The position numbers were made by a program, and so were the translations under genes. A stretch of DNA of 64,000 nucleotides, taken from NCBI RefSeq assembly GCF_947623445.1, contig NC_135243.1:9426501-9490500 (forward strand). Direction: 5' to 3'. The notes under the pieces were generated by a model. The model did no database searches. It was not told where the DNA came from and saw only the letters and a list, made by a program, of their open reading frames with translations. Shown one piece after another: positions 1 to 64,000 of the stretch; the stretch's first letter is position 1, and each line of letters begins with the position of its first letter. Source of the stretch: Clavelina lepadiformis (Eukaryota > Chordata > Ascidiacea > Aplousobranchia > Clavelinidae).

Positions 1-399
1 TAAAGTTGCTTTTGCTTTGGATAAAAATAAACCCTTAGGGCAGTGGAAAATAGTTTCATATTTTGCTGTGAGTCATTTGATTTGTTTGCTGTAACTTTTT
101 TAGTTGTTTACATAGTTTTTACATTAAGAGTGTGTTTTGTTCACACCGGTATATTTTTAAAGTAAAATAAAACGTTGATAAATTACAAGCAAATATACTC
201 CAGATTACAATGTTTGCAGAGAGCTGTCGAAACAGATATATAACACACACTGCATGTATTTGTAAATTTGTTATCATATAGAAAAATGGCAGAATCATTT
301 ATACATGGCAGTATCATTTAAATGTTCATGAATATGACATGATGTGTTTTATGCTTCTGATTACTTTAGCGATAGGATGTTGCTCTTCATGGAAGCAGA
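1..399. other. Upstream flank of the MPPE1-like gene
   Basis: No coding exon is recognised here. The stretch is AT-rich and leads directly into the first coding exon at 400, so it probably holds promoter and 5' untranslated sequence of that gene. An ATG at 390 is out of frame with the gene start. No convincing TATA box position could be fixed. Confidence 0.4.
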
Positions 400-3300
400 A
401 TGCGTGGCCGTATGAAATCGATTTTGCTTCCATTGTTGGTTTACATGATATCAGTATTCGTTTTTAATGAGTTTTTGATTTATTATGTCATCATTTCGAG
501 CTGTGATTGGCCGCATCTGAAAACAACCAAAGAAAATGACACTCCTCTTCGGTATGTATATACTTTATCTTTTTATAGGTTTATATTTAATGCATTTACC
601 TGGGAAAACATTTTATTGATGTTAATTTGATTTTATATGGTTTGTTTGAAAGATTTTTATTGATGCTGATTTTATATGCAGAACAATGGTGCTTGCTGAC
701 CCACATTTATTGGGGGAACAATATGGCCACTGGTTTGACAAACTAAGAAGGTATATAGTAAACTAAGATATTCTTAAAAAATTTTTATTTATTACTTCAG
801 CGTACAAGTTACTTTTTATCAAATTTTTATATTCAGGGAATGGCAGATGTACCGGTCATACCAAACTGCATTACAATTGCTTAACCCAGATGTCGTATTT
901 ATTTTGGGAGATCTTACAGATGAAGGAAAATGGGCGAGCTCTGAGCAATGGAACCGATATGTCCACAGAGTTGGAGAAGTTTTTTTTACTCCCAAAAAAA
1001 TCAGACTTCATGTGGTCGTGGGAAATCATGATGTTGGCTTTCATTATGACATCACACAGAGTAAACTCAATAGGTATTTTAATGTAGAAGATCTTTCTCA
1101 TGTGAATAGGTACCCGTATTACTTCAGTTTTCAAGTATGTACTGGAACCACTAGTGTGGGTATAACAATTACTGATGTTTGAATTTATTAAGTTTCATAT
1201 GTGTTCTGCAAACAACATTTTTAGTATTAAAAGATTACATACCTTTGCAGATTTCTTATATCCTTTCAATCGAAAAATGTTCAAGTATTAAACATACAAG
1301 ACAATGTGTTTGTTCTTGTAAATTCAATGGGTTTAGAAGAAGATGATTGCAACATGTGTGCAGATGTGGAGTCACGTTTGCAATATGTTTCCAGATCACT
1401 GAAATGTTCACAGGTTAAATTTTTTATAATTAGCAGCAGCAGTTATTTTTATGAATGGTGAAGTGAATTTATATGATTAATTTGCATGCGTTATGTAATT
1501 CGAGGCAGTTTGTTGAGAATCGTCATCACTTGAGCTGGTTTTACAATTTCTGTACAAAATTGTTGGAATTAATACACTAGTCCAGGGCTTCCCAAACTGG
1601 GGGTCGCGACCCCGCAAGGGGTCGCGTAACGAACTTCAGGGGTCGCAGAGCGTATACCAATTTTACACGAAGTACAAAATACAATCGAAACAAAATATCG
1701 TTCCAGCCTAATCAACATTGAAACCGCCTTGAGACCAGCATTAACAGATATTGAGCCACGGCTGGACTTGCTTTGTAGCAGAAAGCAGTCGCATCAATCA
1801 CACTGAATAAATGTGTGTGCTTTTTTGTTTCCAGTAGCCTATATATGTGTAAAGTAGTAAGTAGACTTTGAGTACTGGTTGCTTGAATTCAGTCTTTACT
1901 CTTTGCATCTCAATAAATGTCACTAATGACTAATGTATGTTTTGCACTGCTAATTTAATCAATTTAAACGTGAAGGGTCGCGGAAAACTTCAGAAGTTTG
2001 AAAGGGGTCGCGAGCAAAAAAGTTTGGGAAGCCCTGCACTAGTCAACATCCATTAATATGAATTTCTGCATTTTTTGTATTAATTGCAACGGTTTAGTAC
2101 AGCAAAATTGTTTTAATACCCCCCGAGTTATCTTACAGACTCATTCTCTATCATTCAAAATCTGTCAGTTAACTTTAAGCAAGTGCATTGTTTAACTTCA
2201 CATTAAGCAATTCACTTCCAGAAATCTAAACTAATGTACAGTCGAATCCGCTTAATTCGGACACCGGATAACCCGGACAACCGCTTTATTCGGCCAAAAT
2301 GCTCGGGAACGGAACAAAAGTAAAAATTGAACGTAAAAAACTCCCGTTAATTCGGACAATTCTTCGCTTAATTCGGACACAGGTTCGCAATTCCTATCGT
2401 TACATCGTTAGGTTATGAAACAATAAACAGTACTTGGTTGGTTTTAACACGAGATACAGTTGCATTATGAGTGATTATGGTGAAACAATGACGATTAATG
2501 CGGTAACGATCGACAATGAATTCATATAACGCCGTGCCAGCTTCATAGTCGCTTTTACTTCGGTACCATTGCGACCATCTTGTAGAACAGAATGGTACAG
2601 AAAAGTTTAGAAGAAAAAGTGAAATTGCTCACTAAAGTAAACGAAGAAAAAAATGACGACGCTTCCTTGACAGTTCGGCAGTTAGTTGCGTTGGTGGGGA
2701 TATCAAAACGTACTTTGCAAGATTGGCAGAAAAATGATGCAAATCTGCGTGAACAACGTGAAGAGACTATGCTTCGTGGACGAGGTTTAAAGACAGAGAG
2801 GAAGCGGCTCAGAATGTGCGTTTTATGCGTACTCATTTACTCGTACTCTTGTGCGTTTTATGCGATCAGTGCCAATTACTGCAGTATAGCGCAGGTGCAA
2901 TTCATTTATTACGCAACAGTACCGTATTTTAAATGCGTTGTTTGCCTTTACGCATGACCATGAAATGAACAATCGATTTTCCGCTTAATTCGGACAAAGC
3001 CGTTTCTCCGCTTAATTCGGCCAAAAGTGAGCGGAACCAAAGTGTCCGAATTAAGCGGAGTCGACTGTATTTGAAGAGATAGGAATGTACCAATGATGGT
3101 GTTAAAAATATTTATGATATTACATGTGTAATACTTTTCATTTACAATATTTTTTTCAGAATAAAGACGCAGAAAGTGATGAATGCGCAACCCTGCCACA
3201 ATACCCGCCTTATAAGCCAATTCTACTGCAGGTTCAATTAAACAACTCTAATTGTATACATACTGTAGCGCTGCTATTGATATTTGTGACAGTCCTAAAT

Positions 3301-5821
3301 GTTGTTTCCTTGCATGTGAAACATGTACGATTTATAAAAGATATATTAATAACGCAAAGTTTGTCATCACTTGTCTATCTTTTAGCACTTTCCATTGTAT
3401 CGAAGTTCCGATGCATTGTGTCAAGGAGAGGATGCTTCCAGTGGCAAGGAATATGAGAAATATAAGGAGAAATGGGATGTTGTGAGCAGAGATGCATCAA
3501 CGCGGGTGATTTTTATTAACTTACGCAACTTGGCAATTATTAACCAGACTTTTCTTAATTTCAAGGATGGTACAATATTAGAAACCTTATTTTCAGAGTG
3601 AGACTAATGAACAGTTTGTACCGTGCACCAGGGCCGGATTTAGGGGTGCCCCCAACAATTTTTTGTCCAGCTACATTGTGTCACAAATGAGCAAAATTAG
3701 ACCGATGCATAATGCAAAAGTATTCACCAAATTTGAAGTTTTGCCTAAATTGAACCTTTAATTTTCCCAACGTTGAAATTGCATGTTTGTTTCGTTTTAA
3801 TAGTTTCAAACTGCACTGGAAAATGTAATTTTTTAAAACTAGTTGAAAGCCGGCTGCATACGTCGATGACTCAAAAAGCACTTGTTAAGACAAACGTATT
3901 TACGGAGTGGACGTATTTACGTATATATATATATTTAAAAACAGAACATTTTTGCGCTTCGCGAATTTTAACTTGGCAGGCAAGTTCGTGATTTATAAAA
4001 ACGTTGTTAAAGCTTTGTGACTCCCTCCAAAGCAACCCTAAACTGCATGCTACACACTGCAACTACACACAGTTCTATTTGCTCACGCAATATTACAGTG
4101 ATGGTTACTGGTATTTTAATATTTTCACGCTGACCCTGTTATTTTAAGCATATAGGTTTATAAGCATATATATATATATTATATATATAGCATTATAAGC
4201 AATATCAACAGCTGGTTTGTCTAATTAGACTTACAATTAGGTTTTGAAGTTCATAAAGCTAAACTTGGCACATATGCGGTTAAATTATAATTTCATTAAT
4301 GAAAAGGCTCCCACCAATGCTGGACCCCAGTGCACTTCACAATATAAATCCGGCGCTGTAGTGAACAGTAGAATGCTTTGTCCTGTGCTTCGCAATGATT
4401 CCTCATAACTAGATGCACTGAAACCTTGCAAGCCGCTTGTAATGTTTCCAATGACAAAATATAAAAAATCATAAATCAGTTATTCTTTAGGTGATTTGCA
4501 TACACAATATGTCTTTAGAAGTTTATCAATGTACGTACATGTAATCTGTCCAGTGATGGAAACAAGTCTGAATGATCGTGGCACTAGTCAAGTCACTAAC
4601 AGCTCAAGTCGAGTCATTTGATTATATTCCCAAGTTAATTGAAGTCAGCAAGGTTTATCCAGTTCAAGTCTTAATACATGCCAAGCCACCATTTACGATT
4701 TATTTTTCGTTTTAGGTCTAAAATTATAATCAACGGCTTTCTGAATACTCGTGGCGTAATTATAAACATAAAATCTGAATTTATCCATTTCTGACGCCTT
4801 TGCGCATTCAGTAGAATGTGTTGCGTAGTGAATTTTGGATAGATTTTTTTCTCAAATACAGTAAGTTATAAAACCGATTTTACAACGATTTGATACGATT
4901 TGTTCTGGGACTCGAGTCAAGTCAACGGAAATTCCCACGTTAACACGAGACAAGTCGAGTCTTTTAAGCTCTAAAACTCAAGTACATAAACCTCACTCGA
5001 GTCTTTAAGTCGATGGATCTTTCATATATGATTTTAATATATTTAGTGTAAGATTGGCGTACTCCTGTCAAAAGTAAAGATTCATAATACAGTTTAAATT
5101 TATTAACAATTTGTCTGTTGGACAGAAGTCTCGAAATGTTGCATTAACTTAACAAAAGGCAAACAATAAAAGTTTTGCACAAAGCGTTATTGTGATTGTG
5201 GAATACCGCTAACTGTTTTAGTTTCAAACCAAACGATCTTAATTAGCTTCTTACTTTTAAATTCAATATTGTAGAATCAAAGTAACTGAATTGCTAAACG
5301 CAAACCGTCTGCTGCTTTGCTACCGATGGCCAATGTTGTTCATATAGAGCAGAAAGATTAAAGCCTTACGCACGTTGTGTATATTGCTGTTATGGTAAAC
5401 CACTTCACTGTTATGTTGTCTATAATGCGCTAATCTTTTACTATTCTTCAAGTAGATACTACATATGCTTAGACCACGTCTTGCGTTGAGTGGACATACA
5501 CATAACCCTTGCACTTACTACCACGGTGATGGAACGCTTGAAATAACAATACCATCTTTCAGCTGGAGAAATCGAAACGACCCAAGTTTTCTACTTGTAA
5601 GTATTGCAAATTCATGTAGCAGCAAAATAGTGTTTAAAATTGACTTCCACATGTGGTTATGTAACTCACATTTATTGTTGGTATTTTAATAGTTGATGAC
5701 CACACCCAACGACCACGCTGTTTCGCACTGCTACATGCCAACAGAAGGAACCGTTTTGTGCATTTACGTTATTTTCATTGCAGTTGTCTTCTTTAAAATT
5801 TACTGGGTTACACGACACTGA
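400..5821 (+). CDS. Metallophosphoesterase 1 (PGAP5-like), 8 exons, 372 aa
   Basis: Exons 400-551, 682-750, 837-1109, 1251-1413, 3160-3231, 3386-3505, 5456-5596 and 5693-5821 join in phase to a 372-residue protein, close to the roughly 396 residues usual for MPPE1. The calcineurin-like metal-binding blocks are all present in order: DPHLLG (D57, H59), GDLTDEGKW (D99), GNHD (137-139), HFPLY (H244) and GHTH (296-299). The block SFSWRNRN follows GHTH, as in MPPE1. A hydrophobic segment near residues 10-30 and another close to the C-terminus give the two-membrane-pass layout of the family. Known role of the family: removal of an ethanolamine-phosphate side chain from the second mannose of GPI anchors, which allows anchored proteins to leave the ER. 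Exon 3 could read on past its donor, but ending at 1109 restores the frame into exon 4. The ATG at 400 was chosen; the in-frame ATG at 412 is an alternative. Introns 4 and 6 are swollen by transposons. Confidence 0.93.
1583..2036. mobile_element. Non-autonomous hAT element (MITE) in MPPE1 intron 4
   Basis: A 454-bp element starts CAGGGCTTCCCAAACT and ends with the inverted copy. It is flanked by a perfect 8-bp duplication CACTAGTC at 1575-1582 and 2037-2044. An 8-bp target duplication with CAG...CTG ends is the hAT signature. GGGTCGCG motifs repeat near both ends. No transposase is encoded. Confidence 0.9.
2239..3067 (+). mobile_element. pogo/Tigger-type DNA transposon remnant in MPPE1 intron 4
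   Basis: The terminal inverted repeats read CAGTCGAATCCGCTTAATTC on the left and CAGTCGACTCCGCTTAATTC on the complement of the right end. A TA dinucleotide lies on each side, the target of Tc1/mariner/pogo elements. TTAATTCGGAC motifs recur inside both ends. It retains only the DNA-binding start of the transposase, so it cannot move by itself. Confidence 0.88.
2592..2810 (+). pseudogene. N-terminal fragment of a pogo/Tigger transposase (CENP-B-type HTH)
   Basis: The reading frame begins MVQKSLEEKVKLL and continues through VRQLVALVGISKRTLQDW, a helix-turn-helix of the CENP-B/pogo N-terminal type. Similarity to that domain fades after about 70 residues. The frame then runs into unrelated sequence, and no DDE catalytic domain follows before the right inverted repeat. 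The fragment is a decayed, internally deleted transposase inside the element at 2239-3067. Confidence 0.7.
3629..4358. mobile_element. Probable inverted-repeat DNA element in MPPE1 intron 6
   Basis: The left end reads CAGGGCCGGATTTA and the right end, on the complement, CAGCGCCGGATTTA, giving 14-base inverted ends with one mismatch. The flanking octamers (CCGTGCAC and TAGTGAAC) agree at only about five positions, so any target duplication is decayed. No transposase frame is seen. A hAT-like MITE is the likeliest identity. Confidence 0.55.
4555..5020. repeat. GAGTCAAGTC-rich interspersed repeat in MPPE1 intron 6
   Basis: The motif CAAGTCGAGTC and variants recur at both ends (4595-4620 and 4910-5010), on a start resembling CCAGTGATGG. 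Repeats rich in GACTCGAGTC are common DNA-transposon derivatives in animal genomes. Exact ends and duplications could not be set. Confidence 0.4.
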
Positions 5822-6762
5822 GAGATTAGCCACTGTTGGAAATGAAAAGGCTAAACGTGGCGTCCGTAAATGTCAAAGGTCAAATGTCATTGATGTCAAA
5901 CGGAGTAGTCAAATTCCTCGGTAAGAAGAGAGATTCATCAGCCGACAAAGACGATAGCCAAACCAAAGACAGCTATCCAAAATGACAATTTGTGGACACT
6001 GCTTAATAAGACATAGTGACATCATAATTACATCAAATACAACTAGGCAACCTAAACCGTCATAAGATAACGTCATTAAGTCGTAAGTGGGATTACGTCC
6101 CGGAGTAAAAAGAGCTACAACTGTCACTATAAACGAATAAAATGCTCTGGGGTATCAAAAAAGGTTTTGATATAGGCGAACTGTCGGTATAGCCGAAGTC
6201 GATATAGGCGAAGTCTACTGTAGTTGATTTGAGCTTCATTTTTACAATTTCTAGTCGTATTGTGCCTGAATTGCACGTGCGTGTGAAATGTGAATGTAAG
6301 CGTGCAAAGGTAAAAATTGTGTAGTTTGTTAATATCAATTATGTTCAGCTTGTTTTCGTCGGTAGCATTAGTAATTTTACCAATATAACTTTGAAAAGTC
6401 CTCTTCCGGTGCTTCCACTCATTGGCACTTTGAATTGCGTTAACATAGCAGTCAAATAATTGAGGTCAAAGATACTTCTCCATAAAATGTAAGTTAAATA
6501 AATGGTGACGAAGCAAATCCATTTTAACCTCAACATAGGCTTCATTAAATCACTATTCCAGTATCTACTGACATGAAACAAAGAACGAATCAACCAAGCG
6601 AAAAATAAGTAAGTAAATAAATGAAAGACCCCGGCAACCAAATGCACTACATACTGCAGTGCTACGGGCCCCACTACCCTACACTGAGCAGAGAAGCGCC
6701 AGCTGCCTTGGGCAATAAACTATTCGTGGTTGGTCAAGGATGCCACAAATTAACACAGTAAC

Positions 6763-6913
6763 AAACGACCGAATGAAAAGACCTCAATGCAATGAAGCGT
6801 ATACAATATTAATATAATGACGGACACCATGTAACATTTTTGGTTGCACAACGTTGTTCTATTACCGATAGCAAGGAAATGTTAGGATCGCCGCTTGAAA
6901 TAGCTTCCAATCC
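6763..6913 (+). repeat. Dispersed repeat, copy 1
   Basis: About 150 bases, beginning CGACCGAATGAAAAGACCT and ending in GATCGCCGCTTGAAA, match a second copy at 8094-8236 in the same orientation, with scattered substitutions. No reading frame is shared. A MITE or SINE fragment is likely. Confidence 0.7.
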
Positions 6914-8093
6914 AATAAACAAACATCTTCAAATCTGAGCAGTCTGTTTTGTCCGTTATACATGTTAAGCATGTTACGTGCAGAGTCTACTCTATACGAT
7001 TATACGTCCTTGGTGTATGCAGACATCTACATTTAAGAAAATCTACGAAAAAAAGCGTTTTACAAAAAACATTTCGGGTGATAGATTTTCCACTTACAGG
7101 ATCCGAAACAGTGCATGGTAGCCGTCAGTTTGTCACAAATATTTGGACAATTACCTCTTTGTTGGAAACCTTGCACGAGTCACTGAGTTTGTCAACCAAC
7201 CTGCAAGATGTTTCTGCTTCAGAAATTATTATGCGTGCGGCATTGCCTCTGCTTCAGTGGCAACTTCTTCTCTGAAATATTTCAACCCAAACCGTCAGTC
7301 GCACTTGAAAACTTAAACTTAGTGCGAGAAAGTATTCACGGCAATGCTGTTGCAAACAACATATTTGCTTAAGCAGCTCTTAAAGTGAGGGGCAAGCCCA
7401 AAAAAATTGGTCTTAAAGTAAAGAATACTTGCCAGCAAAAATTCCGGAGCTGCAGAAAGAATTTTGTTTAATGTGTAGTTGTTAAACATTTCTTGCTACA
7501 ATTGATGACTGGGTTTTGTATAAGGTATGATAGTAGACCAGCTAAAGCGTTTTGGGTGGAATACATTTCCATAGGTAGGTGATCAATAGCAGGTAATGTG
7601 CATTTTCTGCTTTCATTTTTTGCTGTTCTTTGATTAACTATACTTCTCATTTGCTTAAAATGATGTGTCCATTAACGTCACACGTGGGCTCGTTTTGACC
7701 TGCAGCATGGTGGCGGACACGCGGCACTCAAGTTTCTGGTTAACCCTATTCAAATTTACTCATTTTCAGTAATTACAAAAAATAAACATTAAAGTAGGTC
7801 ATATTCGTTACAAACAAAAAGAAATAGGCAAACAATTTACAATTAGGCTACCAACAATCTAAGCACCGGTTACACAAATCAATTACTACGGCAAATTCAC
7901 AATAACATTTCTGGTCCCGGGCCACTAACCATCTGAAAATGGACGCCGGAAGCAGGAAAATGAAATTGCAAGTTGGCTCGAAATATCCTTCCTTAGTTTG
8001 ACCAAAAGTTTAAAGACATTGAAACTTGTAAACTAGTAAAATAAAACACAAGACCAAGCGATCGTAAGAAGTTATGACTGGTGTTTTGTAATA

Positions 8094-8236
8094 AGCGACC
8101 GAATGAAAAGACCTAAAAGCGCGATGAAGCATACACAATATTAATATCATGACGGATACCATGTAACACTCTTGGTTGCAAAACGTTGTTCTATTACCGA
8201 TCACAAGCAAATATTAAGATCGCCGCTTGAAACAGC
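8094..8236 (+). repeat. Dispersed repeat, copy 2
   Basis: This is the direct repeat of 6763-6913, sharing CGACCGAATGAAAAGACCT at the start, ACGTTGTTCTATTACCGAT in the middle and GATCGCCGCTTGAAA at the end. The flanking sequences differ, so the unit is about 145-150 bases. Confidence 0.7.
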
Positions 8237-9355
8237 TTCAAATTCATTTCAATGTCTTCCATAAAATCTAAAGGTTTCTTGAATATGGATGTTGTGTACA
8301 AAAGTCTTTCTTGCATCTTTAATTTCCTTCCTTCTTTTTTTTACAAGGTTTGACTGAAATATTTGTATGCATGCTATTAAGGTTGTGGAAGTATGAAAAA
8401 AGCCCGGCCTCGTGCGAACTGGAGCGCTTAAACTTTAAGCCTGAACCTATGAAGTCACGAAAACCAAACTAAGAAACTGGCTTTTTGAATGCTGGAAAGT
8501 TTTCATGTAGTGGCGTATCTAGGATCGATTTAACAGGGGGGGTCCAAGAGTTTATGAAAGCATCGCTAAAATTCCTGTATTGGACCATTCCACCTAAAAT
8601 GCGCGAAGCACAAAATTTTGGATCTTTACCCTCAGAAACTGCTTTAAAATGAAATATATTCTTATATTTTTACGTAAAACCGCAATTTCACTTGCATGGT
8701 GTGTTAAACGTTTTCTTAAGTTATCTGGCTAATCGTCAGGTATGTAGTCAACTTATATTTGATTGTGATTTTATGCGGCATGTATCTCAAACCGGTGACG
8801 TGCGGTGAGGCACTAATTTTTCGAGAGTTATGTTTGCAATAATGCTAATTCAATAACAAACAAAAAAGTTTCCTACTAATAAAAATTTGCAGCATGTTTT
8901 CACACTCATTTGTGAATAAAGTTTATGTGCCTATCGTTTCAGAAAACCTCTGTGACTTGCTTTTCCCCAACCTTTTAAGTCTTTCCATCTCAATGGCGGT
9001 TATTGCTTGTCACAACCAGCCTTACGACGATGCAACTGCATATCCCCTTTGCTGAGGCAAAGCTTCGCGGACAGCTTGTTTGCACGAAAATGTTATTTGG
9101 TTTATGTTATGATTATGATTATTAAATCATGTTATTTAAAATCACTACTATGTAGCTGTCTATAGCATACGTAGGGAAAAAGTGGCAAACCTTGAAAGGT
9201 GCATGAAAATACTGATAGATTACTTCGCTCATTGCTGCTAACAACTAGCACTGCCACTAAACCCAAAAACAAAAATAGAATAAACAAACAAAATTTAAGA
9301 GTTTTATTTTTAAAACGACATTATCCAGGTTTTATGCTAAATCTCTCTTCATTTT

Positions 9356-9560
9356 GCTAAAAGTGAGCTGCAAGTCCAAAAACAAATCGATCTTATATGA
9401 AAGAACACTATTAGCTGAGCATTCTGGTAAAATATTTTTCAAAAATAATTTGTAGTTAGCTAGTTATCAACAAACGAAAATCGCAAAAAGTCTCAGTTTT
9501 GGCTATCATTGTGACGTAGATCAAGGCAAGTCATAATAGGAGTTTAGCCTATGTGCAACT
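9356..9560 (+). repeat. Left arm of an outer inverted repeat
   Basis: This arm contains GCAAGTCCAAAAAC, ATTCTGGTAAAATA and TGTGACGTAGATC. The same blocks occur in the same order on the opposite strand at 11090-11266, on the far side of the fold-back element at 9760-10939. A short related piece, GTGAGGGGCAAGCCC, lies at about 7386. The arms look like the ends of an older element into which the fold-back element inserted. Confidence 0.65.
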
Positions 9561-9759
9561 AGGCGTCATGTGAAGAAATTAGCAACGTGAAGTATTGTAA
9601 CTGAATAAATTACGATTGTTGTAAACACGAAAAATCGCGTATCCCACTCATTTTCGTCCATAAATTTACAGTAACAGTTGTACCGCATAGACAACCTGTC
9701 AAACCGGTACCGTAGGCCTACTGGGTACGGCGATTAAGCTATAGGGCTTATAGTATAGG

Positions 9760-10939
9760 GTTTGGTGACACTTAATCACGCGACGCTTAATCACCGACAC
9801 ATAATCACTTGGACATTTAATTACGCGACGCTTAATCACGCGACACATAATCACTTGGACATTTAATCACGCGACACATAATCACTTGGACATTTAATCA
9901 CGCGACATTTAATCACACATTTACAGTATCGAAAATTGCATGTTTACACACGAAAAACAAATATAAACCTGAAAAGAAATTGTTAAAATGATTAAACATT
10001 GTTTGCGCAGAGAAGGCTACCGTACACACTAGGTAACAATGTCAGATAACGGTCAACTGTGTTTTGCACGCGAAGTTTCAGGGCCTTGTACCGCATTGGA
10101 ATAGAACAGTGGTCCCCAACCCCCGGTCCGCGGACCAGTACCGGTCCGTAGGTCAGTTGGTACCGGTCCGCACAGGGTACTGTTAATTAGTGTGGGAACC
10201 CCTTTTGTTGCGTAGGCACGCTTGAGTTCTCGAAATCGATTGTCTGGAGAGGCCATTTTATCGCATAATAACCTTAGTTTATTACATCACAAGCCCTTGT
10301 TATGCTAAAATTCTTGAATTGTTATCTTGAGTGTATCAGCTAGTCTTCCTAATTTAGTATCCCTTGCCCATTCTAACTGCCCGATGCCCTTTAATCAGGA
10401 GAGTAAGTTTGTTACATTCAGTTTTTTAGGAGGCGCGCAAACTTTTATTTGCAAATTTAAATCACTTGATATTCGTTTTAATTCAATTTCAATTTCATTT
10501 TGAATGCATGTTCAAATACAAGAAAATTAAAAAAAATCTGCGTCTCCCCCACCCTTTTAGTGGGTCGCGGTAGAATTATCAAACGTAAACCGGTCCGCGG
10601 AGACAAAAAGGTTGGGGACCACTGGAATAGAAGGTTGAGTACCAGCAATTCCTTGCAGAAACGTTGCACGTTACATTTGAATGTCTTTTTCAATTCCCTG
10701 TATGAAAGTCCACAATGTCGGGTGGTGGCATTGAAAAAGCGCTTGGAGACCAAAATGCCAACCTTCGACAGACAGCGGCAGGCTATAGACAAAGGCGCTG
10801 TCCAAGTGCTGTTGCGTCCAAGTGATTATGTGTCGCGTGATTAAATGTCGCGTGATTAAGTGTCCAAGTCGCGTGATTAAATGTCCAAGTGATTATGTGT
10901 CGGTGATTAAGTGTGGCGTGATTAAGTGTCGGTACACCA
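9760..10939. mobile_element. Fold-back element with 9-bp target duplication
   Basis: Both ends carry arrays of the motif TTAATCACGCGAC / ATAATCACTTGGAC, in inverted orientation (about 9764-9915 and 10803-10935). A perfect 9-bp direct repeat TAGTATAGG lies at 9751-9759 and 10940-10948, immediately outside. Long inverted ends built of short repeats plus a 9-bp duplication resemble Foldback/Mutator-related elements. The middle shows no recognised protein and was itself hit by a hAT element (10107-10624). Confidence 0.75.
10107..10624. mobile_element. hAT-type element nested in the fold-back element
   Basis: The ends read CAGTGGTCCCCAACC and its inverted copy, and a perfect 8-bp duplication GAATAGAA lies at 10099-10106 and 10625-10632. 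GGTCCGCGGA motifs lie near both ends. The element is 518 bp with no transposase. It is younger than the fold-back element it splits. Confidence 0.9.
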
Positions 10940-11089
10940 TAGTATAGGATAGGCTATCACCTATAGAGTTTTTGATAGTTAGAGCTATCTGTAGAGTTAC
11001 AGCAGATACATACGTGATATACAACGCTTATTGGTAAATTTATGAATTTGAAAATGTTGTGTGTGATTAGTGATTACTGATTACTTATG

Positions 11090-11266
11090 AGATCACAAGA
11101 GCCTGGATCTACGTCACAACTAAGGCACATTTTGCGAGTTTCTTTTGCATATGATTAATTATCTAACAAAGAATTACTTTTCAAAACTATTTTACCAGAA
11201 TATTCGACGAGTAGTGGTCTTTCATATTTGATCAACTGGTTTTTGGACTTGCCCCTCAACTTGTCC
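11090..11266 (-). repeat. Right arm of the outer inverted repeat
   Basis: On the complement this stretch repeats the blocks of 9356-9560: GCAAGTCCAAAAACC, ATTCTGGTAAAATAG and GACGTAGATCCAGG. Several small indels separate the arms, so it is older than the fold-back element between them. Confidence 0.65.
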
Positions 11267-12389
11267 AGTGATTTCGACTACAATGGTAGTCGAAAACATC
11301 TTTTTGATATTTTGTAATGCGCGTGTTTCTTTCGCGAAGAAAACGTTCAAGTGTGACATCACATTGTTAAAACTATTAATCTGAAGATCCACAGGTTGTT
11401 AAAACTTTATTATTCTGTCCACAAACGCGGGGCGCAGTTTCAGCGTATACGTCGAGTAAAGTCCTGGTCTAGATCACTGATGATAGCTAACAGTCTGAAC
11501 TCTAAACGACCGAATGTTTGCTGTTATCCACAAGGAAAATATGGACAACATAGTGTGTGTCAAGTGAGTTTATTGAAAAGAACGAAAGGAGGCGAAGTTA
11601 CTTTGGAAAGTTTTGAAGTTAGGTAGCGTGTCAATTTATATAGCCTACATTACCTAAAATGCCGAGTATGAGGAAATAATCTTTTTCAGCAATCAGCCAG
11701 AGACATGAAGTATTTCTCAATAAAATTTTGTTCTTCGATCATATTTCTTTCTTTTATAAAGGTTTTACTTTGTGTGAAACAAATTATGATTTGTTTCAGG
11801 TTATGATTATTTCTCCCCGGGATAATCGTGCGTTCGCAAATATTTAAATGCTTACTCTGATGTAATATAAAAAGAAATTTATCACATGGTATATAATAAT
11901 CTAACTCATATAATTGTTTTAAACTAATTTCACTTTTTTCCTCAATTTGATTCGAAACAAATTCCAGTTTATTCCAAAACTGATTAACCCACCAAACAAC
12001 ATTTCTTGCATTTCTTGACTACAGGTACTATGCCTTAGATTATAATGAGTTCAACCGTTGTAAAGATAACAGTCGTTCCAATCGCAATGTCGAACAACGC
12101 AGCCTTAGTAAACGACGTTTTCATAGCAGGTGCGTTACTAAACAACCCTATCGCGATTCACAGATGAGTTGATTTGTTAGAAGTTGACCTATTTACATGT
12201 AACGATAAAAATAGGTGTGTAACTGTAATTTGCAGATACATAACTTTTTGAAGTACGCCCAGCACCAAAAAATGCCCTCTATAAAAATCTGCTCCTGCCC
12301 TTATCGATAGTTTCTGGCGCCCCTGCTTAAAGGGCAACTTGTTTTACTCTTTGCTCTTCACTTCAAGTTGACGTTCAATAAAACGAAAA
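11267..12389. other. No recognisable feature
   Basis: AT-rich sequence without a convincing exon, RNA gene or paired repeat. The frame at 11396-11626 has no recognised domain or splice context. Confidence 0.4.
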
Positions 12390-12471
12390 CCCGTTGCCTT
12401 CAGCACAACAGCTGAGCATTTCGCGTAAACGTGGTTGCAGCCGAAAGAGTGTAACTGTCGATGGATGACAT
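12390..12471 (-). pseudogene. Choline transporter exon fragment (SLC5A7-like)
   Basis: Read on the minus strand, the frame gives MSSIDSYTLSAATTFTRNAQ. This corresponds to the [18 protein letters not shown] block of the intact transporter at 19143-24408 and to MSSIDSCILSAATIFTRN in the truncated copy at 25992-27125. A stop follows within five residues because the end is frameshifted relative to the copy at 27045-27125. Similarity begins abruptly at the same ATG codon as in that copy and continues into the flanking intron. It is a decayed duplicate, not a gene. Confidence 0.75.
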
Positions 12472-12509
12472 CCAAGCAACCTTTCTGCTCCTAGTGTCTA
12501 AAAACTCTA

Positions 12510-13043
12510 AAGAAGTGGTTTCGAAAGTGGGCGCTAGCGCACCTCTTGAGGGCCTTTGCGACCTTGAAAAGGGCGCTGGCCACAAACTGAGGATTGGGAC
12601 GCGTTGAAAGTGAATCTCTATAACGTAATAAAAGATTTGTCTGACTTGGCGGCGGATAAATGGCGGATATTGTAATAATGCCTGCTACCAAGTTTTGATG
12701 ACAGGAGTTAGGCTTGTAAATGTTTGATTTATTCACTTATCAACGTAGTTAAGAGAAAAGCGATTTCAAAGTTCGAAAGAGTCTTGTCAAAGAGTCAAAG
12801 TCTTGCCGTGTCAGTAATGTTTTAGTTGTCGAAATTGACCCATCATATGTCGTGTAATTGGTAAAAAGTTAAATAAGTTTCGGGGTAATTTTTGTCCTGG
12901 TTTTGCAAGCGTGCACGAGCATTTTTCCCGTTTCTCGAATGATTAATAAATTCGCTTTTTACTTTTTTGTCAAATGGGCGTTTGATAATTAATTAATCAG
13001 TAAGTGTCCAGGGGCGCTATCCGAAAAAGGTTTGGGAAAGACT
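12510..13043. mobile_element. Degenerate hAT-like element
   Basis: The left end resembles AGTGGTTTCGAAAGTGGGCGC and the right end, on the complement, CAGTCTTTCCCAAACC...GCGCCCCTGG. Both carry the subterminal GGGCGC motif. The target duplication cannot be recognised. The identity is tentative. Confidence 0.4.
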
Positions 13044-13058
13044 GCTTTAGGTTCTAGT

Positions 13059-13415
13059 CAGGGATGACGAACCTATTCGCTGTTGCGGGCTTTGTCAGTT
13101 ACAGCTGAGTAAGCGGGTCGCGCAACTTTTTAGTAACATATAAAAGTTTGCATAATAATTAGCATTCAAGCGCAACCGCTTCATTCGGCAGGTTTTTAGT
13201 TGCTCCCGCGGCCGCAAAAAAATACATCGGTTGAGTGCAGCAATCTATTGAAGACATACTGCTGCGACTCAATCGTGCTATCAACTTTTGATCTCGCATT
13301 GCGTAAAGATTAGAAACAGATCCAAGAAAGTTCAAACTGTTGGTCTCGCCAGCATGCTTCGACATGCAAGAGCGATTGTCAAACCGGTTTGCGGGCCGCA
13401 TGTTCGTCACCTCTG
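13059..13415. mobile_element. hAT-like MITE
   Basis: The ends read CAGGGATGACGAAC and, on the complement of the right end, CAGAGGTGACGAAC. The flanking octamers GTTCTAGT and ACTCTAGA share TCTAG, a decayed 8-bp duplication. The element is 357 bp and non-coding. It lies 16 bases from the next element, which inserted into the same TCTAG-rich site. Confidence 0.55.
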
Positions 13416-13431
13416 ACTCTAGAGTCTAGAC

Positions 13432-13760
13432 CAGTGGTTCTCAAACTGTGGTACGCGTACCACTAGTGGTACGCGAGAGCTTTTTAAGTGGTACCGCGTA
13501 CCGCTGAACATGATTTTCTATGTGCTGTGAGTAATGTGTTGCCCCGGATAGACAAGCTTGTGCAGAAGAAACAGTTGCTTCTATCAAATTAAATTGTGTT
13601 TTCTTGCTATTCATTGGTGTTATGGTATAGTAATAACGGTAATAACCAATAAATACCGGTACATTTGAGTAAAATAAGTCATTCAGGAGCCAGGTGGTAC
13701 GCAGTGTAGCAAAAAAAACGAACGAGTGGTACGCGATCGCAAAAAGTTTGAGAAACACTG
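13432..13760 (-). mobile_element. hAT MITE with GGTACGCG subterminal motifs, copy 1
   Basis: The ends read CAGTGGTTCTCAAACT and the inverted CAGTGTTTCTCAAACT. A perfect 8-bp duplication GTCTAGAC flanks it at 13424-13431 and 13761-13768. A second copy in the opposite orientation lies at 24679-24995. Both copies keep an open frame through the middle (MNSKKTQFN... here on the minus strand). Confidence 0.9.
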
Positions 13761-13768
13761 GTCTAGAC

Positions 13769-16062
13769 CAAACACAACTGCGGCGTATGGTGTGAGTTAA
13801 CGGATTACTATTAAGAGATTCAGGCCTTCCTCTCCCCTGCAAAAGGTTCTAGAATACCGTGAGTTGTTACGTTGCGGACTGTTGTTGCAGAGAAAATTTG
13901 CCATAAGTTATGTATTTTTGTTAACAGGCTATGATCAATGAAACAAAACGACTCTCCTTGTTTTCGCACATAAAAGTAACCTGTGTAAATATGTTCACAA
14001 AATCAGAGCCTCCAGTGCAGAAAACACTCTTTTTCGAAACCTGGTAAACAAAATCATCGCAATTAAAAGAAATCTTTAAGAAAAAAGATGTAATTACAAA
14101 TTTTTGCAAATCTTTAGTATTGCTTGCTTTGCTTTTGTTGTCCCTGTGGATGACGGAACACGCTTATAATTGCAGATACTTTCATCTAAAGTTTGCGCGT
14201 TTTTCGTAAAAATGAAGTGATATGTGTTTGGCGACAAAGTATGAAGAATATTATAGGCTTCAAGCAAACATTTTCAATAGACAGAGTGCATGTGCTGTCT
14301 ATTATGACATCACTTAGCTGCATCACCCTAATCGACTACTGCTGTCATAGCGGAGAATAATTATGTAACACAATTTTTGTTTGGCTACTTATTTTAATAC
14401 CCCTCTATGTATTAATGGATGCTGAATTCAAAAATCCATTTAGTTTCTTCGTACCGTCGTTACGTTTTGAGATATTCAAAATTTTTTTTTCATCTGATGT
14501 AGCTGTAATTAAAGTAGCAAATTGTGTTCTACTCTTGCAGTAGATTTTAACTCCACATCTGTTCGGTTTATTAAACGCAAAAGCCAGTCTAAAAACGTTA
14601 TTAAGGAAGGCTTGAGGATAAATGTAACATAGTTTTTTCAAACAGTAAGAGTCATTCAAAACTGTACTTTTGAGCGAGTTTTTATTTTATGACCACTCCT
14701 GTCTTGCCTTACTAAAGACCAAATGTATTCTTCCATCATTGCACTGTCCCAGCGGCCTCTATATCGTTTTTCCATTGGCTCAATATCCTGGTGAAATCTG
14801 TCACCATGCTCCTCACTGACGTCGAAGTTCGATGTTGAAATGTGATAACCCAAGGCTTGATCTTAGTTTATAAAAATTACTGTATCATGACCTAGGTGTA
14901 ATGTTATTACAAATTGTAAGCCTTGGACGTGATACGTTGAAATTTCGTGTGCTTTGTTACGTACAGTATATACTTCAGATATGCTTTATACCGGAAGATA
15001 TGCTAAATACCAAAATATTGCTAATGTACTGTAGCTACTATAGAAACCAAAATGCAGTCTACTGTAACAAAAATACTGGTTTGATAGATACCGAAATCGA
15101 GCTGTTGTAACTATATATAGTGTGTAGTTGTAATTGATGTGCAGTAAACAATTAACACAACTCTGTTTATCTACATTATTTGCTTTAACTGCATTGCCAT
15201 TAATACCACTGTTATCTTGGCTACATTTTGGTGATTAGAGTGATATATTCATGCCATTGTATAGTTTGAATATACCATCGTAGAACTTTCTGTCAAAAGA
15301 AGTTACTTTTTACAGAAAGCAATATTTTGCAAAACACAAAATTATAACAAAACCGTTTTTCGTTGCAAGTGTTCCACAATTAAAAATCTTCTAATATATA
15401 AGCTTAAAATAAAAAAAATTTAATCGCTAAAATATTTGGTTACTATGTCGGCAAAGATTGATTGCAAACTGATAGCAGAACAATAAGTACTAACGAAACC
15501 CATCGTTTTTTCTTAGATTTATGACCTATCGTATAACACGGAGATTACTATAAATTAAACTTGTTAAAGCACGATGTGAAAGAAATGTGACAGCTTAAAG
15601 TGAAACGAAAATTACGTGTTGACAAATTCCAAGTGTGATCTGTACTTGCTTGCAGCTTTACTTTAATTAGGTTCTTTCCATTTCTGTATGAGCTTTGGGC
15701 AACGGTTAAGTGTGTGTTTGTGGTTGCCTGTTCAAGTCGTCCATGTTATCCCACTATATACTTAGGCAAGCATGTATCATTTCTTTTTGGATATTCTGGT
15801 TTAAGATTATATAAGGTTAAGCTTTTAGTGCAAAGAATAGGTCAATTTCATGTGCTATTGGTTTGGTAATGCTGTTAAATAAGTATTGATATATACGTGT
15901 TAAAACAACACGAAATTTGACTACAACATTCAGAAATTTTCATATTAAATGTTGCATATTAAATGTCGCATTTCCTGCGAGGGGTGAAGTAAATGATTGC
16001 TTTCTATAATCATATTGCACACTCTTATACCAATCCAAATTATACCAATAAACTCTTATAAC
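13769..16062. other. Mostly unassigned, with one transposon-protein fragment
   Basis: Apart from the fragment at 14656-14853, no exon or RNA gene is recognised. The sequence is AT-rich and without clear paired repeats. Confidence 0.4.
14656..14853 (-). pseudogene. Fragment of a transposon-associated hypothetical protein
   Basis: The minus-strand frame contains VSEEHGDRFHQDIEPMEKRY followed by RGRWD, MMEEY and W. This matches a motif (EEHGERFHQDI ... MEKRYQG.W ... M..Y.W) that I recall from repeat-associated hypothetical proteins of many invertebrates and fish. Only about 60 residues survive, starting just after VSHFN-like sequence that is itself interrupted. The function of the parent family is unknown to me. 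The fragment is a relic. Confidence 0.6.
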
Positions 16063-16717
16063 TAGGGCAATTATTTTTTGACTTGTCAAAAAAAGTCAAA
16101 AATTTTTCAAATTTATAGCGTTAGGTCAAAAATTGTCAAATTTTTTTACAAAGTCAAAATTGTTTACAAACTTCATTGTAGTGGTGTCATAGAGGTTTCA
16201 CTGTCAGTGAACTTTTCCTTTTACACATTGCAGCCTACTTTATACTTTCGTAAATTGCCCATAGTCTACTTAATGTGAATCATAAACAATTAAGTTAAAT
16301 AATTAGGTTGATATGTTGTGATGCTCAACACACCTCAAAACGTGTAAAATTTTTGGTAGGTCCTAAGTCATTTTGCGGCAGCTGTAGGTTAAGTGCAGCT
16401 CTTGCTTCGGTTTTGCTTCAGATACTTTATGTATCTTTAGTTTAGTGTAGTGAATGTATTGAACAGTTTTTGTTGTGTCTTAGCTCCAGTTTTTTGGCAG
16501 TGATTTGTAATTAGCTCATTTCCCTTTTCAGAATAGGCTAGGTCTGTGTTCAGATTTTTGCCCTTCTGTTAGACTACAATAAATTTTAAATTTTTGTACA
16601 ATAATGCGTAATTAAGTACTTGAGTTCTTCATACGTCAAAATTTGTCAAAAAAAAAGTTTTTTAATGTCAAAATTTGTCAAAAGTTTCAATTTTTAGGTC
16701 AAAAAATAATCGCCCTA
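16063..16717. mobile_element. hAT-like element with GTCAAAA subterminal repeats
   Basis: The ends are TAGGGCAATTATTTTTTGAC and, on the complement of the right end, TAGGGCGATTATTTTTTGAC. The flanking octamers CTTATAAC (16055-16062) and CTTATAAT (16718-16725) match at seven of eight positions. AGTCAAAAATT and GTCAAAATTTG motifs repeat inside both ends. A related, larger element sits in the choline transporter intron at 21341-22340. Confidence 0.8.
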
Positions 16718-17173
16718 CTTATAATCAATCCTATGGCAATCTATCTTTTACCGCAGTTATGTGAACGTTACTCTACCCATTTTGCTTTGTTTTGAGCATT
16801 ATTTAAATAATAGGTATATTGTATGGTAAATTGTAGGTATACTGTACATGTAAAATCTTGTATTGTACAAGTAACATTTCAATACTATGACTTTGGCTAT
16901 TGATGATTTTACGCAGTCCTGCACTTACAAGTGTTTGATTTATTTTAAGAGGGTAATGTATTTGATATAAGTGTTGATATCGTTCTTATTTGCTTTTAAA
17001 GCATGTTTGTCATGCGAAAACGTGTGTTATTTATGACTCAATGCTGGCGTTCCGTTTTATGAGCAAGCTACATAAAAAGTAGTCACACCGTTCACACGTT
17101 TTCGTAGTCATTAACAGTTCTCACTGTGAACGCTCGTAATATCGTCTAGACTAGAGTCTAGCTAGAGTGTAGA

Positions 17174-17222
17174 GTCTGGAGTCTGGAGTCTGGAGTCTGG
17201 AGTCTGGAGTCTGGAGTCTGGA
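17174..17222. repeat. Seven-copy tandem repeat of GTCTGGA
   Basis: Seven consecutive copies of the 7-base unit GTCTGGA, with degenerate AGTCTAG/AGTGTAG precursors just upstream. Confidence 0.9.
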
Positions 17223-18769
17223 GTAGAGTGGAATTAAATTGCGTGGCTCAAACTTTAAAATGAATCTGTCAAAATCTGGTTGTTGAGGGTTACAGATTTT
17301 ACGCTATTTCATGACTGGAAATGTTTCTTTAATTAACCTGTACATCGCTGGTTATTAAATAAGTCGTTCTATACAACCCTGATTACATGTTATTGGGTTA
17401 AAAACATTACAGAATGATCCTCAAATATTATTGCAATAAGAACTGCGTTGTTCACACGACATGTGAAATAGCGTTCACGTCAAATGGCGTCAAATGGTCA
17501 AACGTTAAATGGCGTACACGTCAAGTGGTGGAAACGTTAAATGGCAGTCATTGAACAGGTACGATGTTATGACGAAGAGATTGTTTTGTATACAACTCAA
17601 CTTCGAGTTTTAGCAAAACGTTTTTCTGCATACACTTTTTTCAAACATTTATAAATATATAAACATTTATCTTTTAAAGTCTTGAATTTTCTTGAATCTT
17701 GACGACAACGGGAAAGTCATAAAAATATCGAACTGTTCTTAATTTAGTTCCAACCAGTTAAGTTTTGATTGATCGTCACGCACGGTCACAAATTGTCACG
17801 CACATTTTTACTTGTTTTTTTTCATAACGTATTGCCCAAATGTGGAATTGTTTACATAGTTCTACTGAAAAGGAGTGAGCTTCATTTAGGTCTCGCCCTT
17901 GGACATCACAACGGTATAGCGCAACAGCGCGCCTATATCGAATTATGCTTCTTGCATAATTACAAACCAGGTGCTCTAACTGTTTTGACACCTAGCCGAC
18001 ATTGCGCGTATTGCTTATGTCATTGTGCTGCTGCGCGTAGCCTGCAGTATTTATTTAAATAGAAGCACCACACTATTTCTTAATGTTTTTTTTGCACCGT
18101 TGAGTTGTACAAGTTGAACAGTCTCGGGTATTGAACTGATGTAGCGGAAGATTTTAGACGTTTTGTTTGGTGTCGGAGTTTGTTCTCATCCAGTACTATC
18201 TTAACTTTTTAATATGTTTTGTTTGTTCTTTTCACGATTTGACGATCGAACAATTTTTACTTTTGGCACTTTTGCTCTTTATTTTTTGGTTTGCAGCAGA
18301 TTCTATGCTTCGCATTTATTGTCTGACAAGCACTTTTTTAATCGATTTCCTCTATGGCGCAGCTAATCTTCGAATATGCCTGACTTTCGTTGTACTCACA
18401 GAATAAAGAAAGGCGCCTTAACTTTTATTCGGAGAGGATAACAGTTTTACTTTATGGTGTGCTCTCTGGATGTTCACAAAGACAGGAAAATTATCTAGCT
18501 GTGCAAGACGCAAACATCCAGTCGCAGTGGTATTTTTGGGCACAACGAGTACAGGCGTCTTATTCTTGTCAACCATGAGCTCACGATTCTTTTATTTGTG
18601 GTTAGGCCGAGGGCGGGAACTTTTATACGTTGATGATAAAGGTTTACGCACACTCACTTTATCTAGGACGCCAGCAGAAATTGCATGACACGAGACCAAT
18701 ATTATAGGTTCTCATGGATAAATGTGGCGAGGCCATGTTTCCTGCTTAGTGGAGTTCAAGTTATCGAGA

Positions 18770-18797
18770 GGTCAGAGGTCAGAGGTCAGAGGTCAGA
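18770..18797. repeat. Four-copy tandem repeat of GGTCAGA
   Basis: Four consecutive copies of the 7-base unit GGTCAGA. Confidence 0.9.
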
Positions 18798-19142
18798 GCT
18801 AACTGGTATTTTGTGTGGAGCTCATGATGACACTTATGGAAGGACACGTTTAGGCTAAAACCTGAACAAAATCGCCAAAAGAATTTTCTGGCTGGCGACA
18901 ATATGTTAAGGTCCTTGCTGATCTTATCACCTTTGATAACAAACCACTAAACTCTGTTCTGGTTTACCCTTAGCCTTTAAGCAAATAATAAAAGCGCTAG
19001 AAAGCTTGCATAAAAGATAAAGATGAAGTTAAATTCAGTTTTTATTTGTGAGCATGTAAATCATCTCAACTTTCTACAATATAGAACTATATACTATTAT
19101 AAACTTATAAAAGAAACGCCAATATAGACAAATAAGGTTAAA

Positions 19143-22100
19143 ATGACTGATGTTTTCGTACCTGGACTAGTTGCTGTGATCGTTTTCTACGTTGCAATCC
19201 TTGCAATCGGAATATGGGCTGCATGGAAGAAAAGAAAGCAACCCGGTGAAGACGATCATTGGAATGAGTTTTCCATGGTCGGCAGAAGAGATATTGGTGT
19301 CTTTGTCGGCACCTTTACTATGACTGGTACGTTTTTTGTGCATTTTCGCTCAACATAACTCCTGTAAAATCATGAAGTATATTGCAGCGCCAAGTTACTT
19401 TTTACGTTGCTTTTCAACGAAAGTATACGACACAAGTATATCGTTATCTCCTAATGCACATTCCACTATATAGTTGGACTAATGGATAAGAGGTGTTGTA
19501 GCGCTTCTTTTCTTTTGCATTAGAGCTTATTATTGTAGAAGTACAGTCACAGAGTGAAACCCGTTAACGTTAATAAAGATAGTAACAATATTGTGTGTAT
19601 AGGAATTAAGTCACAGATATGTGAAATAACTCGGATATAAATGGCTGGCAGTGAATTCTGTATGTACTTGTATATAATAATCGGTATGTATAATGTTTTT
19701 TTCAGCATCGCTTGTTGGTGGAGTTTACATTAACGGAATTGCCGAATTTACCTACACACCAGGTTTCGGTCTGATCTGGTTACAAGCATGGTTTGGTTTT
19801 GTTTTTGTTCTAGTCATAGGTGGTATTTTTTACGCCAAGAAAATGCGGGAAAAGGTAAATATATACTGTATAAAGCTCTGTTTTTGTTATACTTTCAATG
19901 TATAAGCAGTCACGCATTAGCCAACCATTTTTAAAGCGGTTATAGTTTTCTTTATTTGGGTATTTCAATTTCTTCTTATAACATGCATTATGCTTCATTG
20001 ATTAATTATTATTTATTAGTATAAGATTAAATGTGAGTAAAAAAGAAGCATAAACAACAACATAAAAAGAAGTCTCTACGCTTGCATGCGGTTTGATTTA
20101 TATCTAGTGGTTGTAAGTTTTGGTAGTCCATATGAATGGGGTGCCAAAATATGTCCAGCAGGTCCTAAAGTAATTTAATACCTTTTGCAAAGGTAATTAT
20201 GTCAGTTCAGCTGGTTAACCCAACGCCAGAATAATCTAAACTCGGTAATAAAAAACTAACAAAAAGTTTTCTCAACTTTCTTAAAGATTTTCAATATTAC
20301 ATAGTCCAACGCAAGCTTTCGTAATCATCTAAAAACGCCAATATTTTTGACAAATTCTTTCCGCTTCTGTCTTTTTCAATATAATCTGTTTATTCTAGTA
20401 TAACTACAGTTATATATACGTTTCGAGTTTACAGACAGAAAAACGTCATGCATTTCATGAAACAATAAAGAAAAACTTGCGGCGTATTTTGAGATATTTC
20501 GCAAACTAATGCAGCCCCCACAATACAAGCGGTTTTGTATTGTTGTAATCAGGTTATTGAACATATTGTTTTAAACGTTTTATGGTGGCTCTTTGCAGGG
20601 TTATGCCACAATGCTAGATCCGCTACAGAGGAAACTTGGCAATAAGATGGGCGCTCTTCTTTACATCCCTGCTTTTATGGGTGATTTGTTTTGGACTGCT
20701 TCTGTTCTTATAGCATTGGGTAGGTATAAGCCTGCAGTTTTGTTGGAACACGTATAACTAGTTTGTTGGCCATACCGTTGTATTATTTGAAGCATCTAAA
20801 TGCCAAACGTTCAATGAATGAAAAATGTAACGCAAATTAGAAACGTACAGTTGAATCAGCTCCATATTCTTAACGTTTACGTTTTGCTGCAGCTACTTTG
20901 CTGTAGCTACTGGCAATGAAAATTTTACTGCTTTAAGTTGTCGAACCCAAAATCTTGTACGTCTTTCTCTACCTGTGTAGGTGGGACACTCTCGGTGGTT
21001 ATTGGACTGGACTTGGTGATTGCGATCATCATATCCGCTTTCATAGCTGTACTCTATACTTTACTTGGAGGCCTCTACTCTGTTGCTTATACCGACGTTG
21101 TTCAAATATCCTTCATCTTTGTTGGCTTGGTAAATATATAATTGTATATAAGCCCCAATTACCTTAATCTAGACATGGTGAAATTTCACGAAAGATTTGT
21201 CAATACAGTATCAACTGGTACAAAAGTTGACATTTTTAACATGGCATTTGAGTTTAACCAGTTCATTGCGCTTGTATGATGTCTCATATTGTATGATATA
21301 TGTATGAGGGGAAATCCCCTCATACATAGTGCATTATGAGTAGGGCCCGCAAAAGTCAATAAAGTCAAAAATTTTTAAGGACCTCGTCTGACCATGAATC
21401 AAAGAATAAAGTTGTTTTCAGCACCTAGGGGATTGTTTCTAAGAAGTTTATAGGTCAAAATAAAGTCAAAATTTACAATAAAGTCAAAATTTTCAATAAA
21501 GTCAAAATTTGTCAAAATATGGCTTTTTACAAAGTTTTTGTGTTTCTTGAGAGTAATTCTTGTAAAAATCCTCGTGGAAGCATTGTAAATCAGGAACTGC
21601 GACACAATTAAACCATATTAACCCATAAAAGCAGGAAATAAGTCACAATGCCCACTTGGATCAGCAGTAACTTTTATCGCAAATTGTCCATAGTTTATTC
21701 ATTGTTACGTATTTAAATAATTCTTATAAAACACTTCCTCTTCATAAACGTGGTATTTTCGAAGATCAACAGTTTGGATTTTAGGAATAGCCTACTGACA
21801 TTCTGTAATACAAAAATGCCTAAGCAAGCTAAATCGTCTTCAGCAAAAGTTAGACAGATTTGTCGAGATTTTTCTGATGAATTTAATGCAACTCCCGGGG
21901 GTGATTTAAGGTGCAATTTTTGCGAGGTTATAGTGAAGTGCGATAAAAAGTATTTTGTTGACAGTCACAGGAAAAGTAAACGCCATCAAGCTGGATTGGA
22001 GCAACAACAAGCATTCCCTGTTTAATTTGCTGTTTATTAGAATTTACCATGCGGAGAAAATCGAGGCAAAGTGCCCTTTTCACAAGGACAAAATAACACA

Positions 22101-24408
22101 AGCTACCTAAATCTATCGCCAAAAAAACACGACGCACTTTTTATAATCCATAAAACACCTTGACTTTTCGACAAAATATTACGTTTGGGTCTGAAATCGA
22201 CAAAATATTATGTTTGGGTAACTGGAGAAAGAACTGTGGCCGCTACAAATAAGCAATTTCGTTAGGTCAAAATAAAGTCAAAATTTGATAAAAATAAAGT
22301 CAAAAAAAAATTTTTTTAGGTCAAAATAAAAATGGCCCTAATTATGAGATATCTCATCATGGGTAGACTGCACAAGTTTACCACTTACAGAAGGGCTTAC
22401 CTGCCATATTACATATTCCGAGTTATCTCGTCATCATCTTAAATGCTTAATCTCGATCTCGGTATTTTCATGGTGAACTTGAATTTTTTCAGTTGGTTTT
22501 TGATGAAAATTATTATTGAAATATGTCACATAACACTGTGTATATAGCTATTTTCGTACTGCAGATATTCAAATTTTTCATTTTTTAAGTTTTGGAAGAA
22601 AATTATTTTTGCTTTTGTGGATGAGAGTATAGCATTGAATTGGTTGTTCATTACGTTTTCAATGTTTATTTTCCTAAACCAATAAAAGATCATTAAAATT
22701 AAGTGATGATGACGTCACCAATGACGTCATAATCATTTAATAATTTATCATTAAGCATCATTATCATTTATTTTATCATAATCATTTAACATCATTTTCA
22801 TATTTTAAGTGGATAGCGACCGGATTTGCATTTGCTAACCCAGCTGTCACCGACATCAGGACAACGGGTCCGGGCGGGTGGTATGGCTCTTTTACTGAAG
22901 ACACCATTGGCTCCTGGATTGACACCCTTTTACTTTTTGTGAGTTGAAGCAAGCAAAGTGGATTTGCAATAAGACCAACGTATAAACGATCAGACGCGTA
23001 CACAATGGACAGAAACGATCGAACTTGTTGGCTAAATCCTTTAACAAAATTAGTAATATTGAAAAAAGTAATGTTGCTTGCGCTAAATAACATCTGTACA
23101 ATTTTATCAGCTCTGTGGTTCTATCCCGTGGCAAGTTTATTTCCAACGTGTTCTCTCTGCGGAAAGCCCGAGAAAAGCACAAATTGTGTCTTGTTTCTCA
23201 GCCGTGGTTGCCTTTATACTTGGTATCCCGCCAATGTTAATCGGGGCCATTGCTGCGTCAACAGGTATGGGTTTGTCGGTCTGGTGACATAAAAAGTAAG
23301 GTACACCAATGCTTTTTGATGTTGTCGAGGAAAAGGGTAATAGCAAACGTAATTTTGCGTTTTAATAAAAATAAATAACTTATGTAACTTTACTAGACTG
23401 GAATACTACCGCGTACGAAGGTGACCCCCTTGAAAACGGACAAGGTTCGATAATCCTTCCAATTGTTCTTCGTTACCTCACGCCACCAGCAGTGGCTGTA
23501 GTTGGGCTTGCGGCAGTAGCTGCAGCCGTTATGTCATCGATAGATAGCAGTGTACTTTCTGCTTCAAGCATGTTCACCAGAAACGTTTATAAACTGGTTC
23601 TTCGTCCTAAAGTAAGTCTCAACTTTTTCGTTCATTTAACAAATCACAGTGCATTCACTATTAATAAAAGGAATCTTTTTTCTCACATTTGATAAAGTTT
23701 TCCTTCTGTTAATCCATTCACTCACAGCGCAAAAAATGTTGTTTTTATAGGCCAGCAATCGCGAGATTACCTGGGTTATGAGAATCATGATCATTCTAAT
23801 TGGGGTTATAGCTGCTGTCATTGCATGTTTGGTACAGTCTGTCTACGTTTTATGGTACCTCAGCATAGACTTCGTTTATACCATACTCTTCCCACAGGTG
23901 GTTATAATAATTTTCTGGATCATTTAAAACCTGTTCTTATAAGCTTATGTATTGACACAATGGTTAAGCCTATTCTTATGCTTATATGTCGACGCATTGA
24001 CTAAACGTTACGTAATGTTCTCTTTTGCAGCTCACATGTGTGCTCTACCTGGACATAAACATATACGGTTCTCTTCCAGCATACTTTCTTGCTGCCATTC
24101 TTCGGTTAGGTGGCAGTGACTTTTACTTTGACTACCCTCCCTTCATATACTATCCCGGGGCATTAAACTTTCCCATTAAAACCTTCTCGATGTTGATTTC
24201 AGCGATCACACTGATTGTTGTCTCGTATCTTGCTCGTTTCCTCTTTGTTCGGGGTTACATTCCAGAAAAATACGATTTCCTAAAAGCGAATCTGGCTCAC
24301 GGTGGCCGCTCTATAGAACTTCGGGAAGATACAGACTCCCATAGCGATGAGAAGAAAGGAGAAGTGAATCCAGGTTTTAACGATATGGCCGAAGGCACAC
24401 AAATGTAA
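19143..24408 (+). CDS. High-affinity choline transporter (SLC5A7/CHT-like), 9 exons, 541 aa
   Basis: Exons 19143-19326, 19706-19854, 20599-20719, 20981-21129, 22810-22938, 23111-23264, 23397-23611, 23751-23897 and 24031-24408 join in frame to 541 residues; family members are about 580. The product is a sodium/solute symporter with many hydrophobic segments. CHT hallmarks are visible in order: [10 protein letters not shown] after the first helix, [78 protein letters not shown] and, late, the aromatic-rich loop ending FPIKTFSM. The known role is sodium- and chloride-dependent choline uptake for acetylcholine synthesis in cholinergic neurons. The cytoplasmic tail is short and acidic. The start ATG follows the tight reading of the first helix. 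AATAAA lies 116 bases past the stop. A truncated paralogue lies 1.6 kb downstream on the other strand. A 1-kb hAT element occupies intron 4. Confidence 0.93.
21341..22340 (+). mobile_element. 1-kb hAT element in choline transporter intron 4
   Basis: Exactly 1000 bp, flanked by a perfect 8-bp duplication ATTATGAG at 21333-21340 and 22341-22348. It begins TAGGGC and ends GGCCCTA. ATAAAGTCAAAAT motifs repeat inside both ends, as in the element at 16063-16717. It retains a BED-type zinc-finger reading frame (21816-22025) but no catalytic domain. Confidence 0.88.
21816..22025 (+). pseudogene. BED-type zinc finger remnant of a hAT transposase
   Basis: A 69-residue frame starts [19 protein letters not shown] and contains a C-x2-C ... 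H-x4-H finger: [15 protein letters not shown] then [12 protein letters not shown]. This is the BED-like DNA-binding N-terminus of hAT transposases and resembles the finger of the hAT-derived CGGBP1 proteins. A stop follows soon after and no RNase-H core is present, so it is an N-terminal remnant. The frame is intact, so it might still be translated. It lies within an intron of a host gene, on the same strand. Confidence 0.7.
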
Positions 24409-24523
24409 ATCATTTGAGCCAAACACAGCTTTTGTATATATAATGTGTTTATGCCTGCAAAATATTCTGACAGAAAAAGGAAACATCTAATTTTCTTAGT
24501 GTTACTGCATTAAAAAGTACATT

Positions 24524-24529
24524 AATAAA
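24524..24529 (+). terminator. Polyadenylation signal of the choline transporter
   Basis: AATAAA lies 116 bases after the stop codon, in AT-rich sequence with no competing canonical signal nearer the stop. Confidence 0.55.
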
Positions 24530-24678
24530 ATGTAAATTGCTACTAATAATTTGATAGGATAAGCTAACATATGCAGTTATATTTTTGAAATGGTTGTTGT
24601 GGCCGTTACAGTGTATGTAATAGGAAAACATCATATATAACACAACTAAGGCAGCGAATTATATATGAGCCTATAAAC

Positions 24679-24995
24679 CAGTGTTTCTCAAACTTTTTTC
24701 GATCGCGTACCACCCGTTTTTTTTTACTACACTGCGTACCACCTGGCTCCTGAATGACTTATTTTACTCAAATGTACCGGTGTGTATTAGTTATTACTAT
24801 ACCATAACACCAATGAATAGCAAGAAAACACAATTTAATGTGACAGATGCAACTGTTTCTTCTGCACAAGCTTGTTTATCCGGGGTAACACATTACTCAC
24901 AGCACATCGAAAATCATGTACAGCGGTACGCGGTACTACTTAAAAAGCTCTCGCGTACCGTTAGTGGTACGCGTACCACAGGTTGAGAACCTCTG
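24679..24995 (+). mobile_element. hAT MITE with GGTACGCG subterminal motifs, copy 2
   Basis: This is the inverted counterpart of 13432-13760, starting CAGTGTTTCTCAAACTTTTT and ending in GTACCACAGGTTGAGAACCTCTG. The flanks CTATAAAC and CGTATAAAC share TATAAAC, an imperfect target duplication. The open frame of copy 1 is largely kept (MNSKKTQFNVTDATVSSAQA). Confidence 0.85.
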
Positions 24996-25991
24996 CGTAT
25001 AAACGATGAAAACTGTTTCGGTTTGTAAATAAGCATATCAATAAATATAATCCAAAGCCGCATTCCATTGTTGTATACAACAGAGTAGCAACAGAATAGA
25101 ACCTATACCGAAAGTAATGCACAGAACAACCAGAATGGTTATTCCGGTTCCGGTTGACGTTTTGCTATCGACATCAACAATAAACACACCTATAAATATA
25201 GATCCAAACTATAGTATATGAAATATAGGCTAGAACCGTTACAACGCTGAAAGTAACTTCAAAAGTCTAGATTAAAAGTCTTGAAGTTCTTCATTTTACA
25301 CAAATTTTTACTGTTAAATATTAGTAAAATTTGAAAACCTATAAAATATTTTATTTGTAAATTTTGGCGACTATTTGTTGGAGTAAGATTAAAAAAGATA
25401 CAAGTTTTTCTACATAGAATCGACAAGATAATCATCTATTGATAAATACAAAACAAATTACTTGAGTGTTAACAATGAGTTAAGGGCATTTGATAATAGT
25501 TGGCTATTTATCTAACAAGCGTAGGTCTAGCTGCTAGACTCTAGCTCTATTTACCAACACTACTGCATGAATGATTAACAACACGTTCTGCGTAATAGCA
25601 TTAACCAACAGTATTCAGTCGATCGAAAGAAGTTACCTTTTATCAAAAACTAACTACAGAAACGTGGAGAAGTTATTTGAAGAACAGGTAATGGACTCAG
25701 TTTAAAAATTCTTTTGTAAATTCCATAAGAAACCAATCATAATTTCATGTAGCAATAATTTAGGACGGGAAACATGAATATAATTACTTGACTATGACCT
25801 TAGTGGCCTGCAGAAATTTAACAGCGAGCAAGGCGTGCTGTTAAACAGGCAAATACTATTCTATACACTGTACATAAACTTAAGACATAGATATACGTTT
25901 GAACTTCACAAAGCGGTATAGTGCCGTCTTTTTTATCCCCAGGTATCGAGCCTTTTATGGACGATTTCCTGCTACGCCCTCCCCTGGCCAA
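24996..25991. other. Spacer between the two choline transporter copies
   Basis: AT-rich sequence with no recognised exon or RNA gene. It is shared downstream space between two convergent copies. Confidence 0.4.
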
Positions 25992-27125
25992 CTAGCAGTT
26001 GAAAAGGTCGAATCTCTCAGGGATTATTTTGCGGACAAATAGGTATTTAAAAATGAAAGAAAAACAAATTAAAGTAATGAAAGACACTACCATTGCAAAT
26101 GTCTTGTAAGGAAACCTCTCGTCACCGGGATATTGAATGCAAGGAGACAGATTAAACATGGGCTCTCCCCCGCCAAATCGAAGTATGCAGCCGACGATGT
26201 AACCGACAAGCGATCCGTAAGTATTCACATCTAGATATAAGACGCCTGTCAACTGAAAAGGCAACGAGTTTTACAACAACGAAGAAAAAAACTGAAAAAC
26301 GACAAGACTTTTCTTCTTGCCAACCTGAGGAAAAAGTAAAACGTAAACAAGGTCAGCAGAAATGAACCAAAGTCCGTAGACATCAGATCCGACGCACAGG
26401 GCGAGAGTCGTTCCCAACGAGGCCACGCAAAGAAGGGTTGCTCTTAATACCCATATCAATTCCTTTTGTGAAGCCTGTAACAGAAAATACTATACTGCAA
26501 AAACAGTGTGTTAAAATTTTGTGTTAAATTATCTTTCTTGCAAATTTTTTTATATGATACTATTAAATCAAAATCAATTTCTTTGGGAACAAATAAGCAA
26601 ACAGGAAATGTCTAGACAAGAAGTAAACAACAGCACTTATTTAAACACGAAATTGTCAAATTGTCTTCCAATGAAGAAAGTAGAAAAAGGATTTTTTAAA
26701 CGATTGTTAATACAATTTGTTTACTTATTCACCTTCACCTATACATATTTCTAGTTTCTAACACGAAGCATTCAATTTATATGATTGTATTTAATCCAAA
26801 TACCATCGTCATGCGCATAAACTTCCTTTTGCAACGTCAAAATTTCTCAAAAGCTTATTGTCATAATTAGCGATAAACTTGAGTTTATATGTCACACATT
26901 TTGTGGAATAATTGTTTAAACCGCTAGTCTACCACATAACACCGAGAAAGTGTTTGTCAGTTGTACCTTGAAAACAATTCTTTGAATTAAAGTTCAACTT
27001 GTTATAGCATTTGCCTTTCTTTACAATGACCAGAGAACGCAAACCTGTTGCCCTAAGCCAAGCTGGTAAACATTTCGCGTAAAAATGGTTGCAGCTGAAA
27101 GAATGCAACTGTCAATGGATGACAT
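25992..27125 (-). pseudogene. 5'-truncated second choline transporter (SLC5A7-like)
   Basis: Minus-strand exons 27125-27045, 26474-26325 and 26252-25992 have proper GT-AG junctions and stay in frame for about 163 residues. They encode the MSSIDSCILSAATIFTRNVY block, then KELIWVLRATLL...YGLWFISADLVYVLLFPQ, then LTGVLYLDVNTYGSLVGYIV through FPYKTFAMVVSFITL to a TAG stop. These correspond to the C-terminal third of the intact transporter. Similarity stops abruptly before the ATG of MSSIDS, where no AG acceptor is present. No upstream exons for the first ten or so transmembrane helices were found up to 30 kb. The copy is convergent with the intact gene. Its intact frame suggests recent truncation, or retention as a short product starting at that ATG. 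Confidence 0.75.
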
Positions 27126-28436
27126 CACGGAACATCAAACTATTCTACAAATAAGACTTAACGATTTTTTTGTAAAAGAAAACGAAGAAATGTGGTATCC
27201 TGCTATGACAAGATTACCAGACACCGGTTTTATTCAACGTCTCATTGTTTTTAAACTCTTTTTGTTGGTTGTGAGCACTGGCCCCAACACATTTCCATCG
27301 CTCGCATCGACCTACGACCTGCACTGCTTTCAATCCTATGTTTAAACCAGGATATGCCAAATCAATACACAATCATTATATATTTAATTTACATACGTGT
27401 AGTGAATAAGCTTATGTAATTTCTGAAATATTAATTCCGAAGCCAAATAGGATTGTAAACAATATGGTTTGTAGACAATAAAACTATATGATTCTATTTT
27501 AAAATGCCTTTTTCAAATATTTTTAAAACTGATAAAAATTAGATTATTAGAACACATGGAAAATGTATATTTTAACCCAGGCTATAAGTATGTATGGGCT
27601 CAAAATTTCTGGTATTAACATCTTATGAAGATTTGGTTATTTCTAGAAAAAGTGCCAACTAATTTCTTGCTTTCTTTGTTTTTATTACGTTCTGCATTAA
27701 ATCACGTCAATTCTGTCCTCCTTTTTGTTTCCATTTGAGGAATGCAGTTTTACTGGTTGATTTCTTGTTGTCCTATCTCTTTTCTTTGTTACTGCAATGC
27801 ACGTTACGTATGATGATAAAAGAAATGTAACGTTGAAATAATTATCACAGCCTATTTTAAACTGTTTACTAACTTTCTGTAAAACACGACATGCCAATAA
27901 ACAAATAATACAACATTTCTCAGCATCAGAATGAAAAGATTTTATATCAGTGTTGTATAGTAACTTCGATCACAACACGACAAATGAAATAAAAGGAAGG
28001 AAGCAATTTGTATATAGAGTTAAATTTATTAACCGTTGTCAATTCAAAAGTCCACTCTCTTTATTTCATGAGCGTGCAAAGGGATCTTTTAGGACACAAT
28101 CAAAATTTATTAATTTCGGTGAAACAACACAAATTTTGAGCCTATATACCAGCATGAGTCAAAAAGGCAAGAGCTAAATTGGTACGTCTAATTTGATACA
28201 ACTTAGAAGTAGAAAATGAATTGCAGTTTAAGAAACAATGATTAAAAAATACTGTAAATAAAAAGAATTTTGTTCTCAAAAAATTTGGAGGGTGAAGCAA
28301 AACCAACGTATATATAGTGCATGTATGCTACAATTTCTACGGTCTACTGCGCTGCTTTTTACATTTTACCGTCTCCTGCTCGATCTACAACAAATGTTTG
28401 TATTGTATTATTATTTCTAAAATGAATATATTAATG
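27126..28436. other. No recognisable feature
   Basis: AT-rich sequence. No upstream transporter exons, RNA genes or paired repeats were recognised. Confidence 0.4.
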
Positions 28437-29404
28437 TAGGGGAGACCGGGGTTAGTTGGAAAAAATTTTAGGAAAATTTAAACCACCAAAATTCAGAATG
28501 ATCTTCGAAACCTTTATCAGGTCTGGCATAATGACTACGATCATCTACAACTTATTACAAAAGACTGACCAGAAATTGTTACAGGTTTACGCACAAACTT
28601 TAATTTTTCAGACCTCAGTCACGTGTTTCAACTAACCCCGAAGCCGGGGCTTGTTGGAAAACCACACGGGGTTAGTTGAACATACATCGATTTGTTATAT
28701 ACAGTATTCAAAAGTGTCTGTTCTTTGAATGTCAATCAATCTATTGTGGATTTTAGCCCGACTAGTCAACAGGGAAGACAAATTTCTGCTGACAGCGTTT
28801 CGTTGATCCGCGTAGATCCACGTTGAGTTTTGCGTTTATACTCGCGCATACTTTCAATTATAAAGTGTAGCTATTTATCGATCTGTATCAAATAACAAGT
28901 TCCAACTTAACTGTACGAGGCTGTATAAGTAAAAAATATGAATTCCACCAAGCATTAATAAAAGAAATTTTTACTCATATGATTTTACATATTCCAACTA
29001 ACTCCATTCAAATTTTTCCAACTAACCCCGTATACACATGGGAGAGAAAACTTACTTTTTATGTAGCCACTAAACCAGGTAATTTAATTGCCTCTGCCTT
29101 TTCTGGTACCATGACATCTACGGTCAATATAGACTAATGAACTTTCACTTATCTCTCTAGAGTCTAAAGCACTATGTTACACTATATTAACCAACAAGCT
29201 CGAATTTTAGTTCAAAGTGTAAAATCAGAAAAGCGTGTACCACTCTTATGCTTCTGCTCTGAGACCAATAAAATTAATATGGCGAATAGTTAACATAGTT
29301 GTCAATCACTAAGGGGCAGTAAAGATTTACAAAGATGTTCGGGGAGTACTAAAACAGCGATGTTTCAACTAACCCCGCTTTCCAACTAGCCCCGGTTTCC
29401 CCTA
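28437..29404. mobile_element. Inverted-repeat DNA element with GGGGTTAGTTG motifs
   Basis: The ends read TAGGGGAGACCGGGGTTAGT and, on the complement of the right end, TAGGGGAAACCGGGGCTAGT. The motif CAACTAACCCCG (or complement) recurs near 28628, 28670, 29020 and 29365. The trinucleotide ATG lies directly outside both ends, a possible 3-bp duplication. No transposase frame is seen, so the family cannot be named. Confidence 0.75.
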
Positions 29405-30197
29405 ATGACTATTACGAAAGTTTTTTGGTTGAATAGACCATTTTTTCCGTATACATTAATTTGTCTTTAACATCTTTAAAGGTTTGTATAATTTTTAACC
29501 CAGAATAAAATAGTAATAGGCCTATAGTGAGTTGGCGATTGTTGATCGATGATGAATGATGATGCAACGCTGTAGTGTGGAGTTGTAACTGGCAATGCAT
29601 GTTGTTCATGGTGTAATGTTGTGTCTGTGGTATAGTGTATGTTTTCGAGCTTCATGGTGTAGTGCGGGTTTCCATGTTGTAGTGACGTTATAGCATTTGC
29701 TGCAACGGTAAGTTGTGCAGAAAGGCTATCAAAAGATGTGATGCAGGCGTTACTACTACTTTTTTCGGTATTTCGCAGACAAAAAGCCGTAAGTTTGAAG
29801 TGATCATGGTTCTAATTTAAAATTGAACTCAGTTTGTCAAAAGAATACAATAATACAAACTTTTTAAAGTTACAACTCCTGTAACAACTGGCTGCATGTT
29901 TTTTTTCCATAAAATAATACAGGACCTTCTATTTTGTCGCAGTTGAGTTCCTGTTATTTATATAATACTGCCTAATATTAATATTTGGCAGGATACCTGC
30001 CTCCCCCAAAAAAATACACAAATTTAAAAAAACTATATCCAGCAACAATGTTTGTGCTCCAATTAAATATGCTCTAAGTCGTCTTTTAGATTGCGAGTTT
30101 AATAACAAGAACATTCGACATACTATTAATTGCTGTAAAACTAATTAACCGGCCTGCCCGCAAACCGTGAGAAACTTTTAGTAGCTCTCGACCGAAA
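29405..30197. other. Region upstream of the discoidin exons
   Basis: Contains a patch of TGTAGTG/TGGTGTAGT-like microrepeats near 29570-29690. No exon is recognised. Any missing 5' exons of the discoidin gene would lie here or be lost. Confidence 0.35.
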
Positions 30198-31453
30198 AGG
30201 TGGCCCATCCCCGATCCACACAATCATACAATATGGTACATAAATCATTCATACATTACTACTCATTTGCAATATGATCTGCGCAGAAATGATTTCAATT
30301 TCACAAAGTTTCATAACACAGCTTGGATAGGGAATTGGCTTCAAATGGATCTCAAAAGTATCACAAGCGTTGTCACCATTATAAAGCAAGGAAGGACTGG
30401 TGTTTATGTGGACGGCTTCAAAATATCGTATAGGGAATCAACTGATGAACTTCAAACAATACAAAATAAGAGCGGTGAAGACATAGTAAGTGCCAAGGAG
30501 GTATATTTGACATTTGAAACAAATCTGAAAAAACAAAATACTGTAGCTTCATTTGACTTTGTTATAAAGTCTGTTTTCCACTGATGAAAGTGTAGGCTAT
30601 TAACCCTATTTTAACTAGGCTTGGCCTCCCCCGCACACAGTCACAGCAAAACGTGGCGTACAGTTGCATTGTTTGTTGTAGAAACTTGGAATTTGGTGAC
30701 TTTTCCTAAAAAGTGTTCAGCTATCTGTCCATATTTGTTTGATAAAGTTGTATTTTGTAATTTTTGAGATATTGTGATATTTTCATGATTTTGCTCTCTC
30801 TCCGCATTGAAGCGTATTACTCATTTTCGCACCAATAACTCGACTAACTATTCTCTTGCGTTCTCTTCTCGCGGTCAGCTGGTTTTCCGCACAGCGGGGG
30901 CGCTGCGTAACAAGAAAAATTTCTAGAAATGTGTCACTTTTAGAAATACTTAATTTACACTAAATTCACTTTCTTTAGGTTTACAATTATGATGTATACA
31001 GGAAGCCAGATGATTTTTCTACTAACCTGTAAAATCCGATCAGTTTACGACGTATAGTTTTCTAGTAATTAACGATTGAAAATCTGTGTGCAGTTACGGC
31101 CACACTTAGTTAAAATAGAAAAGTCGCGAGCCTGGTTAGGATAGGCTACTAATGGTTTTGAAAGCAATCTTGTTCATTGTTAGTTTTTGTTTATGAGAGC
31201 TTAAACTGAAACTACGATCGGATAAACCTCTCTTTATCTATCCTTTTCTTAAACGTCACCGGTCCATCCATCTCTTTATTAGATCTTTCGTGTGAATCCA
31301 GGAGTTCCAAATGACAGTGAGCTACATGTTAGAAATAACATTCCAGACCCTGCGGTCAGAAGATATTTTTGGCTTACTATTGAAAGTACATTTAGAAATA
31401 CAGTACCTGTACTTGCTATTGGAATATATCACGTGTTAATGCACGCTACATAG
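30198..31453 (+). CDS. Discoidin (F5/8 type C) domain gene, two exons seen, probably partial
   Basis: Exon one (about 30198-30485) and exon two (31283-31453) join in phase 0. They encode one discoidin domain of roughly 150 residues: an IPDPHNHT start, then QYDLRRND, NWLQMDLKSITSVVTIIKQG, VDGFKISYRES, IFRVNPGVPNDSELHVRN and the closing RRYFWLTIES. A GTAAGT donor and TTATTAG acceptor bracket the 797-base intron. Such domains bind carbohydrates or membranes in secreted and receptor proteins. The frame is open back to 30171, but no ATG or signal peptide is present there, so the 5' end is missing or lies in unrecognised exons. The stop follows directly after the domain. It may be the 3' end of a larger gene or a domain fragment. 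Confidence 0.7.
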
Positions 31454-33116
31454 AGTTAATATGTGAATTCAATTTCGCTTGCTCAAAATAATAAGTTGCG
31501 CAAACGTTCATATAGTTTTATGGTTGTTTAGGTAAAAACAACATGGACATATATACTCGTAATGCTAAATTTTATAAGAAATTGCTAACAAATATATGAA
31601 AAGAGCGGTCAAGTAACTGAATCAAAACAAGTAGTCTCTTATGTTTGTGAATTAATTGGTTTCCTGCAGAAAATTAAATGAAATATCACATCTAGTCTAC
31701 AAAGAATGCATATGAGTTATTAAAGGTTTGATCCTTCAAAACTGTACTCTGGAATATTTCTTAATATTTTCTTACATCTCTATCTGCATTCATTTTATCT
31801 GTCTCCATTTTAATGTCGTGGAGAAATAGGCAACTAATATAACGATATAAACTATTAATTTAGTAAGATAAGATATACAGTATAGGCTTGGATTTTTTAC
31901 AGTATGCTTTTACGAAAACATAGAAAGCTTTGTTTCTGATTAATACATTTTTCGTTGTATACGTTTTGCTTCCGGTAAGTGCGCCTTGTTTGTATAATGT
32001 GAATATTGTGATGTTGCGTTCGAAATCGTGAATGTATTAAATATCAAACGGCAAAAGAATAAAAAAATTTCTATGGAAGATTACAATCGTGAATATTTTG
32101 ATGCATGCTTGCGTTCTGCTGGACCAAGTTGATTTTTTTAATGCCCATTTAAAGGTTTGTGTTGTTTAATAGATTAAAAATTAATCGAGCAAAACTTGGA
32201 AATAAGTTGGTGGGGTTCTGTGTCTGTAATGCTAAAATATTTATACACTTCAATATTTGTACACTAAGCAGGTTTGGTACACTATACTAGCGGTAAACCG
32301 CTTCACCTTGAGTGAGTGATGGTTTTGAAGTCCGACTTCTTGGAAAATACGCGTCAGGATTGCAATCATTCAACATTGCATCAGCCTCGTCGCGTACCAC
32401 TGTGTTAGAGACTACGACGGCGATCTAATTATTATTATTGATAGTTCGGTCGTCACAGCTCAGTTGCAAAAGCAGATCATTTATTTTTACCTTTGCTTTT
32501 TGGCAGAATGAATGAAAAGTCTAAGCTCTTTAACTTGGTTTAATATATGGTAACCCTTTTATCTGTTACAGCCTACTGTTGTCTGCGAATTTCGTGCCAA
32601 GTTTCAAGACAAACTGGATGTTAATTACACAAAACCCGGAAAAAGTCAGTGGGGGGTTATTGACACAAAACCGTTATCAATCATGAGTCAGCATTATATA
32701 ACTTCCAATGTTTCTTTAGCTAACATCCTAACAGTTTTCTGTTTACCGAGTCCAAAGCCAACTGGGTAATCGGCAGAAATCTTCGCATTCAGACTGCACG
32801 AAGTCAGACATATCACCATGGGAGAGCACAAACACTTAATTGCAAGGTGAATTGAGTAACTTTTTACTGCTTTACAAACGCGAAAGAACATTGACATTGC
32901 GTTAGAACACAAGGCTTATAAGAACTTTTGTACGCAAAATGGTGAACATTCTCAATTAAGAAATGCACAGGATAACTAAAATTGCATACATAACTTCGTA
33001 ATTACATCTAGCACTCCAAACATACTTGATTATATTATGATTTCTGAAACTAATACAGTCCCAACATACTGAAAACGAGCGTTACAATTACAAGGAATGT
33101 TTTTTATGGAACGATT
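31454..33116. other. Spacer between the discoidin exons and AHCY
   Basis: The only notable frame is 32572-32769 (+), which opens right after TTACAG and runs 65 codons to a stop. It has no recognised domain. The rest is AT-rich. The 3' untranslated region of AHCY lies at the upper end. Confidence 0.35.
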
Positions 33117-37248
<4,132 letters not shown>

Positions 37249-37346
37249 GTTTCGTTTTAGAAAAAGCAAAATACTGTTTAAGTCTTCACACAACCTTTCA
37301 CGTGACCGTTAGAACTAAGTGAGGGGAAGGAACATGTGTTCGCAGT

Positions 37347-37354
37347 TATTTATA
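37347..37354 (-). promoter_or_regulatory. TATA box of the AHCY gene
   Basis: On the minus strand TATAAATA lies 99 bases before the AHCY start codon, which leaves about 70 bases for a leader. No other gene start is near it. Confidence 0.55.
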
Positions 37355-37523
37355 CAAGGCTAAAGTCGCTTAAGCATGACGCAACGTCAAACGAAGAAGT
37401 TGTTTTTATCACTACAGACATCACATTTACATTGATGGATAATTATTTATTATTACATTGAAGTATACGTGATTAAGCGCTTGAGCGCAATTCTTCTGAT
37501 TGGATAAGGACGCTGAACAAAAG

Positions 37524-37580
37524 TTATTATTATTATTATTAGTTATTTATTTATTTTTTCATTATTATTATTATTATTTT
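37524..37580. repeat. TTA/ATT microsatellite
   Basis: Imperfect run of TTA and ATT triplets interrupted by TTATTTATTT. Confidence 0.85.
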
Positions 37581-38888
37581 ATAAAATTTGTACACAAAAT
37601 CCACCCGACTTTGTGAGCCAACCAAGCAAAGTAACATGGTTAAATTTATTATTGTTTTTATTATTACCTTTATCGATTAATGAAGCGGAATCGGAAAAGT
37701 CACAAAAGAAAATGTTTACATGAAACTGTAACACACACTATAACCCTGCTGTTTTCTACAAACTATCATTCTACCATCTATCAATTTCAAATCGGTTTTA
37801 TTGTAAGGTTGGGAATTTAACCAATCGTAGGCTATTTTTTACCGTTAAAGGTGCCTAGGCACATGATTCATTTGCGTTGCGAACTCGTTTTGAGAATGCA
37901 TTGCCAATCACATCGAATGTGCAGGCACCTTTGTAGTCTGGCTAGGCATATTTCGCATTCAACGAAAATGCCTATCTGTAAATGTGTGCCTATAATTGTA
38001 TATAACGCGTTACCGTATTTTAATAGAGTATAAAGTATAGGCCTATTGCTCACAACATATTGGTAGATTTCTGTTTACCCAGTTTACATGAATTTAGTGG
38101 CCGTGCCAGTTAAGCAAGTATAACCCTGATTGTTTTTGAGCACGTTTTAAGCCTTTTCGGCTTTGTCACTTTTTCCCGTTCATTGGCGAGTGCTAGCAGC
38201 AAATGGTTTGCTTTTTCTTCCCCATCGCGCTTTTGACGAAAAGCAAAATTCTTGATGAATGGATTGATGATGGTCGACAATCGAGATATTTCATTTCACA
38301 AAAACTTAAACGACAAAACGTCACACATTTAATACCACGGGCAATAAACACAAATGAATGGCGGGTCTCTGTGTAGCTGAAGCCACAGCTGATCAATCTA
38401 TAGAAAAATGTTTAAGCTTATATATATACTGTACGTTAAGGAGTTTACGCTGCTTTTTTTTTGTTCTTTTATTAGTCAGACGTTTCGGTCCATTCCGATC
38501 CATATCTACAATCAATTTCAATGTATTTGAGAACCAACAACATGGCGAGGTTTATAACTATACTGTAGCGTAAAAGAAATAATGGAGTGAAAAGTAACTG
38601 GTGAAAACTACATTGAGACGATCGACCTTAACAAAAAATAGATAAAACGATTGTTTACCTATGTTCAGCGATGGTTGAAAACTATGGATTTGTAGATGTT
38701 CTTTTCCGATCCTGACAGGCCGTTGATAAGATGTCAGGTTTAGCAAAGTCTACGGTTATACTGTAGTGTTATGGATGGAGGTGTCTGGCAGCTTCAAAGT
38801 TGTTGTTAGAGCTTTTGCTTGTTTTCGTGCATTTTTGTGAGAAGGTTTTTGCGGATTTGTCCTATGTATTGCGCGCGTGCAATATGTA

Positions 38889-39073
38889 GGGTGTCCACAA
38901 ATTTTTGGTACAGGGTTAAAAATAAGACAATCCTGACGATAAGACCATTCTTCTTGTCCACTTAAGAGTACCAGCTCGATTCGTTCTTCTTTAGACAGAG
39001 CCATCATTCAATCCGGAAAAAAATAAATGAATTTGTAAAATTCCCTATGTACCTAAACTTTATGGACACCCTG
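38889..39073 (-). mobile_element. Tiny mariner-like MITE with a transposase N-terminal stub
   Basis: The inner ends read GGGTGTCCACAAA and, on the complement of the other end, CAGGGTGTCCATAAAG, with TA next to both. On the minus strand a frame starts MMALSKEERIELVLLSGQEE, a helix-turn-helix start typical of the mariner/IS630 assemblage. It runs straight into the opposite terminal repeat. About 185 bases remain, so it is an extreme internal deletion. Confidence 0.65.
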
Positions 39074-40027
39074 TATATTAATATTATCTTGAATATTGCT
39101 CTAATAAAATTCTTTTTATTGTTTTGGCTCATGTATTCATTATACGTACGAATCACAACTTCCGACATTTTGCTTATAAATGCTTTTGCTTTTGTTAACT
39201 TTTCTATTTTATTTAACTTTTGTTACCTTTAGTTTTAATATAAAAACATTGTTGCGTTCTTATTTTGGTGGCCGGGCTTACCTCTTTCATATTTGTAGCA
39301 CCATCATAATTTACACCTGGTACGATTTAAGCCCTCAAGGCTTTTCCACTTTTCCGCATTTATTGATTGTTTGTGAGCATATTTCTTGTTTGACCAATTT
39401 GCAAAAAGGTAAGCACCATACTTTGGCTTCCACAGTCAATGGCGAAAACAAGCTATACTGTACGAAATTTAACAAATTTTAAGAATTTTATTCACTACCA
39501 CAGTTAACTTAAAAATCGTTTACATTTTCCCCTAAAACTATAGTATAGGAGTATAGGCTTATCATCTACAGTTTTCGAAAAAAGAACGTTATATTTGATC
39601 CTTTTACCAGTTATTTTTATTCCAATGTGATTTTGATTAACCTGACCTTATAATACACTTTTTCTCGTACAAATTGAAAGAGCAGATGACACAATGCATT
39701 TCTGTGACTACAACGCTTTACCGTATATAGGTTACGGAATTTTAATTTTTCAGAATCTAATATGGTGGGGATTTCGTTCAAGCGAAATCGAAATCAAATC
39801 GGACAAAGGCCGGCCTTGGCAAGCGTGGGAAATAATGCAAGAACTTTTGGCGGACTCTTTGCCCATTTTAACAAACAACAACCTTTCACATGAACATCAA
39901 AATTGTTAAAATGAGAGTGTCGCACACTGTATTTACATAAGCTCATTGTCACCGCGATGTCGGTGTTAATACAAACTATATGTTCGGATTTTCATAAGTT
40001 CCAGTTCATCTTAGAGAACGTCGTAAC

Positions 40028-40102
40028 GGTCTCTGTGACGCAATCGGTTATCGTGTTCGGCTGTTAACCGAAAGGTTGCTGGTTCGAGCTCATCCAAGGA
40101 CG
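40028..40102 (+). pseudogene. Degenerate tRNA-Asn (GTT)
   Basis: The sequence starts GTCTCTGTGACGCAATCGG, has an intact anticodon arm TTCGG-CTGTTAA-CCGAA with anticodon GTT, and ends AAGGACG. The acceptor stem has a C-A mismatch, the D stem loses a pair, and an extra base disrupts the T stem. A functional tRNA-Asn would be 74 bases and fully paired. It is a decayed tRNA gene or a tRNA-derived repeat. Confidence 0.65.
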
Positions 40103-40962
40103 TTTTGAAGAAAAACGATACATCCTACAACTGCGTGATTGTACGATGTAGTAATGAGTATTAATCAGTATCAATACAAATAACCTCTTTCTCATCTCGG
40201 ACGTAGGAAACTGCGCGGGCTTAGGACCGAACTTCTGGATTTTGGACAATGGGGCACTTTTCCTTTTAACACAGTAATCATAAAATTGCTGATCATAAAA
40301 TAAGACATTGCGCAGCAGCAGGTTGAAATCACGCCCAAATCCCACCGATCAATACGACAAAACATTTTGCACAGCTTTCGCATCAAGTTGCGCTAGTTTT
40401 TAGATATAGGCTTATCTGACCTGATAAATATTTAGTTTTATTTTTTGGTATAACTTAATTCTGAGGTTTTTAAATATCCGGCTTTCATTTACCAGACGGA
40501 CAACCGATAGCTTCTGGGACACTAGTAAGTTATACTTCAAGCGTAATGACAGCAAAAATATTCTACATTGGACAGACGAGCAAAAACGTCAAAATTATGT
40601 TATACCAAACACTAAAGGAAATATTTTTTAGATCAATAGTAACGTAAGTGTAAACTTCAACAGTTTTCTTCATGCAAGTTACAAGTTTCGTTAAGTATAT
40701 TGGCACAAATTACCATAGCCTAACAGGCATTAGGCCTATGTCGGACAAAAACTGTGCAAAGGTGTTGGTCGCTTATTAATTTCATATCAGGATTAATAAA
40801 CCATCTTATAGGTGATTTGATTTCATTCAAGACAACGTTTTTAAACCTATACTAATACTGTATTACAAATAATTTAATCCAAGCTTTAAACAAGTACACA
40901 ATAACCCATACGTGAAATAATTGTGCAGAAAAAACATGCGAGCTATGGCATCCTGTATGTAA
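40103..40962. other. No recognisable feature
   Basis: AT-rich sequence between the tRNA relic and the next MITE. No exon or paired repeat is recognised. Confidence 0.4.
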
Positions 40963-41359
40963 TAGGGATGCGGTTCGTGCGAACCCGAATATCATGAAGG
41001 TCGACACGAACGAAACCCGAATCTATTCGTATTAGAACCAAACAATGAAATTTCACTAAAAAGTCGTCAAGTCTTGCTTGTAAAATGACGTAATCGATAA
41101 ACAAATCGCTTTCTTTTGAAAAATAGTGTTTAAAAAAGCAAAATCGTTAGGAAAACGACCTTCCTTGTAAGTACTGCTGACTCTAGTTTAGCTTTGTCGG
41201 GAAACTAACTAGATAAAAAATTTTAACAAAAGTCAGTAACTTTATAAGTAATATTGTATTCGGGTTCGCCATTGTTGGTATTCGTGTTCTCCCGAATCTT
41301 CCATAAAGGTGATATTGGGCGAATCTATTCGGGTTTGGATTCGTATCGACCCATCCCTA
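40963..41359 (+). mobile_element. hAT-like MITE with TAGGGATG ends, copy 1
   Basis: The 397-bp element begins TAGGGATG and ends CATCCCTA, with a perfect 8-bp duplication GTATGTAA at 40955-40962 and 41360-41367. CGAACCCGAAT motifs repeat near both ends. A second copy in the opposite orientation lies at 56456-56878. It ends only 55 bases from the tRNA-Cys gene. Confidence 0.9.
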
Positions 41360-41414
41360 GTATGTAACACAATACCATGAAGATCAAAAGGGACAACATC
41401 GGAAATGTTAAAAC

Positions 41415-41486
41415 AGGGGGCACCCGGATTTGAACCAGGGACCTCTCGATCTGCAGTCGAATGCTCTACCACTGAGCTATACCCCC
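41415..41486 (-). tRNA. tRNA-Cys (GCA)
   Basis: Read on the minus strand the 72-base gene begins GGGGGTATAGCTCAGTGG, has anticodon GCA in the loop CTGCAGA, a T arm GGTTCAAATCC and the 3' end TGCCCCCT. The seven-pair acceptor stem is complete (one G-T pair). The discriminator base is T, as expected for cysteine tRNA. No intron is present. The TGGTAGAGCA D arm and GGTTCAAATCC supply the internal A and B promoter boxes for RNA polymerase III. Confidence 0.96.
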
Positions 41487-44400
41487 GACGGCTATGATCG
41501 ATTGACCTTAACCTACATTTACACCTGCCTAACTCGGCGCAGCGCACAATTCGTAATTAAAAATGAAGTGAAGTCGGCTATGCCCAACTTCGTTCCCTGC
41601 TGAGATAATCTGGAAGAACTTGGGCATAGATTTTTGTGTTCCCATGGACTCATTGCAACCCCGGGTTTACATGCTGGTACATGTCCTCCTTTGGTGGAGG
41701 GCCTTTCATCAATGAATTTATGATGTTAAATGCATATTCGTCGAGTTTATATCTTTATGAGTTAAAAAATGTGCTACTGTAACTGTGGAACGTATGGAGG
41801 CTCAAAAAAGAAGTGAATGTGAGCAAACACATGAAACTAATAGGGTATGTACGATATGGATACGATACAGATATACTCGGATACGATACGGATACGTAGG
41901 TTACTCGTACGCAGCGTACAACGACTTTTATTGCGAACACCAAAAAGTCAGATCAAGTAGAAAAGACAGAAAGAAAGAAATGATCAAAGCTGAATAAAAG
42001 TAGTGGTGGTTAAAGTAACCACATAAGTTACTTAAATACAAGCATTGTTACTCCTGAAAAAATCTACTCCATCGTAAGTAGACCAAGAAGTATCGCTGTT
42101 CAAAATTACTCATTCTGATGAAACTTTGCTGCAAAGCTACGATAAATCGTCGCTGAATTTGAAGAGTTTCATAAAAATAAGTTAGGTTTGTTTTATATAT
42201 TTTTCAACAATCTTGTCTGAATTATGAAACTCTTGTTATCGCAAGTGTCAAATCGTATTGTTGCGTCATGTCGTCAAGTGGCTCTTCTGTCAGCAACCTA
42301 ATATTCAATAAAGCCCGTTGCTGTATGTCATAACAAACAAATCATAACAACATATATACATAACTTTTCCACATGCACAAAGTAGTTGAAAAATAGAGTT
42401 GAAGAAAATGTTATAGTTATAAGTACTTTGGTGGTAATCATTCATATATTGACAAGCGGCGACGCAAAAACTACATCTGTCCCCGGGCGCTGAAAACTCT
42501 ACGTAACTTGGTCTCTGACGTAGTAACCACGTATGGATTTCAAATGAAAATACATATACAGTATCAATATAAAGTAAAATTCGTAACTCGTAACAGAGAG
42601 AATCGGTTAACCGCTGGCGCTGCAGTAAATGTGAGATTATAAGTTTTATTTGGTTTGGTTTTCTTTGAAAATTAATCTAACGGTTTAAAACACAAAATTT
42701 TCCATTTCGAGACAACCTATCCTGGCCTAGGCTATATCTTTTGAGCAAGTTTTAAAAACTACAATGTAAAGTCTCAGAAAAGTTTGCGTAACCAGTTTAA
42801 AACATTCCAAACTTATCTATTAAGCGTACATAGTATTAAATTTACTTCTCCATATGTATTGATTTATTTTAGTGTTTCAGATAAAAACGTATAAAGATGC
42901 AAAAGATAAACAACACATATAAACTTTTGTACATTCACGTCCCTAAACATTTTATGAACTCTTGAAAGTCATTTATTACCATCCGATAGACATTCAGTTA
43001 CCGACCCTTAATAACTCGCATTCATCTATCAGTTAACGATCTGTACACGCTTTTATTTATACAGGTGAGGATATAATAAAGAAACGAGTATACAGTAACG
43101 ACAAACGACAATTATATAGGCTACTACATAAACAAACCAACAACAAAGAAAGGTGTTCTGACTATATTGCAAAATAAGCCTTTACCTGTTGGCCAAAAAG
43201 AAGACATTAAAGAACTTATTCTTTTTTATGAGTTTATCATTGTAACACATTGGTTTATCTATAAAACACGCATTAGGCAATAGGTGTTAACATGTTGCAA
43301 ACCAAGGTCCAAAGTTCATGTAATCAGTGGTGGCTTCAGGTTTGAGGGGGACCGAGGTGAGGTACGACGCGACTTAAACTTGTGGGCCCCAAAATTCCGG
43401 GTATCGTTGCAATTTATCCTAGGGTATCCAGGGGACATGCTCCCCTTAAAGTTTTGAACTTACATGGTCTAAAATGCAAAAATCTTTTTTTCTTTCAAAA
43501 CAAATATACTGCCCGAGTTTTTTGTGCATTTCTTTTTAGTTTTTCGCTCCATAAATTTTGCTCTGTGGTCCTCAAAATCTCACACACTTCATTTCTTTGT
43601 TGCTATCATGCGCCTAATACCTTGAGGTTTGCCAGCAGAGAACACAACTTTTTTTGTCTCGGCATGATATTTCAAATCACGTGACCGTTTAAGCATTAAG
43701 TTATATGAAAGTAATTTCAAAGCAGGAGGTTACCACTTTACATGGAGGTTCGATTTACTTCGATCGTTCAATCTACAACTACCTTATTTACTACAACTAC
43801 ATTCGTTCGATCTACAACTTTCCCTTATTCTATATACAGTTTATAAAGTTAATTAGCATTAACCAATAAACGACTTCTGTCCTGAAAAACAGCGAATAGT
43901 TGAAAATAACACTAGTAGGCAATACTTATTCGTTTAGAAAACGTGTACACAAACAGGGGGGGTCTTGAAGGGCGGGCCGAGGTGACTGCCTTTCTCGCCT
44001 CACCCTAAAGTACTGCATGTAATAACACTACGTCTTTTCTATCGCCAAAATATGCATCAAAACTTGCTCTCTTTAGTTAGGGCTACCCATCGACATCGGA
44101 ATTTCCGATGTCTATAGTGTTAACCTGAATGCTGTACTATTTTTTCCAAATCTGCTTAGTGAAAAGCGATGACAATACTGTACATGCAAAAGTGAAAAGT
44201 GGTACTATAGCAAATGCTCACACAGAACTTAGCAATGTGCATGCAAATTTATTAATAAATAAACTAGGTAAATAGTTGTTTAAATTCCACATTAAAATTA
44301 CCAAAAAAGCCTTGAGGTTTCAGTGTAGGCCAACACGCCAAAAACTTATGTTGTTACACGCATGATTCATCTTCAAAAACTGCCATAGTTTCGAGTCTGG

Positions 44401-44845
44401 TCAAATCTAAATGTAGAATTAGCCTAATCGCCACAAATTTGTACCTTTCATGACTAAATTTGTAGCAAAAATGAACACTTGGGAATTGGAAGTAATTTGA
44501 TTTTCAATTGATAGTGTATACCAAGTTCAGCAATCAGCATATTAACTACTAGGCCAGCAAGCGATCTGATTGCAGTCAACAAAAATGATCTTCATAACCC
44601 ACTTCATAGGCAAACATCAGCCAATTGCTGTAATTGTCAACAGATACTGGCAGGCTAATAAAATAGTCGCTTCATTTTGTGATAGGCCTACATGCATTTT
44701 GGATTTACTTTTTAATATTTTTGAGTGATATTTCCTGATTTTGGAACTACAGTATTCTTCTGGACTACTAAACTGACGTAAGCATTCCCCACAAGTTTTA
44801 GAACAATGGTATTTCCGATGGGTAGCCTACTTGTACAAAGCATGG
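41487..44845. other. Gene-poor region left of the 9-kb element
   Basis: No exon is recognised. Near 41850-41910 there is a short GGATACGATAC-type microrepeat. Two G-rich patches near 43325-43370 and 43955-44010 resemble transposon ends but have no partners. Confidence 0.4.
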
Positions 44846-44854
44846 GTTCACTTT

Positions 44855-47337
44855 GGCACTGGGTAAAACCTGGACACGACGCAATCCGCGGATCGTCCAT
44901 GGACGGTTGAAAATGGACGATTTTTGCGTAAGCGTCCATGGACGTTTTTACGCAAAACCGACGTTTTCCCTTAGTCGTCCATGGACGGTTGTTGAAATAG
45001 GGTTAAATCAGTTCTTTTTTAACAAAGCGTCCACGGGTGGTTTTTAGGATAAGTTTAAAGCAGTGTTTTCGAGATCGTCCATGGACGGTTGAAAATGGAC
45101 GATTTTTGCGTAAGCGTCCATGGACGATTTTAGGAAAAGCTTAAATAGCGGATAGGGGAAAGCGTCCATGGACGATTTTAGGAAAAGCTTAAATAGCGGA
45201 TAGGGGAAAGCGTCCATGGACGATTTTAGGAAAAGCTTAAATAGCGGATAGGGGAAAGCGTCCATGGACGATTTTAGGAAAAGCTTAAATAGCGGATAGG
45301 GGAAAGCGTCCATGGACGATTTTAGGAAAAGCTTAAATAGCGGATAGGGGAAAGCGTCCATGGACGATTTTAGGAAAAGCTTAAATAGCGGATAGGGGAA
45401 AGCGTCCATGGACGATTTTAGGAAAAGCTTAAATAGCGGATAGGGGAAAGCGTCCATGGACGATTTTAGGAAAAGCTTAAATAGCGGATAGGGGAAAGCG
45501 TCCATGGACGATTTTAGGAAAAGCCAAAATAGCGGATAGGGGAAAGCGTCCATGGACGGTTGTTGAAATAGGCTTAAACCAGTTCTTTTGCACCAAAGCG
45601 TCCATGGGTGGTTTTTAGGATAAGTTTAAAAAGTTTAAAGCAGTCCATGGATGGTTGAAAATGGACGATTTTTGCGTAAGCGTCCATGGACGCCTTTAGG
45701 ACAAGCTGAAATAGCGGATATGATGAAACTGTCCATGGACAGTTATTGGTTTCGAGATCGTCCATGCCCCATGGACACTTAAGAATGGCCGCTTTTTGCG
45801 TAAGCGTACATGGACGATTACAGGATAAGCTGAAATAACGGATATGAGGAAAGTGTCCATGGACAGTTATGGGATAGGCTAAATAGTGGATATGATGTAA
45901 GCGTCCAAGCATGAACAGTTTTGGGGTCATATGCTGAAATGATGGGACATGCAAAGAGTAGACCTCGGTGGGTTTGGGATAGACATAAAAGATAGCCTAT
46001 ATTTTGGAAGCTTGAGTGGTACAATCGGCTGGATAGGCGTAAATTATGGACAGCACCGGGTAAAAGCTTGACACGACACAATCCATAGATCGTCCATGGA
46101 CGGTTGACAGTTTTCAGTAGCCTATAGGCCTAATCATTTCGTGGCATGACCAACTTTTTTAGTGACGGTAGTGTCCATGGACTGTTTTGGGATAGGCTTA
46201 AATAGTGGATATGATGTACCGGTAGTGTCCATGGACAGTTATGGGATAGGCTTAAATAGTGGATATGCTGTACCGGTAGTGTCCATGGACTGTTTTGGGA
46301 TAGGCTTAAATAGTGGATATGATGTACCGGTAGTGTCCATGGACTGTTTTGAGATAGGCTTAAAAAGCGTCCGTGGACGATTTTAGGATAAGCTTAAATA
46401 GCGAATATGATGAAAGGGCACTGGGTAAAACCTGGACACGACGCAATCCGCGGATCGTCCATGGACGGCACTGGGTAAAACCTGGACACGACGCAATCCG
46501 CGGATCGTCCATGGACGGTTGAAAATGGACGATTTTTGCGTAAGCGTCCATGGACGTTTTTACGCAAAACCGACGTTTTCCTTTAATCGTCCATGGACGA
46601 TTGTTGAAATAGGCTTAAATCAGTTCTTTTGCATCAAAGCGTCCATGGGTGGTTTTTAGGATAAGTTTAAAGCAGTGGTTTCGAGATCGTCCATGGACGG
46701 TTGAAAATGGACGATTTTTGCGTAAGCGTCCATGGACGATTTTAGGAAAAGCTTAAATAGCGGATATGAGGAAAGCGTCCATGGACGGTTGTGGGATTAG
46801 GCTTAAAAAGCGTCCATGGACGATTTTAGGATAGGCTTAAATAGCGAGATGATGAAAATGTCCGTGGACAGTTATGGGGTAGGCTTAAATAGTGGATATG
46901 ATGTACCGGTAGTGTCCATGGACTGTTTTGGGGTAGGCTTAAATAGCGAATATGATGAAGTATCCATGGACGGTTATGGGATAGGCTTAAATAGTGGATA
47001 TGATGTAGTGTCCATGGACTGTTTTGGGGTAGGCTTAAATAGTGGATATGATGTACCGGTAGTGTCCGTGGACTGTTTTGGGATAGGCTTAAATAGCGAA
47101 TATGATGAAGTATCCATGGACGGTTATGGGATAGGCTTAAATAGTGGATATCATGAAGTATCCATGGACGGTTATGGGATAGGCTTAAATAGCGAATATG
47201 ATGAAGTATCCATGGACGGTTATGGGATAGGCTTAAATAGTGGATATGATGAAGTATCCATGGACGGTTATGGGATAGGCTTAAATAGTGGATTTGATGA
47301 AGTGTCCATGGACAGTTTTGAGATGGGCTTAAAAAGC
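44855..47337 (+). repeat. Minisatellite array A (left terminal repeat)
   Basis: Tandem units of mostly 48 bases, each with a palindrome such as CGTCCATGGACG. The 45145-45550 block holds about nine near-identical 48-base copies; the 46160-46370 block has 54-base copies with ATGATGTACCGGTAGTGTCC; 46900-47340 mixes 48 and 54. Copies of the terminal motif GGGTAAAACCTGGACACGAC recur at about 46427 and 46476. Because 48 and 54 are multiples of three, long frames stay open on both strands; these are not taken as genes. Confidence 0.92.
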
Positions 47338-49080
47338 ATCCATGGACGATTTTTGTTATAAGATGAGCTGACAGGAGAGAAGTGACCATCATCGTCAATC
47401 CAGTAAAAACTCACTCGGTATTTGAATGTGAACGCGGGGGAGGAACATAATTAATTGGGCGTACAATGGCTATTCTTTCATAATGTAGCACAGGGGATTT
47501 CTCACCCAAGAACAGCGAACTTTCCAGTCTGGGTCTGAATAAAGTCCAATTCCAAAAACTTTTTAAATTATGTGATTAAAGACTTTAACCAAGTTGTTTT
47601 CATCATCACTCAAGCTTAATGTGTTAAATTGTACATATTTTACTATAACTGTGAGCAGGGTAACACTTAATCTCGATTTTATTTCTTCATATTTTGCTTA
47701 AAATTGAATATATTCACTTTCGCGTCAAACACAAAAATTTGTATTAATCCATTTATTCTTTTTTGCAGGTGCTGCAAAAATATTCCTGCGACAAATACTG
47801 TATTAATGGTACACAATTCTGATGAACCCATCGACAACAAAGACTGCATTCAATCTGAAAAAACAATATAGACAATTAAATCCTGTAAAGTGATCTCTTA
47901 AGCAAAGAGGTGAACAGACAGCACTTTTCGTGTAAAAGATGCTGCAGCAAATGCAATATTTGCTGCGGTAAAGGTTACTTGTTCGCAATTTTGCTTGACA
48001 CTTCTAGATTAAAAAAGATCAACAGATGCTACAATTGGTATTAAGGAGTATTAACATGTGTTTTTTGAACATAAACTTGTTAAATTTTAACTAATCACAC
48101 GAAAAGTACTGATTACCGGGACTGACTGTAATTTCTTGAAAAAAGTAATTCGGTACTATAGTACCGCAGTACTGCCCACATATGCTTGAGCATGGTATAG
48201 GTGTTCTATAAAGTTAAAACAACCTATCAAAAAAACACAAGTCATTAACTTAGTTTTTTCATAAGTGTTTTGGAACCACGAGTGCAAAATTAAAACAACT
48301 AGAATTTTAAAAGTGATTTTAAATTTTCTAGTTGTGTTTGAGTTAAGTAATTTTTATGTACGTTTTTTATGTACACAATTTTTGGTTGTAGAACAGGAAT
48401 TATACAAAAATAAAACTATGCACTGCTGGACCTGTGTGCTCGTAGACATTTATTATCTGAATGTAGAAACATAGAGTAACATCTGAAACAAATGAGCAAA
48501 CTTTGTGCATGGCTTGTGTTCGATACTCAGTTGCAATGCATTAACGACGCTAGGTCTTTTTATTTAAACTGGCAAAAAGTTTGAAATTTGGGCAATATGA
48601 TGCCCAGTTCGAAATAGTTTCACTACAGTGGTAAAATAGTTGCAACTTATAATACCTACTAAACTGTATGCAATGATGGTTAAATCTGCCTAAGTTAATA
48701 TATTATATGATGAACAAGGTTTACCCATTCTGTCTTTTGCTGGTCAATTTCAGATGGGTCTTGATTGTGGCATATATTGCAAAAACTCAACAATACATCA
48801 TAGTCTGCAAAATGAAATAAATCTATCTGCATTTTTACATTAAAATACTTTGTTGTGAAAACAGAAGTATACAGTTTTTAAAAATATTTAGTTAACAAAT
48901 TCAAGACCAACAATGTGCCAGTTACAAATACAACAACGAACAAAATAGTTAATCTGTTTAAAGTCAGGTTAAAAATGTTGGTGGTTTTCCTATAAATATC
49001 TTTTACATTAACTTTATACATAAGTATGGTTTAGTGCTCTTCTGGAAAATTATGTGGTATACTTCAACGACCTTAAACAA
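47338..49080 (-). repeat. Left arm of the 1.7-kb internal inverted repeat
   Basis: This arm matches 51031-52890 on the opposite strand over its whole length, with substitutions and small indels. Shared blocks include GTTCACATTCAAATACTGAG / CTCGGTATTTGAATGTGAAC near the outer ends and the PHD exons inside. The inner end falls at the ACGACCTT block near 49070, next to array B. Confidence 0.88.
47753..48805 (-). CDS. 3' end of a PHD-finger gene, intact copy (partial)
   Basis: Two minus-strand exons, 48805-48726 (80 bases) and 47854-47753 (102 bases, ending TAA), have GT-AG junctions. Joined, they encode a C4HC3 PHD finger at the very C-terminus: YDVLLSFCNICHNQDPSEID, then TEWIECSLCCRWVHQNC, then EYFCSTCKKE. 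Spacing is C-x2-C-x17-C-x2-C-x4-H-x2-C-x12-C-x2-C. PHD fingers bind histone tails in chromatin proteins and also occur at the ends of some transposon proteins. The upstream exon present in the right-hand copy (50856-50973) is absent because array B begins there. The copy is therefore 5'-truncated, though its finger frame is clean. It probably derives from a transposon-encoded protein. Confidence 0.65.
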
Positions 49081-50410
49081 ACCTGGACACGACGACGGAC
49101 ACGAAACCTGGACACGACGTAAAACCTGGACACGACGCAATCCGCGGATCGTCCATGGACGGTTGAAAATGGACGATTTTTGCGTAAGCGTCCATGGACG
49201 TTTTTACGCAAAACCGACGTTTTCCCTTAGTCGTCCATGGACGGTTGTTGAAATAGGGTTAAATCAGTTCTTTTTTAACAAAGCGTCCACGGGTGGTTTT
49301 TAGGATAAGTTTAAAGCAGTGTTTTCGAGATCGTCCATGGACGGTTGAAAATGGACGATTTTTGCGTAAGCGTCCATGGACGCTTTTACGCAAAACCGAC
49401 GTTTTCCTTTAATCGTCCATGGACGATTGTTGAAATAGGCTTAAATCAGTTCTTTTGCATCAAAGCGTCCATGGGTGGTTTTTAGGATAAGTTTAAAGCA
49501 GTGTTTTCGAGATCGTCCATGGACGGTTGAAAATGGACGATTTTTGCGTAAGCGTCCATGGACGATTTTAGGAAAAGCTTAAATAGCGGATATGAGGAAA
49601 GCGTCCATGGACGGTTGTGGGATAGGCTTAAATAGTGGATATGATGTACCGGTAGTGTCCATGGACTGTTTTGGGATAGGCTTAAATAGTGGATATGATG
49701 TACCGGTAGTGTCCATGGACTGTTTTGGGATAGGCTTAAATAGCGAATATGATGAAGTATCCATGGACGGTTATGGGATAGGCTTAAATAGTGGATATCA
49801 TGAAGTATCCATGGACGGTTATGGGATAGGCTTAAATAGTGGATATGATGAAGTATCCATGGACGGTTATGGGATAGGCTTAAATATTGGATATGATGAA
49901 GTATCTATGGACAGTTATGGGATAGGTTTAAATAGCGAATATGATGAAGTATCCATGGACGGTTATAGGATAGGCTTAAATAGTGGATATGATGAAGTAT
50001 CTATGGACAGTTATGGGATAGGCTTAAATAGTGGATATGATGAAGTATCCATGGACTGTTTTGAGATAGGCTTAAAAAACGTCCATGGACGATTTTAGGA
50101 AAAGCTTAAATAGCGAATATGATGAAAGTGTCCATGGAAAGTTATGGGATAGGCTTAAATAGTGGATATGATGTCAGCATCCAGCAAGCATGGACAGTTT
50201 TGGGGTGATATGCAGAAATGATGGGACATGCAAAGACGTCCATGGGTTTTGGGATAGACTTAAATGATGTATTTTGGATTAATGTCCATTTAAGGGTTTT
50301 GGGATCTAGGTTTAAAATTAAATGATGGATATACGGTTTTGGGTTAGGCTAAAGTGATACAGTTATAGGCATCTATAAGCTGGACACGACACAATCCATG
50401 GACTGTTGAA
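49081..50410 (+). repeat. Minisatellite array B (internal)
   Basis: The array has the same orientation as array A and begins with the terminal sequence ACCTGGACACGACGCAATCC, here preceded by two extra CTGGACACGAC units. It then follows the same order of subfamilies as array A: GTTGAAAATGGACG units first, then GTACCGGTAGTGTCC 54-mers, then GATGAAGTATCC 48-mers. It ends in degenerate units near 50400. It looks like a second copy of a left terminal repeat. Confidence 0.9.
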
Positions 50411-50855
50411 AATTTTGAGTAATTATTTCATGGCATGACCAACTTTTTTATTTATGTGTCTTTACTGTAAATTGTTGTTATTATTCTGATTTAGATATAA
50501 CATTACTGATCTCAATACATATTTTTCTGATATTGTAAGTGTATTTTAGATCATTTTTACGTGCTAATGGCAAATGTTTTCGTGGCACTTGGGATAAATG
50601 GATGTTTCAGCATAGAAAACATGAAAGGCAACAAGACATTTTGAATTGTGGCCTACTGGCTTTAAAGGTATTTTTAGAAAGGATGAATTCAAATTTGTGA
50701 AGATTAAGTATATAATCACTATTATTATTAGTATATATTATTATCACTAATTTATAATAATAAATAAAAATTTATAATTTATATAATAAATAATAATTTA
50801 TAATAATAAATAAAAATAAAAAATAGCTTTTCTATCAATAAGTGGCATATTGCAG
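50411..50855. other. AT-rich spacer inside the 9-kb element
   Basis: Contains an AT microsatellite-like tract of TAATAAATAAAA type at about 50706-50826. No exon is recognised. The lost 5' part of the PHD-finger gene would be expected here. Confidence 0.4.
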
Positions 50856-52477
50856 GAAGCTCAAAGAATCCTTAATGAAAGTTCTTGCGAGAAACAGATC
50901 GATTTCGATACTGACAGCGAGTCCTGCAAAAAGTATCGCATGGACTTTGGCAATTTACTGCTTGATTCCATCGGTGAGAGGCTGTTTGGGTTTGAATTAG
51001 AACTGCAGTATTTGTAACATGTTATGACCTGGTTGTTGTTCAAGGTCGTTGAACTATACCACGTATATTTCCAGAAGAGCACTAAACCATACTTATGTAC
51101 AAAGTTAAGGTAAAATAGATTTATATGAAAACGACCAACATTTTTAACCTGACTTTAAACAGATTAACTATTTTGTTCATTGTTGTATTTGTATCTGGCA
51201 CATTGTTGGTCTTGAATTTGTTAACTAAATATTTTTAAAAACTGTATACTTCTGTTATTTTGTTTCTGTTTTCACAACAAATGATTTTAATGTAAAAATG
51301 CAGATAGATTTGTTTCATTTTGCAGACTATGATGTATTGCTGAGCTTTTGCAATATATATGCCACAATCAAGGCCCGTCTGAAGTTGACCAGCAAAAGAC
51401 AGAATGGGTAAACCTTGCTCATCATATAATACATTAACTTGGCAGATTTAACCATCATTGCATACAGTTTAGTTGGTATTATAAGTTGCAACTATATTAC
51501 CCGTGTAGTGAAACTATTTCGAACTGGGCAGCGGCAGATATCAGATTTTGGGGAAGTTTGTTTTCAGTTTTACTGTGGTCTAGCCCAAATTTTGAACTAT
51601 TTACTTTTAGCTTGATACTTCAACACGACCATGATGATCTCTATCGCCGGTTCTTCGCATGACTTAAACCTGGCTCTGATTCCAAATCATTCAATCCCCT
51701 GTTTAGAAAGCTAGCCTTTGTGCAATTTTTTTTGTGACATATTTTTTATTGGTTTTTACATCATATTGCCCAAATTTCAAACTTTTTTCCAGTTTAAATA
51801 AACAGACCTAGCGTCGTTAATGCATTGCAACTGAGTATCAAACACAAGCCATGCACAAAGTTTGCTCATTTGTTTCAGATGTTACTCTATGTTTCTACAT
51901 TCAGATAAATGTCTACGAGCACACAGGTCCAGCAGTGCATAGTTTTATTTTTGTATAATTCCTATTCTACAACCAAAAAACCATACATACATAAAAATTA
52001 CTTAACTCAAACACAACTAGAAAATTTAAAATCACTTTTAAAATTCTAGGTGTTTTAATTTTGCACTCGTGGTTCCAAAATACTTTTTTCAAGGAATTAC
52101 AGTCAGTCCCGGTACTCCGTACTTTTCGTGTGATTAGTTAAAATTTTAACAAGTATATGTTTAAAAAACACATGTTAATTACTCCTTAATAGCAATTGTA
52201 GCATCTGTTGATCTTTTTTAATCTAGAAGTGTCAAGCAAAATTGTGAACAAGTAACCTTTACCACGGCAAATATTGCATTTACTGCATCATCGTTTACAC
52301 GAAAAGTGCTGTCTGTCCACCTCTTTGCATAAGAGATCACTTCACAAGATTTAATTGTCTATATTGTTTTTTCAGATTGAATGCAGTCTTTGTTGTCGAT
52401 GGGTTCATCAGAATTGTGTCCCAGTGATACAGCATATGTCGCAGGAATATTTTTGCAGCACCTGCAAAAAAGAATAA
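50856..52477 (+). pseudogene. 3' end of the PHD-finger gene, frameshifted copy
   Basis: Three plus-strand exons are seen. 50856-50973 encodes EAQRILNESSCEKQIDFDTD, then SCKKYRMDFGNLLLDSI. 51326-51407 is the first half of the finger. 52376-52477 is the second half, ending at TAA. Junctions are GT-AG, and phase 1 joins exon one to two. The middle exon has two extra bases (TA, in TGCAATATATATGCC near 51355) compared with the minus-strand copy; this breaks the frame between the first and second cysteine. The last exon stays intact and differs mostly by H/Y, M/L and V/L changes. No catalytic domain lies upstream within the element. The host protein of this finger is unknown to me. Confidence 0.65.
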
Positions 52478-52890
52478 AAGGATTAATACAAATTTTTGTG
52501 TTTGACGCAGAAGTGAATATAATCAATTTTAAGCAATACATGAAGAAATGAAATCGAGATTAGGTGTTACGCTGCTCACAGTTATAGTAAAATATGTACA
52601 ATTTAACACATTAAGCTTGAGTGATGATGAAAACAACTTAGTTAAAGTCTTCAATCACATAATTTAAAAAGTTTTTGGAATTGGACTATATTCAGACCCA
52701 GATTGGAAAGTTTGCTGTTCTTGGGTGAGAAATCCCCTCTGCAACATTATGAAAGAATAGTCATTATATGCCCAATTAATTTTATTCCTCCCCCGCGTTC
52801 ACATTCAAATACTGAGTGAGTTTTTACTGGATGGACGATGATGGTCACTTCTCTCCTGTCAACTCATCTTATAACAAAATTTGTCCATGG
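51031..52890 (+). repeat. Right arm of the 1.7-kb internal inverted repeat
   Basis: Inverted match to 47338-49080. It runs from TCAAGGTCGTTGAACTATAC near 51041 to CTCATCTTATAACAAAATTT near 52880. About 100 bases longer than the left arm because of indels, for example near 51530-51740. Confidence 0.88.
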
Positions 52891-53865
52891 ATGCTTTTTA
52901 AGCCCCTCCCAAAACAGTCCATGGACACTTTATCAAATCCACTATTTCAGCCTATGCCATAACTTTCCATGGACACTTTCCTCATATCCGCTATTTAAGC
53001 TTCTCCTGCAATCGTCCATGGACGCTGACACAAAAATCGTCCATTTTCAACCGTCCATGGACGATCCGCGAATTGCGTCGTGTCCAGGTTTTACCCAGTC
53101 CCGTTTTTTAAGCCTATCTCAAATCAGTCCATGGACACTACATCATATCCACTATTTAAGCTTATCCCATAACTGTCCATGGACACTTTCATCATATTCG
53201 CTATTTAAGCTTATCCTAAAATCGTCCATGGACGTTTTTTAAGCCCATTTCAAAACAGTCCATGGACACTACATCATATCCACTATTTAAGCCTATCCCA
53301 TAATTGTCCATGGACACTTTCATCATATTCGCTATTTAAGCTTATCCTAAAATCGTCCATTGACGCTTTCCCCTATCCGCTATTTAAGCTTTTCCTAAAA
53401 TTGTCCATGGACGCTTTCCTCTATCCGCTATTTAAGCTTTTCCTAAAATCGTCCATGGACGCTTTCCCCTATCCGCTATTTAAGCTTTTCCTAAAATCGT
53501 CCATGGACGCTTTCCCCTATCCGCTATTTAAGCTTTTCCTAAAATCGTCCATGGACACTTTCCCCTATCCGCTATTTAAGCTTTTCCTAAAATCGTCCAT
53601 GGACGCTTACGCAAAAATCGTCCATTTTCAACCGTCCATAGACGATCTCGAAAACACTGCTTTAAACTTATCCTAAAAACCACCCGTGGACGCTTTGTTA
53701 AAAAAGAACTGATTTAACCCTATTTCAACAACCGTCCATGGACGACTAAGGGAAAACGTCGGTTTTGCGTAAAAACGTCCATGGACGCTTACGCAAAAAT
53801 CGTCCATTTTCAACCGTCCATGGACGATCCGCGGATTGCGTCGTGTCCAGGTTTTACCCAGTCCC
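52860..53865 (-). repeat. Minisatellite array C (right terminal repeat)
   Basis: Units of the same family in reverse orientation to arrays A and B. It contains an internal terminal-like block near 53060-53105 and five or six near-identical 48-base copies at 53340-53600. The last 260 or so bases are almost a perfect inverse of the first bases of array A. It is shorter than array A (about 1.0 against 2.5 kb) through loss or gain of units. Confidence 0.92.
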
Positions 53866-53874
53866 GTTCACTTT

Positions 53875-54443
53875 ATTATGAGCTTAGCATTTTAATCACT
53901 CCAGTTGCATCATAGTTGGATTTTTGTTACTATTCTGTGACTGGGACAACCTAAATTTAAGGAATAAAAAAAACAAGGAATCTATTACTGATAATGAAAA
54001 AAGTGAGAATTATGAAATATTTTTGAAACCTTTGTAGGTATTGACAGCCTATTGCACATATTTGGTGATACTCAATATCAAGTTACCAAAATCAGCAACA
54101 CAGAATTTATGGTAATTGTGAGCAGAGAACGCCACTCAACACTGTTCACTTGGGTTTTTGATCTACACTTGAGTAACGAGTTGCAATTTGTTTCCATCCA
54201 CACTAAAGTTAGGTTTTAGATCTCCTCCCGTATTCACCAAAACAATGTAGGTTACAGACTGGTAATCAGATTATTTGTTCGCTAACTTCACCATTGTGTG
54301 CATTTTACAGCTAATTTATGCAACGCAACAACCAACAAACATTTCCTCTATCTGTTTTGTACTAATAAAAACCAATCTTATACTAGTGATAATTTTGTTG
54401 TGTTTTTTGTCTTAGTTTTAGAGAATTTGTTCATTATAACATT
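53875..54443. other. Upstream region of the ECI2-like gene
   Basis: No exon or repeat is recognised in the roughly 570 bases between the 9-kb element and the ECI2-like start codon. The ECI2 promoter must lie here or inside the element. No clear TATA box was seen. Confidence 0.4.
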
Positions 54444-57400
54444 ATGGCATTTCAAAGCACTCAGCATTTTGTTCGACTGTCACTCTTCAGGAGTCGCAAG
54501 CTTTCCAGGCTCGGGTAAGTATATTAAATGTAAGAAAATTTATGTCTAATCTAGTTTCCTTTCTTAGAAATATCTAAACTGGATTATAATTTGCTATTAA
54601 TTTGCAATGTAAATATGAAACATAAACCAACAATATTATGTTAAAATTGTCAGATGTATATGTCATAGATCAAGCAATGTTATGGATTGTCAAAAGGTTA
54701 TCCGATTTATGTCCACTGAGCTCAGCAGTCAGTTTGAGATGGCAAAAGCAAAATTGAACACTTTGAAAAATGAACCTGGCAATGATGTTAAGCTGAAGAT
54801 CTATGCTCTTTTTAAGCAGGTGTTGGGAAGTTTTTTGACTATGTGCTCAGTTTCTGTTGTGAAGTGCTGTTTAGAAAATAACTTTTTCTGATTATTTTAC
54901 AGGCTACGCTTGGTGAAAATACGACAAAAAAACCAGGTGCCTTTAATTTTGTAGGGCAAGCTAAATGGAGTGCTTGGCATGAGCTTAAAAAGATGTCAAT
55001 GGTATACTTTTTCACTATTTTCATTTCTTTTCATTAGTATTGATCATTAGTTCACTAGCATTGTTATTATCTTTTTGTTGTAGACCAAAAAATAAGTATG
55101 CTGATATCCAATGAAGTAGCTGATTACCTTTCATAAAAAATTCTTTGTTGCAAGCTTTTACCTAAGGTTTCTTGTGAAATTCTTCGGCCTTTAAGTTAAA
55201 AAAATGCTAAATGTTTAATGAAAAGCTAATAAAATGACTTCTTTCTGCTTAGCATCAAGAAAAGTAGTTGCTGACAAAAAGAAATTAACAAAAAAACATA
55301 TTTTTAAACATTGATTTATTGAGTACAAATAATGGCCAAATCGCTAATATATTTCACCATAAACAATATAGCTCTAAGCAAGAGGTTTACTTTGACTACA
55401 ATACATAAGTTTTAACACTACATATACTGCACTGCCCAAGTGGTCTGTTTCAAACAATAGGCCAACATTGATTATTACATTGTTATTTTCATTGTTGTAC
55501 TCCATTGTTATTTTCAGTATAGATTGCATTCTTTCAGAAATCTGGTCATGATCCTCAGTAAAATGAGCAATATGCACACAAGACTCATAACATACCAAAC
55601 ACAAAGTTTCCGAAATCAAGAATATAGTTTAAAAGCAACGTGGTACCTTTTCAACCCTCAGTCAAAGTGACCGAATTGATAAAAATATTTTGAGACAAAC
55701 TAAGCACACAACTCAAAATCAAATATAAGCTCTTGTTTTAGAAAGAAACACATTAACGTTTTCTAACACATTGTTATTGAAAATAAGCACAAATCTTAAG
55801 AAATAAGCTGGAAATGGTAACCCTGTATATATATATGACATTCTTTCTTTATTCTAAAAGGCCTAAAGTATGTTGATCTAGCCTTGGCTGGTCACCAGAT
55901 ACTAACTTAAGAATGTGAATTTCAGGATGATGCAAAGCAAGAATATGTTAATGTGATAGAGAAATTAGCTGCTGCTGAAGGATTGGAGGAGACACCAACA
56001 CAGGAACCATCAACTGAAACTCAACAGAAATACGAAAATTTGTTTGTAACAAAAGAGAATGCAGTCACCAGAATTGTTTTGAATCGGCCACACAAGAAAA
56101 ATGCTTTAACCAGAGAAGTAGATTAAAAATGATGTCAGTTTTTTTAATTGCATTTTATTACTTTATTTTATTACTTGCAGATGTATGAAGAGATTATTGC
56201 TGCATTAAATGAAGCTGCCAATGATAATAGTGCTGTAACAATAATCACTGGAGCTGGAGATTTTTTCTGCAGTGGAAATGATCTGGGAAATTTCATGTCA
56301 ATCTCTCCAGACAAAATGCAAGAAATTGCCGTCGAGTCTGGCGATCTTTTAAGGTTTGCAAAGTTTTGCATAAGCATACACAACACTTATAATATTAATT
56401 CTCAATCATTAGGCCATGATTCAATACTCAAAATTAGATATATATATATATATATTAGGGATGGGCCGATACGAACCCAAACCCGAGTAGATTCGCCGAA
56501 TATCGCCTTTGTGGAAGATTCGGGCGAACACGAATACCAACAATGGCGAACCCGAATACAATATTACTTACAAATTTACTGACTTTTGTTAAAAAGGATA
56601 ATCTAGTTTCCCGACAAAGCTAAACTAGAGTCAACAATACTTAAAATGAAGGTCGTTTTACTAACGATTTTGCTTTTTCAATCGTTTTTAAACACTATTT
56701 TTCGAAAGAAAGCGATTTGTTTATCGATTACGTCATTTTAGAAACAAGACTTGACAACTTTTGGAGGAAATTTTATTGTTTGGTTCTAATATGAATAGAT
56801 TCAAGATTCGTTCGTACCGACCTTCATGATATTCGGGTTCGCACGAACCCGAATAATCTTCCTCGCGGCACATCCCTAATATATATACATATCCAGTGAA
56901 TACCATTGTTTATTTGCAGGACTCTGCAGGTAATATCAGTGCTGGTCATTGTTACATCATAATTGAAAATACATTACAATAGAAGTTAGAAATAAACTGA
57001 ATGAGGAAATTTAACACTGTTTATTTATCCAAATAGTTCTGTTTAGCAGTATTTCTCTTGTGTCTATTGTTTATTTTAAGGTGCATTCTTCTTGTCTTTT
57101 GTAGTAGTTTAGTATTAGAAACCTCATAAGAAAAATAATACACCAGGTATCACACTCGTTATTTTTTGATGTAATATATGAAGAAAATTGAAAAACCTTG
57201 AGAACAATGAATATGTAAATTAAGTGCACAGATTTAATATCTATTACAAATTAACGCGCAGTGATGGTAGAAGCATTCTCACACTGGCATATACTGCAGA
57301 CTGGTATAAGTTCTGAAAATTTTGCTTTAAAACATTTTTGCTTTATTAAATCTGTTTGCTCCTGCTTATTGATTTTGCAGACCATGTTGATGCTCTTGAT

Positions 57401-58584
57401 TTCTAACTCATCCAAACATGTTGATTGACCAATCCACCCATAGATACTTGATAAAATGTTGATACTAGCTCTGTTTGTAGCAAAATTGAATTAACGAACT
57501 TCCGTTGTATTAGAAAGAGGGTGGTGTGGTCAAGAAATCATATTTTTAGTTTACAGGATTGTACAACCACCCGGAAATTGTAATGCGATTATTACAAGTT
57601 AAATTTAGGCGTGTGAAAAACTTAGGTACATATTTATTATGTGAAACAAACAGTGTTACCAAAACTCTTTAATCGGGTTAATTCTTTTATTTATGCAATA
57701 GTAGAAAACTAATTGTGGAAATTTTTTTTGTTCTCAGGAGATATGTTTCAGCTTACATTGATTTTCCCAAGCCATTAGTAGCTGCCGTTAATGGGCCTGC
57801 AATCGGTGTGGCTGTTACTGTGCTTGGTTTATTTGATGTGGTTTTTGCTGCCGAACATGCCACTTTCTCAACCCCCTTCAGCAATTTGGGCCAAAGTCCA
57901 GAGGGATGTTCTACTTATACATTTCCAAAAATTATGGGTCACAGTAAAGTAACATTTTTTTCTTGAAATTGGATGAATGATAATTCAGTCTTTATAATAT
58001 CATGATGTGTTTGGCAGTAGTTGTGGTTGATGATTATTATAAAGGCATTCTGACAAACATTCTCAAGAAGTGTTTACGATATACTTTGAAAACTTTAGTG
58101 ATATGTGAAGTTGCCTTTTAAGACTTCACTAAATGCCAAACGTTACGATGTCTTTCATTTTTAGGCATGTGAAATGATGCTGTTTAACAGAAAGTTAAAT
58201 GCCAAAGAAGCGCATGACTGTGGATTGGTGACTAGGGTCTTACATTCTGATACTTTTGAAGCAAATGTCCTTGCCACCGTAAATGAAATGGCTTCACTGC
58301 CAGTAAAGGTCAGGCTCATAAATTTACGTTGGGCAGCAAATACGGCCTTGACTTTTAATCTATACCTAGTACATTCATTGTTCACTTTGTAAAATAGTGC
58401 AAATTTTAAGAAATATTTTTTGATTTTTTAGTCTCTCGTCTACTCGAAAGCCCTAATGCGTGGACCAGAGCTGGAAATTCTACACAAAGTAAATGTAGAT
58501 GAATGCAACCGATTGGTTGAACGATGGACGTCTGAAGACTGTATTAACGCAGTTATGAAGTTTTTTTCGGCGAAAGCAAACTGA
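54444..58584 (+). CDS. Enoyl-CoA delta-isomerase 2 with acyl-CoA-binding domain, 8 exons, 402 aa
   Basis: Exons 54444-54514, 54654-54819, 54903-55001, 55926-56117, 56181-56353, 57738-57948, 58165-58308 and 58432-58584 join in frame to 402 residues; human ECI2 has 394. The enzyme moves 3-cis/trans double bonds to 2-trans so that unsaturated fatty acids can enter beta-oxidation. The start is arginine-rich and free of acidic residues ([15 protein letters not shown]), a mitochondrial presequence type. An acyl-CoA-binding domain follows at about 45-125 ([20 protein letters not shown], then [10 protein letters not shown]). The crotonase fold follows from about 148: [36 protein letters not shown] (oxyanion hole) and [11 protein letters not shown] with candidate catalytic E288. 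The C-terminus ends AKAN, not the SKL peroxisomal signal of the vertebrate protein. Intron 5 carries a MITE. Confidence 0.95.
56456..56878 (-). mobile_element. hAT-like MITE with TAGGGATG ends, copy 2, in ECI2 intron 5
   Basis: This is the inverse-orientation copy of 40963-41359, beginning TAGGGATGGG and ending CATCCCTA. It lies in a TA-rich tract, so ATATATAT is found on both sides as an uninformative 8-bp duplication. The CGAACCCGAATA end motifs and the frame reading [16 protein letters not shown] are shared with copy 1. Confidence 0.88.
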
Positions 58585-58701
58585 GTCTATTTTTAATATA
58601 ATGTATGATATTGTTTAATTTATATTTATTATGCTATCAATGTGTAAGTGTGCTCAACAAGAAAAAAATATGCTTTTTAAGAGAAACTTCACAATTTTTG
58701 C

Positions 58702-58707
58702 AATAAA
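58702..58707 (+). terminator. Polyadenylation signal of the ECI2-like gene
   Basis: AATAAA lies 118 bases after the stop codon, followed by T-rich sequence. Confidence 0.55.
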
Positions 58708-59553
58708 TTTTGTTCAAAATCGTAATGCAGTGTTGATGAGTTTTGTTTGTAAAGTTAACAACACTCAACTGGTTATGTTTTGTTTACAAATTCAATTTGC
58801 AGTACTAGGCGGTTGAGGCACAGCAAAGTCAGAACATAGGCTTGAAGTCAGTTTTTACGGCGTAAAAAACATTTTGAGCGGGAATTTTAAAATTTGTTTT
58901 TAAAAACTTTTTACCCCTCCCCTTACGCATTACTAAGTACACCGCTGTATGCTACAAGCTTTCGTTTATCATATTAAAAAAAGTTCGCTAAATATTAGAA
59001 AAGGGTTCTTGGATCCAAGTTTACTAGTCAGATTATATCCATGCATACAAAAAGTGTGATTTTAAATATTGAAACAGAAGATTCTGTGAACGATGATTGC
59101 TCCGTGTCTAAAACAATTGAGCCTCGAACAAGCTTGTTTCTAATATGCTGTTCTAATTATGTCTAATCATGCAGCTCACTGTTATAAATATTTCATTGCT
59201 GTTATTTGCACTGCATAGTTGTTAGTTTTTATAAGCCGTCCAAGTTTTGGTAATTTAGGCTAATTACAAAAACATTGTGGTCGGTAATGAAAAAAAGTTA
59301 TCATAAGCTCTACAACTATCCATAAAAATATTTTGTCATAGGCTACCAAAGATTTTGAAGGTGGTATCGTCAAATTGACAACATAATTAAACATTTACGT
59401 GAGTCCAATTTAAGTTTATTGTTAACCCAGGACAGTAATTATTAGATCTTTTATTTATGTGTGAGAAAGATTTGTTAGTACACCGCTTAAAATATTTATG
59501 AACGTTGGTAATTATTACAACACTTAAATGGACACAAATTGGTTTGCCGCCAC
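58708..59553. other. Intergenic region between ECI2 and the homeobox gene
   Basis: No exon or repeat is recognised. It is the natural place for regulatory DNA of the homeobox gene downstream. Confidence 0.4.
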
Positions 59554-59560
59554 TATATAA
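59554..59560 (+). promoter_or_regulatory. TATA box of the Evx-like gene
   Basis: TATATAA within CCACTATATAAGC lies 154 bases before the start codon. This leaves about 120 bases of leader if transcription starts 30 bases downstream. Confidence 0.5.
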
Positions 59561-59713
59561 GCTATTACTCAAGAAGATAGTGTACTGTGTCATTCTTAAT
59601 GAAACTTGTACTGTACTTTTTACGACGTTTGAGAAAACTATGCAAACAGTCGTTTTACATTTGCAAGATATTTGAGACAAACTTTTTAAAAACGTCGTTG
59701 AAAAAACAGCAAA

Positions 59714-60631
59714 ATGGCATGCGGATCGCCGCCATTAGATTTATCTGTCAAATCGGATAAAAAAATTCCAAGAGTTCCTGTACAACCATGTGCTGTGCAA
59801 GACCAGCATGTTCTAATTAAGTCATTGGACTTACCTCCTAGATTACAAATTCCACCGACCGGATCCGAATGCAAGGAAGGCAGTATTGGTCCCACAACCA
59901 AAGCTAATTCCGATGAAGAAGGAAAAACTAGTTCCTCTGAAAATGGTGGGCGAAGAAATAGAACTGCGTTCACTCGATTTCAAACAAGCATACTGGAGAA
60001 AGAATTTTTAAAGGATAACTACCTATCAAGGGCGAGGAGAATAGATTTGTCTTTGGAGTTGAACCTCATGGAAAGCACGATTAAGGTGAAAAATAGCTTT
60101 AGATTAAAAATTAGTTTTATTTTTATAAGTTATTGGTGTGTATTCGAATACAAATTTTAAATCTAAAAGATAATAACTTAAGCCTATTACCTATAAACGT
60201 ACGTAGCTATAAAGTTTATATACTTAAATAATGATTTACTTTGTCGGGAGAGGTATGGTTTCAAAACAGAAGAATGAAAGAAAAACGACAAAGAGTATCT
60301 ATGTTGTTATGGCAACGCCCTCCAAGTTGTGTATTTCCACCTTATTCTTTTTTGCCGTTTCCTCAGCACCAAGGATTTTTCGGTGATAACATACCTGGTA
60401 TATTATACATTTCTTTTCTTTCAAAGTTTTTCAAACCTTTTTTAAATTAAATTATTTATATTATCCTCAGCGAACATTTCAAGGCAAAGAACTCATCCGG
60501 CTGCGTCCATAACTCTTCATCAAACCAACTATCAGCAACAAGCTAGTCCAATTCCACGTGTTCCATCGTACAATCTAAGACCAACATATTTACCCTTTTC
60601 TGCAACGCAAACTTCGCGAAACAATATTTAA
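59714..60631 (+). CDS. Even-skipped-class homeobox protein (Evx), 3 exons, 225 aa
   Basis: Exons 59714-60085, 60253-60397 and 60471-60631 join in frame to 225 residues, much shorter than vertebrate Evx proteins (about 400). The homeodomain spans about 79-138: [20 protein letters not shown], then [18 protein letters not shown], then [17 protein letters not shown]. The block NYxSRxRR, LNLxExTIK, the ending KEKRQR and a following tryptophan (MLLW) match the Evx/eve class rather than Hox or Gbx. The intron between K and V of TIK/VWFQNR sits at homeodomain position 46/47, shared by several homeobox families including Evx. The N-terminus begins [11 protein letters not shown]; the tail is rich in proline, glutamine and tyrosine. 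The known role of the class is transcriptional control in posterior and neural patterning. Substitutions in usually fixed positions show fast evolution. Confidence 0.88.
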
Positions 60632-61837
60632 GGATCTTTATGTTCATGCATAAATTTTTGTATGGTTTATGTTTTCTAAAATATAGGAGAGGTAAGGGTA
60701 AGTCTACCTACAATCGGACATGGGATACAAAGGACATACGGTATTTCAGAAAAACTCTATTTTAAAATCCTGAAACTCTGTACTGCAGTCAAAATTTAAA
60801 CTCACAAAGCTGCAAACAATATTGGTTTACTTTTAAGTGTATAAAGGCTATTCACATACAGTATATAGTTAAGCCGTCATTTCGTGGAGGGAATTTGTAA
60901 CTCTGAACTGTCAGGTATTTTTCCAGAATTTTTGTCAAAAGAAGTTCCTTTAAATATTGAAGTGAAATGCAATGATATTTTGTGAAATATCTTGCGGCAT
61001 GTTTTCGTATACGCTTTATTTATAGTACTGAAATAATAACAAGATGTATAAAATCCGGTGCTTTGCTTCTGGCTGGCGCACTATGGAACAAAGTTTCTAT
61101 TCTGCCTGTTGAAAGCATGAAGTTTTGTATCTGCTTGGCGCGTAAAAACCTATTGATGCACTATACACTATTTGTTACTTTACCACAAGTCATTTTCATA
61201 GTGTTTCCAGCCAACGCACAGAATTTAAACATTTGAGTACCGTATTTATTGCTTGTTTGATTACCAAATTTTTATTTACTGAATACGTAATACTGAGCTG
61301 TTCCAGTAGAGTAGATATGCATCTATTTTATCAGTCCCTGCTTTTACCTTGAGGTTAAATTATATGTATGAGCTAAATCATCCATAGTGGTATAATTTAA
61401 CAAACTTTTAGTTTTTACAAAGTTTCCATCTGACAGATAAGCTATATCTGCGTGGTTTCCAAAAGTCATAGCTTGCATTGATTAGATTTTCATTTCATTG
61501 TTAGGCTATTCAGTGACCTTTCGTTCTGTATCACACTCCCTTCTTCCTTTACACGTAAACATTACAGCAGGGTTTCTCAACCAGAAACCCTTGTCTGTGT
61601 TGCGAGTTTGGACTTGACTTCCACTTTCAGTTTTGTTTGCCTAGTTTTGAAAATTAGTAGTCATAGCTTTAAACCGGATGGAGTTTAAATAAATGCGTTA
61701 GGCGACAAATCGTATTTCTAAGCAGTAGTGCCTTACTCTCGCTGTGACGTAAGCGATGGCGACAATTCATTTGGAATTTTTTGACTATAGCTTAAGTATA
61801 AGTTACAATACGTAAAGTGATAACGAAAAGTCGGTAG

Positions 61838-62013
61838 CGGCCTGGGTGGTGTTTTTTACTACCATTACATGATTTCTTGCGAAAGTGTTTTCTGGTCTTT
61901 GATTGAAGTTTATGAAATTGTTTTTTGATAAACACTTCAACTGTCCATTTGATATTTGGAAACTTGCTCTGAATAATTTCGTGTGAAAACTCCTTTTAGT
62001 ACATCCCCAGGTT
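61838..62013 (+). repeat. Duplicated block downstream of Evx, copy 1
   Basis: Starts GCGGCCTGGGTGGT and includes TGATTGAAGTTTATGAAATTG and TGATAAACACTTCAA. It matches 63821-64000 in the same orientation at roughly 80-85 percent by eye, and the match may continue beyond the window edge. It has no conserved frame. Confidence 0.75.
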
Positions 62014-63820
62014 GTTTTCCAGCATCTATGCTGATAAGAAGTCTTTATTGGAGATGCCCACTTCTTAACCTTAACACTGATTATTATTTATCTATATCTC
62101 AATGTGTCAGCTTTAGCTATATATATCTCACTTTGTCAATACATTGTTTTCCTTGTTGCACCTGTTACGAATTGCTGTTTTTCTTATCGAACATTTTAAC
62201 TCCCATCGCTTTCACGTTTTATAAGCTCGCACTTCTACCAGCAAGCGGAGATAGAAATAGAGAGTTTTAACTGCGTGAATCATCGAAATCAACAGATGAT
62301 CTGCCTGAGCTAGTGATGGTGATTGCAACTCATGTTTTAGACATCTTATATGCAGTAGTATTACTTATGTTCTTGGTTATTTGTAATACTGAGAAAGTGT
62401 ACAGCACCTATAATAAAACCTTTTCTTGAGAGCTATTTCAGTTGTAATATTAATACTTTTCGATTGACAAAAGGTTAGAGTGTTCTAACCGCACGCAACA
62501 ATAGAGTCAGATAATTCAAAAGGTAAATTAAGTCAAGACACCCTCATAAGACAAAGTGTTTTTCAAGTCGATAACCGATTGTTAATACTGAGAAAGTTAT
62601 CGAGTATCATTTCCAAACTATTTGTTCACCAACCTGACCAACATTTCAAGCAACATATTTAAAAAACGCGAGACTTAAAAACAATGAATGCTACGTTTAC
62701 GATTTTGAAAGAAATTTTTTACGTAACCCTTGAATTGAGAAAGTTTTTTAAAAAAGTGACTTTCGCCTAAAAGCCTATAAGTTTGACAGCAAAATACAGA
62801 AGTCTAATCATATAAGCTACTTGATGAAGGTCTGTGATAATTCTAGGGCCTAGCGTTACCATATTTTCGTGGCCTAAAATCCGGACATTCTTTAGTGCCC
62901 ACTAGCGGTTTTTAAAATGAGGTATGAACACATTGTCTGTCAATATGACGTCACGCTAGCAATGCTTTGCCTATCCATTGTATACCGGAGTGGATTTTTG
63001 AACATAGTGTCGTGAATTCACTAACAAACGCTATTGGGCCATCTCTGATTTGACCCACCTTGACGGTGCGAACAAAACTCGCGCCCCACTTCGAAATCAT
63101 TAAGCATTAAACAAACGATAATTTCCTTGGTATTCTCATTTGGTCTGCAACAGACTTCTTGTTGCGCAATTTTTCTACTGCTTTCACAGCTTTATAATTT
63201 TCTTCAGCGAATATACGCTCTTATCGTTTCAGACATGTTCTAAATTCTGCAATATCGACCAAGATATAAGGCCTTCAGCTACTAGCCCAGCTCCACTCAT
63301 CCATGTATCATTGTATCCCAAATAGAGCGCTGTATTGTCGTTTATGACGTAAGAATGAAATTATTACCCGTAACGCAAAAAACAATTTTAAAAAATTCCG
63401 GACATTTAAGTATATTTTAGCATTTCCCCCCGGACGCCTTTGCACAACTTAAACCCGGTGATGATTCGTCATCGTTTATATAGTATCTATGAGTCTACTG
63501 AAAAATAAGGTGTTTCTGTTTTCTGGAGTCTTGAAAATATCTTCTTGTAACTATACCGGGAATGCCCCGAAAATGGAACTTTTTTGCTGTCATTTCAATT
63601 TGAATTGCATTCAATGAGTCATTTTATGTTTTTGTCATTGGCAGGTGGAGTTGAAAGATCCATACTAGTTGGTTGGAATGCACGGGGAGAATTTGAAATA
63701 ATCTAAAAAAGCCTAAAACGTGGACAAACACAACTTCTGGCATTATGGCTTTCGCTTACTATAGCTTAGTGTTGCTACAACGGAAAATACTAAAATTAAT
63801 AATCATTTAAAAATAAGTTT

Positions 63821-64000
63821 GCAGCGGCCTGGGTGGTATTTTTTTATACCAATACATCATTTCTTGCGAAAGTATTTCCTGTTATTGATTGAAGTTTATG
63901 AAATTGTGTTTTGATAAACACTTCAATTGTTGATTGGTATGTGGAAACTGGGCTCTGAATAACTTCGTGTGAACATTCTTTTTAGTATGTTCCCAGGTTG
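63821..64000 (+). repeat. Duplicated block downstream of Evx, copy 2
   Basis: Direct repeat of 61838-62013, running to the end of the window at CCCAGGTTG. Shared blocks include ATTTCTTGCGAAAGT and CTGAATAA-TTCGTGTGAA. It is cut by the window end. Confidence 0.75.

What the first reader, a model, noticed from the sequence alone, without database searches (positions are those of the whole stretch)
44855..53865. A 9-kb fold-back transposon with minisatellite-built inverted ends and a PHD-finger cargo
Seen: a perfect 9-bp duplication GTTCACTTT on both sides, 16-base termini with one mismatch, and inverted ends hundreds of bases long built of a GTCCATGGAC minisatellite. Inside lie two inverted copies of the 3' end of a PHD-finger gene. 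Known: Foldback elements and relatives of Mutator show long inverted ends of short tandem repeats and 9-bp duplications. Inference: this is a non-autonomous, rearranged member of such a family, and the autonomous parent encodes a transposase ending in a PHD finger.
Basis: partly seen in the sequence, partly recalled or inferred. Interest (0 to 1): 0.92.

Follow-up and report, generated by a model that had tools for sequence, protein, structure and literature searches.

The report
Sea-squirt fold-back Mutator transposon, scrambled copy
A 9-kb jumping gene in a sea-squirt genome is a scrambled copy, without its own cutting enzyme, of a family whose likely enzyme gene lies elsewhere in the same genome; it is a real transposon of a known general type, in an animal group where such elements are rarely reported.

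Summary
The 9,011-bp element (44855-53865) has a perfect 9-bp duplication, 540-bp outer arms 99% complementary, and 61 copies of GTCCATGGAC (0.01 expected). The genome holds 111 terminus-like sites, none for the reversed control. Of 15 fetched copies with both ends, 10 have perfect 9-bp duplications, each a different word; 5 have none. For two other copies, paralogous empty sites carry the target once. A likely parent exists on the same chromosome: an 885-codon open frame with a MULE domain and D-D-E, followed on the same strand by four exons that read in one frame to a PHD finger. The exons between were not modelled, and one annotated isoform stops before the PHD. Most short copies, the window included, lack about 4.1 kb with the transposase exons but keep the PHD end, so the PHD sequence is the transposase gene's tail, not cargo. 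The window copy is a private composite of an inverted half of one derivative and most of another. Closest known kind: Rehavkus, outgroup or early branch of Mutator, reported from arthropods and annelids; membership by sequence could not be tested. New member of a known kind.

The parts
44846..44854 (+). target-site duplication GTTCACTTT, left copy
44855..46416 (+). left arm: terminus GGCACTGGGTAAAACC and GTCCATGGAC minisatellite; 45073-46367 matches the left arm of L009 (92.5%) and 45448-46412 that of L019 (96%)
45112..45558 (.). array of 9.3 units of 48 bp, 99% alike
46417..46466 (+). extra 50-bp copy of an element terminus, at a composite junction
46467..49080 (-). partial B-type deletion derivative, inverted, beginning exactly at its terminal base and cut inside
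48725..48804 (-). exon Y (first half of PHD finger) of the B-type copy, frame intact
47753..47854 (-). exon Z (second half of PHD finger and stop) of the B-type copy, frame intact
49081..49118 (+). filler made of repeated pieces of the terminus; a 48-base pattern over this junction was found once in the genome
49119..53865 (+). nearly complete A-type deletion derivative (alignment to L009 starts at base 9 of the terminus)
50523..50525 (+). deletion junction: about 4.1 kb with the transposase exons is missing here compared with L028
50550..50667 (+). exon W (NCG motif) of the A-type copy
50856..50973 (+). exon X of the A-type copy
51326..51407 (+). exon Y of the A-type copy, with a 2-bp insertion shared by L009, L010, L011 and L019
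52376..52477 (+). [not shown]
52881..53865 (-). right arm: minisatellite, an internal terminus copy ending at 53102, and the outer terminus
53866..53874 (+). target-site duplication GTTCACTTT, right copy

Best explanation
The element is a non-autonomous, internally rearranged member of a cut-and-paste DNA transposon family of the Mutator (MULE) superfamily, Rehavkus-like, in a genome inferred to be Clavelina lepadiformis. A longer relative encodes a transposase with a CG-1-like N-terminal region, a MULE DDE core, a SWIM-like zinc motif and, most likely, a C-terminal PHD finger. Its ends are long inverted arms of a GTCCATGGAC minisatellite. Loss of about 4.1 kb with the transposase exons gave short elements that keep both arms and the PHD exons; these are moved in trans and leave 9-bp duplications. 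The window copy joins a left arm, an inverted half of one short element and most of another. Shown: the family, its ends, the duplications, empty sites for two other copies, a MULE gene within a family member, the deletion. Inferred: splicing of the MULE exon to the PHD exons, movement in trans by this transposase, arms as arrays of binding sites, and repair with template switching as the origin of the composite.
For: Same ends elsewhere: 85 matches, 40 of 125 candidates scored; 57 + 54 terminus sites with up to 3 mismatches, 0 + 0 in the reversed control. Perfect 9-bp duplications in 10 of 15 complete pairs. Empty sites: 28 rows span the join of the L010 flanks and 12 that of the L019 flanks, of 40 rows scored among 1,497 candidates; four were read in letters. 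Transposase: open frame of 885 codons in L028, PF10551 3.8e-8, 34.1 bits, cut-off 27.6; D453, D518, E632 and C539 with H542 invariant with three homologues; one uninterrupted copy among 16 matches, 19 of 19 candidates scored. PHD: PF00628 25.5 bits on the joined exons Y and Z; exons W, X, Y and Z have AG and GT borders and read in one frame. Homologues with a MULE region and a C-terminal PHD in Ruditapes P0011 and Mytilus P0019. Deletion: window 50380-50523 matches L028 1320-1480 and 50525 on matches 5603 on, in reverse-complement coordinates. Composite junction found once in the genome.
Against: Five of 15 complete pairs lack a 9-bp duplication (L014, L015, L017, L018, L022; L014 and L015 share flanks). 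The annotated protein of the L028 locus, P0001 (894 aa, isoform X1), leaves the frame before the SWIM-like motif and ends without a PHD finger; no transcript was seen here. The L028 element lacks about 90 bp of its left terminus and shows no duplication in the fetched stretch, so no complete autonomous copy was seen. The C48 protease of some homologues is not detected by Pfam in the Clavelina exons; pairwise BLAST of the 138-residue tail against P0021 and P0011 aligned only the PHD part with any weight, and weakly (E 0.025 and 0.010). The SWIM motif and the DDE assignment are my reading of conserved columns. No empty site was found for the window's own insertion. Trans-mobilisation was not tested.
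Confidence: 0.9

Rival explanations
1. A Pack-MULE or fold-back element that captured the 3' end of a host PHD-finger gene as cargo.
For: The window copies carry only terminal exons with introns, as captured gene pieces do; the annotated isoform X1 of the L028 locus does not include them.
Against: In L028 the same exons lie downstream of the MULE exon on the same strand, and bivalve proteins P0011 and P0019 end in a PHD finger after a MULE region. The matches to the 3' exon regions (52 rows with 40 of 576 candidates scored; 44 rows with 39 of 39) were not all read; those lying in fetched loci belong to this family.
Confidence: 0.06
2. A segmental inverted duplication or satellite array, not a transposon.
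For: Long arrays and inverted copies; some loci share flanks (L014 with L015; L018, L020, L023 and L025).
Against: Ten different 9-bp target duplications at exact ends and empty sites with one target.
Confidence: 0.01
3. The composite arose by insertion of one element into another with later deletion, rather than by repair with template switching.
For: The B-type copy starts exactly at its terminal base at 46467, as an insertion would.
Against: Its far end is missing, so no pair of duplications can be checked, and the filler at 49081-49118 of repeated terminus pieces fits faulty repair synthesis.
Confidence: 0.35

Closest known systems
Rehavkus (Repbase; known here through PMC6446971, passages and section 8, and PMC10218199, passages)
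   Same: 9-bp duplications, PHD finger in the transposase, minisatellite before the 3' inverted repeat; Rehavkus-1_TC is 9.5 kb with tandem 164-bp units in its inverted termini.
   Different: Reported hosts are Arthropoda and Annelida; the unit here is about 48 bp around GTCCATGGAC; direct sequence comparison was not possible.
Tm1 Mutator/Foldback elements of Meloidogyne (PMC3169594, abstract and passages)
   Same: Composite inverted ends of short tandem repeats; 45 of 53 elements with 8-10 bp, mostly 9-bp, duplications; a single element with a MULE-like transposase in the passage read.
   Different: Phantom-type transposase with a FLYWCH finger; repeat unit about 14 bp; no PHD finger in the passages read.
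Foldback element Tetris of Drosophila virilis (PMC4079207, passages)
   Same: Long inverted ends with internal tandem repeats, 8-10 bp duplications, rearranged copies.
   Different: No transposase was found for Tetris; unit about 220 bp.
MULE-type proteins of bivalves (Ruditapes P0011, Mytilus P0019, Pinctada P0022)
   Same: P0011 and P0019 have a MULE region and end in a PHD finger; P0011 passes the cut-offs for CG-1, MULE, C48 and PHD.
   Different: The MULE scores of P0019 and P0022 lie under the cut-off; C48 is found in P0011 and P0022 but not in the Clavelina exons; the DNA ends of these genes were not examined.

Membership tests
Mutator (MULE) superfamily | DDE transposase with MULE domain in a family member | tested here: met
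   L028, PF10551 34.1 bits, cut-off 27.6; D453, D518, E632 invariant with P0002, P0004 and P0005
Mutator (MULE) superfamily | 8-11 bp, mostly 9 bp, target-site duplications | tested here: met
   10 of 15 complete pairs perfect at 9 bp, 5 of 15 without; empty sites for L010 and L019
Mutator (MULE) superfamily | terminal inverted repeats | tested here: met
   540 nt, 99% complementary in the window
Rehavkus | 9-bp target-site duplication | tested here: met
   10 of 15 complete pairs
Rehavkus | PHD finger in the transposase | tested here: inconclusive
   PHD exons lie downstream of the MULE exon on the same strand and form a PHD finger (25.5 bits; 22.9 in the longer peptide), but the splicing between is not shown and the annotated isoform P0001 lacks it
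Rehavkus | minisatellite before the 3' inverted repeat | tested here: met
Rehavkus | transposase groups with known Rehavkus proteins | not testable with these tools
   Repbase sequences are not held; the rows listed by three protein searches name no Tribolium protein (most rows are unnamed)
Phantom | N-terminal FLYWCH zinc finger | tested here: not met
   Pfam scans of the two L028 frames and of P0001 list CG-1, MULE, Transposase_mut and one weak CinA_KH match, no FLYWCH
Foldback (as a shape) | long inverted ends built of short tandem repeats | tested here: met
Foldback (Drosophila FB/NOF lineage) | transposase related to NOF | not tested
   no NOF sequence was compared

The most novel reading that the evidence does not exclude
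A whole swarm of PHD-ended Mutator deletion derivatives in a chordate is driven, or was driven until recently, by a single transposase gene that has lost one of its own ends and so can no longer leave its site: an immobilised helper on the way to being a resident gene, while some derivatives keep intact PHD exons that might make a short regulatory protein.
Probability: 0.2. Interest if true: 0.65.

Novelty: new member of a known kind. Interest (0 to 1): 0.5.

Why it matters
A 2019 survey of MULEs reports limited evidence for them in chordates, one Ciona savignyi sequence excepted (its table also names Tunicata under Phantom), and places Rehavkus only in arthropods and annelids (PMC6446971, passages and section 8). 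A Rehavkus-like family with its likely transposase gene, its deletion derivatives and empty sites in a tunicate would widen that range and tie a fold-back shape to a definite transposase. One intact gene with many derivatives makes trans-mobilisation, and the role of a PHD finger in a transposase, directly testable.

Tried and rejected
An integrase-like frame in L010 (rva_4) was first taken as the possible transposase. The genome search put full-length frames of 96% identity or more at eleven other places, nine without stops, so I read it as a nested, unrelated element; its insertion borders were not mapped. A Mutator domain of another Pfam family (PF20700) in L020 lies in a tandem 3.6-kb block in the right arm and was set aside as another MULE. 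The older relatives L029 and L030 were fetched in the hope of a full parent; they have the terminus, and the whole-genome transposase search lists no match there. L031 was fetched to extend L020 to the left and used only for exon Z. A C48 protease in the Clavelina gene rests on one NCG motif; Pfam does not see it. A sequence search of solved structures with P0002 matched four sequences, all at its PHD finger. The third protein search, aimed at arthropod relatives, returned five mite proteins and one unnamed protein. Age of the insertion and selection on the PHD exons were not computed. Structure prediction was not used. In this second version the confidence of the best explanation went from 0.92 to 0.90, and that of the cargo rival from 0.04 to 0.06, because the annotated isoform of the transposase locus ends before the PHD exons, which the first version left out; the Rehavkus PHD row was changed to inconclusive for the same reason.
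Full report
What was checked. The window is C4:9426501-9490500 of a genome of 209,060,895 bases in 95 contigs. The lengths of contigs 1-9 (28.78, 26.53, 25.73, 25.07, 24.62, 20.77, 20.45, 19.51 and 15.73 Mb) match the chromosome table of Clavelina lepadiformis within about 0.01 Mb (PMC10884593, passages). The published assembly is given as 210.1 Mb in 102 scaffolds, so the totals differ slightly. The species is inferred from lengths; the protein of the transposase locus is also named as Clavelina lepadiformis by its source.

The element. GTCCATGGAC occurs 61 times in the window, all within the element; the largest number in 100 shuffles was 1.

The family. A search with the first 251 bases gave 85 matches with 40 of 125 candidates scored. 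A 28-base pattern with up to 3 mismatches gave 57 forward and 54 reverse sites and none for the reversed control; not all 111 places are listed, and since arms often hold internal copies of the terminus this is not a copy number. Twenty loci were fetched. Fourteen of them, and the window, had both ends within reach; six (L020, L023, L025, L026, L027, L028) had one. Ten of these 15 pairs have a perfect 9-bp duplication, each with its own word; L014, L015, L017, L018 and L022 do not, and L014 and L015 share their flanks. The chance of even one perfect 9-mer in 15 random pairs is about 6 in 100,000 (own arithmetic, equal base frequencies).

Empty sites. The flanks of eight copies that have duplications, of ten such copies, were joined with one target each and searched together; 40 of 1,497 candidates were scored. 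Twenty-eight rows span the join of L010 and twelve span that of L019; some rows of L010 differ from the query by a few bases in length. Four were read in letters: three hold the exact 9-mer at the join, one with a single change. L010 and L019 thus sit in repeats whose other copies lack the element. The window's flanks gave no such row.

Deletion derivatives. Window bases 50380-50523 match L028 (reverse complement) 1320-1480, just before the first coding exon, and 50525 onward matches from 5603, just before exon W. Fourteen of the 20 loci align without a break across this point (L009, L010, L011, L013-L017, L019, L021, L022, L024, L026, L027). Of the other six, L028 is broken there, L012, L018 and L020 do not cover it, and L023 and L025 show no inner match in the fetched stretch. 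So most short copies probably stem from one deletion. L029 and L030 have the terminus but a different inner start.

Two types. Inner sequences of L009, L010, L011 and L019, and in part L012, are closest to the window's A part (97-98%); those of L013, L014, L015, L016, L021, L022 and L024 are mostly 97-99% alike to the window's B part; L017, L027 and L028 lie between. The A copies L009, L010, L011, L019 and the window have a 2-bp insertion in exon Y, which breaks their PHD finger; exon Y is open in the seven B copies and in the window's B part. Exon Z has a stop in L013, L027 and L031.

The composite. From left to right the window holds a left arm (44855-46416), a 50-bp terminus copy, an inverted partial B-type element that begins at its terminal base (46467-49080), a filler of repeated terminus pieces (49081-49118), and an A-type element that lacks about 8 terminal bases (49119-53865). 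A 48-base pattern over the filler junction, with up to 3 mismatches, occurs once in the genome. The outer duplication is intact, so the outer ends belong to one insertion. Faulty repair synthesis with template switching after excision is my preferred origin; it is an inference.

Placement. The first protein search gave 8 proteins and the second 123, of which 120 are listed, most unnamed. The named ones are from Clavelina, Ruditapes, Mytilus, Pinctada, Crassostrea, Mercenaria and Hydra, a mite (Halotydeus), and one bacterial bin, Candidatus Thiodiazotropha, which I take to be stray host DNA. Of six proteins scanned, P0011 passes the cut-offs for CG-1, MULE, C48 and PHD. In print, Rehavkus is described by 9-bp duplications, a PHD finger and a minisatellite, in arthropods and annelids (PMC6446971, passages and section 8), and Rehavkus-1_TC as 9.5 kb with satellite units in its inverted termini (PMC10218199, passages). 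The word Rehavkus is in 8 papers of the library; I read passages of five (PMC6446971, PMC13359780, PMC10218199, PMC4438587, PMC4298943) and only the listing of three. A search for foldback, transposon, ascidian and inverted repeat together found none, and the ten titles listed of 171 for tunicate MULE terms show nothing on this family. Subscription journals and Repbase were not searched, so a Repbase entry for this very family cannot be excluded.

Verdict. The finding is a new member of a known kind, of fair interest because such elements are rarely reported in chordates and because the chain from likely parent gene to scrambled derivative is visible in one genome.

Noticed in passing
L020 (C1:2947400-2957314) 700-7600: A tandemly doubled 3.6-kb block with PF20700 Mutator frames on one strand and an HNH/homing-endonuclease-like frame (PF05551 2.6e-11; PADLOC HEase 5.3e-5) on the other, beside the right arm of a copy of this family.
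   Followed up: partly
L010:5842-6636 (-): An rva_4 integrase-like frame, full length at 96% or more at eleven other genome places, within a copy of this family.
   Followed up: partly
L027:2229-4138 (-): A 636-codon open frame with DDE_1, HTH_Tnp_Tc5 and CENP-B_N domains (pogo/Tigger-like) between pieces of a copy of this family.
   Followed up: no
C9:12408761-12408927 and C9:12421003-12421169: Two pairs of facing termini that span only 167 bp each, which look like miniature elements of the family.
   Followed up: no
C4:0.4-3.4 Mb: A repeat that served as target for L010: 26 of the 28 rows found by one search lie on this part of C4, two on C1.
   Followed up: no
C1, loci L018, L020, L023, L025: Copies with nearly the same outer flank at different places, which suggests duplicated blocks on C1.
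   Followed up: no
window 56148-56582, 59702-60160, 35255-35626, 778-1182: Host exons: enoyl-CoA hydratase/isomerase, homeodomain, S-adenosylhomocysteine hydrolase and calcineurin-like phosphoesterase; the nearest of these starts about 2.3 kb to the right of the element.
   Followed up: no
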